In this document: in pieces, positions 1 through 64,000 of the stretch
Position numbering within the stretch: the first letter of the stretch is position 1
Layout of the letters: each line of letters starts with the position of its first letter
Virus record (IMG/VR): IMGVR_UViG_3300043775_000927
Span: 26,246-90,245 of that record
Length of the DNA stretch: 64,000 nt
Direction: 5' to 3' (one strand)
From: a virus
Translations under genes and position numbers: made by a program
The notes under the pieces: model-generated
Seen by the model: only the letters and a program-made list of their open reading frames with translations
The model's database searches: none
Told to the model about the DNA's origin: nothing

Positions 1-1
1 A

Positions 2-274
2 TATAAAGCTGGATTAAGAGTTAAGTCTCATATCAGAAGATATATGTTAGAGAAATCTAATTATAGTTGTTCTGAATGTGGATGGAATAAAATAAATCCA
101 GTGACTGGTAATTCTCCTCTAGAAATAGATCATATAGATGGAGATTGTGCTAACTGTAAAGAAGAGAATTTAAAAGTTCTTTGTCCTAATTGTCATTCTT
201 TAACTCCAACTTGGAAAGCCTTAAATAAAGGCAATGGTAACAAAGAAAGACACAAGTATTCTAAATTGATTTAA
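2..274 (+). CDS. HNH endonuclease, 5' end beyond window
   Basis: The frame is open from base 2, so the gene starts before the window; the first internal ATG is at 44. It has a zinc-ribbon pair of CxxC motifs (CSEC, and CPNC next to a His) around an IDHIDGD core, the usual layout of small phage HNH nucleases. It is probably a homing or free-standing nicking endonuclease at the edge of the tRNA cluster, a common site for such genes. The full length and N-terminal DNA-binding part cannot be seen. Confidence 0.75.
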   Translation, partial: YKAGLRVKSHIRRYMLEKSNYSCSECGWNKINPVTGNSPLEIDHIDGDCANCKEENLKVLCPNCHSLTPTWKALNKGNGNKERHKYSKLI

Positions 275-275
275 T

Positions 276-351
276 GGGGGCGTAGCTCAATTGGGAGAGC
301 GCAGCACTGTCACTGCTGAGGTAGCGAGATCGAAACTCGTCGCTCCCGCCA
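276..351 (+). tRNA. tRNA-Asp (GUC)
   Basis: Full cloverleaf: GGGGGCG/CGCTCCC acceptor stem, D arm GCTC/GAGC, anticodon loop CTGTCAC (GTC), T arm with TCGAAA-type loop, encoded CCA at 349-351. It starts two bases after the HNH stop codon. Confidence 0.93.
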
Positions 352-356
352 TATAT

Positions 357-448
357 GGGGGATGGTGTTGGTACACAGGGAGGTTTTATAAACCTTTCAG
401 CGCCCGATTAGCGTTCTCGACTCGGTTCGAATCCGGGATCCCCTACCA
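357..448 (+). tRNA. class II tRNA-like gene, anticodon reads UAU
   Basis: The acceptor stem GGGGGAT/ATCCCCT, T arm (CTCGG-TTCGAAT-CCGGG) and encoded CCA (446-448) are clear, and the variable arm is long, as in Leu/Ser/Tyr tRNAs. The 7-nt anticodon loop that allows a 5-bp stem (GAGGT/ACCTT) is TTTATAA, which puts UAU at 34-36. That is an Ile anticodon on a Leu-like body. Position 8 is G, not the usual U. The isotype is uncertain; it may be a mutated tRNA-Leu(UAA). Confidence 0.7.
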
Positions 449-451
449 ATT

Positions 452-541
452 GGAGAGTTGGCCGAGTGGTCGAAGGCACTTCACTGCTAACGAAGCGAGG
501 GCGAAAGTCTTCCGAGAGTTCGAATCTCTCACTCTCCGCCA
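452..541 (+). tRNA. tRNA-Ser (GCU)
   Basis: Class II tRNA with acceptor GGAGAGT pairing to ACTCTCC, anticodon loop CTGCTAA (GCT), long variable arm, T loop TTCGAAT and encoded CCA at 539-541. Confidence 0.92.
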
Positions 542-550
542 AAAAAGTTA

Positions 551-579
551 TTGACTTGTTAGAAAATTTATAGTATTAT
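551..579 (+). promoter_or_regulatory. sigma70-type promoter
   Basis: TTGACT (551-556), 17-nt spacer, TATTAT (574-579). It lies between the first tRNA group and the structured RNA at 595-759. The predicted start (about 586) would put that RNA at the 5' end of a tRNA-cluster transcript. Confidence 0.75.
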
Positions 580-594
580 GACTAAATAGAATAC

Positions 595-759
595 TTGATA
601 ATACGCCAACGGATCAGACTACGGTTCGAAACGTTGACAAATGATACGGTAAGAATTGATCCAGACTAACCTGCGATGGTTAGCACCCGATGAGGGTGTA
701 ATAGCAAACGGTGATAAGGCTACCTATTGGTCATTGTTGGTCCGTTGGCGTATTATCAA
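595..759 (+). ncRNA. structured RNA closed by a 19-bp perfect stem
   Basis: Bases 595-613 and 741-759 are exact reverse complements (19 bp). The enclosed 127 nt contain a 6-bp hairpin (666-671/678-683), directly followed by a 5-bp hairpin (684-688/694-698), a stem 699-704/724-729, and an alternative GGATCA/TGATCC pairing (611-616/657-662). No long ORF with a ribosome site fills it and it is not a tRNA. Phage T4 also encodes small stable RNAs of unknown role in its tRNA cluster, so a stable RNA is a reasonable inference. It is expressed from the promoter at 551-579 and lies 2 nt upstream of tRNA-Ala. Confidence 0.7.
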
Positions 760-760
760 T

Positions 761-836
761 GGGGGTGTAGCTCAACTGGGAGAGCAGCTGCCTTGCACGC
801 AGCAGGTTGCAGGTTCGATGCCTGTCACTTCCACCA
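761..836 (+). tRNA. tRNA-Ala (UGC)
   Basis: Acceptor GGGGGTG/CACTTCC, D arm GCTC/GAGC, anticodon stem GCTGC/GCAGC with loop CTTGCAC (TGC), good T arm, encoded CCA 834-836. Confidence 0.93.
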
Positions 837-839
837 ATT

Positions 840-923
840 GGAGGATGGCGTGCCTGGGGCACACAGAGTCTTGAAAACTCCGCCACCGAAAGGTTGATGG
901 TTCGATTCCTTCATCCTCCGCCA
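840..923 (+). tRNA. tRNA-Ser (UGA)
   Basis: Class II tRNA: acceptor GGAGGAT/ATCCTCC, anticodon loop CTTGAAA (TGA), long variable arm, T loop TTCGATT, CCA 921-923. Confidence 0.92.
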
Positions 924-925
924 GT

Positions 926-999
926 ATCAGTGAAGTGTTACGGTAGCACGGGAGTCTCCAAAACTCTAGGCGAGGGTTCGACTCCTTCCACTGGTGCCA
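926..999 (+). tRNA. tRNA-Trp (CCA)
   Basis: Acceptor ATCAGTG/CACTGGT, D arm with GG, anticodon stem GGAGT/ACTCT with loop CTCCAAA (CCA), T loop TTCGACT, encoded CCA 997-999. Confidence 0.9.
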
Positions 1000-1006
1000 A
1001 TTTAAT

Positions 1007-1050
1007 GAGTCGGGGATGTATGACACAATTTGTGCCCTGACTCTATTTTT
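1007..1050 (+). terminator. hairpin followed by T-run, possible terminator
   Basis: A 9-bp stem (1007-1015 with 1035-1043, one G-U) encloses a loop carrying GACACAATTTG; it is followed by TATTTTT. It may be an intrinsic terminator or an RNA-processing signal. The loop motif recurs at 1513-1526. Confidence 0.5.
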
Positions 1051-1131
1051 CGCTGGACTGCTAATCGATGGTTCCTAGGTCTGTCGAGGTGTTTACCAGT
1101 AGAGGGTCCCGATACCTCTATAATAACAGGG
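1051..1131 (+). ncRNA. structured spacer RNA, perhaps a degenerate tRNA
   Basis: Two hairpins are visible: CGATGG/CTGTCG (six pairs, two G-U) near 1066-1087, and AGAGG/CCTCT near 1102-1120. The stretch CTGCTAA close to 1058 equals the anticodon loop of tRNA-Ser(GCU), and the second hairpin looks like a T arm. There is no acceptor stem or CCA. It could be a tRNA remnant or a separate small RNA. Confidence 0.35.
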
Positions 1132-1141
1132 AAGCTATTTC

Positions 1142-1216
1142 GCTGGTAGGTCGGCAAGATGTCGAGGAGTCCTCATAAGGCTTTAAAGGTTGGTTTGATT
1201 CCAACTATCAGCACCA
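1142..1216 (+). tRNA. tRNA-Met-like (CAU)
   Basis: Acceptor GCTGGTA/TATCAGC (with one G-U), anticodon stem GAGTC/GGCTT with loop CTCATAA (CAT), T arm GTTGG/CCAAC, encoded CCA 1214-1216. The D loop is short and lacks the usual GG. CAU could be Met or, if lysidinylated, Ile. Confidence 0.75.
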
Positions 1217-1223
1217 GGTTTGA

Positions 1224-1289
1224 TCTAGATACACAGCCTTTATGGAGTGTCGTAATACTAGACAACATTCGTCCCAAGGCGTGAGGGAC
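1224..1289 (+). other. structured inter-tRNA spacer
   Basis: Two nested stems: TCTAG/CTAGA (1224-1228/1258-1262) enclosing ACAC/GTGT, then GTCCC/GGGAC (1271-1275/1285-1289). No ORF or tRNA is visible. It may be a processed spacer or a small RNA. Confidence 0.35.
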
Positions 1290-1298
1290 AGCGAGTTT

Positions 1299-1374
1299 TG
1301 CGGGCGGGAGGTATAGTATCTCGCTGGTCTCATAAACCAGTAGAAGTTGGTGCAATTCCAACGCATCGCATCCA
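1299..1374 (+). tRNA. tRNA-Met-like (CAU), imperfect acceptor stem
   Basis: Anticodon stem CTGGT/ACCAG with loop CTCATAA (CAT), T arm GTTGG/CCAAC and D stem GAGG/TCTC are clear, and CCA is at 1372-1374. Only about five acceptor pairs form (TGCGG with TCGCA). It may be a divergent or decaying second CAU tRNA. Confidence 0.55.
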
Positions 1375-1381
1375 GTATAAT

Positions 1382-1458
<77 letters not shown>

Positions 1459-1496
1459 ATTCGCCCGCTTCGGCGTAGAAAAATAGAGCGCATGTA

Positions 1497-1577
1497 GGAC
1501 CGAGTGCAGACAGGACACAATTTGAGCCATACTGCGAAAGTGCACTAGTAGCAGGAAGGCGGACGAGTCTTCGGTCC
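1497..1577 (+). ncRNA. structured spacer RNA
   Basis: A 7-bp perfect closing stem (GGACCGA 1497-1503 with TCGGTCC 1571-1577) encloses a second stem GTGCA/TGCAC (1504-1508/1541-1545). The loop carries GACACAATTTG, shared with the hairpin at 1007-1043. There is no tRNA or ORF. It looks like one member of a set of small structured RNAs between the tRNAs. Confidence 0.45.
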
Positions 1578-1587
1578 AGGGAATTTT

Positions 1588-1663
1588 GGGGGATTAGCTC
1601 AGCTGGGAGAGCAACGCTTTTACACGGCGAAGGTCGGCAGTTCAATCCTGTCATCCCCTACCA
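1588..1663 (+). tRNA. tRNA-Val (UAC)
   Basis: Acceptor GGGGGAT/ATCCCCT, U8 A9, D arm GCTC/GAGC, anticodon loop TTTACAC (TAC), T loop TTCAATC, CCA 1661-1663. Confidence 0.92.
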
Positions 1664-1680
1664 TATGTTCCAGTAGGACG

Positions 1681-1732
1681 GTCATAGACGTATGGCTTAG
1701 TCTCTGGCAGGGTGCTGGTTAGCTCGTAACTA
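1681..1732 (+). other. structured inter-tRNA spacer
   Basis: Two 6-bp hairpins: GTCATA/TATGGC with loop GACG (1681-1696), and TGGTTA/TAACTA with loop GCTCG (1716-1732). No ORF or full tRNA. Function unknown. Confidence 0.35.
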
Positions 1733-1752
1733 TCACAGACCCGTAAGTTTAT

Positions 1753-1829
1753 GCCCCAATAGCCCAATTGGTAGAGGCGTCGGTCTTAGGAACCGAAGGT
1801 TGGGAGTTCGAATCTCTCCTGGGGCACCA
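1753..1829 (+). tRNA. tRNA with anticodon UAG (Leu), class I size
   Basis: Acceptor GCCCCA/TGGGGC, anticodon stem TCGGT/ACCGA with loop CTTAGGA (TAG, reads Leu CUA), T loop TTCGAAT, CCA 1827-1829. The variable loop is short (class I), whereas bacterial tRNA-Leu is class II. Its D arm is nearly the same as that of the CAA tRNA at 2019-2096. Confidence 0.85.
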
Positions 1830-1830
1830 T

Positions 1831-1906
1831 GCTTCTCTGGTGTAGCTGATGCGCACGCTCGTCTGAAGAACGAGAGGACTCTGTTTGATTCTGAGGGGAA
1901 GCACCA
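1831..1906 (+). tRNA. tRNA-Phe (GAA)
   Basis: Acceptor GCTTCTC/GGGAAGC (one G-U), anticodon stem CTCGT/ACGAG with loop CTGAAGA (GAA), CCA 1904-1906. Confidence 0.9.
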
Positions 1907-1910
1907 TTAT

Positions 1911-2012
1911 AGGTCAGTGACGTAATAGTAACCGTGGCGCTAACGCTGGGCGCTGTTGTCTATTATCCGGATAATGGATAACGTGTAGGTGCAACTCCTA
2001 CCTGGCCTACCA
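1911..2012 (+). tRNA. 102-nt tRNA-like gene, isotype undetermined
   Basis: The acceptor (AGGTCAG/CTGGCCT), T arm (GTAGG/CCTAC with loop TGCAACT) and encoded CCA (2010-2012) are clear. The middle is too long: besides a GC-rich segment (1936-1953) it has a stem CTATTAT/ATAATGG (1960-1966/1971-1977). No standard 7-nt anticodon loop can be placed with confidence. It could be a class II tRNA with a distorted anticodon arm, a tRNA with an insertion, or a tRNA mimic. Confidence 0.55.
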
Positions 2013-2018
2013 TATAAT

Positions 2019-2096
2019 GCTCCTATATCCCAACTGGTAGAGGACGTTGACTCAAAATCATCGCTAGTGTCAGTTCGAATCTGACTAGGAGTACCA
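2019..2096 (+). tRNA. tRNA-Leu (CAA), class I size
   Basis: Acceptor GCTCCTA/TAGGAGT, anticodon loop CTCAAAA (CAA), T arm GTCAG/CTGAC, CCA 2094-2096. The variable region is short. The AGGAG of the acceptor 3' strand lies about 9 nt before the ATG of the next gene and could double as its ribosome site. Confidence 0.82.
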
Positions 2097-2100
2097 TATT

Positions 2101-2601
2101 ATGACTATCTTTGTTGTTAGTGATACGCACTTTGGTCATGCTAATATACTCAACTTCAAACAGGCAGATGGTTCTCCTGTTAGAAACTTTTCTTCTGTTG
2201 AAGAAATGGATGAGCATATGGTTGAACGTTGGAACAGTGTTGTTTCTGACTCTGACATTGTGTATCATCTAGGTGATGTTTATTTTGGTAAAGGTCATCA
2301 GCATCTTTACAGATTGAAAGGGCGTAAGCGTCTTATTCTTGGCAACCATGATAATGCTAAGAACGAACACATACAGAATGTCTTTCAAAAGATTATGGTC
2401 TGGAGAATGTTTCCGGAATACAATGCTACTCTGTCGCATATTCCATTGCATGTTTCTAGTCTGTATAAAACAAAGTATAATGTTCATGGACATGTGCATC
2501 GTAATAGTTTGCCCGATGAAGCATATAAGAATGTTTCCGTTGAGGTAATTGATTACACACCTGTTCCATTACTGGATTGTCTCGATAGCTCAACTGAATA
2601 G
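2101..2601 (+). CDS. calcineurin-like metallophosphoesterase
   Basis: 166 aa with the full two-metal phosphoesterase signature: DTH (D8, H10), GDV (D59), GNHD (81-84) and HGHVH (129-133). Such phage enzymes hydrolyse phosphodiesters or phosphomonoesters; the substrate cannot be told. The gene sits inside the tRNA cluster with no clear SD of its own except the AGGAG inside the preceding tRNA. Its last seven codons and stop overlap the 5' end of tRNA-Arg (2579), so C-terminus and tRNA share DNA. A role in RNA repair or tRNA maturation would suit the place but is inference. Confidence 0.85.
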   Translation: MTIFVVSDTHFGHANILNFKQADGSPVRNFSSVEEMDEHMVERWNSVVSDSDIVYHLGDVYFGKGHQHLYRLKGRKRLILGNHDNAKNEHIQNVFQKIMVWRMFPEYNATLSHIPLHVSSLYKTKYNVHGHVHRNSLPDEAYKNVSVEVIDYTPVPLLDCLDSSTE

Positions 2602-2655
2602 AGCATCGGTCTACGAAACCGAAGGCTACAGGTTTGAATCCTGTTCGGGACTCCA
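2579..2655 (+). tRNA. tRNA-Arg (ACG)
   Basis: Acceptor GTCTCGA/TCGGGAC, D arm GCTC/GAGC, anticodon stem TCGGT/ACCGA with loop CTACGAA (ACG), CCA 2653-2655. The first 23 nt overlap the 3' end of the phosphoesterase gene. Confidence 0.92.
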
Positions 2656-2660
2656 TTAAT

Positions 2661-2744
2661 GCCGAGACCGCCTGAGTGGACGGGCACCCGACTGTAAATC
2701 GGACGCTTATAGCACGGTAGGTTCGAACCCTACTCTCGGCACCA
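2661..2744 (+). tRNA. tRNA-Tyr (GUA)
   Basis: Class II tRNA: acceptor GCCGAGA/TCTCGGC, anticodon loop CTGTAAA (GTA), long variable arm, T loop TTCGAAC, CCA 2742-2744. Confidence 0.93.
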
Positions 2745-2751
2745 TTTTTGT

Positions 2752-2826
2752 TCGGGGATAGTTTAATTGGTAGAACGGCAGATTTTGGTTCTGTCTATCA
2801 GGGTTCGAGTCCTTGTCCCCGATCCA
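2752..2826 (+). tRNA. tRNA-Gln (UUG)
   Basis: Acceptor TCGGGGA/TCCCCGA, anticodon loop TTTTGGT (TTG), T loop TTCGAGT, CCA 2824-2826. Confidence 0.92.
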
Positions 2827-2830
2827 GTTT

Positions 2831-2904
2831 GCTGGGATAGTGTAGTGGTAGCACACGAGTTTGTGGAGCTTGTAGTTCAGGATCGATACCTGGTCCCAGT
2901 ACCA
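2831..2904 (+). tRNA. tRNA-His (GUG)
   Basis: Acceptor GCTGGGA/TCCCAGT, anticodon stem CGAGT/GCTTG with loop TTGTGGA (GTG), CCA 2902-2904. Confidence 0.9.
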
Positions 2905-2915
2905 TTGAGGTTGTT

Positions 2916-3650
2916 ATGAAAGTTTATTGGACAGCAGTAAATACATTCAATGTAAATGAGAGTGATAATCATTCGCTCCAGTTTTTGAATTATTACGAAC
3001 CGATGAAAACTTCGGAACTGTTTAATAAATTACCTTCGAACGATCTAAAACCGTTGGACAATTTTAAGTATTGTCCTAGTATGAAAAGAAGAATTCATAA
3101 TTCGTATGAGTTAAGATTTCCTATTGATTACACTTTAAAATTTACTGACGATGGCGATGTCTATTCTGATATGTATGATCAGAAATTTTTTGATGATGTT
3201 GTTAGAGTTAGAATGGCAAAAGAGAGATTGATCTCTCTTAATTTATACTATTGGTTTATTCCAGAACAAAGCGTAGAGATTCAGACGACTCCTACGTATC
3301 TCGGCGATACCGAGTTTGGTAAAACAACCATTGGTATGCCAGGACAGTTTAATATATATGAATGGATTAGAAACATAGAGTTTGCCTTTTTCGTGAGGAA
3401 CGGATATAATGAGGTAACTTTAAAACGTGGAGATCCTTATCTTAATGTAAAGTTTATGACCGATGAAAATGTAGAACTGGTAAAGTTCTATCCATCAGAG
3501 AAAATTTTACATTTGATGCAACGAAATTTGTCTGCAAGAAATAATAAATATCCTTTGATTAGTCCTTTAGAATATTATTATGACTTGTTTAGAAAATCAA
3601 AACTTAGAAAACAGTTTATGGAAGAGGTTTTAGATAATCTCTTAGAATGA
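2916..3650 (+). CDS. hypothetical protein, 244 aa
   Basis: I do not recognise this protein. It is rich in Tyr, Phe and Asn with no signal peptide or membrane segment. The middle holds several aromatic-rich beta-like stretches, and the C-terminus (about 205-244) is helical and basic/acidic. A GAGG site lies 5 nt before the ATG. It lies between tRNA-His and tRNA-Asn, 11 nt and 4 nt away, so it is probably cotranscribed with the tRNAs. Confidence 0.75.
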   Translation: MKVYWTAVNTFNVNESDNHSLQFLNYYEPMKTSELFNKLPSNDLKPLDNFKYCPSMKRRIHNSYELRFPIDYTLKFTDDGDVYSDMYDQKFFDDVVRVRMAKERLISLNLYYWFIPEQSVEIQTTPTYLGDTEFGKTTIGMPGQFNIYEWIRNIEFAFFVRNGYNEVTLKRGDPYLNVKFMTDENVELVKFYPSEKILHLMQRNLSARNNKYPLISPLEYYYDLFRKSKLRKQFMEEVLDNLLE

Positions 3651-3654
3651 ATAT

Positions 3655-3729
3655 TCCCTGGTAGCTCAGTGGTAGAGCAGGTCGCTGTTAACGACTTGGC
3701 CGGAGGTTCGAATCCTTCTCAGGGAGCCA
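3655..3729 (+). tRNA. tRNA-Asn (GUU)
   Basis: Acceptor TCCCTGG pairing with TCAGGGA, anticodon stem GGTCG/CGACT with loop CTGTTAA (GTT), T loop TTCGAAT, CCA 3727-3729. Confidence 0.93.
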
Positions 3730-3744
3730 TTTTTAGGATGTTGT

Positions 3745-4329
3745 ATGTCTGCCTTCATACATGATTATTGCAAGGTCTATCCCAATCATTTGGGAGAAGA
3801 TATTTGCGATGAATTGATTGCGATGTTTAAATGGAAACCAGATCTTCATATCAGATATGATGATGACGGTTTTCCGAATATGACGCAGATGAATTTTAGT
3901 CGTCATAAACTAATACATCCTACACTACATCAGCATCTAGTTGAACGTGCATTCGATGGTATCGAGAGATATCGTAAGGAAGTTCCGGAGACTAGGTTCT
4001 GGCCAAAGAATTTCGCATTCGAAGAGTTTAGAATCAAACATTATTCGGATGGCAGAGAGTATCCTAACAGACAGTCAATAGATCGGTTCGATGAACATAT
4101 CGATTCGAATGATCTTATTTCTGGCAAACGGTTTATGATTTTCTTTTGGTATCTAAACAGACCAGAGAGTGGCGGAAATACCTGTATAACGAATATCAAT
4201 CTGCATTACGAACCAGCAAAAGGTAAGCTGTTAATGTTCCCTCCTTTCTGGATGTATCCGCATGCAGGCGAGGCAGTATTAAGAGGCGATAAGTATTTAC
4301 TAAGTTCGTATATGCATTACAGCGAGTGA
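3745..4329 (+). CDS. 2-oxoglutarate/Fe(II) oxygenase, prolyl-hydroxylase type
   Basis: 194 aa with an HxD iron motif (H118, D120), a jelly-roll FFWYLN strand followed by GGNT (about 143-146), and a distal H173 with R180 for 2-oxoglutarate. This is the P4H-like pattern of phage oxygenases; the target could be a protein or a nucleic acid. Its stop overlaps the GTG codon upstream of the next gene, so the two are probably an operon. It is one of eight such enzymes in the window. Confidence 0.82.
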   Translation: MSAFIHDYCKVYPNHLGEDICDELIAMFKWKPDLHIRYDDDGFPNMTQMNFSRHKLIHPTLHQHLVERAFDGIERYRKEVPETRFWPKNFAFEEFRIKHYSDGREYPNRQSIDRFDEHIDSNDLISGKRFMIFFWYLNRPESGGNTCITNINLHYEPAKGKLLMFPPFWMYPHAGEAVLRGDKYLLSSYMHYSE

Positions 4330-4331
4330 TT

Positions 4332-5258
4332 ATGACAACTGTTCCAATTTATAATTCTGTTGGCCAAGTAGTAGACAAACTAGAGATTGATGATGACCTG
4401 CAGCATGTAAATGGAAGAGTGTCGAAAGGTAAAGAGTATTATTACAAAGGCGCTGGTGCTCCATATCATGGCCAGTTTTTGGATAGTAATCCAATCGTAA
4501 ATACTTACGGTTATGATGTTGTAGATTTCTCTGACGTTTTTTATATGGGACCATACGCTCGTAAGTGGGCGTTCAATAATAAGAGTGGTATCTTTCAAGA
4601 GAAATATCAGCCACAGTTTACAGACTTCATTGGCTCTTGTGGCGTAAAAGAATTATCTATTATTGAAAACTCAGAAGAATTTGATTTGTCTTCTGTTAAA
4701 GTTATCAAAGCAGTAAATTACGATAAAGATAATCAGCAATACTATTTTGTTTTAAATTATAAATGTGATAGGATTAAATATCTAGAACTGGGCGAACCAA
4801 GCTGTTTGTATATGTTACTAGAGTATATGATCAAGAACGATTGGAACTTTATCTGGGACAAGACTTCTATAGAGGATATCTCATACAATGGCCTTGTATC
4901 GGATGTGGGCGACATTTTTAAATCCGGAAACCTTGGTAATAAACTTGGTACCGTTTATTCTGTTCTTTATAGTCTTGGTAAGTTATCTCCTGATAAATAC
5001 GCAGAGTTTCTCCGAGAATGTAAACTTGACCATAACTCAGATATGTATTACATTGATAACTCTATATCTTTGTTACATCGGTTTGGGGTTGATGTGAGAG
5101 CTCTTAATGTTGGAGACCGCATAGCAAATTATAAAAATGCTGTCCTTAACTATCTCGTTACTGGTAGGAATTGCGGCGATTGTTGTTATATAGAACTTGG
5201 CGATAAAATTAGAGAGCAGTATCTTTTTCAGACAAAAAGACAGTTACTTGTTGACTAG
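4332..5258 (+). CDS. hypothetical protein, about 308 aa
   Basis: Unrecognised. The ATG at 4332 is preferred over an in-frame GTG at 4326; either start overlaps or abuts the oxygenase stop, which suggests coupling. The product is acidic and rich in Tyr and Asp, has no membrane segment, and ends with two Cys pairs near the C-terminus (CGDCC, about 285). The -35 box of the next promoter overlaps its last codons. Confidence 0.75.
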   Translation: MTTVPIYNSVGQVVDKLEIDDDLQHVNGRVSKGKEYYYKGAGAPYHGQFLDSNPIVNTYGYDVVDFSDVFYMGPYARKWAFNNKSGIFQEKYQPQFTDFIGSCGVKELSIIENSEEFDLSSVKVIKAVNYDKDNQQYYFVLNYKCDRIKYLELGEPSCLYMLLEYMIKNDWNFIWDKTSIEDISYNGLVSDVGDIFKSGNLGNKLGTVYSVLYSLGKLSPDKYAEFLRECKLDHNSDMYYIDNSISLLHRFGVDVRALNVGDRIANYKNAVLNYLVTGRNCGDCCYIELGDKIREQYLFQTKRQLLVD

Positions 5259-5278
5259 TAGGATAAATAGGGTATAAT
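5251..5278 (+). promoter_or_regulatory. sigma70-type promoter for secreted-protein genes
   Basis: TTGACT (5251-5256), 16-nt spacer, TATAAT (5273-5278). It overlaps the 3' end of the upstream gene and leaves a leader of about 70 nt before the gene at 5357. Confidence 0.85.
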
Positions 5279-5356
5279 AGAATTATAGATTGGGATGGAC
5301 GCCAGAAATAGTCTCGTGTAGATCAAAGGTTAATCTGCTATCTTATGGAGATGAAG

Positions 5357-5641
5357 ATGAAAAAGATTGTTGCTATTGCCGCTGTTTTAGGTATACTTAC
5401 TACTCCTGCTAATGCCTGGTATCGTGGCGGATGGGGCTATGGCGGAGGATGGGGTTACGGTGGTGCTGCCATTGCTGGTTTTGCTCTTGGTGGTCTCATT
5501 GGTGGTCTAGCTTCTGGTCCGTATTATCGTGGCGCTCCGTATCCATATTACTCGACTGGTCCAGGCTATGCGTATGGTCCCTATCCGGGAGTTCGCTATC
5601 AGTATTACTCTGGTCCGTCAGGATACTACTATGGATATTAA
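5357..5641 (+). CDS. secreted Gly/Tyr-rich small protein
   Basis: 94 aa from the ATG at 5357, chosen because GGAG (5347-5350) sits about 6 nt upstream; ATGs at 5345 and 5351 are in frame. A clear signal peptide (MKK, hydrophobic core, cleavage after ANA) is followed by Gly/Trp/Tyr repeats (GGWGYGG twice) and a short glycine-rich hydrophobic stretch, then Tyr/Pro/Gly-rich sequence. It resembles outer-membrane or periplasmic glycine-rich proteins of alphaproteobacteria. The role is unknown; it may alter the host envelope. Confidence 0.8.
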   Translation: MKKIVAIAAVLGILTTPANAWYRGGWGYGGGWGYGGAAIAGFALGGLIGGLASGPYYRGAPYPYYSTGPGYAYGPYPGVRYQYYSGPSGYYYGY

Positions 5642-5990
5642 GAAGCTCGCTCTCGCTCTTATTCTCTTCGCTACTCCTGCTTATGCAGGTCAAGAGATCG
5701 ATGTATGTAATGGTTGCACTATCACATACAAGACAACTCGAGTTGTTAAGAAGGTCGTAAGACCTGCTCCTGTTGTAGTTGCTCCAGCACCAGTTGTGCA
5801 GGTTATTCCTCCACAATACGTTCCCAATGGAGTTGGCATTGTCAGTAATCAAGTTTACATGATGCCAGTTACGCCAACGGTAGTTGTTCAGCAAGTTCCT
5901 GTTCAACCAGTTTGCACTTCATATCCTGATCCATGGGATACGCTGGGATATATTTTTGGTGATCCTATTATGATCACCGTGTGTCAATAA
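5631..5990 (+). CDS. secreted Pro/Val-rich small protein
   Basis: 119 aa. The ATG at 5631 overlaps the stop of the previous gene by 11 nt and has AGGA at 5620-5623. It has a signal peptide (MDIKK, hydrophobic core, cleavage after AYA), two Cys near the mature N-terminus (CNGC), then low-complexity Pro/Val repeats (APVV) and two more Cys near the C-terminus. It is probably exported together with the preceding protein. Function unknown. Confidence 0.8.
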   Translation: MDIKKLALALILFATPAYAGQEIDVCNGCTITYKTTRVVKKVVRPAPVVVAPAPVVQVIPPQYVPNGVGIVSNQVYMMPVTPTVVVQQVPVQPVCTSYPDPWDTLGYIFGDPIMITVCQ

Positions 5991-5991
5991 C

Positions 5992-6067
5992 GCTGGTATA
6001 GCTCAGACGGTAGAGCAGTTGCCTTGTAAGCATCAGGTCGAGGGTTCGATTCCTTCTGCCAGCACCA
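5992..6067 (+). tRNA. tRNA-Thr (UGU)
   Basis: Acceptor GCTGGTA/TGCCAGC, D arm GCTC/GAGC, anticodon loop CTTGTAA (TGT), T loop TTCGATT, CCA 6065-6067. The same 7-nt loop recurs in the RNA at 6994-7059. Confidence 0.92.
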
Positions 6068-6068
6068 T

Positions 6069-6143
6069 TCAGGAATAGTTTAATCGGTAAAACCACGGAC
6101 TCTGACTCCGTTAATCTTGGTTCGAGTCCAGGTTCCTGATCCA
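6069..6143 (+). tRNA. tRNA-Gln (CUG)
   Basis: Acceptor TCAGGAA/TTCCTGA, anticodon stem ACGGA/TCCGT with loop CTCTGAC (CTG), CCA 6141-6143. Confidence 0.92.
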
Positions 6144-6157
6144 ATCGAGGATATATT

Positions 6158-12755: not shown

Positions 12756-13517
12756 CTACGTTATAATTCTCATCTTGTCTTTAAGGATGATGTATTCTTT
12801 AACAAGAGCAGAACGAACAATATCTTTGGCTTCGAATTCTACTAGATCAAAAGATTTCATAGAGCGAACCACTCTCATGAAGTCGGTTAGACCGCTCTTC
12901 TCGTGTTCTCTTGTGAAGTCTGACTGTCTGAAGTCTCCGCAGAATACTACCTTACAGTTGTGACCAATACGAGTAATAACAGAATCCAACTCGTGAAGAG
13001 TAGCATTCTGCATCTCATCAACAACGACAATACAATCGTTGAGTGTAATGCCTCTGATAAAAGAAGTAGAGATAAACTCAACTACGTTTCTCTTCTTTAG
13101 ATACTCGTATGCATCACCTCTACCGAACAACTCGGTACAGATGGCATAGTAAGGCGCTTCATAAACTTTAGTCTTTTCTCTGTCACTACCAGGAAGGAAT
13201 CCCATATCTCTAGTAGGAACAACAGATCTTACAATAACAACTTTCTTATAGATACATTCTGGATCGCTGAGGATCTGTTTCAAAGAAAGGTATAATGCCA
13301 TAAAGGATTTACCAGTACCAGCAATACCATGTAGCATTAGATTTTTATCGTCATCAAAAGAATCAAATGCTAATTTCTGATTCTCTGTAAGAGGATGAAA
13401 ATGTTTTAGATTAAAATTTAATTTCTCTTGGTAATTTTCCTTTGGTTCTTTACCTTGTTGACGAAGAAGTCTTTTTTCTTTGCGAGTTAATCGACGTGTT
13501 CTTGTTTCTTCTTCCAT
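12756..13517 (-). CDS. phoH: PhoH-like ATPase
   Basis: 253 aa with Walker A GIAGTGKS (64-71) and Walker B IVVVDEMQN (164-172), plus the PhoH-typical RSVVPTRDMGFLPG segment. PhoH is common in T4-like and marine phages; its role (RNA metabolism or phosphate stress) is unsettled. The N-terminus is very basic. It is nine bases upstream of the LpxH-like gene, in the same direction. Confidence 0.88.
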   Translation of the reverse strand: MEEETRTRRLTRKEKRLLRQQGKEPKENYQEKLNFNLKHFHPLTENQKLAFDSFDDDKNLMLHGIAGTGKSFMALYLSLKQILSDPECIYKKVVIVRSVVPTRDMGFLPGSDREKTKVYEAPYYAICTELFGRGDAYEYLKKRNVVEFISTSFIRGITLNDCIVVVDEMQNATLHELDSVITRIGHNCKVVFCGDFRQSDFTREHEKSGLTDFMRVVRSMKSFDLVEFEAKDIVRSALVKEYIILKDKMRIIT

Positions 13518-13527
13518 TTTTCCTCTA

Positions 13528-13776
13528 CTAGAATGTGTTAATAGTGCTCCTCGAAATACCTTTTTGGTTTCCCTTCTTCATATGTTTAAGCAGATCACGG
13601 AAACCCTGATCGGGTTTACCCATGCCTCTGCCAGAATGGATCATAGGAGCGCCATTTACGAGTTGTGTTACATTTGGATTCTCTTCAAGGTAAACTTCAA
13701 GTGCACTGATGCTCATGAAGTCCTCATATTCTTCGCCAGTCTCATTATTTAAAAACTTATATGTAGGCATTAGCAA
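13528..13776 (-). CDS. small conserved phage protein (MPTYKF family), copy 1
   Basis: 82 aa (80 from the second Met, which starts the family motif MPTYKF). It shares with the gene at 14095 the start MP-[TI]-YK, a middle segment of the type E-x2-L-x2-NP-[NH]-V and NGAPM, then a Lys-rich tail. Proteins of this kind occur beside phoH in T4-like cyanophages and are loosely compared with FmdB regulators, but no zinc Cys are present. Function unknown. Confidence 0.7.
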   Translation of the reverse strand: MLMPTYKFLNNETGEEYEDFMSISALEVYLEENPNVTQLVNGAPMIHSGRGMGKPDQGFRDLLKHMKKGNQKGISRSTINTF

Positions 13777-14090
13777 ATACTCATTGTTGAGTTATTACAA
13801 GTAACCGTATATGGGGTAGTTGGAGGCGATACATTTGGACCATACCAAACAGGTGGCAAATTTATTCTATTTGGATATGGATTTTCTGGAGCAGAACTTG
13901 GATTAGGCTTCCAATCTTTAATGATTTCCTTTTGCCAATCAGGACCAAGTCCAGGATATGATGGAGTAACCTTATTAAAGACTGTTGCTAGATGATCTCT
14001 AATAGCTTTCCACTGCATATCGTTTGGTGGTGTGCCACTGTTTAATTCTGCAAAACCTTGCAGCCAATAACAAAACTGTAAAGGATCCAT
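13770..14090 (-). CDS. conserved hypothetical phage protein, 106 aa
   Basis: Start at 14090 (MDPLQF), preferred because AGGAAA lies upstream; an in-frame ATG at 14120 has no ribosome site. The N-terminus LQFCYWLQGFAEL is a helix I associate with a small protein common in T4-like phages. The C-terminal half is Pro- and Asn-rich. It overlaps the next gene by 7 nt. Confidence 0.7.
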   Translation of the reverse strand: MDPLQFCYWLQGFAELNSGTPPNDMQWKAIRDHLATVFNKVTPSYPGLGPDWQKEIIKDWKPNPSSAPENPYPNRINLPPVWYGPNVSPPTTPYTVTCNNSTMSIC

Positions 14091-14094
14091 TGAT

Positions 14095-14328
14095 TTAGTT
14101 TCCTGAATAACTTGTAGCATCTAGAACAGGTTTCTTTACTGAAGTAGAGTCCTTATACTTAGTCTTCATGGGAGTGTTCTTTCCCATGGTTCCAGTAACC
14201 ATAGGTGCTCCATTGATAAGAAGTTCGACATGAGGATGATCGGCTAACTTCTGTTCCATCTCAGAGATAGAAATTAGCTCTTCCCATTCTTCTTCAGTCT
14301 GCGTATTGCGTAGCTTATAGATAGGCAT
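14095..14328 (-). CDS. small conserved phage protein (MPIYKL), copy 2
   Basis: 77 aa paralogue of the product at 13528-13776: the same N-terminal MP-[TI]-YK, acidic helix and NGAPM segment, with a different Lys-rich end. The two copies flank the 106-aa gene. Function unknown. Confidence 0.7.
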   Translation of the reverse strand: MPIYKLRNTQTEEEWEELISISEMEQKLADHPHVELLINGAPMVTGTMGKNTPMKTKYKDSTSVKKPVLDATSYSGN

Positions 14329-14534
14329 TAGTCAGTTTCCTGATTCCAAATAAACTGGTAATCATCACCAGATTCATAATCTTCCTCGACAAGAGAAGAA
14401 ATATCTTTTGTCTTTAGCGCACGTTGTTCACGCTTTGCCTTGCGCTTGTTCTCACGTTCACGAGGATCATCATGATACTCGTCACGGTCTGAATAATCAT
14501 TCTTCTTGAACTTCTTTAATGCTGACTTACTCAT
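14328..14534 (-). CDS. small charged hypothetical protein, 68 aa
   Basis: Very rich in Lys, Arg, Asp and Glu, likely disordered, with a short acidic C-terminus. It overlaps both neighbours by a few bases (coupled start and stop). Nucleic-acid or protein contact is possible but not shown. Confidence 0.65.
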   Translation of the reverse strand: MSKSALKKFKKNDYSDRDEYHDDPRERENKRKAKREQRALKTKDISSLVEEDYESGDDYQFIWNQETD

Positions 14535-14950
14535 TCTGCGATTAATCCTGGTAGTGCTTCTTTAACATGTCCGATTGTAATGCCAGGGAATGGCATCTTC
14601 TTGTCCTTGATTGCGACTAGAAGTTTTGCATCGAGAGGATCTACACGTTCAAGCATTTCAATGAACATCATCTCTCGCTTATTCTGGTTGAGGTCTGGAT
14701 AGAAACCTTCTACGAAGTAACGTAGCTTTTCTGCTTCTCTGTGGAGCACATGCTGCTGATCAACTACTTCGGTTGGCTTATATGGAGGCTCGCCTTCTGG
14801 GAGAAGGAACTTAATAGATGGGTCAAACGCAGCTTGAAGAATAATTCTTAGTGCGAATGTATCATTAGCTTTTAGATTGTCTACTTTTTCTTGTGTCTTT
14901 TTTAGTTTAGATACACGATGTAAAAATTCATACATGCCGAGAACAGCCAT
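14531..14950 (-). CDS. conserved T4-like phage protein, 139 aa
   Basis: Start at 14950 because AAGGAG sits 7 nt upstream; a longer frame begins at 14971 without one. All-helical look with MYEFLHRVSKLK, FLLPEGEPPYKP and a C-terminal ITIGHVKEALPGL. I associate it with the DUF6433-type family next to RNase H in T4-like cyanophages. Function unknown. Confidence 0.72.
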   Translation of the reverse strand: MAVLGMYEFLHRVSKLKKTQEKVDNLKANDTFALRIILQAAFDPSIKFLLPEGEPPYKPTEVVDQQHVLHREAEKLRYFVEGFYPDLNQNKREMMFIEMLERVDPLDAKLLVAIKDKKMPFPGITIGHVKEALPGLIAE

Positions 14951-14960
14951 TATTTTCTCC

Positions 14961-15818
14961 TTAGAACTCACTCAAGTGGTCAGTTAGATTTTTTAGTTTG
15001 TTTGCGATAAAGTAATTTAGTAGTTTACTGCGATCACGTCCTTCTTGAGCATTGTATTGTTCCATAACTTTCTCACGAATAGTATCTGGGGTAAAACTGA
15101 GATCAATAAGGTTAGCATTACGAGAATAATTTCGGGCAAGAGTAGTATCCATTTCTTCTAGGTCTGTGCCCATAATCTTTTCTAGCTTCTTTGCTGTCAG
15201 GGGTCGCTGGCGATCACCCACAACAAAAACATTATCAGGAGAAAGAACATTAGGAATACCATCTCCTGCATCTCCCTTTAGAATATGTTCGTGTAGATAT
15301 CGTTCTGGATCATCATGTTTAATCCACTTCTTACGGGTGGGGTCATACTGTTCTACGTTGGCATAAACATGCAACTGAATGAAGTCCTTGTCACCAGAAA
15401 GAATTAGAATCTTCTCGCCAGTATTTAGTTCTGTACCGAATTTAGAGACAAGAGTTGCGATAATATCGTCAGCCTCTGCGGACTCTACATCAAGAACTCG
15501 GTAGGGGAAATACTCTTTTAGCTCTGCACGAATCTTATTCATGCATTCGAAAATGCTCTTCCAATTAAGCTCAGAAGCCTCAATATTCTTTTTACGATTA
15601 GCTTTATAGTAAGGGAAGCGCTGCTTACGCCAGTAGTTGGTATTGTCGCAAGCGATAACCATCTCGCCATATTCGTCGCCGAACTTTACCTTATAAGAAC
15701 GGAGAGAGTTTAAGATCATATGGCGAACCATATTTTCTTCTACTTGAGCATTGGTATGATTACCAAGCTGCATGAGTAGATTGGATAACATAACCTGATT
15801 CAAGTCAACAATAATCAC
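14961..15818 (-). CDS. rnh: RNase H / 5'-3' FEN-type exonuclease (T4 Rnh type)
   Basis: 285 aa. FEN-family acidic residues: D5 (MIIVDLN), CDNTNYWRK, SAEADDIIA, LSGDKDF and GDAGDGIPN. In T4 this enzyme removes RNA primers from lagging-strand fragments. It starts eight bases downstream of the hypothetical gene at 15826 and is the replication gene of this block. Confidence 0.88.
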   Translation of the reverse strand: MIIVDLNQVMLSNLLMQLGNHTNAQVEENMVRHMILNSLRSYKVKFGDEYGEMVIACDNTNYWRKQRFPYYKANRKKNIEASELNWKSIFECMNKIRAELKEYFPYRVLDVESAEADDIIATLVSKFGTELNTGEKILILSGDKDFIQLHVYANVEQYDPTRKKWIKHDDPERYLHEHILKGDAGDGIPNVLSPDNVFVVGDRQRPLTAKKLEKIMGTDLEEMDTTLARNYSRNANLIDLSFTPDTIREKVMEQYNAQEGRDRSKLLNYFIANKLKNLTDHLSEF

Positions 15819-15825
15819 AAATCAC

Positions 15826-16227
15826 CTATTCGGTTTCAGTTTCTGTTTCTTCTGGTTCAGTTAGATCTAATTCTAGATAATCCACAATCTTATAAGAACC
15901 TTCTTCGGTTAATTTATCTTCGAAGATATTCTCGATGATTGTTTGGAACGGATGGTAGATACCATAATACTTACACATAACTGCTCTTAATGCTTCAACA
16001 ATAAAAGCGCCATCCCTTACATCCTCGTCTTCATCGTCGGTCATTCCAAAACCTGCGATGTCTAACTGGTTGAAAAGGATTGGCGCCATATTAAGAATTG
16101 TCTCTTGAATGTGATAATGTTTCATCATCTCGAGATTGTTATGAATATGTTCTACAGTCTCCGCTGCCATAACAATCTTCTTGTTAGACTTTGGAAAAGA
16201 TATAACGTTGTTCGAACTATCAGACAA
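15826..16227 (-). CDS. hypothetical protein, up to 133 aa
   Basis: Acidic, mostly helical, with a Glu/Thr repeat at the C-terminus. The predicted promoter start site (about 16224) lies at or just inside the first codon. The true start may therefore be the Met at 16170 (MAAETVEHIH), or the mRNA may be leaderless. Function unknown. Confidence 0.65.
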   Translation of the reverse strand: MSDSSNNVISFPKSNKKIVMAAETVEHIHNNLEMMKHYHIQETILNMAPILFNQLDIAGFGMTDDEDEDVRDGAFIVEALRAVMCKYYGIYHPFQTIIENIFEDKLTEEGSYKIVDYLELDLTEPEETETETE

Positions 16228-16230
16228 ATT

Positions 16231-16259
16231 ATAATACCTTATCTTGACTAAAATGTCAA
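16231..16259 (-). promoter_or_regulatory. sigma70-type promoter
   Basis: On the minus strand TTGACA (16259-16254), 17-nt spacer, TATTAT (16236-16231). It separates the heptose cluster from the genes at 15.8 kb and below. Confidence 0.8.
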
Positions 16260-16268
16260 CAGTATTTA

Positions 16269-17258
16269 TTAATTAGTATAGACCATATGAGATCCAGACC
16301 CGTAGAACTCGAAGTCATAGATCCTACAATCTTTGTGTTTGGTAGAGATCGCTCCCTCAACCTTTGTTCTACTTTTTTCTGGAACGTAGAAGATAAAGAA
16401 TCCTCCACCACCAGCACCGAGTAGCTTACCACCAAGAGCGCCTGCATCTATAGCTGTCTGATAGATCTCGTCGAAATAGTCCTGCGTAATTTCTTCACAG
16501 ACACCCTTCTTATCAATCCAAGACTCGTGTAACAGTCTACCGAAGTCATCGATCTTTCCCTTGTGGATTAAGTTCAATGCTTCGAATGCTTTATCCTTTG
16601 ATCGTTTAACCTTGTTGAACTTATCTGCATCTAGCATCGCCTTCTGTTGCTTCTGTAGAATGTTATTAGCATTTCTACTTCTGCCAGAATAAACAAGCAT
16701 TAGATTCTTTTCAAGAGCCATTACATTAGGATTGGTTAGTCTAAGTTCTTCAACTTCTACTTCACCATTCTTACGGAAACGGAATAGATTAAACCCACCC
16801 CAAGCTGCAGCGTACTGATCCTGCTTACCAACAGGATAGCCACACCTTTCCATTTCTATCTGACATGCAATGTCGGCAACATATTTACGTGTGCTGTTAT
16901 CGTATTTTGTGGTAGATAATGCTTTAACAAGACCCACTGTAAAAGCAGAAGAGCTACCAAGGCCAGAACCCTTAGTAACAATATCAGATATTGAAGCAAC
17001 GGTCATCTCCTTTTTGATGTCATAATACTTCAAAGTCTCACGAGTGATTGCATGCTGCATCTGTTCGATATCATGTTGCTCTTCAACGTCATCATACATA
17101 CAACGCACTCCCATATGTGGAACCTTATGAGCAAATACGTAAATGAATTTGTTGATGGTGACGGAGAGAGCAGCGCCGTCCTCCTGTTCATAGAAGGACG
17201 GCATATCACTTCCTCCACTAAAGAACGATACACGTAGCGGAGTCTTTGTTAGAATCAT
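16269..17258 (-). CDS. GHMP kinase, HddA-like heptose 7-phosphate kinase
   Basis: 329 aa from the ATG at 17258, the first Met of the conserved ILTKTPLRVSFFSGGSDMP. ATP loop GSGLGSSSA (97-105) and a C-terminal GGKLLGAGGGGFF motif. It is closest to D-glycero-D-manno-heptose 7-phosphate kinases, which act after GmhA and before GmhB; both partners lie in the same operon. A fucokinase or galactokinase role is less likely because of that context. Confidence 0.8.
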   Translation of the reverse strand: MILTKTPLRVSFFSGGSDMPSFYEQEDGAALSVTINKFIYVFAHKVPHMGVRCMYDDVEEQHDIEQMQHAITRETLKYYDIKKEMTVASISDIVTKGSGLGSSSAFTVGLVKALSTTKYDNSTRKYVADIACQIEMERCGYPVGKQDQYAAAWGGFNLFRFRKNGEVEVEELRLTNPNVMALEKNLMLVYSGRSRNANNILQKQQKAMLDADKFNKVKRSKDKAFEALNLIHKGKIDDFGRLLHESWIDKKGVCEEITQDYFDEIYQTAIDAGALGGKLLGAGGGGFFIFYVPEKSRTKVEGAISTKHKDCRIYDFEFYGSGSHMVYTN

Positions 17259-17262
17259 TTCA

Positions 17263-18264
17263 TTATGCCTTGTAAGTAAACATTTCCTTTGGAAACTTTC
17301 TTGATTCCTCGTCGGGATAATGAGCAAGTAGCTTTTCTAGATTTGCTTGCCAACGAGTCTTAACATAATCGATATTGTAACGGCTGTCAACAAAGATTTT
17401 GTTAAAGCGAATCATCTTGTCGTGGTTCTTTGTTCTAACAAAATCAATAGCAGCGTTTAGATTACCAGCAAAGGCAGCTGCATGATTATTAATGTTAGTA
17501 AGATCACCCTGGAACATTACGTTTAACCCACCGGAAGATTCCGGTAGAGCGCCAAGATTAGGATGAACACAAACCAAACCAGCGGACATAGCTTCGAGCA
17601 TGGCTCGGCAGGATGTCTCTGTCCAAATAGAGGGGTAAGCGAAGATATGAGACTTGTTAAGGTGCTCTTTGAGTTGTTCATTCGGAACGAATCCATGATA
17701 TGTCATTTGTGGATGATTACGAATCTCGTCGTACAACGGTTCGAACTGCTTGTCAGCATCATCCCAACCATAAATCTTAAACGAAGAGAATACATCAAGG
17801 TGAATATCTGGATGCTTCTCTGCTAGCTCCTTGAATACATGAACAAGAATATCAAGACCACGTTGTGGAGTTGATGTGTATACTAAACGAATCTTGTCGT
17901 CTGGCTTATCAAAACAAGTTTCAGGAGCAGGAACAATACCTGATTCTAGAATTAGAGAATTCTGATCATAAGGTAGTCCATGCACTAACTGATAGCGTTG
18001 ATACTGCCAGTTAGAAATAAAGATAAACTTATGAAACTTAGAACGCCAATTAGCGTCACGGAACTTAGCAGACTCTGGATCTTCTGGAAGATCATGACAC
18101 CAGAATAAACGAATCTTGCTTTCGTCTAGATCACGAGGACGTGAACAGATAATCTGGAAATTCTCGAGCAAATCTTCTGGTAGAATCTCTGCCAACTTAC
18201 GCTTGGCAATCTCTGTACCACCAAACGCCTTTTCGGAAATTTCGTTTTCTTCAAACCCCTTCAT
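17263..18264 (-). CDS. GT4-type glycosyltransferase
   Basis: 333 aa. GT-B enzyme with FGGTEIAKRKL near the N-terminus, VYTSTPQRGLDIL starting the second domain, and SIWTETSCRAMLEAMSAGLV with the E-x7-E-like donor site. It lies four bases upstream of the kinase and abuts transaldolase (one-base overlap). It would add a sugar, perhaps the heptose made by this cluster, to a glycan or other acceptor. Confidence 0.82.
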   Translation of the reverse strand: MKGFEENEISEKAFGGTEIAKRKLAEILPEDLLENFQIICSRPRDLDESKIRLFWCHDLPEDPESAKFRDANWRSKFHKFIFISNWQYQRYQLVHGLPYDQNSLILESGIVPAPETCFDKPDDKIRLVYTSTPQRGLDILVHVFKELAEKHPDIHLDVFSSFKIYGWDDADKQFEPLYDEIRNHPQMTYHGFVPNEQLKEHLNKSHIFAYPSIWTETSCRAMLEAMSAGLVCVHPNLGALPESSGGLNVMFQGDLTNINNHAAAFAGNLNAAIDFVRTKNHDKMIRFNKIFVDSRYNIDYVKTRWQANLEKLLAHYPDEESRKFPKEMFTYKA

Positions 18265-19004
18265 TATACTTCAATCCTATATCCAGATGCAACAGCATCA
18301 TTATAAAACATTTCAACAGTTTCCTGAGAAAACTTTGTTAGATCTTTACCTTGTAGGTTTAACTTCTTGATCTGATCATGAAGCATGGTAATGATATCAC
18401 AACCAGCAGCTTCTGCCATCTGCAGATGATAGATTTCTCTACAAGAAGCCCAAAGGAACTTAATCTTATCGAACTCTGCTGGCTTGTTGTTTGATTCACC
18501 AATACACTGCTTAGTCCAAGTAATAGGATTGCGTAGAGTATCAGCAACACGGCCAGAGAAAATAGAGATAATAACGGGAACATCTGGGTTAGTAATGTTC
18601 TCTATAATATTGTGAGTTTGGTTAGGAGTAAAGACCGCAGTAACGTTTACCTTTACGCCTTCTTCGTTAAGCAATCTAATTAAACCATAATTTGGTTCGC
18701 CCTTTGTATTCATAACTGGAATCTTTACGAACACATCGTAGTTACATTCTGCTCCCCACGAAGCAATCTTTTTTGCCTGTAGATACATATTATTTGTATC
18801 GTCAGCGAATACTTCAAGAGAGATATTAGTTCCTGGGCGCTTTTCAGCAAGAGAACGAATTGTATTCTTTGCGAATAATTCATAGTCTGTAATACCAGCT
18901 TGCTTCATTAGTGTTGGGTTAGTAGTAAATCCTGTAACTCTTGGATTCTCAGCAGCCTTCATAATACCATCAAAGTCTGCACCGTCTGCATAAATCTCAA
19001 TCAT
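18264..19004 (-). CDS. transaldolase (TalC-like)
   Basis: 246 aa TIM-barrel transaldolase: GFTTNPTLM (25-33), catalytic Lys in VFVKIPV (K94), and ISIFSGRVAD. Cyanophages carry a similar enzyme for pentose-phosphate flux. Here it adjoins heptose genes and could raise sedoheptulose 7-phosphate, the substrate of GmhA. It overlaps the phosphatase gene by 4 nt (ATGA). Confidence 0.87.
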   Translation of the reverse strand: MIEIYADGADFDGIMKAAENPRVTGFTTNPTLMKQAGITDYELFAKNTIRSLAEKRPGTNISLEVFADDTNNMYLQAKKIASWGAECNYDVFVKIPVMNTKGEPNYGLIRLLNEEGVKVNVTAVFTPNQTHNIIENITNPDVPVIISIFSGRVADTLRNPITWTKQCIGESNNKPAEFDKIKFLWASCREIYHLQMAEAAGCDIITMLHDQIKKLNLQGKDLTKFSQETVEMFYNDAVASGYRIEV

Positions 19005-19543
19005 TGTCCACCTACATTTTGTTGAATAATTGTTACTGCTTCAAGAAGGTTTTTGGCATAGAAATCTGGAGTAATATGCAAATATTCTTGAGGCGCATTG
19101 TATATATCACCAAGGTATATAGTCTTGACGCCAGCACGATTTCCTGCAACAACGTCACGCCATGTATCACCAATCATCCAGCTACGTTCCTTACTTACCA
19201 TCCATTCTTTGATGATCTTATTCAACATACCAGGATTAGGTTTATACTCTTCAGTACCACGTGTTCTTGCTGCCTGAATTGTATCAACCTTTAAGTCGTT
19301 CTTTAAACAATCATGAATGACATTCATAGTTTCTTCGGTTGTGTATCCATCATCAACGTCTGGCTGATTGGTCACAACGTGTAGAGAAAATCCAAGAGAT
19401 CTCAATCCCTTAATTGCTTCCTCTACACCATTGATGTAATTGAACTCAGAGAAATACCAAGGACAAACGTGCTTTGGATTATCTCTACCATGGACTAGCT
19501 CGTTGAGCGTGCCATCACGATCAAGGAATACTGCTTTTACCAT
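19001..19543 (-). CDS. HAD phosphatase, GmhB-like
   Basis: 180 aa. HAD motif I FLDRDGTLNE (D8, D10), motif II TNQPDV, Lys in EEYKPNPG and motif IV MIGDTWRDV. GmhB removes the 7-phosphate of heptose 1,7-bisphosphate. The four-residue zinc site of typical GmhB is not evident, so it may be a related HisB/GmhB-type enzyme. It overlaps the isomerase gene by 7 nt. Confidence 0.78.
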   Translation of the reverse strand: MVKAVFLDRDGTLNELVHGRDNPKHVCPWYFSEFNYINGVEEAIKGLRSLGFSLHVVTNQPDVDDGYTTEETMNVIHDCLKNDLKVDTIQAARTRGTEEYKPNPGMLNKIIKEWMVSKERSWMIGDTWRDVVAGNRAGVKTIYLGDIYNAPQEYLHITPDFYAKNLLEAVTIIQQNVGGQ

Positions 19544-20121
19544 TTGGTTTTGTTCTTCTGTAGGACAGGATTAGAAACTAAGCAATGCCAGACTACGCCC
19601 TGGAATGCTTCGGAGTGAGGAGTAACTCTATCAGGAGATAGTTGCGGGACAACTACAACAATGTCACCATTCTTAGCAGCATAACCATCTTTCTTACCAA
19701 CAATACCGAATACCTTCGCACCGTATTCTTTTGCTAGATCAATGGCATTAACTAGACCAACTGATACATTCTTCTCTTTATTACCACCGCCTACTGATAA
19801 GACGAACAGCGCATCACGTGAAGAAAAATTGCTGACTTTGAGGTATTCTGTAAAGATGGTGTCGAAGCCCTCATCGTTAGTCCTTGCGGTAAGTTCCGAC
19901 ACGTTGTCTGTTGGAGAGTATGATTCGATTCCGCATAGTTTACGTAGATCATTAACCATATGGGAAGCGTTGCCAGCGCTACCACCAACGCCAAGAACAA
20001 ACACACGACCAGCATGCGCACCGACATCTGCAACAGCTTTAGCCAGCTTATCAATTTTGTTCTTATCGATTGCATTTGCGATGTCTACTACTTCGTTAAA
20101 ATATTGATCACTAAATGTCAT
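19537..20121 (-). CDS. SIS-domain isomerase, GmhA-like
   Basis: 194 aa with GVGGSAGNASHM (44-55) and VLSVGGGNKEKNV, the SIS-fold phosphosugar site; a His in the C-terminal helix (HSEAFQG region) fits GmhA. GmhA converts sedoheptulose 7-phosphate to heptose 7-phosphate, matching the neighbouring transaldolase, kinase and phosphatase. Confidence 0.82.
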   Translation of the reverse strand: MTFSDQYFNEVVDIANAIDKNKIDKLAKAVADVGAHAGRVFVLGVGGSAGNASHMVNDLRKLCGIESYSPTDNVSELTARTNDEGFDTIFTEYLKVSNFSSRDALFVLSVGGGNKEKNVSVGLVNAIDLAKEYGAKVFGIVGKKDGYAAKNGDIVVVVPQLSPDRVTPHSEAFQGVVWHCLVSNPVLQKNKTKW

Positions 20122-20127
20122 TATGCC

Positions 20128-20682
20128 TCACTTATAAATTCTAAACGCCACGCTTTCTGCATGAGCTCTACCGAGCACTTCATACTTATACTTAGTCTTT
20201 TCTAAGAATTCATTCCATGCTTTCCATTCATGATGCTGATAATTATTATATATGATAAATTCGTCAAAGACAATAACAGAACCATCTTGGAACTTCTTTT
20301 CGAACTTATCAAGAACATATTTTGCAGAAGAATAGATATCGCAATCAACATGCATGAATGCAACTTTTTCTTCTTTGTGTTGTTTGATAAATCCTGGAAC
20401 AGTTTTCTTGAATAGACCTTCTACGATTACTACATTCTCTGGTAGGTCTGATGGTTTCTCACAAGAAAAATGCCCAGCGTTGTAACCGTTAGTCCAATCT
20501 TCTGGCAAACCTTGGAACCAATCAAATCCATACACAGTTCTGTCTGGTAATGTTGATGCAATTCTTTTGATAGTTCCGCCTGTAGCTACACCAAACTCTA
20601 GAACCAAACCATCAAGGTTCTGAGCTTGTTGTGCGAAATATTCAAGATGGATTATTGGAGCGTTTAGACAACTCTCTAGCAT
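20128..20682 (-). CDS. SAM-dependent methyltransferase, TylF/MycF-like
   Basis: 184 aa class I methyltransferase: LVLEFGVATGGT (SAM loop), TVYGFDWFQGLPEDW, AFMHVDCDIYSS (metal and SAM site) and VIVFDEF. TylF-type enzymes O-methylate sugars. It overlaps the nucleotidylyltransferase gene by 41 nt, so the two are coupled. Confidence 0.8.
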   Translation of the reverse strand: MLESCLNAPIIHLEYFAQQAQNLDGLVLEFGVATGGTIKRIASTLPDRTVYGFDWFQGLPEDWTNGYNAGHFSCEKPSDLPENVVIVEGLFKKTVPGFIKQHKEEKVAFMHVDCDIYSSAKYVLDKFEKKFQDGSVIVFDEFIIYNNYQHHEWKAWNEFLEKTKYKYEVLGRAHAESVAFRIYK

Positions 20683-21148
20683 ATACTTTGCCTCTTAAAT
20701 TTGATGAAGAATAATAGTGTTTGCGATCAATATATACGACTTCAATCTCTCGCTGTCTGCAGACATCAGCGGCATATACGAATTGTCCCTTATATTCTTC
20801 GCCAAGGAATCTCTTTTTAACGTCCAGGATACTTAGCATATTTGCTAAATCCTCTTCTGTGTCGTAGGGAATGATCTGGTCTACGAACCGACAAGCAGAT
20901 AACTGCGCATATCTTTCAAAAAGAGATTGAACTGGCTTGTTCTTTGTATCTGGACGGTCGATCGTTGGGTCAGACTGCAACCCAACGATTAGATGATCAC
21001 ACTGCGCTCGACATACCTCGAGCATTGTAACATGGCCAGCATGCATCAGATCAAACGTTCCGAATGTAATACCATTATTAGGACGCCACTTTTCTGCATG
21101 GTTATAACAAGGTTCTGCCATAGGATAAGTTGAACGAACGTTAAGCAT
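20642..21148 (-). CDS. cytidylyltransferase-like sugar-phosphate nucleotidylyltransferase
   Basis: 168 aa. The HxGH motif (H36, H39) in GTFDLMHAGH, then LFERYAQ and a C-terminal YSSSNLRGK corresponding to the ISTSxxR site. It resembles the C-terminal domain of HldE (ADP-heptose) and glycerol-3-phosphate cytidylyltransferase. With the other genes it would activate heptose 1-phosphate to a nucleotide sugar. Which nucleotide is used cannot be told. Confidence 0.8.
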   Translation of the reverse strand: MLNVRSTYPMAEPCYNHAEKWRPNNGITFGTFDLMHAGHVTMLEVCRAQCDHLIVGLQSDPTIDRPDTKNKPVQSLFERYAQLSACRFVDQIIPYDTEEDLANMLSILDVKKRFLGEEYKGQFVYAADVCRQREIEVVYIDRKHYYSSSNLRGKVYARELSKRSNNPS

Positions 21149-21978
21149 TAATCCCTCACAACATAATAATTGTTATCACCATCCCACTGCTTCATCTGCT
21201 CTGAACCAAGTGGAATCTTTGTCATGTTCTTATCTTTGAAGAAGTTAGTAAAATATTCGTCATTTACCTTCTGTCCAAAGATTTCAGACTGTGCCATGAT
21301 TAGCCAGTTCTTTGACTGGTCGATCTTTGGCATTAGCTGCGCACGATATTCGAGTGGCGTTTCTGATAGAGACCAAGTAGCAATTACAAGATCAGCATGA
21401 GAGACGTTGTCGTCTTCGAAAGACCACTTTGGAGTAATGCCCTGCTTACCAAGATAGAATTCCTGAATTGGCTGAGTCTCTGGAATATCAACGATAGTAT
21501 ATTCGCCCTCGAAACCAAGGTCGTGGATTAGTGAACACATGTCACCATAGCCAGCACCAATTTCAACAATTGACTTGATAGAACGTAGCTTCTCCTTACC
21601 GAACCCAGTAATCATAAGATGACCAAGGTTCTGGATACGCTGCGTTGATGTATCAAAATCATTAGTTGGGCGAAGTGCTTCTGCCATACCTTCTGGAATA
21701 CCAATCCAGTTTTCTAGCAGAGCATTATAGATTTCTTCGTCACGATAAGCATGATAGAATGCTTCGCCAAAGAAACGAGATGTTCTGTACTGTGTTACAA
21801 GAGGAACGTTGTGGATACTAGCCCACAAACGAAAACGATTGAGCGGGAGTGTAGCACAATCATGCTTGAACACTTCCCGCATCGTTGGCCAATAATCTGA
21901 CCCGTTTACCGCTTTAGCTTCACGCTGCTTCACAGACCATTCTGAATTCGGATCAAAGTCCGACCAAATAATATTCAT
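21148..21978 (-). CDS. putative sugar O-methyltransferase
   Basis: 276 aa; start at 21978 with GGAG 7 nt upstream. SAM-binding IVEIGAGYGDMCSLI (about 139-153), YTIVDIPETQ, and a late ATWSLSETP segment, as in the large sugar O-methyltransferase family found in polysaccharide clusters. It is the first gene of the heptose operon and abuts the nucleotidylyltransferase start. Confidence 0.75.
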   Translation of the reverse strand: MNIIWSDFDPNSEWSVKQREAKAVNGSDYWPTMREVFKHDCATLPLNRFRLWASIHNVPLVTQYRTSRFFGEAFYHAYRDEEIYNALLENWIGIPEGMAEALRPTNDFDTSTQRIQNLGHLMITGFGKEKLRSIKSIVEIGAGYGDMCSLIHDLGFEGEYTIVDIPETQPIQEFYLGKQGITPKWSFEDDNVSHADLVIATWSLSETPLEYRAQLMPKIDQSKNWLIMAQSEIFGQKVNDEYFTNFFKDKNMTKIPLGSEQMKQWDGDNNYYVVRD

Positions 21979-21996
21979 TACCAAACTCCAATTATG

Positions 21997-22359
21997 TTAT
22001 GCTTGTCTTTCTAGATATGTAGTATTTGATCTAGTAGGTAGGAAATAGTCATCAACAAGTTGAGCAACTACGTTTTTATCAAAAGGCTTGCACGAAAAGA
22101 CGTCTAGGTACATATCACCTGAATCGTCGCAGAAATGTGCACAAATGTTACTTGTTTCGATTAGCTGGACAAGAGTATATCCAGACTTATTACCGTCGCC
22201 AAAGTGAACGATCTGTGGTTCGCCATAAGCAACCATGTCAATCTTCTCAACTAGATCGGTAACGAATTCGTAAATTGTTGCTGGACTTGTTACTGCTGCT
22301 CTATCGCAATCGCCCGCATTGATGATTAGGTGATAACCCCAGTAGGTCTTTTCGTTCAT
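21997..22359 (-). CDS. speD: S-adenosylmethionine decarboxylase proenzyme (SpeD/SpeH type)
   Basis: 120 aa, the size of bacterial class 1B enzymes. The residues needed for self-cleavage and catalysis fit the family spacing: S70 (future pyruvoyl), H75 and C90, matching S63/H68/C83 of the Thermotoga enzyme. It makes decarboxylated SAM for spermidine. Marine cyanophages also carry speD; polyamines may help neutralise phage DNA. Confidence 0.82.
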   Translation of the reverse strand: MNEKTYWGYHLIINAGDCDRAAVTSPATIYEFVTDLVEKIDMVAYGEPQIVHFGDGNKSGYTLVQLIETSNICAHFCDDSGDMYLDVFSCKPFDKNVVAQLVDDYFLPTRSNTTYLERQA

Positions 22360-22368
22360 TCTTGACTC

Positions 22369-22650
22369 CTAAAAATATTGATATGGATCTAAAACTTGAA
22401 CATATTCAATAGAGTCGATACGGAATGAACGCCATCCACCCTTCATCACGTCCCATACAGCAAGAACTTCTTTGTTCTCGTCATGGAATTTCTTTACGTC
22501 TTTTTCTTCTTCGACATATGTCGGAGGAAGTAGACCTGGCATGAGAGTGCAACGCATCTCTCGCTTTTCGCCATTAACCTTTGTGAAATAAACTGCAACA
22601 ACATTCTTGCGTAGGTCTTCTAGCAGAGTGTCACGATCGTAGGTAGCCAT
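22369..22650 (-). CDS. SH3-like beta-barrel phage protein (DUF2693 type)
   Basis: 93 aa with VAVYFTKVNGEKREMRCTL, LPPT and the ending VLAVWDVMKGGWRSFRIDSI, the pattern of a small phage family widespread in T4-like genomes. Function unknown, perhaps RNA or DNA contact. It sits between glutaredoxin and speD in one transcription unit. Confidence 0.78.
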   Translation of the reverse strand: MATYDRDTLLEDLRKNVVAVYFTKVNGEKREMRCTLMPGLLPPTYVEEEKDVKKFHDENKEVLAVWDVMKGGWRSFRIDSIEYVQVLDPYQYF

Positions 22651-22653
22651 AAT

Positions 22654-22929
22654 TTATGCTCCGTGGTAATTATTTTCCAATAGAACCTTGCGAGTGTCTG
22701 AAGTTTCTTCAACAAGATGCTGCTTTAGCTGCTCATATCCGCCGATGTTAAAACCATCAACGACTACGACAGGAAAAGTCTTAGCTTCTGGAAACTTTGA
22801 TAGTAGAATCTCACGAGTAAAGTCTTCGTCTAACTTATACTCAATGAAATCTTTACCGTGTGTGCGTAGGATTTGCTTTGCTTGATCGCAATGCACACAA
22901 TTAGTCTTTGAATAAATCTCAATGGCCAT
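22654..22929 (-). CDS. glutaredoxin
   Basis: 91 aa from the ATG at 22929, which has GGAGG 9 nt upstream. Active site CVHC (C11, C14) in IEIYSKTNC, a cis-Pro at TFPVV and GGYEQL for glutathione. It may reduce the class II ribonucleotide reductase at 28.5 kb. Its start lies inside the end of the 39-aa gene. Confidence 0.88.
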   Translation of the reverse strand: MAIEIYSKTNCVHCDQAKQILRTHGKDFIEYKLDEDFTREILLSKFPEAKTFPVVVVDGFNIGGYEQLKQHLVEETSDTRKVLLENNYHGA

Positions 22930-23038
22930 TAAAGTAATCCTCCCAATACAAATTGACATCAGCAGGGTTATACGGATTATAGCCCAGCAAAATCATGTCC
23001 GTCTCAACCATAAATTCTAGATCACTGCTCATATTCAT
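22919..23038 (-). CDS. 39-aa hypothetical protein
   Basis: ATG at 23038 with a strong GGAGG 5 nt upstream; the reading frame overlaps the glutaredoxin start by 11 nt. Acidic, with Asn, Tyr and Asp, ending in NGH. First gene after the promoter at 23064-23092. Function unknown. Confidence 0.65.
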   Translation of the reverse strand: MNMSSDLEFMVETDMILLGYNPYNPADVNLYWEDYFNGH

Positions 23039-23063
23039 GACAACCTCCAAGTTAGATCAGAAC

Positions 23064-23092
23064 ATTATAACTTATTTTTTAGTGGAAAGCAA
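23064..23092 (-). promoter_or_regulatory. sigma70-type promoter
   Basis: Minus strand TTGCTT (23092-23087), 17-nt spacer, TATAAT (23069-23064). It drives the 39-aa gene, glutaredoxin, SH3-like, speD unit. Confidence 0.7.
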
Positions 23093-23095
23093 TAT

Positions 23096-23818
23096 TTATT
23101 TTAGCGAGAGCTCTTGATCTTGGACGCCCTTATCATAGGCATTCATCTTATCCAGATATCCTCTGTTACGTAGCTCTTTGAATACTAGGTTCTCTCTGGA
23201 ATATTCACCATACTGCTGGATGCCAGCGGCTCGCATGTTCTTTAGTTTTGTTTTCAAAACATTGACTGCACCCTCGCCCATCTTATTTTTGATTAGATGG
23301 TCAATGGCGTGCATATAGTGCTTAACCTTCTGTTTAAGAAGGTGATCGTTCTGATAATCGTAGTCGCACTTACCAGGTTTCTTTAACCATTCATCGTTTT
23401 TAAGAGAATAGACGCCCTGATCTTTCGGATATTTAATACTATTATCTTGAGCGTAAGGTTCTAGCGGATATCCATATACATTAACATCGTGAGATAGAGT
23501 CCAGAGAGATTTTTTATCCTGGAGATATTCCTCTACGAATTTTGGATCGCTAAACAATTTAGAACGGTCGACGATAAGATGAACATCAATATCAGATTTA
23601 GAAGTGTAATTGAAGTTAGTGTTACCACCTGTCATTACGATATCTTCAATCATACTCTTGGGAATCTTAGCAAAGTCAGCCCAAGTCTCGCCGAATTTTA
23701 TAAGAGCCTTACGAACTTCTGGCTTTATTTTATCGCCATCCCAGAGCTTCTCATTAAGCTCTTCGTGACATTTTAGAGTTATTTTTAACTCGGCAATAAA
23801 TTCTGAGAAGTTCTGCAT
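23096..23818 (-). CDS. nucleotidyltransferase-fold protein
   Basis: 240 aa with a pol-beta-type nucleotidyltransferase core: TGGNTNFNYTSKSDIDVHLIVD (G-x-N ... SDIDVH) at about 63-84. The C-terminal half is Lys-rich and helical. Such proteins occur in T4-like cyanophages; substrate unknown. A TATAAATA late box lies about 19 nt upstream of the ATG, so it is likely a late gene. Confidence 0.7.
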   Translation of the reverse strand: MQNFSEFIAELKITLKCHEELNEKLWDGDKIKPEVRKALIKFGETWADFAKIPKSMIEDIVMTGGNTNFNYTSKSDIDVHLIVDRSKLFSDPKFVEEYLQDKKSLWTLSHDVNVYGYPLEPYAQDNSIKYPKDQGVYSLKNDEWLKKPGKCDYDYQNDHLLKQKVKHYMHAIDHLIKNKMGEGAVNVLKTKLKNMRAAGIQQYGEYSRENLVFKELRNRGYLDKMNAYDKGVQDQELSLK

Positions 23819-23836
23819 ATTGATTCCTTTTTGGAT

Positions 23837-23844
23837 TATTTATA
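23837..23844 (-). promoter_or_regulatory. T4-type late promoter TATAAATA
   Basis: Perfect TATAAATA on the minus strand, upstream of the nucleotidyltransferase-fold gene (ATG 23818). T4 late promoters need gp55/gp33 and the sliding clamp. Confidence 0.75.
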
Positions 23845-24076
23845 AGAACCAATACTTCCACAACCCAACTGCATATATACCAGTAACTATAATTTGGATT
23901 GTGATTAGAGACAATTTTCTCCAGTGCCAACCTATCACAAACCACAATAGATTACCAGCAGCACTTACGTATATATTAGCTGGATAGATATTCCATGAAG
24001 TCAGAGCAACACCTACGATTAGAACAACAGTTGCTACCCACTCAATAAAAATCCACAATTTCGTCTGCGATTCCAT
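23840..24076 (-). CDS. small three-span membrane protein
   Basis: 78 aa with three hydrophobic segments (about 9-28, 34-49, 55-75) separated by short loops (NIYPANIYV, WHWRKLS). Small phage proteins of this look are often annotated as hypothetical membrane proteins. Start overlaps the ClpP gene by 35 nt, with AAGGAA upstream. Function unknown. Confidence 0.7.
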   Translation of the reverse strand: MESQTKLWIFIEWVATVVLIVGVALTSWNIYPANIYVSAAGNLLWFVIGWHWRKLSLITIQIIVTGIYAVGLWKYWFL

Positions 24077-24620
24077 ATTTCACTGCTTCCTTTGGAGTTA
24101 ACCAAACATCTTCTGGTGGTAGTAGATACTTCTTAATAGTTGCTTCGGTTTGACCAGTGCACTTCTTATAATGATCTACAATGCGCTGACTGGTATTATT
24201 AAATTCTTTGACTGATGCCATCAATTCATGTTCTTTACCCATAGATCCCCATGAGAACTGGTGGGATAGAATTGCGGTATTTCTAGTAATGTAACGATGT
24301 CCTTTTGCTCCCGCCATAAACGTAAGTAGACCACAAGAAGCAATTTCACCAAGTCCATATGTATATACCGGAATCTTTGAACCCTTCATCGTATCGATGA
24401 GAGAAAAGGCTGAGGGAACTTCGCCGCCAGGAGAGTTAATAATAAATTTCATAAACTTCGGGCGGTCTTTTTTCATTAGGTTACGGGCAAGAATAAACTT
24501 TAATGCTTCGCCCGTAGAACTTGCGTCGAATGTTGAGTTGAATAGATAATAGTGGTGGTCTTCGATATTCGGAATGTCTATTGTTTTGTCTTCTTTTTCT
24601 AAATTCAAAATAGCCTCCAA
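24042..24620 (-). CDS. clpP: ClpP-like serine protease
   Basis: 192 aa. Catalytic triad by position: S95 in EIASCGLL, H120 in ILSHQF, D171 in PEDVWLT. FIINSPGGEVPSAFSL is the typical oxyanion strand. Phage ClpP may redirect host protein turnover or mature the capsid; here it lies beside envelope-acting genes rather than head genes. There is no visible ClpX partner in the window. Confidence 0.85.
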   Translation of the reverse strand: MEAILNLEKEDKTIDIPNIEDHHYYLFNSTFDASSTGEALKFILARNLMKKDRPKFMKFIINSPGGEVPSAFSLIDTMKGSKIPVYTYGLGEIASCGLLTFMAGAKGHRYITRNTAILSHQFSWGSMGKEHELMASVKEFNNTSQRIVDHYKKCTGQTEATIKKYLLPPEDVWLTPKEAVKYGIADEIVDFY

Positions 24621-24627
24621 GAAAAAA

Positions 24628-24650
24628 GGGTGGCACGGACATTGCCACCC
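24628..24650 (-). terminator. intrinsic terminator
   Basis: On the minus strand an 8-bp stem GGGTGGCA/TGCCACCC is followed by TTTTTTC. It lies after the M15-like gene (24657) and before clpP (24620). Confidence 0.85.
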
Positions 24651-24656
24651 TCGTTG

Positions 24657-25184
24657 TTATTTTTGAATATGCATATGATTATAGTGACCTGGAACTCTCC
24701 AGAGCACTGTGTAACCTTCTGATCTTAACTGAGCAGCAAGGTGATCAAAATTGTGTGCATACGCTGAGTGAGCCTCGAAAACGCCACGACCAACATTTAC
24801 GTCGATCGCACGCCCTGCGTAGTGTGCCCAACCATGATGAACATGGTGCACTCCACCGAATGATGGATGCTCAGACACACGGAGACCCTGATGCTGAAGC
24901 TGATGACCAAGAGCTACGATCGAACCTGAGTATCCATCGTCCGCACGCTCAAAGCCATAAGTTGCTTCTCTACGCTCGCTGTAAATGCGAGCCTGTCGTT
25001 TGTTTTTAAAACGTAGCTGAGGAGTAACGTCTCCCCAACCATCGAAGATCGATCCAATCGGATCTGGTTCTTCGAGATTTGCTGAATACTGACTATGTTT
25101 GCCAGGATGAACTTTTGCTTCTGCCACACTTGCATACGCAAGCACAGCAGCTGCTGTCATCGCAGCTAGAATAATCTTCTTCAT
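24657..25184 (-). CDS. secreted M15-like peptidase
   Basis: 175 aa. Signal peptide (MKKIILAAMTAAAVLAYASVAEA). The C-terminal domain has VSEHPSFGG, HYAGRAIDVN (H/D pair) and HYNHMHIQ, the zinc ligands of M15/VanY-type peptidoglycan peptidases. It is probably exported to the periplasm to cut peptide cross-links, either in lysis or in wall remodelling. The N-terminal part (about 25-85) is of unknown fold. Confidence 0.75.
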   Translation of the reverse strand: MKKIILAAMTAAAVLAYASVAEAKVHPGKHSQYSANLEEPDPIGSIFDGWGDVTPQLRFKNKRQARIYSERREATYGFERADDGYSGSIVALGHQLQHQGLRVSEHPSFGGVHHVHHGWAHYAGRAIDVNVGRGVFEAHSAYAHNFDHLAAQLRSEGYTVLWRVPGHYNHMHIQK

Positions 25185-25219
25185 TTGGGATTTACCTTTC
25201 TGTTATGTGCAACCGACCC

Positions 25220-25627
25220 TTAACACGGATGGTAATTTAGATGTGCGGTTCCTCGGAAACCAAGGGCACGAGCCACGTTTTGATTGACGTCAATTGTTCT
25301 TCCTCTGACGAATGGCCCTCTATCGGTTACAACGGCTTCTACTTGCCTACCATTCGACGGGTTGTGGATACAAACCGTTGTTCCAAATGGTAAGGTTCTA
25401 TGCGCCACCCCATAGTGATGACGCATACCGGATGCTGTCCGTCCGCTCCGGTCGTTATACCACGAGGCGTTATGTCCGCCACCAGTGGAATAGGTATTTA
25501 TATGCTTGGAATGCTTGCCATAGGCGACTTGCTGGTGTTGATTCCAACCACCAAATAGATCATCCAAGAAGCCAGCGTTTGCTGTTGTAGAGAAAAGCGC
25601 AAATGCTAGCACAATAATATAACGCAT
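25220..25627 (-). CDS. RlpA-like septal-ring/lytic transglycosylase domain protein
   Basis: 135 aa from the ATG at 25627 (AAGGA 7 nt upstream). Signal peptide, then a double-psi beta-barrel with ASWYNDRSGRTASG, LPFGTTVCI and VTDRGPFVRGRTIDV, the RlpA core. RlpA family members cleave glycan strands lacking stem peptides. It lies just upstream of the M15-like gene, and both products would act on the wall. Confidence 0.85.
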   Translation of the reverse strand: MRYIIVLAFALFSTTANAGFLDDLFGGWNQHQQVAYGKHSKHINTYSTGGGHNASWYNDRSGRTASGMRHHYGVAHRTLPFGTTVCIHNPSNGRQVEAVVTDRGPFVRGRTIDVNQNVARALGFRGTAHLNYHPC

Positions 25628-25643
25628 AATATATCCTTTCAGA

Positions 25644-26234
25644 TTATAAAGGGAACCAGGAAGCAGTACAAGGCAAAACACCTGTATACTTAGATGAAAC
25701 TATGTTAAAAGGAATAGTTATTCTGGTTCTATTGTATGGCCAAGGATAAGTTCTATGTTCATCGTTATCGTTTTTGGCCATAATCAGAAGATTATCTTTG
25801 TCTTCTAATTCGTAAATATCTTCTGTGTCCAAGAATTTATAGTATGTCGAAGAAGGTTCAACGTCTACGCAAAAGAAACCATGCATACCAAGAAGCATAG
25901 CAAATCTATACGAATGGTTATGCCATGGAAAATTACCATTTTGATCGCAAAGGTTTAACCAACAATGTATATAATGTTGCTCTCGGGAATTAGGATTTAT
26001 TTCAAAGAACATATCTCTAATTTGTTCATGTAATAAACTAAACCCTGGATACCCTAACCTGAATAAATTATATTTGTAACTGACATATCCTAAAGACCAC
26101 TGTCTGTTGTGTTTAGAATTTTTATCTATATAATTTTCTTTGATTATATCGTATGCAGACCAACATTCTTGTTTGATAAGGTTAAGATCTAAAGATAATT
26201 GTTTTTTGAAAATATAATTATTGATCGATTGCAT
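25644..26234 (-). CDS. 2OG-Fe(II) oxygenase-like protein
   Basis: 196 aa; ATG at 26234 with AAGG upstream. FPWHNHSYRFAMLLGM (H-x-H type iron site), a later EHRTYPWPYNRTRITIPF with distal His and Arg. This resembles the HxH class of phage 2OG oxygenases. It is one of eight enzymes of this fold in the window; substrate unknown. Confidence 0.65.
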   Translation of the reverse strand: MQSINNYIFKKQLSLDLNLIKQECWSAYDIIKENYIDKNSKHNRQWSLGYVSYKYNLFRLGYPGFSLLHEQIRDMFFEINPNSREQHYIHCWLNLCDQNGNFPWHNHSYRFAMLLGMHGFFCVDVEPSSTYYKFLDTEDIYELEDKDNLLIMAKNDNDEHRTYPWPYNRTRITIPFNIVSSKYTGVLPCTASWFPL

Positions 26235-26248
26235 TATCAAACCTTTGG

Positions 26249-26324
26249 TGGTACTCCGGGAGGGATTCGAACCCCCGATGGAACCGTTATGAGCGGCTGG
26301 CCTTAACCACTTGGCTACCGGAGT
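26249..26324 (-). tRNA. tRNA-Met or Ile2 (CAU)
   Basis: The only tRNA seen on the minus strand. Acceptor ACTCCGG/CCGGAGT, anticodon stem AGCCG/CGGTT with loop CTCATAA (CAT), T arm GGGGG/CCCTC-type with loop TTCGAAT, encoded CCA 26251-26249. Confidence 0.9.
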
Positions 26325-26330
26325 TTATTA

Positions 26331-26789
26331 TTACGCCAGCAATCTATCTGCAGCAATAGAAGCTGCGAAGGCGTTTGGTTTTACAAAAGGAATGACATTA
26401 CACATTCCCTTGATGTATCCAACTGCTTCTAAAATAACGCATGAAGATCCATGCTTTTCGTCAGGGTTGATGTCCAGATGTATTTCTGTTTTTCTTTGAC
26501 CAATAGCTTCTGCTAGATCCAAATACATCTGCGCAGTACGCTGCACTTCATTCATCAAACGCATACGTGGGCGATTCATCTTCTGGTCATAGTCTCTTTC
26601 AGATTCTAAATGACCAAAAACTTTACATCCACGGTTGCCATCATAGTGAACAACAACTACAGTACAGTATTCAGCAAACCAAACTTCACCCTTACGGTAA
26701 CGGGCTGAATCTGAACCGATGTAGATCTTTGTTGACAATGATGTGTTGACAATGAACTCTCTGACTTCGTCCAGATTCAGCTTTTTCAT
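26331..26789 (-). CDS. RNase H-like protein (YkuK/DUF458 type)
   Basis: 152 aa. IYIGSDSARY (first acidic strand), YCTVVVVHYDGNRG, EIHLDINPDEKHGSS and AVGYIKGM match the YkuK-like RNase H-fold family. Such proteins are common in phages; activity on RNA or DNA is not established here. It is next to the minus-strand tRNA, and tRNA or RNA processing is a guess. Confidence 0.8.
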   Translation of the reverse strand: MKKLNLDEVREFIVNTSLSTKIYIGSDSARYRKGEVWFAEYCTVVVVHYDGNRGCKVFGHLESERDYDQKMNRPRMRLMNEVQRTAQMYLDLAEAIGQRKTEIHLDINPDEKHGSSCVILEAVGYIKGMCNVIPFVKPNAFAASIAADRLLA

Positions 26790-26791
26790 TG

Positions 26792-27073
26792 TTACATTCC
26801 TAGAATGCCGAGACCTAGAAGGCCACGCTTACCCTTTGGAGTAATGTCAACAGAGACATCATCACCATCGTTATCAACGTCAACATCTGCACCTGGAGGA
26901 GCAGTTACGACGGTGCCATGTGGAGTTAGCTGAATAGCTGGAGCGAACACGCCCTTGCTCTTAGCAGCGCCTGGAACAGCAACGGTTGTTCCGTTATGTG
27001 TCTCGTCCTGATATGCACCAGCGGAAACTGTTAGACCCAGAACGATTGCTGCTGCTAGAAAAAACTTATTCAT
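26792..27073 (-). CDS. secreted small acidic protein
   Basis: 93 aa with a signal peptide (MNKFFLAAAIVLGLTVSAGA), a Thr/Val/Pro middle with Asp repeats (DVDVDNDGDDVSVD, about 64-77) that could bind Ca, and a hydrophobic Gly/Leu end (GLLGLGILGM). Unknown function; probably periplasmic. Confidence 0.7.
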   Translation of the reverse strand: MNKFFLAAAIVLGLTVSAGAYQDETHNGTTVAVPGAAKSKGVFAPAIQLTPHGTVVTAPPGADVDVDNDGDDVSVDITPKGKRGLLGLGILGM

Positions 27074-27097
27074 ACTTATTCACCTTTCTGATTAAAA

Positions 27098-27196
27098 TTA
27101 CTTACGCTTACGACCCTTCAAACGACGAGCCTTGCGCTTCTGACTGCCGACTTTACGGCGACCCTTGCGTGGTCGATTCTTACTTGGCCATGGCAT
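27098..27196 (-). CDS. 32-aa highly basic peptide
   Basis: ATG at 27196 with GGAGG upstream. Of 32 residues about 17 are Lys or Arg, with no acidic residue. This is typical of very small ribosome-associated or nucleic-acid-binding proteins (bTHX/COX24-like in style). Role inferred only from composition. Confidence 0.65.
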   Translation of the reverse strand: MPWPSKNRPRKGRRKVGSQKRKARRLKGRKRK

Positions 27197-27197
27197 A

Positions 27198-27866
27198 TTA
27201 TACCTCCAAATCAAAATTGTAGTTTACAGTTATCCTCTCCTTGATATTAGTAGGGCAGGTGCTCGAATGATACCTATTACCTTGGAATATCATGAAACGA
27301 TTTTCTTTAGACTCTACTTTATCGGCGACCGTAAATCCGCCATTATCCATAATTTGTTTATAGCGCTCGGCACTATTAATTTTACGGTCTAAATTATACA
27401 TTTCATTGTATAATACTGTTTCGCCATCATTGTTTGTTAGATAAAGTAATCCTGTGTAGTGAGGTATTTCATTATCCACATGAGGCATATTAATGATCTT
27501 ACCATCTTCTTTGGGTAAAATCAACCCTAATCTTACTCTATAGATATTTTTGATTTTTAGATTTAATCTCGATGCAACTTGCAGTAAAGCATCTTTGCAC
27601 AATCCACCAATTTCTGAGACAACTCTATTGTCTACTAGACCCATACTCGAGAAACTATCTTTATATTTATTCTGATTGGTGTATTTTCCAGTATCTGGGT
27701 CTAAGAACCATGGATAGTTTGGATCATAATCTATGTATCGTTTTCCGACAGGCCAATAATCCCACCTAAATTCGGGCTTACGCACGTGTTCGCATATCTT
27801 TTTAAAAGATAGGTTATCTATTGCGTTATCACAGACAAGCGAAGGACTACCATTTAATATATCCAT
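27198..27866 (-). CDS. 2OG-Fe(II) oxygenase
   Basis: 222 aa. HxD in MPHVDNEIPH, jelly-roll LLYLTNNDGETVLYN, distal H in RYHSSTCPTNIKERITVNY with the Arg for 2-oxoglutarate. The arrangement is that of small phage oxygenases acting on proteins or nucleic acids. It lies one base downstream of the GIY-YIG gene. Confidence 0.8.
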   Translation of the reverse strand: MDILNGSPSLVCDNAIDNLSFKKICEHVRKPEFRWDYWPVGKRYIDYDPNYPWFLDPDTGKYTNQNKYKDSFSSMGLVDNRVVSEIGGLCKDALLQVASRLNLKIKNIYRVRLGLILPKEDGKIINMPHVDNEIPHYTGLLYLTNNDGETVLYNEMYNLDRKINSAERYKQIMDNGGFTVADKVESKENRFMIFQGNRYHSSTCPTNIKERITVNYNFDLEV

Positions 27867-27867
27867 A

Positions 27868-28272
27868 TTATACCTTCTTTTTCAGAAAAGTCAAATGTTT
27901 CTTATGGATCTTACAAGAGATCCAAGAATTATACCACTGATCTGATTCTAAAACATCATACTGGAATTGAAGTTTCGCTTCAAAATATGACATCTCGCCT
28001 TTCGAAGAACAGAATCTAAGAATCTCTCTTCTAAAAGCATCTTTGCCAAAAATATTTACGTGATGATTTAATTCTTCGTTGGAACCAAAGTAGTCTTTCC
28101 AATCAGACTCTACTTTGTATTTCTTTTTCTTACCTTTGACTTGCTTAGTCTTTGAGAAATAGAAATTTTTCTTACCGATATATTTTCTTTCGGTGCGAAG
28201 ATTGGTAATTATATAGACGAATCCAATATAATTACCAATATCTTCTACGATTTCACCTTTATATGTCCACAT
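27868..28272 (-). CDS. GIY-YIG homing-type endonuclease
   Basis: 134 aa. GFVYIITN and KYIGKKNF form the GIY-YIG core, DYFGSNE and FRREILRFCSSKGEMSYFEAKLQF follow; this matches free-standing GIY-YIG endonucleases of T4-like phages. The start codon is inside a hairpin (28272-28290) directly after a late promoter-like box, as described for T4 I-TevI. Confidence 0.82.
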   Translation of the reverse strand: MWTYKGEIVEDIGNYIGFVYIITNLRTERKYIGKKNFYFSKTKQVKGKKKKYKVESDWKDYFGSNEELNHHVNIFGKDAFRREILRFCSSKGEMSYFEAKLQFQYDVLESDQWYNSWISCKIHKKHLTFLKKKV

Positions 28273-28299
28273 CCCGAATCTCCTTCGGGATATTTATTA
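28272..28299 (-). promoter_or_regulatory. RBS hairpin with embedded late promoter
   Basis: On the minus strand a 7-bp hairpin TCCCGAA/TTCGGGA holds GGAGA in its 5-nt loop and the A of the ATG in its stem. AATAAATA (28298-28291) abuts the 5' side. A transcript from that late box would start inside the stem and free the site; longer early transcripts would fold it. Confidence 0.6.
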
Positions 28300-28482
28300 G
28301 TCGTCTTCGAAGTCTAGTTCTTCTTCGTCTTCATGATAACCAATAAGATCACAAATTTGCTCTAGTAATTCTAAACACTGTAGTTGAAGAGAATCTCTAT
28401 CGTAAATCGTTTCTGGACAAGAAATTTCGTTTTCTCTTATAAAGTCCTTACATAAATCAAATAGTTCTGAATCTATTCTCAT
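28297..28482 (-). CDS. hypothetical acidic protein, 61 aa
   Basis: Helical and acidic with a Glu/Asp tail (HEDEEELDFEDD). Lies between the RNR and GIY-YIG genes. Unknown function. Confidence 0.6.
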   Translation of the reverse strand: MRIDSELFDLCKDFIRENEISCPETIYDRDSLQLQCLELLEQICDLIGYHEDEEELDFEDD

Positions 28483-28494
28483 TAGTTTTCCTTC

Positions 28495-30396
28495 TTAGAT
28501 TTCGCAATTGCCTGATGTACATGCGAGAGTTTGAACTCCTTCTACATTATCATCCATCTCGACAAGAGCATCCCAATCCACAGAAGTTGGAATAGTTTTA
28601 TTTAGATCTTCGTAATCGGCTTCGGTAATGGTTTCATATGGAGCCTGACGATAAGTTCCACCATCATAAGGTAGGAACGAAACACCTGACATTTCGTCAA
28701 AGTGATCATAAACCCAAGCACCAACACGTGGCCATTCGTCTTCAGTTACGTTAATTGTTACTGATGGCTTATGCTCGCACCAATGACGCTGATACTTCAA
28801 CCAAAGTTCTAGATGATCAATAGCAGATACATTCTCTCTTGTGATTGAAGTTTCTGGTAGTCTCATTGGGAAACTAAAGACAGTAGTAGAATGAGGTTTA
28901 GTAACGTCTGGCTCATGAGGAACGCCAGCATCAATAAGATGCTTTGTAAGGGGATCCTTGTTGTCGCTACGAACACGGCGGATATAGTGCCTATCATGAC
29001 CTGGATGAATACCAGAAGGACTAAGGACCAATTGACTGACTGTTCCACTTGGCTTAACGCAAGTAATGGCGACTGATTGATTAATACCAAGTTTCTCGCT
29101 CCATTCCTTATTTGTATCAATAGCGACCTGTCGTAGACGTTCTAGGCGTGCAGGTAACTCTGGATCATTATAGTCGTTCATGATTGGGCAATCATAGATG
29201 CCAGTGAATGATACACCGAGCAATCTTTCTTCTTCTGTATTCTTCTGCCAAATCTTACGTAGATATGGGAAATAAGTCATAGTCGATTGGAAAGTTCCCA
29301 ATATCGTTGCGACTCTAATCTTTCTAGCAAGAGATTTCTCACTATCAGTGCTTCGAATAACGACCTCTGTAAGATTGCAAAATTGGTAGGGTCGAAGGAT
29401 AATCTCTGAGCAGGGGTTAGTTCCGAATTCAAACGATGAATCTCTGCGACCACTTCTTTTAGCAACTTTTTGGCTTGCTTCTCTGGAAAAGATTCCACGC
29501 TCGCCCGACTTAGATTCATAGATTGCAAGCCATTCAGACATAAACTGCCCGACTTCTGGCTTTTCTGTATAGACTGCTGAGTTGTTTGAAAGAGCTCTTT
29601 GAACATTTGCTTCCCACCACTGTCCTGCTTTTGCATGGCGCATGCGATCATCTGATAAGTTAGATAGGGAGATCATTGCTGAACGTCGCACTCCACCAAC
29701 TACAACAACTTCACCAATTTTACACATAATGTCATGGCATTCTAACGATGTTAGTTTACGACCATGTGCATTCTTGAAAACACGAATAACGAACTTGAAT
29801 AGATCGTTCAATGGATCTGGACCAGAAGAACGGCCACCAAACACCTTTAGTGGTGCACCAGCAGGACGAAGGTTTGATAAATCCCACTTTGGAACTTCAC
29901 CAGCGTAAAGGAGTGAAATAAGCATACGTAATGCTTTTGCCCAACCTTCCTTGCTGTCACGTACTGTGATCATGGTATCACAGTCAAAAAGCTGTTCTGG
30001 AATTTCTGGTAGCTTATTCACATACTGACGCTCAACAGAGAAGCCAACACCAGTGCCATTCATAAGAATGCACATGGCTTCATCAAAAGCCTTTGGATCG
30101 TCAATAGGAAGATAAGAACAATTGTAGCCAGCGACGTTATCACGATCTAGAGCCTTACCAGCAGTCATCAATGCTCTCATTGATGGCATTACTTCAAGAT
30201 TATAAATTGCGTCAAATACTTCTTGCTTTAGCTTTTGATCAACCGTCCATCCCTGGCCTGTTGAAACTTTTGTGAACATATAATCCACATAACGCTGGAC
30301 CGTTTCATTCCAGTGTTCACGACGATTCTTCTCTGGAAGGAAACGTGCATAACGGGATTTGTGGATGTACTGCTGGTAAACTGTAAAGTCTGTCAT
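28495..30396 (-). CDS. nrdJ: class II (adenosylcobalamin) ribonucleoside-triphosphate reductase
   Basis: 633 aa. N-terminal YQQYIHKSRYARF is typical of monomeric B12-dependent RNRs. C93 (GYNCSYLP), NPCSEI (C329) and CVKPSGTVSQL are the catalytic loops; a C-terminal CTSGNC (C626, C631) would re-reduce the active site. It makes dNTPs without oxygen or a second subunit and works with glutaredoxin, ThyX and the deaminase encoded nearby. Confidence 0.88.
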   Translation of the reverse strand: MTDFTVYQQYIHKSRYARFLPEKNRREHWNETVQRYVDYMFTKVSTGQGWTVDQKLKQEVFDAIYNLEVMPSMRALMTAGKALDRDNVAGYNCSYLPIDDPKAFDEAMCILMNGTGVGFSVERQYVNKLPEIPEQLFDCDTMITVRDSKEGWAKALRMLISLLYAGEVPKWDLSNLRPAGAPLKVFGGRSSGPDPLNDLFKFVIRVFKNAHGRKLTSLECHDIMCKIGEVVVVGGVRRSAMISLSNLSDDRMRHAKAGQWWEANVQRALSNNSAVYTEKPEVGQFMSEWLAIYESKSGERGIFSREASQKVAKRSGRRDSSFEFGTNPCSEIILRPYQFCNLTEVVIRSTDSEKSLARKIRVATILGTFQSTMTYFPYLRKIWQKNTEEERLLGVSFTGIYDCPIMNDYNDPELPARLERLRQVAIDTNKEWSEKLGINQSVAITCVKPSGTVSQLVLSPSGIHPGHDRHYIRRVRSDNKDPLTKHLIDAGVPHEPDVTKPHSTTVFSFPMRLPETSITRENVSAIDHLELWLKYQRHWCEHKPSVTINVTEDEWPRVGAWVYDHFDEMSGVSFLPYDGGTYRQAPYETITEADYEDLNKTIPTSVDWDALVEMDDNVEGVQTLACTSGNCEI

Positions 30397-30704
30397 TATT
30401 TTGCCTCTTTGTTCTCTTTAGCCTTGTATATATATCTCTTCTTTTCGTCTACTGTCCATATAGGAGCGGCATATGGATTATGTTGATCAAAAAGTTCTAA
30501 GTATTCTTCTTCAGTTACTACACGATGTGATAAGATGTTTTCACCAACATGTTCTTGTGCTACTTCATCAAATTCTGTTTCACCACCAGTAGTAAAATAC
30601 ATAACATCTTCTACAGCATAATCTGCTGGTTGGTCATCTTCAAGTTCTACAGCGTATATATGCCTGAACGTGGAGACGGTTTCAACTAATACGATTTTAG
30701 GCAT
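30396..30704 (-). CDS. hypothetical protein, 102 aa
   Basis: Start ATG at 30704. One-base overlap with the RNR gene. Acidic, with a mixed alpha/beta look (IVLVETVSTFRHIYAVEL) and a Lys-rich end. Perhaps an RNR accessory protein because of tight coupling; that is inference only. Confidence 0.65.
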   Translation of the reverse strand: MPKIVLVETVSTFRHIYAVELEDDQPADYAVEDVMYFTTGGETEFDEVAQEHVGENILSHRVVTEEEYLELFDQHNPYAAPIWTVDEKKRYIYKAKENKEAK

Positions 30705-30852
30705 CAAGAATCTCCGTGATTTTCAAATATAAAGGTAGCTCTGGATATAGATAACCAGAATATAGCTGTCTGATTTCTCTACCCATGAACCTGCTATTCA
30801 CTTTGCGAACGGCTCTGGCGAATTTCTTAAAGTCATATCTATCGAACAGCAT
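30697..30852 (-). CDS. hypothetical basic protein, 51 aa
   Basis: ATG at 30852, overlapping the upstream stop. Contains FKKFARAVRKVNSRFMG and many Tyr/Leu. Part of a chain of tiny, overlapping genes between ThyX and RNR. Unknown. Confidence 0.6.
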   Translation of the reverse strand: MLFDRYDFKKFARAVRKVNSRFMGREIRQLYSGYLYPELPLYLKITEILDA

Positions 30853-30989
30853 TATAAACCAAACTTCTTTCTTGACCACGGAAAATTATGATATTCGTCG
30901 TGCCAGATAAACCACCTGCCATCATCAAGCGCCTTTATAGACCTGATTGTTTCTCCATGGATATTGATCATCGTTACGATTCTATTCAT
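30852..30989 (-). CDS. hypothetical protein, 45 aa
   Basis: ATG at 30989 with GGAAG upstream and an ATGA overlap with the 42-aa membrane gene. Trp- and His-rich end (WFIWHDEYHNFPW). Unknown. Confidence 0.6.
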   Translation of the reverse strand: MNRIVTMINIHGETIRSIKALDDGRWFIWHDEYHNFPWSRKKFGL

Positions 30990-31114
30990 GACCAGAACTT
31001 CCATGTAGCAACCGTGGCAACTACCAGTGAAAATACACCTATGCAAATTAGATAAAGAATCTTATATATGTCATGAATTGCTGTGACAATAAGCATTGCA
31101 TCTTCGTGTGTCAT
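30986..31114 (-). CDS. 42-aa single-span membrane protein
   Basis: ATG at 31114 overlaps the thyX stop (ATGA), and its own stop overlaps the next ATG. One hydrophobic span (about 18-38) after an amphipathic N-terminus. Unknown. Confidence 0.6.
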   Translation of the reverse strand: MTHEDAMLIVTAIHDIYKILYLICIGVFSLVVATVATWKFWS

Positions 31115-31875
31115 GACCAAAATCTCCACCACCATGATTTAGGTTCTTCTTCCGACTTATTCACAGGAACACCATGAAACCAAGGCTCTGGAAACCAATA
31201 TTCTTTCAATGACGGGAAGTGTTTTAGAATCTCTTCCTGTGCAGCAAGAGCAACCTGACGGTGTTCTTTCTGTGTGCCTTCTTCGGCTCTAACGTCAATG
31301 TAATGAATCCAAGAACGAAGCGTCCCTGACATATATAGACGGGTTGTGGTTAGACCTTCTGGTAGAATTGCTCTTGCTTGTTCCTTTGCTATGCCAAGTT
31401 CAATAGCCTTTTTATAAGAATATTCTGCCTGACTTTTTACTAGGTGTTGATGAACATCCCATTCTTCTTCCAAATCTTTATCATCAACCTCAATACTATT
31501 CTGACGGTTCTTGGCGTCCTGTAGTCTTGCTTCTCTCGTTACAAACTGCATGTCCTTAGTGGGATCGGCATAACGCTGGCTAAATTCCTGAAACGAAAAA
31601 GAACGATGGCGAATGATCTGGTGAGAGATATCACGAGTTGTATTGATTTCCATTGTGATAGAAACCATCTCAAACGGAGACCAGTGCTTATGTTCGATTA
31701 GATACTTGAGGAGTTTTTCTGATGTTAGTGTGTTATGCTGATTGGATGGATTAGATACTCGGGCGGTGTATGCGATAAATTCGTTGGGTGTCATCTTATC
31801 ACAACGAATTTGCCCAACATCGTTTTTGTTTTCAATAAGCGGTTGTGTTACTGCAATAATCTTAGCGTCGTTCAT
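31111..31875 (-). CDS. thyX: flavin-dependent thymidylate synthase
   Basis: 254 aa. ThyX motif RHRSFSFQEFSQR (R89, H90, R91 ... S99, R101), plus HYIDVRAEEGTQKEHRQVA. It makes dTMP from dUMP with FAD, NADPH and methylene-THF. Placed in the dNTP block with class II RNR. The C-terminus carries a Trp-rich extension. Confidence 0.92.
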   Translation of the reverse strand: MNDAKIIAVTQPLIENKNDVGQIRCDKMTPNEFIAYTARVSNPSNQHNTLTSEKLLKYLIEHKHWSPFEMVSITMEINTTRDISHQIIRHRSFSFQEFSQRYADPTKDMQFVTREARLQDAKNRQNSIEVDDKDLEEEWDVHQHLVKSQAEYSYKKAIELGIAKEQARAILPEGLTTTRLYMSGTLRSWIHYIDVRAEEGTQKEHRQVALAAQEEILKHFPSLKEYWFPEPWFHGVPVNKSEEEPKSWWWRFWS

Positions 31876-32093
31876 CGTGCTTCTTCCAGTTTTTTCTTCA
31901 TATCAAGAAATTCAATCACTCTCTCATACTTGAGTTTTTCAGCAGTATCTTTAGGAAGAAGATTATATATGGGCGATTCCACAATCTGCTTTACAAGTTC
32001 TTCTCTTGACATATTAATAACGTCACCAAAGAAACGGTTAGCAACGTCTTTGCTAACATAGTTGAGGTCCATTCCTCTCCAAGTCATAGTCAT
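31872..32093 (-). CDS. hypothetical protein, 73 aa
   Basis: ATG at 32093 with an ATGA overlap to the 59-aa gene upstream; ends overlapping thyX by 4 nt. Helical, acidic and basic residues mixed (SREELVKQIVE). Unknown; coupled to thyX. Confidence 0.62.
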   Translation of the reverse strand: MTMTWRGMDLNYVSKDVANRFFGDVINMSREELVKQIVESPIYNLLPKDTAEKLKYERVIEFLDMKKKLEEAR

Positions 32094-32269
32094 TTGTTAT
32101 CTTCCTCTATCAGTTTCTTACAACGCTTCTTCCAATCGTCACGTTGCCATTGTGCTTTGTCGTGCGACAGTTCATGATAATCATTAGCGATGAACTGAAC
32201 CAGCTTCTCATACTTTTCAAGTCGATGCAATTCATTTCTAACTACATATGCTATATCAATCTTGTTCAT
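32090..32269 (-). CDS. hypothetical protein, 59 aa
   Basis: ATG at 32269, overlapping the upstream stop (ATGA) and ending in an ATGA overlap downstream. Helical with many Lys, Asp and His (NELHRLEKYEKLV). Unknown. Confidence 0.6.
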   Translation of the reverse strand: MNKIDIAYVVRNELHRLEKYEKLVQFIANDYHELSHDKAQWQRDDWKKRCKKLIEEDNK

Positions 32270-32496
32270 ATTTTAATCTCCAATGTAGCTTCTTTTACGC
32301 AATAACCACGATCGATCCAATATGTCTGTTTCCTATCCCATTCATAATCATTAGGATGAATATTCATAAATCGAATCCATGCTTCTGTTGCAGTCTTACC
32401 AAAAGAATGTTCACGAGGAATCCACGGAAACTTGTCATCGCTCTTGGCCCAAACGCTGCTGGGCATGCAGATGACATATCCTTTAACCTTGATCAT
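32266..32496 (-). CDS. hypothetical protein, 76 aa
   Basis: Aromatic-rich (VWAKSDDKFPWIPREHSFG, EAWIRF) with several Cys. ATGA overlap with the next gene. Unknown family; small soluble protein. Confidence 0.62.
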   Translation of the reverse strand: MIKVKGYVICMPSSVWAKSDDKFPWIPREHSFGKTATEAWIRFMNIHPNDYEWDRKQTYWIDRGYCVKEATLEIKI

Positions 32497-32650
32497 CTTT
32501 TAAATATCCATCTCTTGGTCGGCGTTTTATCTTGCGCCATTTTTTACAGTTAGGAAACTTCAAAAGAATCATAAGACTATCCCAATGAATCGCTTTTAGA
32601 TATTTGCGATGCTTTTTGACATAATCTTTATATTCTTTTGATCCTTTCAT
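32483..32650 (-). CDS. hypothetical basic protein, 55 aa
   Basis: ATG at 32650, overlapping the stop of the upstream gene (ATGA); the end overlaps the next gene by 14 nt. Strongly basic (KKHRKYLK, KKWRKIKRRPR). May bind nucleic acid. Confidence 0.58.
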   Translation of the reverse strand: MKGSKEYKDYVKKHRKYLKAIHWDSLMILLKFPNCKKWRKIKRRPRDGYLKDDQG

Positions 32651-32901
32651 TCCGAAATTACCTCATAAGTCTTTTCAAAGATAGCAGGAGCGCATGGATA
32701 AAACTCTCCGGCAACTCCCTTAATAATATAATCATTAAGACGAGCAGTCATCATACCCTCTAGAGTCATGATCTGAATAAATGGTTCTGTGTTTTCTCCA
32801 CGAGAGATTAACAAACCATTACACCAATCAGAGATTTCTTTTGCTTTCTTCTCAGTAAAAAGAAATGCTTCCACTTCAACTGGCTTCTTACGAACGATCA
32901 T
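32647..32901 (-). CDS. small conserved phage protein (PGDYG-like)
   Basis: 84 aa starting MIVRKKPVEVEAF with the later DYIIKGVAGEFYPCAPAIFEKTYE, a motif found in many phage small proteins (usually GDYIIxGVxGEFYPCxPxIF). Function unknown. Coupled by overlap on both sides. Confidence 0.75.
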   Translation of the reverse strand: MIVRKKPVEVEAFLFTEKKAKEISDWCNGLLISRGENTEPFIQIMTLEGMMTARLNDYIIKGVAGEFYPCAPAIFEKTYEVISE

Positions 32902-33110
32902 TTACTTGCCTCTTCAATTTTACGCAAAACTTCTTTAGCAGATTCTTCTACAATCCACCGTGTGCCATTTCCTGGACCACCAAAAACGATAGTCGATAAT
33001 GAACCATACTGTTCGCTGGATTCTTCGAAAACGCTGGTAATCCAATCAATGTTAATATAAATCGGATCGCCCCTATACTTACCAGTATTAGAAAGTTTAA
33101 CAAACTTCAT
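32898..33110 (-). CDS. small conserved phage protein, FlbD-like
   Basis: 70 aa: MKFVKLSN, then YINIDWITSV and a C-terminal VEESAKEVLRKIEEA helix, as in a family of small phage proteins compared with FlbD. Function unknown. Overlaps the primase gene by 4 nt. Confidence 0.68.
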   Translation of the reverse strand: MKFVKLSNTGKYRGDPIYINIDWITSVFEESSEQYGSLSTIVFGGPGNGTRWIVEESAKEVLRKIEEASK

Positions 33111-34132
33111 ACCTTACTCCATTTCTGTAATGCCAGTTTCGCTGACAAATCTCTATATGTATTCGTTTTAATAATATGTTCGATAAACTCCGGAGATAAT
33201 CCTGCTAGGACCATATCATTAACGTCTTTGTGTTCCATTGTTTCCGGCCAAATACAGACATTATAACCATTCATGATAGCTTTGTCAAGTTTCTTTTTAG
33301 TCTCTACAGACCGAGGCTCGTTGTCATATACGATCGTAAGTCCTGATTTGTCAAAATCTCTAATTGCGCTAACCAGATCACCTCCAGCAGTAGCAATACT
33401 ATTAGGAACGAACATACTATCAATCGGACCTTCAAGGACTGGTATAATACGGTTACGATCCACAGTGTCCAAGCCATAAAGTTTAGGTACTGACTCATTA
33501 AGTATAATTGTAATATATTTAATTCCATTAGACGATTTGAGGGATCTACCTTGGAAGGCATGCACGCTCTTATCAGAATCCAGAAAAGGGATAAGCAACC
33601 TTGTCTCATCCCGAGCCAAAGACTCAACTGGAAACTTGTTGGGAACCAAATTATTAACATAATGCTTAAAATTAGGACATGCGAATAACTTGGCATGGTA
33701 AACATTAGGGATCTTTCTCTCAACTACGAATTTCTTAATAGGATGATCAGGAGAAAGTTGGCTAACCTTCTTAAGACCTTTCAATGGACCAGATGTCATA
33801 AACACTGGCTTACGCATCTTCTCAACGAACTTTTCGTATTCATCTTGTTCTGGAGGCTTTTTATCCTGCAGCCTCTCCAGCTGATATTCATTATATAGGT
33901 TGACGTCTAGCATCTTAATGAAGTTTGGAATACCCATCGTCGCATTACAATTATGACAATGGAACATCATCTTACCGTCTTTCTGGTAGATGTATCCTCG
34001 TGCTTTATTTTGATGTGATTCTGAATCTCCGCAGATAGGGCAACGGAAATTGTAAAGGTTCGAACTTTTACGTTTGAATTTCTCTAGACGTGTAGAAACA
34101 ATACCAATATACTTGTGAACAAGCCAATCCAT
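33107..34132 (-). CDS. DNA primase (T4 gp61 type)
   Basis: 341 aa from the ATG at 34132 (GGAG 5 nt upstream). N-terminal zinc finger C31, C34, C59, C62; TOPRIM-like core with VLEGPIDSMF and IVYDNEPRS. It primes lagging-strand synthesis and should act with the gp41-like helicase encoded at 48.6-50 kb. Confidence 0.88.
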   Translation of the reverse strand: MDWLVHKYIGIVSTRLEKFKRKSSNLYNFRCPICGDSESHQNKARGYIYQKDGKMMFHCHNCNATMGIPNFIKMLDVNLYNEYQLERLQDKKPPEQDEYEKFVEKMRKPVFMTSGPLKGLKKVSQLSPDHPIKKFVVERKIPNVYHAKLFACPNFKHYVNNLVPNKFPVESLARDETRLLIPFLDSDKSVHAFQGRSLKSSNGIKYITIILNESVPKLYGLDTVDRNRIIPVLEGPIDSMFVPNSIATAGGDLVSAIRDFDKSGLTIVYDNEPRSVETKKKLDKAIMNGYNVCIWPETMEHKDVNDMVLAGLSPEFIEHIIKTNTYRDLSAKLALQKWSKV

Positions 34133-34161
34133 AACAACTCCATAATATAACCTCAAATATG

Positions 34162-34188
34162 ATTATACTGGGTTTTTCAAAAAAGACA
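34162..34188 (-). promoter_or_regulatory. possible promoter upstream of the primase gene
   Basis: TATAAT (34167-34162) on the minus strand. The -35 region (TTTGTC, 17 nt away) is weak, so activation by a phage factor is possible. Confidence 0.4.
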
Positions 34189-34190
34189 AA

Positions 34191-34565
34191 TTAATTTTTT
34201 AGGAGAAGTTTGGCTACATCGCCCCAGTTTGCGATAATGAATGCAGCAAGAGCAAATCCACCACCATACACCCACATCATCTTCTCAAGAGCATCTATCT
34301 TTTTCGAAACGCTTTCAAAAGATTCATCCATTTTTCTAGTGAATTCATTTTTTTCTTTTTCAATAGTTTCGTAAATAGCTTCTTCTTTAGCTTCTACTTC
34401 ATCTCTTCTTTTTTCAAGAATGATCTCGATGCTATCGGTCATTTTCTCTTGTTGAGTTATACGTAGTTCGTGCACTGCAACCATCTTGTTGAGGTCTGCA
34501 GAGATCTCAGTAAGTTTAGTTATAGCATCTTCGATTTTAGCTTGTCTGAATTCTAGGTCTGCCAT
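34191..34565 (-). CDS. coiled-coil protein with C-terminal membrane span
   Basis: 124 aa. Long helical, charged N-terminal part (heptad-like, about 1-95), then one hydrophobic segment (MWVYGGGFALAAFIIANW, about 96-113) and a short tail. The layout resembles XhlA-type lysis or membrane-anchor proteins. Overlaps the next gene by one base. Role unknown. Confidence 0.65.
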   Translation of the reverse strand: MADLEFRQAKIEDAITKLTEISADLNKMVAVHELRITQQEKMTDSIEIILEKRRDEVEAKEEAIYETIEKEKNEFTRKMDESFESVSKKIDALEKMMWVYGGGFALAAFIIANWGDVAKLLLKN

Positions 34566-35116
34566 TATTGAGTTCTCTTGAATTTAGTGTTTAACTTTTT
34601 CAGAGTAGAATTACTACCAATAATGTCGGATAGTTTTTTCATATCATGAACACGTTGAGTAAGGAATGTGTTCTGAGTGTTTTTCTTTTTTCCCAATAAA
34701 GGTTCAAAAGTTGCAATGCCGCCTTTACTGTCAGAGGCGGAACTAGAAGCGCCCATCAAATTGTTTGGAACGTTTGATGCGACTTCTTCTGGAATAGGAG
34801 AATCTTTAAAAACTTCTGGATTTTCTGTATTGAATTTTCTCATTAGTCTGCCAGCAAGAGCATTAGCTTGATCTTCTCTCATTTTCTCGCCCTTTGCTCC
34901 TCTGTGATTCTGACTATAATGTGTTAATTCGTGTGCAATAGTTCTCATAATATCCCCTGGATGTCTACCAGTAACTCTCACCCAGATTGCATCGCCTTTA
35001 GAATGACCAAAGGCTGAATATTTGTCCTCTTCTTTACCAACCAAATGTATTTTTGGTAACGAAGGTAACTGTAACTCTTTCGCAGCAAATTTAATAAATT
35101 TGTTAATGTTTTCCAT
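34565..35116 (-). CDS. HExxH zinc metallopeptidase-like protein
   Basis: 183 aa. HELTH (H62, E63, H66) in a helix after GRHPGDIMRTIA, the mark of gluzincin/M78-like peptidases. The C-terminal half is Ser/Lys-rich and disordered. It is next to virion genes; a structural or ejected peptidase is possible. The third zinc ligand is not clear. Confidence 0.65.
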   Translation of the reverse strand: MENINKFIKFAAKELQLPSLPKIHLVGKEEDKYSAFGHSKGDAIWVRVTGRHPGDIMRTIAHELTHYSQNHRGAKGEKMREDQANALAGRLMRKFNTENPEVFKDSPIPEEVASNVPNNLMGASSSASDSKGGIATFEPLLGKKKNTQNTFLTQRVHDMKKLSDIIGSNSTLKKLNTKFKRTQ

Positions 35117-35505
35117 TAAACTTTCCTTAACCTTGCTACGATTTCTTCGTCCATTTCTATCAAGTCTGTGTCAACAACGGTTTCACCACCAACATTAAAA
35201 ATTCTATCAGGCAATATATTCAATAATATAAGAAATGGTTTTATGTATTTCATTTGAGGCTTTAACTTGAAATAAAGTATTTTACAACAAGCATCAGCTC
35301 CAAAACAATTATTCAGAACAATAATATGGTTGAGTATAAGTCGCTCTTTCAGTTCCCCATACTCAACATATCTAGTAATAAGTTTTTTAATATATTTAAT
35401 TCTGTTAAGATCTTCTAAAAAATCTTCAGTCGATACATACTTTGCATTATCATAATGATGAGCGCAAAATAACAAAAAGTTTTTATCATTCAAAATATCA
35501 TTCAT
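35116..35505 (-). CDS. conserved T4-like phage protein, 129 aa
   Basis: Start ATG at 35505 (TAATG overlap with the upstream stop). FLLFCAHHYDNAKYVSTEDF and RIKYIKKLITRYVEYGELKERLILNH form a helical pattern common in cyanophage T4-like genomes. Function unknown, perhaps head or tail assembly because of its neighbours. Confidence 0.72.
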   Translation of the reverse strand: MNDILNDKNFLLFCAHHYDNAKYVSTEDFLEDLNRIKYIKKLITRYVEYGELKERLILNHIIVLNNCFGADACCKILYFKLKPQMKYIKPFLILLNILPDRIFNVGGETVVDTDLIEMDEEIVARLRKV

Positions 35506-35780
35506 TACGACCAAGTGCTAAGTTGTGCTCGTTTCCATGTGTTATTGGCCACACAGACATAGATGTAAGAAGAATCGTAACGAATCGTTCCAGGCAAACC
35601 AGAAGCGTCTGCAGTGCCTGGAACAGTATTTGATATGATTAGATTAGCAGCAAAAATGCTCACATTAACAGTTCTTACTGATGGAGTCCCTGAAGGGTCT
35701 CGGAGGACTAAGACCCTATCAGTTGACGTCACATTAGCAGCTGTTGGTAATTCAGAAACTTTTTTGCTGTTATCTGTCAT
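35505..35780 (-). CDS. small virion-type protein, 91 aa
   Basis: SKKVSELPTAANVTSTDRVLVLRDPSG is a repeat-unit motif seen in phage tail-fibre and structural proteins. Single beta-rich domain. Probably a small virion component. Confidence 0.65.
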   Translation of the reverse strand: MTDNSKKVSELPTAANVTSTDRVLVLRDPSGTPSVRTVNVSIFAANLIISNTVPGTADASGLPGTIRYDSSYIYVCVANNTWKRAQLSTWS

Positions 35781-35790
35781 CTATCACCTA

Positions 35791-36420
35791 TTAAGCTGTA
35801 GCAGTAAACTTGGCTGCTGTAGAATTGACGCTTGCAGCGCCTGTAGCAGAAACGACAGCCTTGACCCAAACGTTGGCACCAAGAGTTGCTACGTTTGCGC
35901 TTAGAGTTGCAGTTGTCTGGTTTGAGAAGCCAGATACAGCGGCTGTAGTGTTGAATGTTACGTTGTCTGTTGAATAGTACCAAAGGTAGCTTAATGAGGC
36001 TCCTGATGGTGTTGAAGCAGCAGCAACAGTAAATGTTCTTGTTATATTACCAGAAATACTGCCACTATTGGCTAATGGATTGGTTGTAATTGTTAAAGTA
36101 TAATCTGGGAATGGCGTATCATCAGAAGCATCACCAGTGATACCACCAGCAACTAGAACTTCTGTCATTACACGGCCAGCACGTCCTCCCTGACCAACAG
36201 TTCTTAGAACCCAGCCAGTGTGAGCAACCTTGCCACCACCAGCTGCGATTTCGTTTGAGTCAACTGCATACTGTCCGACAGTTACGCCGTCGAAATAAGC
36301 ATTAGCTGTTGTATTACCGAATAGAAGATCTCTATTGGCTGTGTTTGGTGCCTGCTTCATCTGCGCTGGTGCGTAGATAGTTGAATTAGAAGCAGCGTCG
36401 TTTTTACCCCATAATGGCAT
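35791..36420 (-). CDS. virion protein with Ig-like C-terminal domain
   Basis: 209 aa starting MPLWGKNDAASN, the usual opening of a T4-like cyanophage structural family. GWVLRTVGQGGRAGRVMTEVLVA in the middle; Ser/Thr-rich beta sandwich (about 110-209) with SYLWYYSTDNVTFNTT, an Ig-like pattern often used for capsid decoration. SD AGGAGGA and an AATAAATA late box are upstream. Confidence 0.75.
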   Translation of the reverse strand: MPLWGKNDAASNSTIYAPAQMKQAPNTANRDLLFGNTTANAYFDGVTVGQYAVDSNEIAAGGGKVAHTGWVLRTVGQGGRAGRVMTEVLVAGGITGDASDDTPFPDYTLTITTNPLANSGSISGNITRTFTVAAASTPSGASLSYLWYYSTDNVTFNTTAAVSGFSNQTTATLSANVATLGANVWVKAVVSATGAASVNSTAAKFTATA

Positions 36421-36451
36421 TTGATATTCCTCCTAAAAGAATTCTATTTCT

Positions 36452-36700
36452 CTATTTATTTTTTTCGAGAGCCAACATATCATTAAGATATTCTGACTTT
36501 TTATTAATCATTTTATGAAGCTCTCCGTCTTTAATATGATGATACTTTTCTGGGGCTTCTTCAATAACAGGTTTTGGTTTTTCTTCTACAACTGAATGTT
36601 GTCTAAGTTTTTCAAAAATACTAACATGTTTTGGTGGTTCCGGAGGGGCTGCTGGTTTAGCAACCTCTCCTAGAACGATATTCTTAGCAATAACGGCCAT
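36452..36700 (-). CDS. hypothetical Pro/Lys-rich protein, 82 aa
   Basis: Disordered Pro/Glu/Lys region, then a helical KDGELHKMINKKSEYLNDMLALEK end. Abuts the 785-aa gene. A small structural or scaffold part is possible. Confidence 0.6.
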   Translation of the reverse strand: MAVIAKNIVLGEVAKPAAPPEPPKHVSIFEKLRQHSVVEEKPKPVIEEAPEKYHHIKDGELHKMINKKSEYLNDMLALEKNK

Positions 36701-39057
36701 TAAACCTTTAGTCCTTCTGCACTGTCATGCATTTTATTAACAGCAGCTTGACGATCAGCTGGCTTTAGACCATTAAGGTGAGAAGTAATTCTTCTACCCA
36801 TACCTGGTGTAATCTTTGAAGTTGTACCATCATTGTGATGGAAGTCAACAACATTACCAGCAGCAGCACGTCCTGCCTCTACCTGAATATGCTTACGTGG
36901 ATCACGTTCAGTTGTTTCAGGTTCTGGGTTCTTCTTTGGACGACCTTCTTCAAGAGTTTCCTCTTTCATTCCAACTGCTGCTCTTTGACTTGCAGCGTTT
37001 TTTGTAGTTCTGGCTTTATATTCTTCGTCCGATTCACCAGCTTTCATATTAGGCTTATATTTGGCCATACTAGCCGCAAGAGCTTTTCTTTTTTCTGAAT
37101 CTAATCCACCACCGGATGATAAGCTCATTGGTCTTGGATGAGACATTCTTGAACTGCTCCAAGTTCCTTCTTTTAGTTTTCTTTTTCCACTTTCAGCTGT
37201 CGCAGTAAGATCATTCTGTGAAAGTTTTTCAGAAGTAGGTTTGGCCTCTGTAGTTTCTGGATCTACTGGTGCTACAGAGGCTTCAAGAAAAAAAGAGTTA
37301 ATATGGTCGATTTCTGCCTGAGAGAAAGTTACTTCAGTTTCTTCTTTAGTAACACCTTGCTTCATAAGTTTGCGACCGTGTTTAAGCATGCTGACAGGAG
37401 CGTTGTAATTATTATTACGACCTTCTGGATTATCATGCCCCAATTTCATAGCAACAGCATCACGTTTACGACGATTTACATCGTCCTTCTTTGGACGGTC
37501 ACGCATTTCGTCAATCTCGACTTCTTCCTTAACGCCTGTTTTATCAAGAGCGTTCTTTGCCTTTGAAAGAACATCACCAGCAGCGTTACCTGGCTTTGGT
37601 AGTTCTGAATAAGGAACCTTTGGTGTTGATGGATCAACGTAGCCTTTTTTATCTTTTGTGACTGAAGAAGAACCAGTTACAACTGGATCAATATTAGCTT
37701 CATCAACCTTCTTCTTACCAGCACGTAGAGCAGCAAGATCCTTAGCATCAATCTTGTCGTCATCAACAACGTCTAGCTTTTCATCCTGCTTCTTTGATAG
37801 CTTTTTAGCTTCAACGAACATGTTTTCTGGATTCTTAGCCTGTAGGTCTAAGAATGCTGCAATTAGTGGGTTTGTATCTTCTGACATTTTCTTTTTCTTT
37901 CCTGATTCTGTTTCTGGTGATTTTGTAGTAGTTGGCAGATTTAGTGAACCGCCAGCAGCAATCTTATTAACGTCAGTCAAACCTTTGTTCATTGACTGGA
38001 TAGCGCCAACTGATGTGCCATGAGTCTTTGCGATATCGGAAAGCGTATCACCTGATTTAATAGTATAGTCGCCCTTTGATACATTTGGTGACTTAGTAAA
38101 ATAACCACCCTTAGTTGTTGTAGCAGAAGTATCAGCTGTTTTTGGTGCAGCAGAAGGAGCAACTTTAGCTGGCTCAGAAGGAGCCTTAATAGTTGGAACT
38201 TCTTTTGCAGTTGATGGCGCTGCCTTTGGGGCAGCAGTAGCAGTAGATGTAGAAGTTGCTACCTTTGGAGCAGCTGATGGTGCAGGAGTTGGGGCAGCAA
38301 CCTTTGGAGTTGTTTCTGCCTTTGGTGCTGCTGAAGGTGCAGGAGTTGGTGTTTCTGGTTCTGCTTTTGGTCTTACGCCAATTGCTTCGCCAGCTTTTCT
38401 CATAAGATTAGCAGCTGTCTGTGCGCCTGGTAATTCGCCAATAGCTTTACCAATATTACGTCCAGTTTCTGTACCAGTAGCAAGACCACCAAGAATATTA
38501 CTTGCCTGAGCGCCACCAATAGCTGCAGCGCCGATAGGTCCAAGATATTTTGTAACATTTCTTACTTTATCGCCAGCACTAGCAGCACCACCAGAACCTG
38601 GAATGCTATGAGCACGGAATCCATGTTCAGTTGGTAGCTTACCTGCAAAACCTGTTTTTGGAGCACTAGCTGCTGAAGGAGCGACAGAAGTGCTGCCAGT
38701 TGTAGTTAATCCTTTTGATCCACTTGGAGCGCTTGGAGTTGATGAAGAACTAGCAACAGGAGTTCTACCGCCTGTTGGAACTAATGCTCTACTTGGAGTC
38801 TTTCCAGGTGCACTAGCGGTAACTCTCTGTGGCTGAACAAATCTACCAGTAGCAGTTCCACTACGTTTTACAGTTCCAGCCATTCTTTGACCACTGATTG
38901 CTGGTGGATCAAAAGATGGTGGTGGTGCAGCAGCCATGGCTTCATCAATTTGCAATGCTTCGCCCCAAACCTTTTTGGCTTCTTCTACTCTTTTTAACTC
39001 TGCGTTTTTCTGAACTTCAGCAAGAGCTTCCTGGATTGTTTTCTTATCTTCAGACAT
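36700..39057 (-). CDS. large disordered protein with LysM domain
   Basis: 785 aa. The first 320 residues are Ala/Pro/Ser/Thr-rich repeats; a LysM domain (GDYTIKSGDTLSDIAKTHG, about 327-375) is present; the remainder is charged, with repeated KEETLEEG/ KKEETE-type segments. LysM binds peptidoglycan. The gene lies among virion genes with a late box at 39087-39094, so it is probably a structural or injected protein. Confidence 0.68.
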   Translation of the reverse strand: MSEDKKTIQEALAEVQKNAELKRVEEAKKVWGEALQIDEAMAAAPPPSFDPPAISGQRMAGTVKRSGTATGRFVQPQRVTASAPGKTPSRALVPTGGRTPVASSSSTPSAPSGSKGLTTTGSTSVAPSAASAPKTGFAGKLPTEHGFRAHSIPGSGGAASAGDKVRNVTKYLGPIGAAAIGGAQASNILGGLATGTETGRNIGKAIGELPGAQTAANLMRKAGEAIGVRPKAEPETPTPAPSAAPKAETTPKVAAPTPAPSAAPKVATSTSTATAAPKAAPSTAKEVPTIKAPSEPAKVAPSAAPKTADTSATTTKGGYFTKSPNVSKGDYTIKSGDTLSDIAKTHGTSVGAIQSMNKGLTDVNKIAAGGSLNLPTTTKSPETESGKKKKMSEDTNPLIAAFLDLQAKNPENMFVEAKKLSKKQDEKLDVVDDDKIDAKDLAALRAGKKKVDEANIDPVVTGSSSVTKDKKGYVDPSTPKVPYSELPKPGNAAGDVLSKAKNALDKTGVKEEVEIDEMRDRPKKDDVNRRKRDAVAMKLGHDNPEGRNNNYNAPVSMLKHGRKLMKQGVTKEETEVTFSQAEIDHINSFFLEASVAPVDPETTEAKPTSEKLSQNDLTATAESGKRKLKEGTWSSSRMSHPRPMSLSSGGGLDSEKRKALAASMAKYKPNMKAGESDEEYKARTTKNAASQRAAVGMKEETLEEGRPKKNPEPETTERDPRKHIQVEAGRAAAGNVVDFHHNDGTTSKITPGMGRRITSHLNGLKPADRQAAVNKMHDSAEGLKV

Positions 39058-39086
39058 CTTTTGGTTCCTTTAAAAAAGTTTTAATA

Positions 39087-39094
39087 TATTTATT
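39087..39094 (-). promoter_or_regulatory. late promoter-like box AATAAATA
   Basis: Minus strand AATAAATA, one base off TATAAATA, 30 nt before the 785-aa gene. Confidence 0.45.
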
Positions 39095-40475
39095 GATCTT
39101 TGACATCTAGAGTATTTTTCTTAGGATCTGGATTGATAACAACAAGATCGCCCTTACCGTAGTCGAAAACTTTTGTAGGCTTATCCAAAATCTCTTTTTT
39201 CTCTTTGATGGCTTCTTTAACAATTCCAGCAAGTTTCTTGCTTTCGTCAATAATCTTAATTTTATATTGTGCCTGTCTTGAAAGTTTTTCTGATGTTCCC
39301 TTTACATCATCGTTTGGTCTACCAACATAAGAAGTTTCTTTACGTTCACCACCGATTGGCATATCGTAAATTTTCTTTCTTACATCAGTACCAGAACTTT
39401 CGTGCACTCTATGTGGTTTTGTTCCATGAATTTTCCATGGAGCTTGAATGTGCGGTTTACCAACATATTGAGTTGCATCAGCCATACCACCAAGTCCAAG
39501 AGAAATATCTCTTTTTCTTGAAGGCTTCTCACCTTTTTTGTCTTGTGGTGGTGGAGGAGGTGGAGCAGATGGAGCTTTTGCTGGCTGCTCTTTTGATTTT
39601 GTTTTAACTTCTTCGGCTGGCTTAGTTGCAGTTGCTGTTTTAGTTAAAGTTGCAGTATCAACTTTAGGAGCTTCAGGAGCCTTTACTGGTGCTTTGGCTG
39701 GAATTTCTGCTGGAAGTTCTGGAGTTTTCACTGGAGCTTTAGCTGGAACTTGTGTTGGTAGTTCTGGAACTTTAGCTGGCGTGGTCTCTGGAACCTTTGC
39801 AGGCACAGTAGATGGTTTAGCAGGAACAACTGCTGGTGGTTTTGCTTCTGGCGCAACCTTTGTTGGTGTAGGTGCAGGTAATTCTGGAGTTTTTGGAGGA
39901 GCCTTTAAGCCTTGAGCAGCTTGTCTGGCAAATTCATTTTCTGCACCAAGAGTTGTTGGTTCTAACACTCTCTTAGCAACAGTTAAAGCTCTTCCTGCAG
40001 GAACTAAATTCAAAAGAGTATCAATACCAAACCCTTTGGTTTTTACTAATTCTTGTAATCCTGATTCTTCACTAACTCTATTGATACCGCCTTTTTCTTT
40101 AGCAATATTTCTTAGGCGTGAAGCATTCTCTGGAGCCTGTGAATGAGTTTCATCGCCCTTTGGAGGCTGAATATGTGGAGTTGCTGTTCTGATTGATTTA
40201 AATTCTGTTCCCTGATACTTGTCAGTACCAAGAGTTCCGATAGCTTCGTCCATCTTATCTTCAGAGCCAGGAAGTTTATCTCCATCTTCCTTGCTTATTT
40301 TCTTTTTCTTCTCGTCTTCGCAACCGCAATGTTCATCAACTGGCTTGCTATCCTTAGCAGCGTATGAAGACTCTTTGCTCATGACGTTTCTGATTGAACC
40401 TTCGAGAGTTTTCTTTTCAGACTTTTCAGCCTTACCTTCTTGAATCTCTCTGATAAGATGTTCTAAACTTTTCAT
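39090..40475 (-). CDS. large disordered Ala/Pro/Lys-rich protein
   Basis: 461 aa. A Lys/Glu-rich N-terminus, a Cys pair (HCGCED, about 49-54), a central Pro-Ala-Lys repeat (APVKTPELPAEI-type) and a Pro run (PPPPPP) before a basic tail. Shares opening and charged segments with the 785-aa neighbour. No enzyme motif. Likely virion-internal or scaffold-like. Confidence 0.62.
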   Translation of the reverse strand: MKSLEHLIREIQEGKAEKSEKKTLEGSIRNVMSKESSYAAKDSKPVDEHCGCEDEKKKKISKEDGDKLPGSEDKMDEAIGTLGTDKYQGTEFKSIRTATPHIQPPKGDETHSQAPENASRLRNIAKEKGGINRVSEESGLQELVKTKGFGIDTLLNLVPAGRALTVAKRVLEPTTLGAENEFARQAAQGLKAPPKTPELPAPTPTKVAPEAKPPAVVPAKPSTVPAKVPETTPAKVPELPTQVPAKAPVKTPELPAEIPAKAPVKAPEAPKVDTATLTKTATATKPAEEVKTKSKEQPAKAPSAPPPPPPQDKKGEKPSRKRDISLGLGGMADATQYVGKPHIQAPWKIHGTKPHRVHESSGTDVRKKIYDMPIGGERKETSYVGRPNDDVKGTSEKLSRQAQYKIKIIDESKKLAGIVKEAIKEKKEILDKPTKVFDYGKGDLVVINPDPKKNTLDVKDQ

Positions 40476-40478
40476 TTG

Positions 40479-40925
40479 TTATGCCTTTATGAAAGAACGT
40501 AGCATCCAACCATGCTTCTGGTGAGCCTGGATGCGGTCTTGTAACATGTTTGATACACCATAATGCTTATGCTTTTCGCAAAGTTCGTAAGCAGAGGTAA
40601 GAGAAGCAATAACTCTTTCATTATCAGAAGATAGTTTGCTCATCATAACTAGACCATCAGGAATATTAGTTGCTTCATCGATAGTTGTTAACTCGAGATA
40701 TCTTTTCATAGAACCTGGAGCAAATGCATCTAAGGTTCTAATACCTTCTGCTATTACATCAATAGCGCCAGACAATTCTTCATACAATTCACCAAAAAAC
40801 TTATGATATTCTGAGAAATGAGGACCAGTTACATTCCAATGATAGCCTTGAACCTTGACGCTGAAAACGTAAGTGTCTGCTAATGCAACTTTAATTGCGT
40901 CGTATGGTTCTATTTTACCAATCAT
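40479..40925 (-). CDS. dps: Dps/ferritin-like protein
   Basis: 148 aa from the ATG at 40925 (GAGGA 7 nt upstream). Dps ferroxidase residues fall at the family spacing: H29, H41, D56, E60 (E. coli H51, H63, D78, E82). Dps stores iron and shields DNA from peroxide. A phage copy among late virion genes could protect DNA in the cell or the particle. A Bfd-like gene is at 47.2 kb. Confidence 0.85.
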   Translation of the reverse strand: MIGKIEPYDAIKVALADTYVFSVKVQGYHWNVTGPHFSEYHKFFGELYEELSGAIDVIAEGIRTLDAFAPGSMKRYLELTTIDEATNIPDGLVMMSKLSSDNERVIASLTSAYELCEKHKHYGVSNMLQDRIQAHQKHGWMLRSFIKA

Positions 40926-40927
40926 GA

Positions 40928-41869
40928 TTATTCCTCGGTCTCTTCGCAGTTCCATGCACGTCTCGACCAGTAATTTGCTGATGACTTATCAGTTAAATTA
41001 CCCTGTCCTGATGAACGAGCGCAATATGACTTTTTACGATCTGGAATATGTTTCTTGATGGATAGTTTCTTATCTCCGAAGTTTACCTTCTTGGCTTTGC
41101 CGTCGCCATCAGGGTCAACGAAAACTTTTGATTTCTTAACGTCGCCCTTCATTGGCTTGTTAAGGGGAACAGTTTTGCCCTTGTATGTTGCTTCATCGAG
41201 ATTTTCACGAACAACTTTCTTAACAATCTGACCTGGAGTCTGCGACTTATAGATTGTTACTAGCTCGTCAGAACCAATAAATCTTGAACATGGCTTATTT
41301 GGATCTTTTGATCTTGCTTCTTCTTGTTCTTCCAATCCAGCCTTATCGAGTTTCTTGTAATAATCTGGACGCTCATTGACATGAGCTTTGGCGATTTTTT
41401 CGGCTGTTGTTTGATCTTTGGTGTGTTCTTTTTCGACCTTAGAACCAGATTTGATAGCTCTCTTGATAGTTTCAACTGGCTTTTCGAATTTCTTGGCAAT
41501 AGTTTCGATTGGTGGGAGCGGAGCGTTCAACTGTTCTTTGACTGGAACGCAATTAGGAACGGTCTTACCGTTCTTTTTCTTCATTCCAATGGCTTCGTAG
41601 CCCTTCCAACATGCCTTTTTGAGATCTTCATCGAGTTGTGCAGCAAATCCATCAGCAATAAACGAATTAACTCGATCGAATGCGAATTGTTCTGGTGTGC
41701 CACCGAATGCTTCGGTCCAGCAACGATAACCCCTACGATATACTTCTTCAAGAATATCGGTCGAGATGCCTGAATTTTGGGATTTTTTATAGAGAGATAG
41801 CTTGGCTCTGTCAGTGAGATCTAGAGCAGACTCGCCTAGCTGAGTTCCAAAAGTAGAGTATTTTTTCAT
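40928..41869 (-). CDS. two-part conserved phage protein (DUF5661-like plus C-terminal phage domain)
   Basis: 313 aa. The middle has EKEHTKDQTTAEKIAKAHVNERPDYYKKL, the DUF5661 signature. The C-terminus (VFVDPDGDGKAKKVNFGDKKL, then KSYCARSSG ... NYWSRRAWNC) matches a separate phage domain often encoded alone. It looks like a fusion. TATAAATA at 41935-41942 marks it as a late gene. Role unknown, probably virion-associated. Confidence 0.72.
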   Translation of the reverse strand: MKKYSTFGTQLGESALDLTDRAKLSLYKKSQNSGISTDILEEVYRRGYRCWTEAFGGTPEQFAFDRVNSFIADGFAAQLDEDLKKACWKGYEAIGMKKKNGKTVPNCVPVKEQLNAPLPPIETIAKKFEKPVETIKRAIKSGSKVEKEHTKDQTTAEKIAKAHVNERPDYYKKLDKAGLEEQEEARSKDPNKPCSRFIGSDELVTIYKSQTPGQIVKKVVRENLDEATYKGKTVPLNKPMKGDVKKSKVFVDPDGDGKAKKVNFGDKKLSIKKHIPDRKKSYCARSSGQGNLTDKSSANYWSRRAWNCEETEE

Positions 41870-41934
41870 CGGAGTTTCCCTTGGGTTTTCCTAATATATG
41901 CGAGTCTGCCCATAGCCTTATCGCACTGACGTTC

Positions 41935-41942
41935 TATTTATA
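41935..41942 (-). promoter_or_regulatory. T4-type late promoter TATAAATA
   Basis: Perfect TATAAATA on the minus strand, about 65 nt before the gene starting at 41869. Confidence 0.72.
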
Positions 41943-41949
41943 AAAGATA

Positions 41950-43257
41950 TTATCTTGATACTTCTTCCCAGTCCATAGAAGCGTATATATCAGCAGCACC
42001 AGCATCGGATGCAGCAACTAATGTTAACTCATAAGGAGAGGAAGTAAGTCCATTTCTTTCCAGCTGAAACTTAAATAGTGCTTCTTTTAGAATATCAACA
42101 GGACTTGAACCCTGATTAGAACCACTGGTCCATCCGGACGCCAAAATTCTTCCACCAGCAAAACTTGTTCCTGTAAGATTATATTCAACAGCAGAATCAT
42201 CTCCTGCAGTAGTCCATGTTCCGCCTGTAGTTGTACCAGAAGCTACTACTCTCCAATTATAATTAGCATTGTTGGTTATTCCTAGTATCGATAAAGCAGT
42301 AAGAATAACAATAGCATCCAGTCTATCAGGAGAAGCCTTCAATCTAATTGAGACAACTGGATAATATGTATTAACTGTTGTTAAATCTCTAGGAGCGCCA
42401 ATAGCTGTTCCAATGGCTTGTTGTAATCCTCTTAGTTCGTAACCACCTTCTGAAATAACAGAGGTGCAAATTTGTTTTAAGGTGCTTGAACCAGAAGTAG
42501 TTCCAGTATTTTTAATTTCATAACGGCATGGTAATGAAGCTGTTGTAATATAAGTTGTTGTTACCAAATTTGAATGATAGAATGTATGACAATGAATAAA
42601 TTTACCATCAATAACAAACCCAAGTCTAACGCAACCAACACCAAGCCATTCAATATCCATCCACAGAATTTGAGCTTTTGTGATATCTAATGTTAACAGA
42701 GAAGCGCCAACGCCGTCTAATTTGTCAATATTCCAATTTGCCTGAGAAACTCTCGTTTCTTGTAAACCACCAGATACATAAGTTCTTTCAACAAAAGAAA
42801 GAGTTGTGCCATCTAATTCTAAATAAAAACCATTTTTGGCGCCGTAGTATCCAACACGTTGTCTTAAATTAGCTTTTGCAGTATTGAAAGCAAAAGTGTT
42901 CATAATCTGAAGGGATTTACCAGGCTGATAAGAAAATACTTTAGTTGTTTCACGAACAACTTCTGCATCTGTTGCAGTAGATACGTTTAGATTAACAAGA
43001 CCTTCGTTGGTAGAAAAGGCATAAGTTCCACCGGCAGTGTTTGAAGTGGACCATAAATTGTTATCACGGTAACGATGAGAGGAATCAAAAAGAGTTAATG
43101 GGCTCGAAACTCTCGCTCTTCCAAAAGCATCAACAGCAGTTCCTGTTGGATTTGCTGGACCAACTTGATTACCAAACTGATCGGCGAGCATAACAACTTC
43201 AAATATAGTCTTACCGTCTGGTAAATATTGATGAGTGTCTTTACGAAACTGTGCCAT
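41950..43257 (-). CDS. virion structural protein, 435 aa
   Basis: Beta-rich with DAFGRARVSSPLTLFDSSHRY near residue 45, a motif typical of T4-like cyanophage structural proteins, and many Thr/Ser/Gly repeats. No enzyme motif. It abuts the nucleotidyltransferase gene. Probably capsid or tail surface. Confidence 0.75.
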   Translation of the reverse strand: MAQFRKDTHQYLPDGKTIFEVVMLADQFGNQVGPANPTGTAVDAFGRARVSSPLTLFDSSHRYRDNNLWSTSNTAGGTYAFSTNEGLVNLNVSTATDAEVVRETTKVFSYQPGKSLQIMNTFAFNTAKANLRQRVGYYGAKNGFYLELDGTTLSFVERTYVSGGLQETRVSQANWNIDKLDGVGASLLTLDITKAQILWMDIEWLGVGCVRLGFVIDGKFIHCHTFYHSNLVTTTYITTASLPCRYEIKNTGTTSGSSTLKQICTSVISEGGYELRGLQQAIGTAIGAPRDLTTVNTYYPVVSIRLKASPDRLDAIVILTALSILGITNNANYNWRVVASGTTTGGTWTTAGDDSAVEYNLTGTSFAGGRILASGWTSGSNQGSSPVDILKEALFKFQLERNGLTSSPYELTLVAASDAGAADIYASMDWEEVSR

Positions 43258-44174
43258 TATTTCTTCCTTCTACCCTTTAATGGGTCACCATTCTCGTCTG
43301 TGTCCCAGTATTGTAGAGTTTTATCTCTTGAGATCATATTAGGGTTAAACGATTTAAAACCTATTCTAGCAGCCAAAGGATTATCGCTTTTCTTTATCGA
43401 AGAAGTTAATCCTCCTCTGAAGAAATTAGAATCAACATCGTTTGTTGTAACAGAACTATCGACTGCTGGATCTCCAGTTATATATCCTAGTCCTCTAACA
43501 TCTACTGCAGTTGTTGTATCTTCTTTAAGTTTTTTCTTTGCTGCTGGCTTCTTTGGTTTCTCTGGAGCTTTAGCGTTACGAATATCATTCATTAGAGAAG
43601 CGGCTTGTTCGTCTGTCATACGACTTGGAGCGCCTGCACGGAAACCTTCAAAGTTTCCTAGTCTTGCGTGGTTTCTTTGGCTTGTTCCTGAAACGCCTTC
43701 AACGCCCTCAGCGTCTGGATCACGCCCACCAGCAGAGTGAACAGTAATATTATCGAAATTAAAGAATCCATGTGGTCCTTCTTGACCGTTATATCTAGAT
43801 AATAGTTGTTGGAACTGTTCCACTCTGTCCTGCCCAACAACAAGGTGTAAATTCTTTACGCCCTTCTTATGTAATTCTGAAGCGTGGTGTAACAATGTTG
43901 GAGATTCTGGCGATGAAGTTGTTACATTAGCGCCAGGAAATGCTATCTGTGCATGTCTTAATTTCTGTTCAGCAGTTAATGGGTTCTTATCGCCATCAAA
44001 AGAATGAGATAGAACTATGCTATGATTTGCATCTAAATTTTTAGCGAGATCCATAACATGATTGACAACTCGCTCATGACCAATAGTTGGTGGATTGGCT
44101 CTCATGAATGTCATTACATGAGTTGTTTTATCTGCTTCTGCTAAAAAATAATTACTGAAGTTGTGCTTCTGCAT
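43257..44174 (-). CDS. HIGH-type nucleotidylyltransferase, virion-region
   Basis: 305 aa. NPPTIGHERV (TIGH at 30-33) is the HxGH-type ATP motif of the NMNAT/cytidylyltransferase fold, with VVGQDRV and GTSQRNHAR (a SxTxxR-like site). The rest (about 200-305) is Lys-rich and disordered. Such proteins lie in structural operons of T4-like cyanophages. Substrate unknown. Confidence 0.72.
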   Translation of the reverse strand: MQKHNFSNYFLAEADKTTHVMTFMRANPPTIGHERVVNHVMDLAKNLDANHSIVLSHSFDGDKNPLTAEQKLRHAQIAFPGANVTTSSPESPTLLHHASELHKKGVKNLHLVVGQDRVEQFQQLLSRYNGQEGPHGFFNFDNITVHSAGGRDPDAEGVEGVSGTSQRNHARLGNFEGFRAGAPSRMTDEQAASLMNDIRNAKAPEKPKKPAAKKKLKEDTTTAVDVRGLGYITGDPAVDSSVTTNDVDSNFFRGGLTSSIKKSDNPLAARIGFKSFNPNMISRDKTLQYWDTDENGDPLKGRRKK

Positions 44175-45381
44175 TTGCTACCTGCTGTTTCTGGAATGCG
44201 CCTTTCAAGAAATTTAGGCGATTGAATTCTCTTCTGTTATTGAATTTCGAAGCATTACCCTTTTTATCAACAACAACTGTTCCCTCTGGACCAGTGTGCT
44301 CACCAGCAACGCTATGCTCGTATGGAGCATTCTTAGCCAAAACGCCAACTAGAACGTTTTTGGCATCTTGTAGATGACCATGAAGTTGTAATAGCTTTTC
44401 GAAATGCTCTCTGTTATTGCTGATGTGAGAAAGCAATTCACCATGTGCTTGTATTTTCTTTTGCTTGGAAGCGTCTGTCTTGACTTTTTCTAGATCTTTC
44501 TGATGTCTTGCAGTTAAATGATCCATATAACCCTGAACTGATGCAGTTCCGCCAGTTCTAATCATATTATTAATATGGCCTTCTAGATTAGCTCCATGTC
44601 CAGCAACAGCGTCCATTGCTTCTGGTTTCATAGAAGCATAAACTCTTTTAGCTTTATCCATATGATTAAGAAATGCCTTCTGATCTTCTGGAGAATAATT
44701 AGAAGGATTAACGTCTATTGTTGGATCAATATTATTAACGTCTGGATGATCTCTGAATTTAGCACGTGTTTTATCATCTAGTGGCTGCGCTGACATACTA
44801 CCTAAACCACCACGCCCAGTATACTTTGTATGAACGACAACACCGAGTTTCTTTGCCATATTTCTGCCTTCTGGCGAATCGCTTGCAGCAGAATATGATA
44901 ATGTATTTGGAGTTATAGAAGTTTTGCCGTCTTTTGTTACTGCATCACCCTCTGTATGCATTAGGTCGCCCTGATATATCCCGCCTTCACGTGGCATAAT
45001 ACCAGGAAGATGACGCAATGCATGTTTTAGCTTTTCAACTAATCCAGGAGCATGGCCATGATTACGTTCAATATCTTCTTCAGTATAATTAATCTTTGGC
45101 GTTTTGTTAAACGCTGATTTTGATGCTACGAAGAACTGACCAGTTTCTGGATGCTGTCCAAATACAATTGATGGTGCACCATCGTATTTCGTAGAAGCGT
45201 GCAAACTTGATCTTTTACCAAGTAACATATCGTGCATACCACGAAGATGTTCGTCGGCAGTAGCAACACCATCATGACCATTGTGAATGACATGATCTTC
45301 GACATGAGTTAAGTGTTTTAGCGCTTTTCCTTCTGGGGCAGCTGCTTGTTCTGAAAGAAAGGTTTTGAAATCTATTCTCAT
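44152..45381 (-). CDS. ligase/nucleotidyltransferase-like phage protein
   Basis: 409 aa. KYDGAPSIV (K65, D67, G68) resembles the KxDG motif of nucleotidyltransferases and RNA/DNA ligases, followed by FVASKSAFN and IYQGDLMHTEGD. Known as a large uncharacterised family in T4-like cyanophages. Overlaps the downstream gene by 23 nt. No ligation is shown; a virion role is also possible. Confidence 0.62.
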   Translation of the reverse strand: MRIDFKTFLSEQAAAPEGKALKHLTHVEDHVIHNGHDGVATADEHLRGMHDMLLGKRSSLHASTKYDGAPSIVFGQHPETGQFFVASKSAFNKTPKINYTEEDIERNHGHAPGLVEKLKHALRHLPGIMPREGGIYQGDLMHTEGDAVTKDGKTSITPNTLSYSAASDSPEGRNMAKKLGVVVHTKYTGRGGLGSMSAQPLDDKTRAKFRDHPDVNNIDPTIDVNPSNYSPEDQKAFLNHMDKAKRVYASMKPEAMDAVAGHGANLEGHINNMIRTGGTASVQGYMDHLTARHQKDLEKVKTDASKQKKIQAHGELLSHISNNREHFEKLLQLHGHLQDAKNVLVGVLAKNAPYEHSVAGEHTGPEGTVVVDKKGNASKFNNRREFNRLNFLKGAFQKQQVANAEAQLQ

Positions 45382-46850
45382 ATGTCTTGGTGTCCCATGT
45401 ATGTTGTATCTTTATGCGCTTGGTGCATATGCTCTGGAAACCCGTTTGGTGCAACTCTAGTGCTTACTGCTTTGGTTCTTTTTGTTGGAGCAGGTGCAGG
45501 GGCTGGTTCTTCACCATGGACTGATTTATCCCAAACGTGAACTCCCGCCCTGTTTACCATACTACCACCACCAGCTGGCGAAGAATCAACTACCAAACTA
45601 GCGTTATGACCTGATGGCGAAGTTATGGTAGTGTTGATAGTTCCTGGATTACTAGTAACTTTATAGTTACCAATCGAAGAATTGAATCCCTTGTCAAAAT
45701 CAGACTCTGCATCTGATACTGTAGAAACTCTTTCTGGAGCTCCTTTCTTAACAGCGCCCGCTGTATTTTTAGCAGTATTCAATCTAACAACTGGCATTTG
45801 TCCTTCTTGTCTGCCAATGTTATAGAATTTTTTCATAAATTCTCTAATCATTTCATGTTTAGAAGGATCTTTTTGTTGAGCCATAATATTCTGAATGTGT
45901 TTTGACATAGAAGCGTTTGTGGCTCTTTTGGCTGTCTCTGTTCTAGAATCTCTCAGATTTGCATATATATCTTGAAACTGCTTTCTTGTTTTAGCATCAG
46001 AATACATATGACCATATTTGTCGTCTTTTGTTGGCTCGGCTTTTTCGAGATATCTAAATGCTTCTTTGTTTAATTCTAGATTACCGTCTTTGTTTTTCTT
46101 TAATCCGCCAGCCAATGTTATACCATTTTCACCAAAATGCTTATTCAAGAATGACTTATTCTTGTTAAGAATGTCTAGGTGAGCTTGTTTGGCTGCAGCT
46201 TCTGCTTTCGAGGCATCAGAACTAAATGTTCCTTTTTTACCTGTTATCTTTTGATGATACTGGTCAATAAGATCTCTAACAGTTCCCATACCAGGATTGT
46301 TTAGTTTAGACTCTTTACCAGATTTTAAACTAACGCCGAAATATTTTCCTTTGTGACCATGTTCAACAACGATGTCTGAATTATTCTTTTCGTCAGAAAT
46401 GGTTTCATAACCAGGCAATCTGTTGATGTCGTTTTTATTGGCGGTAAAGTGTGCGCCTTTAATATCTTTGATGCCATTATTATGAAGATGATCTATCAAA
46501 GCTGATGCGCCGTGAAGCGCATGTAGATAGCTTTCATGATAATTTTCTGGTGAGAGTTTAGCCCCGAATTCGTCATGCAATTGTTTAGCAGACTTGTTAT
46601 CAATATTCTTAAACTGAGGCATATGGTTGATGTTATACATATGCCCACCTCTAACCTTTTTGGGGTTACTGATGGCGGCCATTGCAAGCTCATGAGCTTT
46701 TTTATGTCCGAAATTTTTATTCTTCTGATATTCTTGAGCGTAATGATGAACTAGACCGCCAAGAAGAACCTCGTGTAATTTGCCTGCCTCGTTTGTAGAA
46801 AGGCCACCGAGATCTTTTCTTTCTGTCAAATATTGCGAGAATGTAAACAT
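45378..46850 (-). CDS. conserved virion-region protein, 490 aa
   Basis: His/Lys-rich. N-terminal EAGKLHEVLLGGLVHHY and a middle SDIVVEHGHKGKYFGVSLKSGKESKL, which looks like a nuclease-type strand (D ... SLKSG) but lacks certainty. ATGA overlap with the next gene. It is the first gene after the terminator at 46932, and a GATAAATA box precedes it. Possibly structural or injected. Confidence 0.6.
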   Translation of the reverse strand: MFTFSQYLTERKDLGGLSTNEAGKLHEVLLGGLVHHYAQEYQKNKNFGHKKAHELAMAAISNPKKVRGGHMYNINHMPQFKNIDNKSAKQLHDEFGAKLSPENYHESYLHALHGASALIDHLHNNGIKDIKGAHFTANKNDINRLPGYETISDEKNNSDIVVEHGHKGKYFGVSLKSGKESKLNNPGMGTVRDLIDQYHQKITGKKGTFSSDASKAEAAAKQAHLDILNKNKSFLNKHFGENGITLAGGLKKNKDGNLELNKEAFRYLEKAEPTKDDKYGHMYSDAKTRKQFQDIYANLRDSRTETAKRATNASMSKHIQNIMAQQKDPSKHEMIREFMKKFYNIGRQEGQMPVVRLNTAKNTAGAVKKGAPERVSTVSDAESDFDKGFNSSIGNYKVTSNPGTINTTITSPSGHNASLVVDSSPAGGGSMVNRAGVHVWDKSVHGEEPAPAPAPTKRTKAVSTRVAPNGFPEHMHQAHKDTTYMGHQDI

Positions 46851-46931
46851 TATTATCCCCAGAGTTAAGTTTTAAGATATTTATCTTACGGAATGGGGAG
46901 CCTTATGTCAAGCATTTATTTAAAAGACAAA

Positions 46932-46953
46932 AGGGCGAGCCTTTCGACTCGCC
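46932..46953 (-). terminator. intrinsic terminator
   Basis: Minus strand GGGCGAG/CTCGCCC stem, then TTTTGTCTTTT. Ends transcripts from the genes above 47 kb before the late virion block. Confidence 0.85.
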
Positions 46954-47058
46954 CCGATAAATTCTAACAAAAATACGGTCGGGTGGAACCCCACCATTTA
47001 CTCCCGACTATTCCGTGGCCCTTCTATTGTGGCTCGTGCCGCTGACGCTCAAGGCGTC

Positions 47059-47271
47059 CTACATATTTTTGCTGCTTTTATTTAGGTTTTTGGTATTCTC
47101 ACTAAGCACAAAAGAGGGTGTAAAACCATCAAATCCACCGCCTAAATTCAAAAATTTCATCTTTTTCTTGGCTTCTTCTGGGGTATTATATGCCTCGATG
47201 ATATATCCTGTGGTCTTTTCCTCGACGCAATAAGAACCACCAATCTCAACAACCTTGTAATTCATCGCCAT
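47059..47271 (-). CDS. hypothetical protein, 70 aa
   Basis: ATG at 47271 with GGAG 7 nt upstream. MAMNYKVVEIGGSYCVEEK with a later PEEAKKKMKFLN helix; resembles small phage proteins of the DUF-type with VYDTPEEAK. Unknown. Confidence 0.62.
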   Translation of the reverse strand: MAMNYKVVEIGGSYCVEEKTTGYIIEAYNTPEEAKKKMKFLNLGGGFDGFTPSFVLSENTKNLNKSSKNM

Positions 47272-47446
47272 GTTCAAACTCCTTCATCACCTTACGAATT
47301 TCTGTCACCAGATTATTGGCGCAGACTGCACAATCGGATTCCCAACCAAGCATATTGAGAACCTGTCTTTCGTTCGCTGCTGTCGCATATGTCAGCACCG
47401 CTCGAATATCTTCAGTCGTTACGACGTTACAAGAACATATTACCAT
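47246..47446 (-). CDS. Bfd-like [2Fe-2S] protein
   Basis: 66 aa with C4, C6, C39 and C42, the CxC ... CxxC spacing of bacterioferritin-associated ferredoxin. Bfd releases iron from bacterioferritin. The phage also encodes Dps, so iron handling may be shared. It overlaps the 70-aa gene by 26 nt. Confidence 0.8.
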   Translation of the reverse strand: MVICSCNVVTTEDIRAVLTYATAANERQVLNMLGWESDCAVCANNLVTEIRKVMKEFEHGDELQGC

Positions 47447-47535
47447 CTATACTCCACTGCTGCTTTCAAGAGAACATAAAATATATTTGCTATGATTGCT
47501 GCTTTCACTGCAGCTACTGCGATAGGGTTATTCAT
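47440..47535 (-). CDS. 31-aa single-span membrane protein
   Basis: ATG at 47535; ends inside the start of the Bfd-like gene. A hydrophobic segment (about 5-25) with an alternating Ala/Ile pattern. Possible small holin-like or membrane peptide. Weak evidence. Confidence 0.5.
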   Translation of the reverse strand: MNNPIAVAAVKAAIIANIFYVLLKAAVEYRW

Positions 47536-47629
47536 AAAAAAACAACGGAACGAAATGAGCCAAAATGACTCTGAATAAACCTGCAAACAATACTGCAGGT
47601 ACCAATATTCTTACCCAATTAGGAATCAT
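47528..47629 (-). CDS. 33-aa single-span membrane protein
   Basis: ATG at 47629 overlaps the previous stop (ATGA). Hydrophobic segment (about 5-30) after one Arg. Second of two tandem tiny membrane genes, which overlap by 8 nt. Unknown. Confidence 0.52.
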   Translation of the reverse strand: MIPNWVRILVPAVLFAGLFRVILAHFVPLFFYE

Positions 47630-48369
47630 TTTATTAACTCATTCGGCATAATGTCCACTATCAAATGGACTCTTGGTGTGTCGCCGTTGTTCCAAACTGA
47701 GTGTAACAGACTAACATCAATTTCGTAACACTCTCCTTCTTTCATATTCACGCTTTCTTCTCCAACTTTAAATAATACATCTGGATTAGTAACGATAGGA
47801 ATATGAAAACGATGAACCATTCTAAGATATTCGAAATTATCAGAATGTTCTGGAATGAAACAACCTGCGTTTAATCTAACGTAGCTTGATTTACCAACCT
47901 TTCCATCAAAAGTTCTTTCTAAATCTTTTATAATTTCGTTAGTATATTCTTTTAAATAATGAGGAAGTATATTTGACTCTTTTGGTTCAAACGGATCATT
48001 AGATTTATAAAAAATTGAAACATCAGTATTAATGATACTTTGAGTTTGGCGATGAACAATATACGCTTTCTGTCTTTCTGTATCCGAAAACCACAATTCC
48101 TCTGGTAGTTGTAGAACCATAGCCTTTAAAAAAGTAATGTCATAGTTTTTATGATACAGAATAGAATTGGAAGCAGTTTTCGCCAAGGATTGCAAATACT
48201 TTAAATGATTATCTTGATAATATAATCTCTTTTCTTTATCGCTAAAAGTATCAGGCATCGGATAACCTTCCACTTTTAGCCATAATTCTTCTGCCATAAC
48301 ACAAATTATTTGTTTGGTTCTGTCAGGTATAGTTTCCAAACCTTGTGTGTAATTTTGCGTATCTATCAT
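47626..48369 (-). CDS. aspartyl/asparaginyl beta-hydroxylase-like protein
   Basis: 247 aa. C-terminal domain has PEHSDN (H-x-D), RFHIPIVTNPDVLFKVGEE and SVWNNGDTPRVHLIVDIM, the 2OG-dependent AspH pattern. The N-terminal part shares WLKVEGYPMPD with the 83-aa neighbour. Targets unknown. Confidence 0.78.
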   Translation of the reverse strand: MIDTQNYTQGLETIPDRTKQIICVMAEELWLKVEGYPMPDTFSDKEKRLYYQDNHLKYLQSLAKTASNSILYHKNYDITFLKAMVLQLPEELWFSDTERQKAYIVHRQTQSIINTDVSIFYKSNDPFEPKESNILPHYLKEYTNEIIKDLERTFDGKVGKSSYVRLNAGCFIPEHSDNFEYLRMVHRFHIPIVTNPDVLFKVGEESVNMKEGECYEIDVSLLHSVWNNGDTPRVHLIVDIMPNELIK

Positions 48370-48621
48370 TCATTCGCCTTGCGACTGAGAAACTGCACGA
48401 TGATAATATCTCTCGAAGATTTCTAGTCTATCTTTTATGGAATAACTATCTGGGATAGGATATCCTTTTACTTTCAACCAGACATCTTCTGCCATAGCTA
48501 ACTGAAACTCGAGTTCTTTCTTTTCGCTTTCAGCTAATGCTTGTAAAGTTTCTTTGTGCAACTCATTTAAAACCATCAAACTTGCTTCTATCGAATTTCG
48601 TCTTTGGTCTGTGTCGCTCAT
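48370..48621 (-). CDS. hypothetical protein, 83 aa, related to the neighbour's N-terminus
   Basis: Helical, acidic; its WLKVKGYPIPDSYS matches WLKVEGYPMPDTFS in the 247-aa hydroxylase. They abut, so one is probably a partial duplicate. Overlaps helicase by 59 nt. Confidence 0.6.
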   Translation of the reverse strand: MSDTDQRRNSIEASLMVLNELHKETLQALAESEKKELEFQLAMAEDVWLKVKGYPIPDSYSIKDRLEIFERYYHRAVSQSQGE

Positions 48622-49969
48622 TCTCTTCCTCCATGAACTTGCCCTTGTCCATTACTGGACGATCGTCAACAAGTCCTTCTTGAGCAGATTGATCCACGTC
48701 ATATAGTCGCATTTTGCTACGGTCAATCCCAACAATAAACCTACGATTAGTGCTAGGATCGGAATAACGATTCTTGAGTTGCTTAACCATGATCTGGTTG
48801 AGACTTTCAAGTTCCTCTGATCCAATGAGGGCAAACATAAAATCAGCTGTGGCTGGGAGTCCAAAGGATTCCGATGTATCCTCCAATCCCACGTCGCTGT
48901 TCGAATATCCGCTTCGAGTTGTTTGAGTTGCACTGACGATAGGGACGCTGAACTCAACGGCCAACCCACGGAGTTCTTCTGCGATGGATTTGATAAGGGT
49001 ATAAGAATTGACGTTGGATCCATACTTTAGCCTCGATGACATACAAATATTCAGATAATCAATATAGATAATATCTGGAACAAAGTTTTTCTTAATTCTC
49101 AATTCATTCAACAGGTGACGGAAATTGGCAGATCCAGCGCCAGCTGTTGGATATTCCTTAACAATTAACTTACTAGTATATTTTTCTTTTAGTCTATTAA
49201 TCTTAGCATCATAAGATTGCTTTGGTAATAGTTCTAGTTCTTCGATAGAAACATCAAGAAGGTTCGCATCGATACGTTCAGCGATGCGTTCCTCTGACAT
49301 CTCTAGCGTGATATACAGTACGTTATGGCCCCTCGTGAGATTACCTGCTGCGCAGTGGCACATGAACATGGATTTACCAACTCCTGTCCCAGCCAAGGCA
49401 ATGTTGAGGGTTTTTTCGGGCAAGCCACCATTTGTAATTGCGTTAAAGAAGTCAAGGTCGAAGGGAATTCTTTTCTCTTTACGGTGGTAGAACTCAAATC
49501 GTTCATCACTGTCATCCAGAAAATCATGACCAATGCTGGTATCAAAAGACACAGCAAGAGCATCGGTAAGAATAGTTGGGATTGAACCTTTGGAGATTTG
49601 TCCATCTTTTTCATCCATTATTTTGATCGACTTCATGATAGCAAGATAAAGCGCTTTATCCTGACAGAACTTCTCTGTATTATCCAAGAGCCAATCTAGT
49701 TTCGTGTTAGAATCAGATTCGAGTCCCGCAATAATATCCTTGCTGTTCTTGAATGTCTGATCGTTTAGTCCTTCTTTATTAGACAGGTCTATTGCTAACG
49801 CTTCTGTAGAAGGGAAAGAGTTATATTTCTTTACATATTCGTCGATGAGATCAAAAACAACACGCTCAGAATAATCCTGGAAATAATCGCTCTTCAGAAA
49901 GGGAATGACCTTTCTGTTATATTTATCATTATGAATTAAATTGGAAAGGATTATTCTCTCAATGCTCAT
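48563..49969 (-). CDS. replicative DNA helicase, DnaB/T4 gp41 type
   Basis: 468 aa. N-terminal helical domain, then RecA-like core with Walker A LAGTGVGKS (193-200), VLYITLEMSEERIAERI, IIYIDYLNICMS (Walker B) and SATQTTRSG. It unwinds DNA with the gp61-like primase. Confidence 0.88.
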   Translation of the reverse strand: MSIERIILSNLIHNDKYNRKVIPFLKSDYFQDYSERVVFDLIDEYVKKYNSFPSTEALAIDLSNKEGLNDQTFKNSKDIIAGLESDSNTKLDWLLDNTEKFCQDKALYLAIMKSIKIMDEKDGQISKGSIPTILTDALAVSFDTSIGHDFLDDSDERFEFYHRKEKRIPFDLDFFNAITNGGLPEKTLNIALAGTGVGKSMFMCHCAAGNLTRGHNVLYITLEMSEERIAERIDANLLDVSIEELELLPKQSYDAKINRLKEKYTSKLIVKEYPTAGAGSANFRHLLNELRIKKNFVPDIIYIDYLNICMSSRLKYGSNVNSYTLIKSIAEELRGLAVEFSVPIVSATQTTRSGYSNSDVGLEDTSESFGLPATADFMFALIGSEELESLNQIMVKQLKNRYSDPSTNRRFIVGIDRSKMRLYDVDQSAQEGLVDDRPVMDKGKFMEEENERHRPKTKFDRSKFDGFK

Positions 49970-50550
49970 ACGTTCTCCTCGTAAAAATTAAACCAACCAG
50001 TGTAAATATACTTTTCTTCAGTCAAAGAAGCAACACCTCTATGAACGTAAGTCCAATCAACTGGCCATATTAATGTCAACCCAGTTTCTGGTTTTATTTT
50101 TATTTTTTGGTGCATGAATTCTGTTTCGCCACCATCGTTTACGTCATTCAAATAAGTCAAAAATACTAAATGACGATAAACGATAGGCGGTTTCATTGAA
50201 TATCTTTCAGTGTGCCAAACGTGATACCCACCGCCTGGAGGATAATACTGAAGATTTGCATTCTCAGTATTTCTCCATGCAGGTCCAACGTTACAACCTG
50301 GATATTTTTTGACATACAAATCAACGCAATTTTGTAATTCAGAATAATATCTTTTACAGAGATTATTATCTTCTAATACGCAATCGATACTATCTTTAAT
50401 AGATTTATCAATTTGTTTATTTTTGCCATAAGCTCCAGGACGTTTATGTTCACAATTACGATGATATTCAATCATATCACCACAAACATTCTTATCAATA
50501 TACCACCCACAAATAAAATTGTCAAGTTGATTGATAAAATGTTCTTTCAT
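49966..50550 (-). CDS. 2OG-Fe(II) oxygenase
   Basis: 194 aa from the ATG at 50550. YHVWHTERY supplies H-x-E (H113, E115), then HLVFLTYLNDVNDGGETEF and distal VHRG (H170) with K180. Prolyl hydroxylase-like. It overlaps the helicase start by 4 nt. Confidence 0.78.
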   Translation of the reverse strand: MKEHFINQLDNFICGWYIDKNVCGDMIEYHRNCEHKRPGAYGKNKQIDKSIKDSIDCVLEDNNLCKRYYSELQNCVDLYVKKYPGCNVGPAWRNTENANLQYYPPGGGYHVWHTERYSMKPPIVYRHLVFLTYLNDVNDGGETEFMHQKIKIKPETGLTLIWPVDWTYVHRGVASLTEEKYIYTGWFNFYEENV

Positions 50551-50551
50551 T

Positions 50552-51184
50552 TCAGTCCCACAGATTTTGATAATACTTACCGAACAGTCTAATGCCATTG
50601 GCAATTCGTTCTTGATGAGCCTGACGACCTTCGAAATTAATTATGCATTCTTTTTTCCAACGAAGAGGAATAGCATCTTTACCTTCGTCTTCAGGATAGT
50701 CTTCCCAATCAATCTCACCCTTTTGGATGACATACTGTTGTTCCCAGTCAGTGTCATACTGCTCGAACGCCCAGATCATTTCATTAAGAACCCAATCCCA
50801 CTTATGCATAAACCACTGAGTTGTAGGATAAATGTATTCGTCGTTCTCATTATAGACAGGAGCAGCATCATCATAACGCATATGCACTGGAACGTCGTCG
50901 TTGTCAACCATCGGAGCACCATGCTTGGTCTCTCTTAGCTGCTTTAACATTGGAACGATAATCAAAGCAAGAGTGCTATCCATATTCCAAGTATCATACT
51001 TGTCAATACGAATCTTTATCTTACGTTCTTTCTTGCTATCAATCCAGCTACAAACATCAGCAACCCAAGTATTGGCAAGCCATTCGCCAATCTTGTCTCT
51101 GGTTTCCTCGCTGACAAAAGGAATCTTGTCAGCGATCTGGTATGGTCCTAGCCATGTAGTGTATGGCCCGATATATACACGCAT
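50552..51184 (-). CDS. conserved hypothetical phage protein, 210 aa
   Basis: VYIGPYTTWLGPYQIADKIPF start and Trp-rich segments (FMHKWDWVLNEMIWAF, about 125-140) match a protein conserved in diverse phages. No known motif. Abuts the HNH gene. Confidence 0.75.
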   Translation of the reverse strand: MRVYIGPYTTWLGPYQIADKIPFVSEETRDKIGEWLANTWVADVCSWIDSKKERKIKIRIDKYDTWNMDSTLALIIVPMLKQLRETKHGAPMVDNDDVPVHMRYDDAAPVYNENDEYIYPTTQWFMHKWDWVLNEMIWAFEQYDTDWEQQYVIQKGEIDWEDYPEDEGKDAIPLRWKKECIINFEGRQAHQERIANGIRLFGKYYQNLWD

Positions 51185-51675
51185 TAAATTCTTTCCTTAC
51201 AATTATCAAAATGCCATTGAATCATTTGTGGTTTGCCTCCAACCTTTTTACAGTGTGGGCATTGTATTTTTTCTTTTGGACGACCTTTCATCGTTTCACT
51301 TCTCTTAGCATTAGCCTCTGGGGTGGTTGTATTAGTTTCCCAATTTAATTTTTTACCTTTTCTGGCCAAAGACATTTTCTTTCTAGTCTCTTCTGTAGTA
51401 ATCTGCTTAGAACGAGCCTTTTTTATCTTTTCAATAGATTCTGGAGAATGGTTCCTGCCAAGCCAAGTCAATCTTGTTATTTCACGTCTCAGATCATCTC
51501 CACTTATTTGTCCAGAAAGAGATTTCCAAGCTATGAGATCTTGCCAGTTACCATTCTCTTCCCATAATTTTTTATGGGCTTCGGCGTGTTCTTCGACCGA
51601 AAGTTCTATAAGGTTTGAAGGATCGTTAGTACCTCCCATATATCTTGGTATAATATGATGAATGTGTTTACCCAT
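51184..51675 (-). CDS. HNH homing endonuclease with NUMOD-like region
   Basis: 163 aa. HHIIPRYMGGTNDPSNLIELSVEEHAEAH is the HNH core; TEETRKKMSLARKGKKL and a later ETMKGRPKE are NUMOD3-type DNA-binding repeats; the C-terminus has CPHC ... H ... C. It is inserted between two phage genes next to uvsX. Its ribosome site is in a hairpin with a late promoter. Confidence 0.85.
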   Translation of the reverse strand: MGKHIHHIIPRYMGGTNDPSNLIELSVEEHAEAHKKLWEENGNWQDLIAWKSLSGQISGDDLRREITRLTWLGRNHSPESIEKIKKARSKQITTEETRKKMSLARKGKKLNWETNTTTPEANAKRSETMKGRPKEKIQCPHCKKVGGKPQMIQWHFDNCKERI

Positions 51676-51677
51676 TT

Positions 51678-51701
51678 AATACTCCTTTTGGAGTATTTAT
51701 A
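51678..51701 (-). promoter_or_regulatory. RBS hairpin with embedded TATAAATA late promoter
   Basis: An 8-bp perfect hairpin (51678-51685/51690-51697, loop of four) hides GGAG in its 3' strand on the minus-strand RNA. TATAAATA (51701-51694) overlaps its 5' strand, so late transcripts would lack that strand and expose the site. Confidence 0.72.
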
Positions 51702-51730
51702 AACTTTCATCTTTTAACCGATATAAACTT

Positions 51731-52780
51731 TCATTCTTCGTCCTCGTCATCATAAACTAAACTGCCTTCAGTGTCAAGCGAATACTTGCGCTTGATGTAT
51801 GCAGCAAAGTCTGTTTCCTGGAATAGTGTCATCCAAAATTCTTTACTGTCCACGATATCATTCGCTCGGAAGTTCTTTCCATCCACTTCCCCAGTCGTAC
51901 GATCCACCTTGGCATACCAACCCACCTTTGGTTTAGCCACGTAACCGCCTTCGAGGGCAATATCGAGCAAACCGCTCCAACGATTAATGCCACCCTCATA
52001 ATTAACGGTAATCGGTATCTTAGATTTTTCACGAACGTAACGGGATTTCTCAACATTAATGACAAAATGGTAGCCCTGAATCTCTGTGCCATCTTTATCC
52101 TGCTGCCTTCCTAGAATCCAAATGTTATCCGCAGAGTATACTCCACCAGTACCACCACCAACAATATCTTTAGGGAACATACCAATTTCTTTGTAAGTAT
52201 GATTGACTGCCACAAGGGGAATGTCCTTCAGAGTAAGATGAGGAGTGATCATTCGGAAGAGAGACTTTAGCTGCTTGGCACGTGACATGTCAGCAACTGA
52301 CTTTTCGTTCATGGCATCTTCAACTTCCTTCTTGGAAGCAAGATTGCCAATCGAATCAATAACAATGAATACTCGGTCGTTACGATCAAGTTCCTTCAAC
52401 TGCTTCATGATGTCGAATTTGAGTTCCTCGACGTCAGTAATCGGCGTGTGAACGACAGAGTCCAACGGAATCTTAAACTTATTAAAATAAGACTGTGGCG
52501 TACCAAATTCAGAATCATAGAATAGAATAACTCCATCTGGATATTTCTTAAGATAAGCAGAAGCCAACAACAGAGCAAAGCCAGTCTTGAAGTGCTTCGA
52601 AGGACCAGCCAACATCGTCATGCCAGGAGTAATACCAGCATCAATCATTCCGCCAAGTGCAACGTTAATCATCGGCACTGGAGTTGGAATCATATCCTTC
52701 TTGGTGTAAATCTTACTATCTGTTAATGTTGATGTTAAATCAATTGTAGAATTTTTAATAAGTTTCTCTTTTAATGACAT
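51731..52780 (-). CDS. uvsX: UvsX RecA-like recombinase
   Basis: 349 aa. Walker A GPSKHFKT (59-66), a T4-UvsX form, LFYDSEFGT, VFIVIDSIGNLASK (Walker B), and an acidic C-terminus. Recombination-dependent replication and repair. It has its own promoter. Confidence 0.9.
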   Translation of the reverse strand: MSLKEKLIKNSTIDLTSTLTDSKIYTKKDMIPTPVPMINVALGGMIDAGITPGMTMLAGPSKHFKTGFALLLASAYLKKYPDGVILFYDSEFGTPQSYFNKFKIPLDSVVHTPITDVEELKFDIMKQLKELDRNDRVFIVIDSIGNLASKKEVEDAMNEKSVADMSRAKQLKSLFRMITPHLTLKDIPLVAVNHTYKEIGMFPKDIVGGGTGGVYSADNIWILGRQQDKDGTEIQGYHFVINVEKSRYVREKSKIPITVNYEGGINRWSGLLDIALEGGYVAKPKVGWYAKVDRTTGEVDGKNFRANDIVDSKEFWMTLFQETDFAAYIKRKYSLDTEGSLVYDDEDEE

Positions 52781-52806
52781 GTATTTCTCCGTATAATCGT
52801 AGTATT

Positions 52807-52835
52807 ACTATACAATGTATGTTCGTATAAGTCAA
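52807..52835 (-). promoter_or_regulatory. sigma70-type promoter for uvsX
   Basis: Minus strand TTGACT (52835-52830), 17-nt spacer, TATAGT (52812-52807). Confidence 0.8.
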
Positions 52836-53092
52836 CTTTTAATATAAGTGTCCATCTTTTTAATAAATGTATCTATCTGTTTTACTCGATCTGCTCCGGG
52901 CCATTTGATAATATCTTTGTCCGGATTCTTTTTTAGTTGGGTAAGAAGAGGCATAATCATCTTACGTAGACCTTCTAGTTTTACTTGTGTAGATCCTAGC
53001 TGATCTTGTAATTCTAATTCTCCTGCTTTCAATTCGTCTTCAGAAGTAAATCCAAAATCGAAATTGAAATCGTCCTCTGGTGTCTCAGTCAT
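52832..53092 (-). CDS. hypothetical acidic protein, 86 aa
   Basis: Acidic N-terminus (DDFNFDFGFTSEDE), then a long helix with Leu/Lys and a WPGAD loop. Its 3' end overlaps the uvsX promoter and its start overlaps the polymerase gene by 8 nt. A replication partner is possible. Confidence 0.62.
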   Translation of the reverse strand: MTETPEDDFNFDFGFTSEDELKAGELELQDQLGSTQVKLEGLRKMIMPLLTQLKKNPDKDIIKWPGADRVKQIDTFIKKMDTYIKS

Positions 53093-55568
53093 TGAAAAAA
53101 TCCTCTAATGTTGAATGTTGTTCTGTGGACCAGTTAATTACTTCTGTGATGGAAGCAACTGGCTCTAAGAACGATTTATTGAATTGTGTTTCTCTGTCGA
53201 TATACTTATCAATAAAATCTAGTTCCTTCGGTAGTTCGTCTGGAACTGCAATCACAGATTCCTGGATTGGATTTGGAACTTTCAGATAAGCGAATCGAAT
53301 CTTATCTCCATTCTGAATGGCAGGAATATTCTTAATGTCGTGCTTCTTCAAGAGATTATTAAAGATTAGAGCGCCTTTGACTCCAATTGGCGTTCCCTTA
53401 TCGTATGTAAGAGTTCTATTCTTAGAATATTTTTCTAATCCTTTAACGCTACGTGGAAAGGCAACATCCTGGAATGGCATTGTCAGAAACTCTTCACGGA
53501 ACTGTTTAATAAACTCGTGAAGTTCTTCCTGAGTTCCGTTCATGATTATCGAGAGACATTTTTTAATGTTTTCTCGACACGCCTTTGGAGTGCTCGAACG
53601 TACCGCCTCAATACCTTGGAGCTTGAGCTTGGGTTCATTATACTGAACACCCTCAACATTCCAAGCGTTGAGGATATACATCTTCTTGCCACGCCAAATA
53701 CCTTTGTTCGCAATTGTTTCCCTCTTCATCTGCATTTTCTGCTGATATGCATTCATCATATCTGCTAGTTCTTGATAACACTTATCTAGATATGGCTGGA
53801 TCTTTTGATTGCAGAACTTATCAATAGCAACAACAATATCCAATTCGTTATCAGTATCTAGGTGTGCTACCAAAGCATCCATTTCTACATAGATAGAATC
53901 TGTATCAGATGCAATAACAAAATCAATTGGCCTTCCTTCGCTGATACCAAGAACCTTATTCATAAACAGGTTCATCTTCTTTTCGATCCAACGAATTGAT
54001 AACTGTCCTGACATGGTAATTGCTTCAGCGTGATCATAACTGAACCAACGGAAGAACTGATTAGCCAATGCGCCGTAAGCAGAGTTTAGCTGAATCTTTT
54101 TAGCCATCTGCATATTATGGTATCGAGCTACTAACTTCTCGTCTTCAGCGTTTGGATTATTCTCATATCGCTGCTTGGCTTCAAGCATTAACTTCTTATA
54201 CTTGGTACGGTCGTTATACATCTTCTCCATAAGAGCAGGAAGGAATCCCTGATTATCCTTACGATAGGTGCAACCATTAGCTGCATGAGAAAGATCGTCA
54301 TGAACGTATTTAAAGTTTCCTTCAAGCAATCCTTCAATAGATGGTATACCAACTTTACCAGCGAACGTTTCTGGGCTGATATTATACTGCATAATAAGAT
54401 GAGGATACAGACTGTTCAAGTCAAACGAAACAACCCACTTACTCAATCCTAGTTTTGGTTCCTTAACGAAACCACCAATCAATGAGCCGTCAGCGCTCGT
54501 TCTTCTCATTGGAGGAATAACAATTCCCTGCTCAAGAAGATAATTATGGATAATAATATCCCATGGTCGAACAGTTGTCATAACGTCAGGGTAATTAACC
54601 TTGGCGTCATATGAAATAGCCATAGTCTGTTCTAGGAACTTTAACTTCTCATCGAGTCGATCAACCAGAACACAGTCGTGAATGTTGTACTCAATAAATT
54701 TCTGATGGTCTCTTTTATATAACTCCAGAAGGTTGCCATACTCGGAGTAATCAATCTTCTTTTCACCCAATTCAACTTGCGCAATAAAATCCAACTTATA
54801 AGATTCTTGATTACCAAACATAAACTTACGATATAACTGGTAATAATCAAGAACGGAGATACCAGCCGGATTAAAACTCTGATTTTCTTTGCCTCGGAAT
54901 TCGATAATCTTTTCGTCGAGAATTCTCCATGGAGAAAGGCGACGAGCTTCAGTATCGTTAAATAAACGGCGAATGCGATTAACAATATACGGAATATCAA
55001 AGAACTCAATGTTCCACCCTGTTACAATATCAATGTCTAATCCTTCCCAACAGTTGAGAAACTGCTGGACAAGTTCGTATTCGTCTTTACACTGGGTGTA
55101 AAATGTATTTGGGTCGTCACTGTTAAATTCTCCGCAGCCAAATACATAATTACGATTACGGCTGCGCAAAGTAATTGCGGTAAGAGGCTTATCAGCCTTT
55201 TGAATATCTGGGAAACCTTCATCAGCAGCACACTCGATATCTATTGTTGCAATGTTAACGAGTTTTGGATCATAATCGATATCGCCCTTAAACGTATCAA
55301 AAATGTATAGATATAAAAATGCAGTAAGCCCGTAGATCTCCATATTTGATACTTGTTCGTAGCGAGATATAAAATCTCTAGCTTCTGAAACAGAATCAAA
55401 ATCGAGTTTCTCTACGGGCTTACCGTCTAGTGTCTTATATTTGCCGTTTGCTTTACCAATAAACAAATAAGGGTTATACGAAACAATATCTTTGTATCTT
55501 AGACCTTTGTCAAATCCTCTAACATAGACCTTATTGCCTCTCATAAAAACGTTTGTATAAAATGCCAT
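53085..55568 (-). CDS. family B DNA polymerase (T4 gp43 type)
   Basis: 827 aa from the ATG at 55568 (GGAGAG upstream). Exonuclease motif ATIDIECAADEGFPD, polymerase motif A DLNSLYPHLI, motif B KIQLNSAYGALANQFF and motif C ASDTDSIYVEMD are all intact. The C-terminal end carries Phe-rich residues suited to clamp contact. The main replicative polymerase. Confidence 0.93.
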   Translation of the reverse strand: MAFYTNVFMRGNKVYVRGFDKGLRYKDIVSYNPYLFIGKANGKYKTLDGKPVEKLDFDSVSEARDFISRYEQVSNMEIYGLTAFLYLYIFDTFKGDIDYDPKLVNIATIDIECAADEGFPDIQKADKPLTAITLRSRNRNYVFGCGEFNSDDPNTFYTQCKDEYELVQQFLNCWEGLDIDIVTGWNIEFFDIPYIVNRIRRLFNDTEARRLSPWRILDEKIIEFRGKENQSFNPAGISVLDYYQLYRKFMFGNQESYKLDFIAQVELGEKKIDYSEYGNLLELYKRDHQKFIEYNIHDCVLVDRLDEKLKFLEQTMAISYDAKVNYPDVMTTVRPWDIIIHNYLLEQGIVIPPMRRTSADGSLIGGFVKEPKLGLSKWVVSFDLNSLYPHLIMQYNISPETFAGKVGIPSIEGLLEGNFKYVHDDLSHAANGCTYRKDNQGFLPALMEKMYNDRTKYKKLMLEAKQRYENNPNAEDEKLVARYHNMQMAKKIQLNSAYGALANQFFRWFSYDHAEAITMSGQLSIRWIEKKMNLFMNKVLGISEGRPIDFVIASDTDSIYVEMDALVAHLDTDNELDIVVAIDKFCNQKIQPYLDKCYQELADMMNAYQQKMQMKRETIANKGIWRGKKMYILNAWNVEGVQYNEPKLKLQGIEAVRSSTPKACRENIKKCLSIIMNGTQEELHEFIKQFREEFLTMPFQDVAFPRSVKGLEKYSKNRTLTYDKGTPIGVKGALIFNNLLKKHDIKNIPAIQNGDKIRFAYLKVPNPIQESVIAVPDELPKELDFIDKYIDRETQFNKSFLEPVASITEVINWSTEQHSTLEDFFND

Positions 55569-55624
55569 TTTCTCTCCAATAAACGCTATCCGGTCCACGA
55601 TCGAACCCACAGATGCTAATTACC

Positions 55625-55652
55625 ATTATACTATATTTCACTATTTTGTCAA
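55625..55652 (-). promoter_or_regulatory. sigma70-type promoter for the DNA polymerase gene
   Basis: Minus strand TTGACA (55652-55647), 16-nt spacer, TATAAT (55630-55625), near-consensus. The leader (about 50 nt) contains tRNA-like fragments (TTCGATC). Confidence 0.85.
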
Positions 55653-57269
55653 ACATTTTCCAATTTCAGGAAACCAAAGAACTTCTAGTTGAGACCTATA
55701 GAAACATTCAATAGCTTCTTCCTGTGTTTCTATCAGAGGATCTCCTGCCAGATTAAAACTGGTATTCAATAATGCAGGACATCCAGTCTCATCATAGAAG
55801 TTTAATAACAATTCTTTCATATGTGGAATTTCGTCGTCAACAGTTTGTATTCTACAACTATTATCGACATGAACAATACCCGGAATAACATTTGTTCTTT
55901 TGCAGCTGAAAGAAATTGTCATAAATTCTGATTTGTCCAAACCATGAGTTTCGAAATATTCTTGGAAATATTCTTTTAAAATAAATCCAGCGAATGGTCT
56001 ATACCACTCTCTTTGTTTGATGATATTAACTATTTCTTTTGCGTTTGGATTACGAGCATCGAATAGAATAGATCTATTACCAAGAGCTCTTGGCCCAGCT
56101 TCTGCCATGCCATTATACACCGCAACGGTTTTCTGGTTTATTAAATGACGAACTATATCCTGCGTAGTGCAGTCGTTTCCGATATTTTTGGGTTTTACAT
56201 TCTTTCCGTGGAAAAATGTATGTTTTAATTTTGTTCTAGTATTATCTTGGGTTAAAGATCTGTGTAATAACATAGCAGCGCCGATACTATTACCAGTATC
56301 ATCAGCCAGAGGCTCGAAATAAAATTCAACCTCTGGTAAATTTCTGATAAGATATTCGTTACACACAACGTTCAAAGCGTAACCGCCAGTAATACATACC
56401 TGTTTTATACCAGTTTTTCTCACCCATTGAGAAACCATATCCAATACTTGTTCTTGCGTTTGTTTCTGGACTTGATATGCATAGTCCGCATAAAATTGGT
56501 AGTTGTCTTTGCGCAGATCAAAGTTTATATTGTTTTCATATTCTTTAAATAAAGTAGACTCAACGTAATCTACTACAAAATTATCATGCAAAAACAAATT
56601 ATCAACTGGACGATTGTTTTGGAAAAAATTAATAAATTGTTTATCTTTTCCATAAGATGCCAATCCCATTGTTTTACCATTTTCTAATGGGCATTGACCT
56701 ATTAGGGTCGTAGCTGATTCGTAAACTTTAACAATACTCATATTACTATCAGCGTTGAACGAAAATTTAGTTTGATTGTTAAATTTATTTAATAGTGTAG
56801 GGAATTTATCATAAAACCCTTTTTCTGTATTATGTATCCAATAATTTTTATGTAACGTTCGGAAATTACAAGGATACGACGCTTCAAATACAGTTTCAGC
56901 TTCTCTTACTAATCCTTCAATAGCAGCGCCATTTCTATCAATAACAAAAACCAAACAATTCTCGAATCCACTATTATAAAATGCTTGGCTTGCATGACAT
57001 AAATGATGCGAAGAAGTGTAATCTTTAATTTCTGTTCCGAAAATTCTTTTATAAGATTTATAGAATGTATATTCACTATCGTGATGGTCGCAGAGGGCGA
57101 AATAATCTATATCCTTGTGATGTTTTAGTATTTCATCAACAGAAGAAACTGCAGTTAAGGCACGTTTTTGCCTAACAAGTCTTTCTTCTTTGAAGAATAA
57201 TTTTATTTCGCCATCTTGCAACAATACAGCGCTACTATCATGATAGCCAGTAACACCTACAATTTTCAT
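55641..57269 (-). CDS. NodU/CmcH-family carbamoyltransferase
   Basis: 542 aa. GVTGYHDSSAVLL start, HLCHASQAFY (His metal site) and VFVIDRNG in the Kae1-like domain; YNGMAEAGPRALGNRSIL and the C-terminal YrdC-like portion with LLNTSFN. These enzymes carbamoylate hydroxyl groups of sugars or antibiotics. In a phage the target may be DNA bases or a glycan. Confidence 0.87.
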   Translation of the reverse strand: MKIVGVTGYHDSSAVLLQDGEIKLFFKEERLVRQKRALTAVSSVDEILKHHKDIDYFALCDHHDSEYTFYKSYKRIFGTEIKDYTSSHHLCHASQAFYNSGFENCLVFVIDRNGAAIEGLVREAETVFEASYPCNFRTLHKNYWIHNTEKGFYDKFPTLLNKFNNQTKFSFNADSNMSIVKVYESATTLIGQCPLENGKTMGLASYGKDKQFINFFQNNRPVDNLFLHDNFVVDYVESTLFKEYENNINFDLRKDNYQFYADYAYQVQKQTQEQVLDMVSQWVRKTGIKQVCITGGYALNVVCNEYLIRNLPEVEFYFEPLADDTGNSIGAAMLLHRSLTQDNTRTKLKHTFFHGKNVKPKNIGNDCTTQDIVRHLINQKTVAVYNGMAEAGPRALGNRSILFDARNPNAKEIVNIIKQREWYRPFAGFILKEYFQEYFETHGLDKSEFMTISFSCKRTNVIPGIVHVDNSCRIQTVDDEIPHMKELLLNFYDETGCPALLNTSFNLAGDPLIETQEEAIECFYRSQLEVLWFPEIGKCLTK

Positions 57270-57284
57270 AATATACCTTTATTC

Positions 57285-57947
57285 TTAACCTACACGAGCA
57301 GCCTGGAAATGCATACCGTCTGGTCTTGACCATGGACCACCCCAAACCCAACCTTCTTCTTTGAAGGCTTTGACGATAAGAGAGTTTTCTGTGAATGAAT
57401 ACTTATTGTATCCAGGTTTCTTGCCAAGAGCGTTATACGGAGCAGCAATATCAATAGCCAAACCGAATGCATGAGTAGACAGAGAATGTCCACCACGCAT
57501 GTTACGAATATTCCATGAACCTGAGAATACGTGTAGTTGTTGCGCTTTGATCTTATCGTAATCTCTGCCGTTCTCGTCCCATACGTATGTTAGAACACGA
57601 ACAAGAGAGTCAGCGCAAATCTTATTCATCCAGCACTTGGTGATCTTAATATCATCCATCCACATAGTATATGGTAGATTAACAGAAACCATATTCTTTT
57701 TAAATGTTCCGCCATAGTCTGGTGTGCCGAACTTCTTACGTAGTTCTGTTTGTAGAGGCCAGACATTCTTTTTTAACTTAGATACAGTAGGAACTTGCGA
57801 CTCTTTAACTGTATTTGTTACGTCAATGTGACCTTCTTCTTTGGCATCTTTGACAGCAACTTCGGTGGTGTATAATTTACCGTCGTATACGAATGTTTCT
57901 TTTCCTGCTTTCTTCGCAGCAGCAAATGCTTCTTTAAATGTAGCCAT
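57285..57947 (-). CDS. M15-type peptidoglycan peptidase (endolysin candidate)
   Basis: 220 aa, no signal peptide. SLSTHAFGLAIDI (H/D) and DGMHFQ (H) supply the zinc site of L-Ala-D-Glu/D-Ala-D-Ala peptidases. An N-terminal segment (1-65) could bind the wall. With the spanins and holin candidate at 60-62 kb it would complete lysis. Confidence 0.82.
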   Translation of the reverse strand: MATFKEAFAAAKKAGKETFVYDGKLYTTEVAVKDAKEEGHIDVTNTVKESQVPTVSKLKKNVWPLQTELRKKFGTPDYGGTFKKNMVSVNLPYTMWMDDIKITKCWMNKICADSLVRVLTYVWDENGRDYDKIKAQQLHVFSGSWNIRNMRGGHSLSTHAFGLAIDIAAPYNALGKKPGYNKYSFTENSLIVKAFKEEGWVWGGPWSRPDGMHFQAARVG

Positions 57948-57969
57948 GATAATCTCCTGAAATAAAAAA

Positions 57970-57989
57970 GGGAGAGCCGAAACTCTCCC
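57970..57989 (-). terminator. intrinsic terminator after hsp20
   Basis: Minus strand GGGAGAG/CTCTCCC stem, then TTTTTTATTT, between the hsp20 stop and the endolysin gene. Confidence 0.88.
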
Positions 57990-58001
57990 CTATTTAGAAG
58001 A

Positions 58002-58457
58002 TTACTTGATGTCTACTTTCTTCGGCTTCTTTTCCTCTGGAACTACGTTCTCTAGGAAAATCTTAAGCATACCATTAACATATTCTGCGTTCTTCACTTC
58101 AACCGTGTCAGCAAGAGTAAACTTGCGGGTAAACATACGATCAGCAATCCCCTTCCATAGATACTGGACTGGATTGTCAATGGGATCAATCTCGTCGACA
58201 GTAAATCCACCCTTAACTACGAGAGTGTTATTAGCTAATTCGATATCTAGATTATGCTTACCAAAACCAGCCACAGCCAATTCAATGCTGTAGTTGTTAT
58301 CATCAATCTTTACGATATTATATGGAGGCCAGTTTGGGGAGTTGTTTAGGATTGCCTTGGTGTAGGTATCATTAACATTAGTTAGAGTGTCTAGAACCTT
58401 ATCAAAACCTACAAAATGCTTGTTTAGATTGGACAAATTGAAAACATCGTTTGTCAT
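58002..58457 (-). CDS. small heat-shock protein Hsp20
   Basis: 151 aa IbpA-like alpha-crystallin domain: YSIELAVAGFGKHNLDIEL, VVKGG, RKFTLADTVEV and NGMLKIFL. Many T4-like cyanophages carry hsp20; it may help fold virion or membrane proteins. It has its own promoter and terminator. Confidence 0.92.
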   Translation of the reverse strand: MTNDVFNLSNLNKHFVGFDKVLDTLTNVNDTYTKAILNNSPNWPPYNIVKIDDNNYSIELAVAGFGKHNLDIELANNTLVVKGGFTVDEIDPIDNPVQYLWKGIADRMFTRKFTLADTVEVKNAEYVNGMLKIFLENVVPEEKKPKKVDIK

Positions 58458-58512
58458 TTAATTCTCCTTTAGAGCGAGTTTAAGATTGCGTTCCATTAGG
58501 CAACGCAGACAT

Positions 58513-58541
58513 AATATAATATGAGAAGAGGGGAAAGTCAA
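58513..58541 (-). promoter_or_regulatory. sigma70-type promoter for hsp20
   Basis: Minus strand TTGACT (58541-58536), 17-nt spacer, TATATT (58518-58513). The -35 box lies within the pmoC terminator hairpin. Confidence 0.75.
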
Positions 58542-58553
58542 CGCCTTCCCCTC
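58528..58553 (-). terminator. hairpin after pmoC
   Basis: Minus strand GAGGGGAA/TTCCCCTC 8-bp stem just after the pmoC stop, followed by TTCTCATATT. A likely terminator; the T-run is weak. Confidence 0.6.
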
Positions 58554-58560
58554 AACTTTT

Positions 58561-59328
58561 TTATTCTGCTAGTAACTTAACGCCATCACGCCCTAGCAAA
58601 GCATGAACACGTCCTAGGATTTGGAGAACAACGCCGAACACACCAAGTGCCATCCAGCCGAAGAATACGAAGCCCCAATGCAATGGTGCTACGAATAGTT
58701 CTTCCATGAACCAGAAAGTATGACCCCATTCGTTGAGTCCAACGTTTGGAATAATCATAAATGGTCCAATAGCGACAATCAAGAATGCAAGGCTGTAACC
58801 ATGTGAGAAGTATGGGATACGAGTTCTTGCATAGAAGAAAGCGCCAACTGCAATTACGCTATAAATTGGATATGACATGTAGAACTCAATGATATGACTT
58901 GGAGTAAAGTCAGTATCACGAATAACAGTCATATGCCATGTACCATCCTGTTCAGTAAAGAAGGATGCGCCCCAATAAATGGCAGCAGCATACACAACAA
59001 GCCACTGAACAAGAACTACTAGACGACGCATTTCCTCACGAGGAGTCACGGCGTCAATATCTCGATCTCTTGTCTTCCAAAGATAACCAGCAAGTGCTAG
59101 TCCTGAGACTAACTCAAGCGGAATCTCTGTCCAGAGAATAGACATCCAATATGTCTGAAACTCGGGCGCAAATGAATCAAGTCCAGCCCTCCAGCCGAAC
59201 ACTTGTTCATAGATACGGACAATGAGATAGAATGTGTTTAGAAGGGCAAGCCCAATCCACATTCCACGGAGATCAACGACATCTGACTTTGCTGCAACTG
59301 CAGCGCTTGTAGTAGTTACTGTACTCAT
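58561..59328 (-). CDS. pmoC: particulate methane monooxygenase subunit C
   Basis: 255 aa, full length. TEQDGTWH (D128, H132), SHIIEFY (H145), NEWGHTFWFMEEL (N199, H203) and APLHWGF (H217). With a constant offset of 28 these equal D156/H160/H173 (CuC) and N227/H231/H245 (CuD) of Methylococcus capsulatus PmoC. Six or so membrane spans, GWRAGLDSFAPEFQTYWM and DTDFTPSHI are typical of methanotroph PmoC, not AmoC, and closest in style to alphaproteobacterial versions. pmoA and pmoB are not in the window; pmoC-only phages are known. Confidence 0.93.
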   Translation of the reverse strand: MSTVTTTSAAVAAKSDVVDLRGMWIGLALLNTFYLIVRIYEQVFGWRAGLDSFAPEFQTYWMSILWTEIPLELVSGLALAGYLWKTRDRDIDAVTPREEMRRLVVLVQWLVVYAAAIYWGASFFTEQDGTWHMTVIRDTDFTPSHIIEFYMSYPIYSVIAVGAFFYARTRIPYFSHGYSLAFLIVAIGPFMIIPNVGLNEWGHTFWFMEELFVAPLHWGFVFFGWMALGVFGVVLQILGRVHALLGRDGVKLLAE

Positions 59329-59403
59329 ATATTATTCTCCATAGAGAAAAAATCAAGTGGTCAGTTTCGCCTTTGGTGACGGTGAAACCGCCACTCTTGA
59401 GTT

Positions 59404-59434
59404 TATTTATACTATAACCCCATACAAAAGTCAA
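59404..59434 (-). promoter_or_regulatory. pmoC promoter: sigma70-like with overlapping late box
   Basis: Minus strand TTGACT (59434-59429), 17-nt spacer, TATAAA (59411-59406), overlapping TATAAATA (59411-59404). Both host-type and phage late transcription could drive pmoC. Confidence 0.75.
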
Positions 59435-59445
59435 ATACTATTTTC

Positions 59446-59670
59446 TTAATGGAGCTTTTTTCCGAAAGTTTCTTTTGCGAAACAATAGATGTCCATATTG
59501 CGTTGATCTAGAATAAACATCGGTGTCATATTAGCAGCCTTATATTCTTCTGCTGCTTGTAACACGACTGCAAATCCGCTATCTGGTTCTTTATCGATAG
59601 CTTCCCATGCTTCTTTAACTATCTTCTCTGAAACAACTATCAAGTTTTCTATATTAGGTATGTTTTTCAT
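59446..59670 (-). CDS. hypothetical protein, 74 aa
   Basis: Starts with an ATGA overlap to the 2OG-like gene. Acidic helices and a hydrophobic centre (GFAVVLQAAEEYKAANMTPMF). Function unknown. Confidence 0.6.
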   Translation of the reverse strand: MKNIPNIENLIVVSEKIVKEAWEAIDKEPDSGFAVVLQAAEEYKAANMTPMFILDQRNMDIYCFAKETFGKKLH

Positions 59671-60299
59671 ACTATCTGTCTCATTTTTTCTATAGGAGAA
59701 AGCTGATCAGAAACATGTTGAACAAAGAACACCTGACATAATCTATCTTCTCTTGTGTTATCACCAACTCTTCCATGCCAAGTCTCGCCGTCAAAAGCTA
59801 CCAGCCTATTAAAGATTTGAGAAAATCTGGCTGTCTCTTGTAACAATGCGCCATCATGTTCATCAGAATATTCTACTGGTCTATAGATAGCCACCCCTGC
59901 GTGCATTTCTTCATCTTTATTTAAAAATATAACTCCAGAAATGACATTATTTGGATCCAGATGAGCGTTATTATCACTACGAAATGTTCCACCATATCGG
60001 CTACCCCATAATAACTCTTCTGGTTTATAGAGAGTATAATTTTTACTTTCTACTGGATAATTTTTATGAAAAACGTTTTTGACGATATACTGTAAAGAAG
60101 GATCTAATATATCATAAAACATAGATAGTAATTTTTTATTGAAATAGTCGTCAAATTCTGGTTGAACGTCTTTCATAGGAGAAGTTCTCAATCCGATACA
60201 ACTTGGCATTTTATGAAATGTTTGTTGAAGAGCGAATTCTCTAACCTCGTCTGGATATTCATAAAAATCATCAACGCAAAAAGTAGGAAATTTTTTCAT
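59667..60299 (-). CDS. 2OG oxygenase-like protein, paralogue 1
   Basis: 210 aa. AHLDPN (H-x-D), SGVIFLNKDEEMHAGVAIY and VAFDGETWHGR (distal His). Same scaffold as the products at 60296 and 61511: FCVDDFYEYPDEVREFAL opening, about 30% shared positions by eye. DUF6445-like. Substrate unknown. Confidence 0.72.
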   Translation of the reverse strand: MKKFPTFCVDDFYEYPDEVREFALQQTFHKMPSCIGLRTSPMKDVQPEFDDYFNKKLLSMFYDILDPSLQYIVKNVFHKNYPVESKNYTLYKPEELLWGSRYGGTFRSDNNAHLDPNNVISGVIFLNKDEEMHAGVAIYRPVEYSDEHDGALLQETARFSQIFNRLVAFDGETWHGRVGDNTREDRLCQVFFVQHVSDQLSPIEKMRQIV

Positions 60300-60850
60300 A
60301 TTTTCGGTAACCTTTCTAGCGGAAAAACTGTATTTTTCGGCATAAACTCTATAAAAAATACTTGCGATAATCTATAATCATTTTCTATATACCTAGTGGT
60401 GACTCTATGAGGATATCTGCTACCGTCAAAACCTATAAGTCTATTATATTTGTTTTGGAAAGTAATTACCTCTTCAAGAGGCTTTTCAAAAGATTTATAT
60501 ACAGTCGTTCCAGCTTTTGGATTTGGATTAGGTGTCAAATATATAACACCGCCCATCAACACATTTGGGTCTTTGTGTAGTAAACCATTATTGTCAGGAG
60601 AATCAGGATCATCGCTTTTTCTGAAATGAATATGGAAAGCTGTATATACTTTATACCTAACGGGTGAGTCGTAAAAAACAGAAAATAGTTTATCGCAAAA
60701 TCTGGAGAATAACTCTGGATTTATTTCAGATAGACATTGAGATCTTTTATCATATGGAGTTTGATCTTCATACTCTAATCCAAGAGCGTATTCTCTAATA
60801 GCTTCTGGATTTTCATAAAAATCATCAATACAAAATAATGGAAACTTCAT
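60296..60850 (-). CDS. 2OG oxygenase-like protein, paralogue 2
   Basis: 184 aa. FCIDDFYENPEAIREYAL opening, LLHKDPN (H-x-D), GGVIYLTPNPNPKAGTTVY and GFDGSRYPHR. Shorter than the others. Four-base overlap with paralogue 1. Confidence 0.7.
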   Translation of the reverse strand: MKFPLFCIDDFYENPEAIREYALGLEYEDQTPYDKRSQCLSEINPELFSRFCDKLFSVFYDSPVRYKVYTAFHIHFRKSDDPDSPDNNGLLHKDPNVLMGGVIYLTPNPNPKAGTTVYKSFEKPLEEVITFQNKYNRLIGFDGSRYPHRVTTRYIENDYRLSQVFFIEFMPKNTVFPLERLPKI

Positions 60851-60855
60851 AAATA
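60848..60855 (+). promoter_or_regulatory. possible late promoter box CATAAATA for spanins
   Basis: CATAAATA on the plus strand, 22 nt before the inner-spanin ATG. One base off the T4 late consensus. Confidence 0.4.
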
Positions 60856-60877
60856 CACCGTAAAAATGGAGTTTATC

Positions 60878-61252
60878 ATGAACATAATATTATCTCTCAT
60901 ATCTTCTGGAGCCATCAAGTGGCTTTCTATACTTATAATCATTGGAGGGTTAGCTGGTGGATTATATTCCAAGCATCGTCAGATCGTAGACCTGGAAAAA
61001 CAAACAGCGCTTCAAGCGTATAATATCAAACAGCTTCAGCAATCTATCAAAGACAAAGATTTGTTTATCGAACAACAACAAGCTATTTTTAAAAATAGAG
61101 ATGAAGAAGTAGCGAAATTAGAAATCCAAAAACAAGCATTAGAAAATAAGCTAAAAACAATCGAGTCTCGAATTGACGTGGAAATTGGAAAGGGCAACGA
61201 TCGTCCATCTTCTGATATCCTCAAAAATACAATTAAAGAGTTAAGCCAATGA
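60878..61252 (+). CDS. inner-membrane spanin (Rz-like)
   Basis: 124 aa from the ATG at 60878 (GGAG 6-7 nt upstream). One N-terminal membrane anchor (SGAIKWLSILIIIGGLAGGL, about 8-27) then a long coiled coil to about residue 110. Together with the lipoprotein it fuses the inner and outer membranes at lysis. It is the only plus-strand block after 9.7 kb. Confidence 0.8.
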   Translation: MNIILSLISSGAIKWLSILIIIGGLAGGLYSKHRQIVDLEKQTALQAYNIKQLQQSIKDKDLFIEQQQAIFKNRDEEVAKLEIQKQALENKLKTIESRIDVEIGKGNDRPSSDILKNTIKELSQ

Positions 61253-61524
61253 AAAAAATTATTCCATTGTTAATTGCAGTTCTACTGGCTTCTTGTAATA
61301 GTCAGGAGCAGATTGTAACATCATACAAATATATGGTCGCACATCCATCCGAGGCGATGTATTACTGTCCTGTGGTGAAACAGTTTCCGAAGTGGCAGAC
61401 TCTGACTGATTCTCAGGTTGCGAAGTTGATAGTCCAACTACAAAAGAACAACTTGACATGTAAGTCCTCTATTGAAAGTATTAGAAATTTTATTAATAAT
61501 GCAGATAAACTCACAAAACCTTAA
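61249..61524 (+). CDS. outer-membrane spanin lipoprotein (Rz1-like)
   Basis: 91 aa with a lipobox LLASC at the end of the signal peptide (C16). The gene overlaps the inner spanin by 4 nt (ATGA), as is usual for spanin pairs. Longer than lambda Rz1 but similar to other o-spanins. Confidence 0.78.
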   Translation: MKKIIPLLIAVLLASCNSQEQIVTSYKYMVAHPSEAMYYCPVVKQFPKWQTLTDSQVAKLIVQLQKNNLTCKSSIESIRNFINNADKLTKP

Positions 61525-62179
61525 ATCTATTTAATGGTGTTGGAATATTGGCGTTTATACGATGCGCAAAGAAAACGTGAGTTAGCCTTTCGCTTTGCGT
61601 GTTGTCGCCTGTTCTTCCATGGTATGATTTGCCATCAAAAACAACCAAACGATTATATACCTGTTTGAAATTAGCAGATTCTATTACAGTTTCTTTTTCG
61701 ATATCTCCATTACCATATCTGATAGGATCAGTGTTTTCTACAACTCTATAAATGGCAGTTCCAGCATGAGGCTCGGCAATAGGATTCAAATAAACCACGC
61801 CAGAGAAAAAACTGTTATCGTCTAAATGGACAGCAGTAGGTATCTCTGATTCATAGCTAGGAACGAAATCTCTATATTTGTGAGCAACGTGAAGCGTTTG
61901 ATCTGTGTTCTTAGCAAACGTAGAATTGTCTGTTACTCTGTGTAAATGGAAATGAGATCTGATCATCCATTGAACATCGTTCCTACCCATATCGTAAAAT
62001 ACAGATAGCAACTGTTTAGCAAAAACATCGGAAAATTCTGGATTAATTTCGTGTAGCGGAGCGGTTCGTCTGCCCTGACATGGCCCAATGTTATTAAAAT
62101 CCAGAGATAGAGCGTATTCTCTAATAGCGTCTGGATTGTTATAAAAATTGTCAATACAAAATGCTGGAAAATGTAACAT
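61511..62179 (-). CDS. 2OG oxygenase-like protein, paralogue 3
   Basis: 222 aa. FCIDNFYNNPDAIREYAL opening, AVHLDDN (H-x-D), SGVVYLNPIAEPHAGTAIY, VVFDGKSYHGR and HVFFAHRI. Converges with the o-spanin gene (14-nt overlap). DUF6445-like. Confidence 0.72.
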   Translation of the reverse strand: MLHFPAFCIDNFYNNPDAIREYALSLDFNNIGPCQGRRTAPLHEINPEFSDVFAKQLLSVFYDMGRNDVQWMIRSHFHLHRVTDNSTFAKNTDQTLHVAHKYRDFVPSYESEIPTAVHLDDNSFFSGVVYLNPIAEPHAGTAIYRVVENTDPIRYGNGDIEKETVIESANFKQVYNRLVVFDGKSYHGRTGDNTQSERLTHVFFAHRINANIPTPLNRFKVL

Positions 62180-62206
62180 AACTATCCTCTATAATGAAAT
62201 GAAAAA

Positions 62207-62223
62207 GGGCGCACGAAGCGCCC
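62207..62223 (-). terminator. intrinsic terminator after the holin candidate
   Basis: Minus strand GGGCGC/GCGCCC with loop TTCGT, then TTTTTC. Confidence 0.85.
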
Positions 62224-62229
62224 TCAATC

Positions 62230-62466
62230 TTATTCAGCTGGTGGTGGTGTTTCCAAAGCTGTCTTAACAGTTGTCATCTCTGTAATCTTACGCATTCCTG
62301 CCATGATTGCAGCGGCAACAATGCCAGCTAGTGGAACTACCATTGTCTGGGGAACACCCCAACCAGTTAGAACTGTAACCCAATCAATTCCTGCAACCTT
62401 CTCAGATACAACTGGAAGAACTGCCATAAGAATGGCGATTAGGTAAGTTTTATAACCTTCGAACAT
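62230..62466 (-). CDS. holin candidate, 78 aa
   Basis: Two hydrophobic spans (about 8-24 and 40-56) separated by a short polar region with a Gly-rich turn, and a charged C-terminal tail ending in PPPAE. Near the spanins. A holin or pinholin role is inferred from size, topology and place. Confidence 0.6.
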   Translation of the reverse strand: MFEGYKTYLIAILMAVLPVVSEKVAGIDWVTVLTGWGVPQTMVVPLAGIVAAAIMAGMRKITEMTTVKTALETPPPAE

Positions 62467-62509
62467 GATAACCTCCTATCGATAGATTGTCCACGAAGGA
62501 CAAAACTAT

Positions 62510-62656
62510 TTATGATAGAGTAGGCTTTCCTACCAACTGTCCTGATGCTCTGAGATATGCCATATAACTGGTTAACTCGGAGAGCGTATTGAAGATCTGG
62601 GTCTTATCAACCAACAGTCCGTCAATAGTTTTGATTGTATATGATACTCTAATCAT
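62510..62656 (-). CDS. 48-aa hypothetical late protein
   Basis: ATG at 62656 with AAGGAGGGTG upstream, a very strong site. Small soluble protein (VSYTIKTIDGLLVDKTQIF). TATAAATA at 62687-62694 makes it a late gene. Unknown. Confidence 0.68.
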   Translation of the reverse strand: MIRVSYTIKTIDGLLVDKTQIFNTLSELTSYMAYLRASGQLVGKPTLS

Positions 62657-62686
62657 GACACCCTCCTTGGTGTGTTAAAAGTTATC

Positions 62687-62694
62687 TATTTATA
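62687..62694 (-). promoter_or_regulatory. T4-type late promoter TATAAATA
   Basis: Perfect TATAAATA, 30 nt before the 48-aa gene; probably also serves the holin candidate. Confidence 0.75.
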
Positions 62695-62719
62695 TCATAA
62701 CTTGTTATTTTTGTAAGAT

Positions 62720-63853
62720 TTACAGATTTCTTTTACCTTTCCAGAAAGCAACAACGACAGGAAAACGTAGCTTACCATCAGCAGTCTTATTCTGATAACG
62801 AACTGTTACTTCCGTGCCGATATACTGCTCTTTATCCTTTAGCAGCTGCTCCATAAACTCTTGATTACCACGAACGCCTGAGTTCTGAGTAGTACCATCT
62901 TCAAGACGAATCTCAACAGATTTAGCATAACCTTCCCAGTTACCTAATCCTTCTTCAATATTGACGATAACAAACTCTTCGTCCTGAAACTCTTTATGCT
63001 TGATAAGGTTCTTTGAACGCTTACCTTCATAGGGAGAATTGGGAACACGGAGTATCTGACCTTCATAACCCATTTCGAGATATTCTCCGAGCATTTTTTC
63101 GATGTCTTGCTCGACATTAATGAACTGAGTTTGAACAGCACGAACGATAGGATAGTAACGGTCACCGAACGAATTGTAAGTACCGAAGTGCTTGCTGATA
63201 AAACTCAAACGATCCATGAACGGCTCATCCATCACACAATCATAAACATGATACTGAACCAGCTTTGATGCTTCGATATAATCAGCAGTCGTCGGCTTAG
63301 TCTTACGAACAAGCGATACAATCTTTTCAAAGTTATCACGAAGATCATGATTGTATAGTTCGCCATCAAGAATAGCATCAGGGAATGCCTGGAAGAACGG
63401 ATCAAGCGCCTCCATAATATGCGGACAAGAGGTAATAGGTTTACCCTGACGTGACTGCATACCGTTTTTGCTAATCAAACAGCGAATACCATCCAGCTTC
63501 GGTTGAGAGAAATACGGATACTGTTTATGCTTCTTATCATCGAACTTAGAAGCAAGCATACATTCAATAAACTTAGCACCCTGTTCGGCACCAGAAGGAC
63601 TGAAATGATATTTGCCCTGATGTAGCTTCTTCTCATATTCTGCTTTGACCTCGGCAAGAACTTGCTCAGCAACAGTAGTAGCGTTTGAACGACCGACATT
63701 CTTTTCTGTCGGGCGCTGCCAACCAGAAACTACAATCTTACCGTCAAGAATACCTGCATGAGTGCGATACTTCTCTTCATCGTATTCGATCCACCAAACA
63801 CGAGTCTTGCCTTTGGTGTCGATCTTATAGAGATTTTGCATACTATTAGACAT
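62720..63853 (-). CDS. ATP-dependent DNA ligase
   Basis: 377 aa. KLDGIR (K119 is the adenylated Lys), DGELYNH, YEGQILR and IKHKEF are the ligase motifs. An N-terminal extension (1-85) resembles a WGR-like domain, and a C-terminal OB fold ends in AFWKGKR. It seals nicks in replication and repair. Overlaps the upstream gene by 8 nt. Confidence 0.9.
   Translation of the reverse strand: MSNSMQNLYKIDTKGKTRVWWIEYDEEKYRTHAGILDGKIVVSGWQRPTEKNVGRSNATTVAEQVLAEVKAEYEKKLHQGKYHFSPSGAEQGAKFIECMLASKFDDKKHKQYPYFSQPKLDGIRCLISKNGMQSRQGKPITSCPHIMEALDPFFQAFPDAILDGELYNHDLRDNFEKIVSLVRKTKPTTADYIEASKLVQYHVYDCVMDEPFMDRLSFISKHFGTYNSFGDRYYPIVRAVQTQFINVEQDIEKMLGEYLEMGYEGQILRVPNSPYEGKRSKNLIKHKEFQDEEFVIVNIEEGLGNWEGYAKSVEIRLEDGTTQNSGVRGNQEFMEQLLKDKEQYIGTEVTVRYQNKTADGKLRFPVVVAFWKGKRNL

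Positions 63854-64000: not shown

Follow-up and report, generated by a model that had tools for sequence, protein, structure and literature searches.

Genomic setting of the element

The sequence analysed here, a 64-kb window, comes from a viral record of 90 kb that belongs to a T4-like phage with a UvsX-like recombinase, a phrog_262 DNA polymerase and a structural protein sharing 66% identity with cyanophage S-RIM50. A near-identical 146.6-kb record was found (L013, G001); we refer to the source as a freshwater T4-like phage. The first 6.5 kb of the window is a cluster of ~20 tRNA genes, within which the element described here lies between tRNA-Ser(GCU), which ends at 541, and tRNA-Ala(UGC) at 761-836, and is transcribed in the same direction as the tRNAs (the element, its promoter and its parts are all given on the plus strand). 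It is bounded by two arms, at 595-613 and 741-759, that are exactly complementary over 19 bp. A sigma70-type promoter, TTGACT-17-TATTAT, is located at 551-579, and in the alignment its position and its distance to the element are conserved in both other variants found at this location (L009 and L010, TTGACT-17-TAAGAT). Judging from the -10 position, transcription would start at ~586 and produce a short leader (586-594), ACTAAATAGAATAC, which is conserved in the same three variants. The tRNA-Ala gene starts one base past the stem, and its RNase P site probably sets the 3′ end of the RNA. The perfect stem, the promoter just upstream and the tRNA-Ala directly downstream, as given in a preliminary description of this locus, are all present.

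Other parts of the cluster also merit annotation. Positions 1141-1213 read by eye as a likely tRNA-Met(CAU), GCTGGTA...TATCAGCACCA, which was missed by ARAGORN and gives a weak match to the tRNA-Sec model, and a further tRNA at 1304-1370 was found by Rfam only. Two more stem-closed stretches, at 1003-1045 and 1495-1577, both contain the motif ACACAATTTGWGCC, and neither is a recognised tRNA.

A previously uncatalogued RNA family at two sites

No ORF of more than 24 aa lies within the element, and Rfam gave no match at the gathering threshold, in agreement with the earlier impression that no reading frame or known RNA family fits. Relaxing the search to E-values up to 10 (Rfam 15, positions 575-762) returned only chance-level snoRNA matches. 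A retron ncRNA was also considered and rejected, as no reverse transcriptase (RVT_1) was found in G000, G001 or G018 in searches whose controls were positive.

Pattern scans of IMG/VR converge on the same ~20 contigs, which carry 8 distinct sequences, with one copy of the element per genome. These homologues match the full covariance model of the element at E = 4.5e-39 or better, those used to build the model doing so by construction. No homologue was found by blastn in GenBank phages or plasmids, or by pattern scans in ~85,000 bacterial and archaeal genomes (GTDB genome contigs), where the 16 stem-pattern matches are about the number expected by chance. Just one genome match received a model score (L077, 25.9 bits), and it is a plain GCCAACGG hairpin that lacks the core; the pattern matches L004, L043, L044 and L046 lack it as well and were discarded as chance. 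The element is neither an artefact nor a member of a known family; it represents a previously uncatalogued family of non-coding phage RNAs of ~165 nt, within the broad kind of non-coding RNAs of phage tRNA clusters.

The homologues occupy two sites. Site 1 (Ser/Ala) comprises the window, L009 and L010, each with the conserved promoter before the element and tRNA-Ala after it. At site 2 (Cys/Asn; L036-L042, L045, L047-L049 and L050) the element always follows tRNA-Cys (an Rfam tRNA match at L045:2055-2126, with the Cys identity read by eye) and, except in L050, adjoins tRNA-Asn downstream; a conserved promoter precedes tRNA-Cys, with no clear -10 box in L050. The distance from promoter to element is 15-43 nt at site 1 and 82-110 nt at site 2, where the promoter lies ahead of tRNA-Cys, and the gap between the element and the next tRNA is 1-4 nt in the window, L009, L010 and L045 (2 nt in the last). 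Directly behind the element of L050, at L050:3857-3973, we noted by eye a ~105-nt stretch with an imperfect closing stem of ~16 bp, TTGAGAGATACACTAT/ATAGTGTGTCGCTCAA, which is possibly another stem-closed RNA.

Because both sites are promoter-proximal, the main rival to the trans-acting RNA that we favour below is an element acting in cis on transcription of the tRNA unit. It would then head a tRNA transcription unit that is not translated, either as an antitermination RNA or as a stabiliser at the 5′ end of the tRNA precursor. Untranslated arrays of this kind are naturally targeted by Rho, and HK022 put and Bacillus EAR are RNAs that make RNA polymerase ignore terminators; both resemble the element in being promoter-proximal structured RNAs in a phage or operon leader. 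Its place, first or second among the RNAs behind a conserved promoter at both sites, and the sequence conservation of its core would suit such a function. However, independent sites number only two, tRNA-Cys comes first at site 2, no clear -10 box is present in L050, the element is missing from other tRNA-rich relatives such as L018, and the comparison with put and EAR, made through Rfam, gave no match and showed no resemblance to either. We consider a role in cis possible but unlikely.

Structure of the closing helix and the core

The 19-bp arms form the longest perfect inverted repeat in the window (span up to 260), the next longest being 13, and in 100 Markov windows no perfect inverted repeat exceeded 15. 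Once G-U pairs are allowed the closing helix, P1, extends to 23-24 bp; in the window it has about 23, with its 5′ strand at 595-617 (19 perfect pairs plus four with G-U) and its 3′ strand, from pairing and covariation analysis, at 737-759. In the alignment of the 8 distinct sequences, where P1 has 24 pairs, 97.9% of P1 cells are paired and two-sided changes occur at 7/24 pairs (17 cells), a count to be read in the light of a small family in which sequences at one site owe many of these changes to common ancestry. Pairing falls below 57% when the partner strand is shifted by 1-3 columns, and for the structure as a whole none of 500 shuffles reached the observed two-sided cell count or covariation score. 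The outer pairs differ wholesale between sites (TTGATAATAC/GTATTATCAA versus ATTACTATTAC/GTAATAGTAAT versus AATACTTTTAC/GTAAAAGTATT), both arms having been rewritten at site 2 with pairing kept. The inner 5′ strand, GCCAACGGAU, is invariant, and the inner stem as a whole is near-invariant, its sole mismatch being in L010. Towards its inner end a U-G pair (columns 21/170) is invariant and columns 24/167 hold a mix of G-C, A-U and G-U, a series that points to pairing of the plus-strand RNA rather than a DNA palindrome. Loss of pairing in related phages had been named beforehand as an observation that would speak against a stable RNA; the relatives instead retain pairing through two-sided changes, which supports that proposal as far as the existence of an RNA gene is concerned.

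The preliminary description had further regarded the 127 nt enclosed by the stem as a well-folded core, which our analysis does not support. Compared with its shuffles, the element as a whole is much more stable (z = -7.2) because of the closing stem, whereas the window core alone (614-740) has a z of -0.80, with 46/200 shuffles folding at least as well, and z lies between -0.66 and +0.66 across all seven variants tested. The core is conserved in sequence without unusual stability. An invariant GGUUCGAAACGU stretch at 621-634, identical in the 8 distinct sequences, contains a small hairpin with an octaloop (ACG-GUUCGAAA-CGU). A variable hairpin at 666-683 bears a T-loop-like loop of the UKCRAU type (UGCGAU in the window and UUCGAU in others, compared by eye) and is followed by a second variable hairpin, CACCC-GAUGA-GGGUG, at 684-698, which is absent in L045 and enlarged in L040. 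A conserved 3′ hairpin at 713-728 reads AUAGG-NNNN-CCUAU in most variants and has one A-C mismatch in the window. A tentative long-range helix may join 640-645 to 730-735 (columns 47-52/160-165), and in 3 sequences one of its pairs shows a two-sided change; adding this helix, the hairpin around GGUUCGAAACGU and the 3′ hairpin raises the two-sided pairs to 8 in total. An inner helix at columns 139-143/162-166 was dropped because the long-range helix is better supported, but minimum-energy folds prefer other inner pairings over the latter by ~2-9 kcal/mol. The internal helices are ambiguous, and among the competing pairings is one in which the conserved UUGAUCC at 656-662 could pair with GGAUCA of the P1 5′ strand, replacing the P1 extension.

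A nearly uninterrupted helix of 23-24 bp, with an outer stem that is free to vary provided that pairing stays, could also be read as a processing signal, that is, an RNase III site which separates the transcripts of the tRNA cluster and encloses mostly spacer. An invariant core and a near-invariant inner stem would not be expected of spacer, and tRNA ends do not require a neighbouring RNase III site, which makes a mere processing signal improbable in our judgement.

Mosaic history

The outer stem, the core and the variable hairpins have incongruent relationships. L010 at site 1 and L037 at site 2 share 98% identity in the core and 98% in the variable part but only 68% in the outer stem; core identity is 94-98% when the window and L010 are each compared with L037, and the core of L009 (site 1) is close to those of L045 and L050 (site 2). 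G018 and G019, which both carry an L045-type element at site 2, have a DNA polymerase only 45% identical to that of the window phage. These 8 sequences are suggestive of a history, in our view the simplest, in which cores moved between loci or phages and each outer stem stayed with its locus.

Two insertion sites, and discordant histories of the core type, the variable hairpins and the outer stem, would also be in keeping with a small mobile or recombining cassette with the inverted repeats as its ends. Such a cassette seems very unlikely given that there is one copy per genome, that the outer arms differ between sites, unlike the terminal repeats of one element, that the invariant U-G pair leaves no DNA inverted repeat beyond 19 bp, and that G000, G001 and G018 encode no reverse transcriptase.

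Comparison with Y RNAs and other phage RNAs

The ORF at 7310-8734 encodes a Ro60-like protein (DUF2828/DUF7788 in Pfam, phrog_850). Its phage relatives are annotated as Ro-like, and the best PDB matches of its structural model (pLDDT 68) are Thermus phage phiLo Ro60, a TROVE domain, Deinococcus Rsr and vertebrate Ro. Directly upstream, at 6538-7290, is a tandem array of ~7 Y-RNA-like units built on the plan GGAUxxx(U)UCAGCAA ... AUCCUGUU (in common GGAU...CAGCAA...AUCC). The unit at 7116-7222 holds a tRNA-like module of the YrlA type, and 7149-7213 scores 42 bits with the YrlA model, below its 69-bit cut-off. Similar arrays were found ahead of the Ro-like gene in L016, L017, L018 and L025; in L021 and L022 fewer units match.

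Since a Ro60-like protein is encoded in the same genome, we considered whether the element could be its Y RNA partner. In bacterial Y RNA/YrlA (RF02553) the two ends of the molecule pair in a long stem that closes a domain with tRNA-like features (PMC8394870), and the element likewise has its ends paired in a long stem and has T-loop-like loops. In contrast to YrlA, it has no YrlA-type tRNA-like module (575-762 gave no match to the YrlA covariance model at E-values up to 10), and its occurrence is independent of Ro60. The 174-kb G018 carries the element without a DUF7788/Ro match, in a search that did find Ro in G001, and G005 has Ro without the element, although these records may be incomplete; in L018 the element is missing although Ro, a YrlA-like RNA and a tRNA cluster are all present. 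Moreover, the phage has its own Y-like array directly before the Ro gene, with a GGAU...CAGCAA...AUCC plan that is missing from the element. Membership of the YrlA class was rejected, and we regard a Y RNA partnership with the Ro60-like protein as extremely improbable.

The closest precedents in setting are T4 RNAC/RNAD and GOLLD/ROOL, with homology shown for none of them. T4 RNAC and RNAD (species 1 and 2 RNA), annotated as misc_RNA of 139 and 119 nt, are late expressed and of unknown function (PMC9697503; PMC3014915). Like the element they are small non-coding RNAs among the tRNA genes of a T4-type phage, and RNAD abuts tRNA-Arg, but neither has a long closing helix. Homology to either was rejected, as the covariance model of the element gave no match in the T4 tRNA locus (L053). 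T4 RNAC (L053:1909-2047) ends in a T-arm-like hairpin, CCGGGUUCGAAUCCCGG, and so also appears to have a tRNA-like part. GOLLD and ROOL are structured RNAs of phages and prophages, often near tRNA islands and of unknown function (PMC12286853); they are highly ornate and several hundred nucleotides long, whereas the element is ~165 nt and has no Rfam match.

Discussion

The covariation and position of the element indicate an RNA structure under selection, placed flush with tRNA genes at two sites and behind a promoter. On balance, and with slightly better than even confidence, we interpret it as the gene of an untranslated RNA that is cut from tRNA precursors, protected by its blunt stem and active in trans in the manner of T4 RNAC/RNAD. 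This reading as a whole draws on the covarying P1, the invariant GGUUCGAAACGU, the kept promoter, the tRNA-flush position and the lack of an ORF, and is favoured by cores that remain 94-98% identical although the polymerase of L045-type phages is only 45% identical. Set against it are a core that is not unusually stable, ambiguous internal helices and a small family. In addition, the nearness to a promoter at both sites is compatible with a cis element as well, and RNase III could act on a helix this long, which would then be cut rather than protected.

As to the molecular function of the RNA, we infer the following route. The RNA would be transcribed as part of a tRNA precursor, with its 3′ end generated by RNase P cleavage at the next tRNA and its 5′ end by the transcription start at site 1 and by 3′ processing of tRNA-Cys at site 2. 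The near-blunt double-stranded end would keep exonucleases and RNase E off, allowing the RNA to accumulate as tRNAs do; the exonuclease block put forward in the preliminary description is compatible with a near-blunt stem that abuts tRNA processing sites. The invariant core would then act in trans, with protein binding as its most likely mode, which would make the RNA a counterpart of RNAC/RNAD. A more speculative possibility, to which we give limited credence, is a modular RNA, horizontally exchanged and trans-acting, whose invariant core passes between distant T4-like phages while the outer stem, a replaceable protective clamp, stays with each tRNA locus. It would control a host factor in the course of infection, such as RNA polymerase, the translation machinery or a defence nuclease that targets tRNA.

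Since T4 RNAC and RNAD it has been known that phage tRNA clusters contain small RNAs, and these two are still without a known function. The family described here is compact, its closing helix is defined, its core is invariant and it counts ~20 instances, so that structure probing, pull-down and deletion experiments should be straightforward to design. That a shared core should be combined with a locus-specific outer stem is evolutionarily unusual for a small RNA.

Follow-up and report, generated by a model that had tools for sequence, protein, structure and literature searches.

The pmoC gene described here comes from a T4-like phage whose host is probably a Methylocystis-type methanotroph. 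It is probably a functional auxiliary metabolic gene, with a late and stabilized message that would renew the catalytic subunit of the host's pMMO. We analyzed a stretch of 64,000 nucleotides (the window) that belongs to an IMG/VR virus record of 90,245 bases. The record is a fragment; its nearest long relatives are 162 to 169 kb, and published pmoC-phage genomes range from 159 to 527 kb (Chen et al. 2020, PMC7674155). The phage belongs with the pmoC-phages already described by Chen et al. 2020 (PMC7674155), and the record may correspond to a Lake Mendota phage of that study or to a sister of such a phage. What is new here is the regulatory anatomy of pmoC and the conservation of the CuD ligands. 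The features of the locus are collected in Table 1.

Table 1. Features in and around the pmoC locus, in window positions
Feature	Position	Strand	Remarks
Canonical intrinsic terminator after hsp20	57968..57991	(-)	–
hsp20	58002..58457	(-)	Syntenic neighbor of pmoC
hsp20 sigma70-like promoter, TTGACT-17-TATATT	58513..58541	(-)	-35 inside the 3' hairpin of pmoC
3' hairpin immediately downstream of the stop codon	58528..58553	(-)	10 bp here; no good U-tract
pmoC, stand-alone	58561..59328	(-)	255-aa PmoC; complete CuC (D128, H132, H145) and CuD (N199, H203, H217) sets
Short hairpin UUCUC/GAGAA	59335..59348	(-)	Pairs part of the Shine-Dalgarno (GGAG, 59337-59340)
5' leader stem-loop, closing stem GAGUGG...CCACUU	59355..59396	(-)	Begins at +3 of the predicted transcript
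Alternative hairpin GUGGCGGU/ACCGUCAC	59376..59394	(-)	Same leader, mutually exclusive; one compensatory pair only
TATAAATA T4-type late promoter box	59404..59411	(-)	Also the sole possible sigma70 -10 (TATAAA)
TTGACT, -35-like hexamer	59429..59434	(-)	17 bp from the TATAAATA box
74-aa ORF (orf74)	59446..59670	(-)	Upstream neighbor of pmoC in nearly all group A phages

The phage encodes a full-length PmoC with both copper sites

The pmoC open reading frame (ORF) opens with ATG and has no internal stop, and it constitutes a full-length PmoC. Its product matched the Pfam AmoC family (PF04896) with 360.1 bits (E = 6.6e-108), well beyond the curated cut-off of 26.7 bits, and covered model positions 4 to 244 of 245. 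The first-pass annotation, made from the sequence alone, had claimed that six CuC and CuD ligands match Methylococcus PmoC, each shifted by the same 28 positions; all six were indeed present, and the offset was exact. In the alignment, Asp156, His160, and His173 of Methylococcus correspond to the CuC residues of the phage protein, and Asn227, His231, and His245 (the CuD ligands as named in PMC11194816) correspond to its CuD residues; phage positions 4 to 237 match 1yew_C positions 32 to 265 at equal length. These six ligands were invariant in 52 distinct phage PmoC rows (34 alpha-type and 18 gamma-type). The CuD ligands were named as the active site only after the original report of pmoC-phages (PMC11194816), and their invariance supports the phage PmoC being catalytic.

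Solved PmoC structures span the phage protein end to end. The best of these were 4phz_K (Methylocystis-type; 524 bits), 3chx_C (492 bits), and the 1yew_C/7s4h group (347 bits), while AmoC entries reached at most 222 bits. The termini of the phage protein differ from those of the host's, as also reported previously (PMC7674155). Across PmoC positions in the ligand-alignment rows, no consistent difference between phage and host was found at the cut-offs used.

Phage PmoC groups with that of Methylocystis and Methylosinus, and its gene is under purifying selection

In a maximum-likelihood tree of 122 PmoC rows, the window protein clustered with other phage sequences in a group of 34 rows that contains no bacteria (support, 88/72); the nearest bacterial row was Methylocystis sp. 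JZJ.7. This group nests within the PmoC of Methylocystis and Methylosinus (support, 98/92), rather than with AmoC or in a non-methanotroph clade, either of which would have refuted the first-pass annotation; the comparison with AmoC was made by score and not in the tree. The placement agrees with the methanotroph host proposed in the first-pass annotation, a host call that we draw solely from the PmoC phylogeny and that suggests Methylocystis as the likely genus. A CRISPR spacer match to methanotrophs, which had been proposed as a check, was not found in one test of 20 kb of the window against 199 genomes of the host's family. The best spacer candidate (L183; 35 bp, 89%) fell within unique coding-like sequence with no CRISPR repeat array and was rejected as a chance match, as were the other candidates, which were short matches at chance level. 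No cultured phage relative encoding PmoC was present in the phage collection searched. Separately, one metagenome-assembled contig labeled Elusimicrobia (L098, JAQTNG010000322.1) carries a Methylosinus-type pmoC, probably through a binning error.

The GC3 of the phage pmoC was 37%, compared with 75% in Methylocystis, and dN/dS against other alpha-phage pmoC copies ranged from 0.04 to 0.09, which points to strong purifying selection. The low dN/dS together with the phage-like GC3 implies a long residence of pmoC in phage genomes, and we read pmoC as an old, working phage gene rather than a recent passenger. Five loci (L023, L025, L033, L034, and L041) have the locus and leader of group A, the phage group that we define by the pmoC leader, but encode a PmoC that belongs to the other phage subclade; this pattern suggests that the coding sequence has been exchanged while the locus stayed the same.

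A T4-like backbone carries pmoC alone, beside hsp20

The record encodes a T4-like major capsid protein (gp23), a gp43/T4-type DNA polymerase, UvsX, and a DnaB-like helicase, as well as the late sigma factor gp55 (124.5 bits at G000:C1:8694-9191, with the query from Sinorhizobium phage phiM12), all of which bear out its description as a T4-like phage. Genes for PmoA and PmoB were absent from the record (a 90-kb fragment) and from five long relatives, and the same search detected both in two Methylocystis control genomes; the stand-alone nature of pmoC was thereby confirmed, as was the presence of hsp20 next to it. The gene order orf74-pmoC-hsp20 is common to most group A contigs; an M15 peptidase often comes next, with the DNA polymerase behind it. 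The orf74 product had no Pfam or PHROG match. The flanks of pmoC are identical in L002 to L005, and in L020 pmoC retains its leader and promoter although its usual neighbors are missing.

Several other genes lie in the same part of the genome. A carbamoyltransferase (Pfam Carbam_trans N and C domains; 55641-57269, minus strand) sits between the DNA polymerase and the M15 peptidase and is also found in L025. Upstream of pmoC are three paralogous minus-strand ORFs (59667-60299, 60296-60850, and 61511-62179) that match phrog_1644 ("minor coat protein"), one of them with a weak match to DUF6445. Nineteen tRNA genes form one block (window positions 276-6530), and a lone tRNA-Met lies at 26249-26324.

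pmoC is preceded by a composite, late-type promoter

The first-pass annotation described a dual promoter, sigma70-like and late. Both the sigma70-like -35 and the late box TATAAATA are present, but the two promoters overlap, with TATAAATA doubling as the sole possible -10, and form one composite element. Among distinct group A sequences, TATAAATA stood before pmoC in 17 of 18 upstreams, and TTGAC (TTGAT in L025) occurred at the exact spacing of 17 bp in 15 of 18 promoters, with a spacer of variable sequence. Three promoters (L021, L022, and L024) have lost the -35 and kept TATAAATA. The box was also found in 12 of 15 distinct upstreams of gamma-methanotroph phages and in none of 74 upstreams of bacterial pmoC; shuffled controls gave at most 3 occurrences for group A and 2 for the gamma phages. 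Three gamma phages (L061, L063, and L067) have a sigma70-like promoter and a separate TATAAATA a few bases downstream.

By count, TATAAATA was not enriched in the window (7 occurrences versus 5.2 expected), and thus we dropped it as a mere count signal and retained it for its position only. In the 90-kb record, 8 of its 13 sites lie no more than 120 nt upstream of a same-strand gene, compared with 12% for isomeric words (P = 3e-5), the best positional enrichment of 54 words with the same letters. The box also precedes gp23 in the record and in its two nearest long relatives. Another copy lies 26 nt before the start of a homing endonuclease gene (51184-51675, minus strand).

A late-type promoter is the well-supported prediction for pmoC. 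Reading the element as a host sigma70 promoter is also plausible, though less convincing: the final T is missing from the shared -10 (TATAAA), and a consensus promoter scanner did not list this reading. Since TTGAC is so widely conserved, we call the element composite rather than a plain T4 late promoter.

The second lineage of alpha pmoC-phages is organized differently. It carries TATAAATA in only 2 of 13 distinct upstreams, its leaders are different, and pmoC is located elsewhere in the genome, with the box mostly missing before both pmoC and the capsid gene; its late promoters may differ from those of group A. In L029 to L032, L035, L040, L045, L053, and L054, other paired hairpins precede pmoC (GTAGTC..GACTAC, then GACCGG..CCGGTC in many), and TATAAATA is missing upstream of pmoC and, in those contigs that show the capsid gene, upstream of that gene as well.

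Hairpins flank the pmoC message at both ends

In T4, the late promoter box occupies positions -13 to -6 (PMC2988020). With this geometry, the predicted start falls on the first A of AAGAGUGG in all 17 box-bearing group A leaders (the A at 59398 in the window), precisely at the point where five variable bases give way to conserved sequence again. The spacing Box-N5-AAGAGTGG is fixed, and in each of these 17 leaders a stem begins at +3. Our leader listing comprised 16 distinct sequences plus the L022 and L024 variants of L021, and two leaders that duplicate others were left out of the count. The window leader had a predicted folding energy of -23.6 kcal/mol (z, -4.1), and pmoC leaders folded better than the record's other TATAAATA sites (mean z, -1.9 versus -0.5; P = 7e-4), in statistics that count related sequences separately and take their controls from this phage only. 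In three gamma phages (L071, L072, and L074), unrelated leaders have the same layout (AA, then a stem).

A covariance model of the leader found it only at pmoC in G000, G001, and G002. Neither the host loci nor 10 host genomes gave a match, 199 genomes of the host's family yielded just two weak ones (E = 0.13 to 0.33), and the upstreams of Methylocystis pmoC showed no resemblance to the phage leader. Around the pmoC locus, no Rfam family reached its gathering score, with two sub-threshold chance matches. It is important to note that covariation in the 5' stem is weak, without clear excess over shuffles, because the nearly invariant arms hardly vary; the 5' structure therefore rests on complementarity, energy, and position.

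At the other end, a hairpin of 9 to 15 bp follows the pmoC stop codon in 14 of 16 distinct group A loci; in L020 the fold is weak (-7.9), and in L025 no hairpin is evident. Its pairs covary among relatives, with G-C, A-U, U-A, or C-G at comparable places. The terminator hairpin of the first-pass annotation is a real, conserved hairpin, but the window's copy has no good U-tract and is not a canonical terminator; one of that type comes only after hsp20. In most group A loci, the hsp20 -35 lies in or beside the loop of this hairpin.

Proposed role of the phage gene and alternative explanations

We propose that the phage supplies PmoC alone, the membrane subunit with the CuC and CuD sites, which would enter the membrane and join host PmoA and PmoB, so renewing or supplementing the host enzyme while host gene expression is shut down. 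Energy and reductant derived from methane would then keep flowing during phage replication. The composite promoter would be read at TATAAATA by the gp55 late holoenzyme and, more weakly, by host sigma70 via the -35 box. The 5'-terminal stem-loop and the 3' hairpin most likely protect the message from decay, which would yield much PmoC late in infection. The predicted late expression fits the Lake Rotsee phages, in which pmoC transcripts were seen together with structural-gene transcripts (Chen et al., PMC7674155). As a point against our reading, the smaller Lake Rotsee pmoC-phages were probably inactive (Chen et al., PMC7674155). The scarcity of TATAAATA in the second alpha lineage and a conserved -35 that is foreign to T4 late promoters are further points against our reading.

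The -35 could instead mean that host sigma70 alone transcribes pmoC, as a middle or early gene, and that TATAAATA is a mere AT-rich -10. The exact 17-bp spacing of TTGAC in most group A promoters favors this, but the hexamer is missing its usual last T, the late box of eight bases is better conserved and persists in the promoters that have lost the -35, and the gamma phages noted above have their sigma70-like promoter in addition to a separate downstream box; we consider transcription by sigma70 only to be unlikely. The leader, too, could act otherwise than by protecting the message. As a riboregulator, it would switch between two exclusive folds (GAGUGG..CCACUU or GUGGCnG..CnGUCAC) and carry a hairpin over the ribosome site, with a ligand, a protein, or temperature setting the amount of PmoC. 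Both folds are possible in nearly all group A leaders, three sequences have A-U instead of G-C at a pair specific to the short hairpin (12-20), most leaders retain the UUCUC/GAGAA pairing over the Shine-Dalgarno, and L020 keeps leader and promoter at pmoC without the usual neighbors. However, the long fold is favored by about 3 to 9 kcal/mol in each of the 16 leaders tested, covariation is not clearly above controls, no Rfam family matches, and the leaders of other pmoC-phage lineages are unrelated, and riboregulation seems to us quite unlikely. We give the same low likelihood to a previously undescribed regulatory RNA specific to pmoC, which would adjust PmoC output to the condition of the infected methanotroph either through two mutually exclusive folds or through the binding of a protein from phage or host.

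Other explanations concern the protein and the gene. Phage PmoC might be a decoy or modulator that displaces host PmoC and slows or alters methane oxidation, as its solitary carriage and its termini unlike the host's (PMC7674155) could suggest. Strong purifying selection, the six copper ligands invariant in phage rows, and the lack of any consistent phage-host difference at the cut-offs used stand against this, and we regard a decoy as improbable. That pmoC is a passenger or an assembly artifact (a recent acquisition from the host, or a piece of bacterial DNA misjoined to the phage) would fit the fragmented or partial pmoC of some phages (Chen et al., PMC7674155), but it is already contradicted by the identical flanks in L002 to L005, the orf74-pmoC-hsp20 order in many contigs, the phage-like GC3, and the low dN/dS, and is scarcely credible.

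Relation to known systems and implications

That pmoC phages had already been reported, as the first-pass annotation stated, is correct: they were published in 2020, including hsp20 next to pmoC (PMC7674155). With the 159- to 174-kb myoviruses with alphaproteobacterial PmoC of Chen et al. 2020 (PMC7674155), our phage shares a stand-alone pmoC without pmoA or pmoB, T4-like myovirus genes, a Methylocystis-type PmoC with its CuC ligands kept, many tRNA genes, and hsp20 adjoining pmoC (in six of theirs). That study reports the hsp20 gene beside pmoC, the CuC residues, and expression in situ; its main text does not treat promoters, leaders, hairpins, or CuD ligands (PMC7674155).

The promoter resembles those of T4 gp55-gp45 late transcription (PMC2988020) in its exact TATAAATA at a fitting distance, the gp55 gene, and the box before gp23, and it differs in having a conserved -35 at 17 bp, an element absent from T4 late promoters. 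Like the psbA genes of cyanophages (PMC3037559), pmoC encodes a core metal-binding subunit of a host energy-gaining complex and is carried by T4-like phages that also have hsp20, but the enzyme is another one, and a need for PmoC turnover is an analogy only. Viruses of ammonia oxidizers likewise carry a single gene for a copper membrane monooxygenase, that of its C subunit, amoC (PMC7674155, PMC10904782), whereas the protein here is PmoC by both score (524 bits to Methylocystis PmoC versus at most 222 to AmoC) and tree.

The timing and manner of phage pmoC expression were known before from bulk transcript counts only. The late-type promoter, the 5' stem-loop found only at pmoC, and the 3' hairpin together offer a concrete, testable mechanism by which phages that carry pmoC may alter the consumption of methane by freshwater bacteria.
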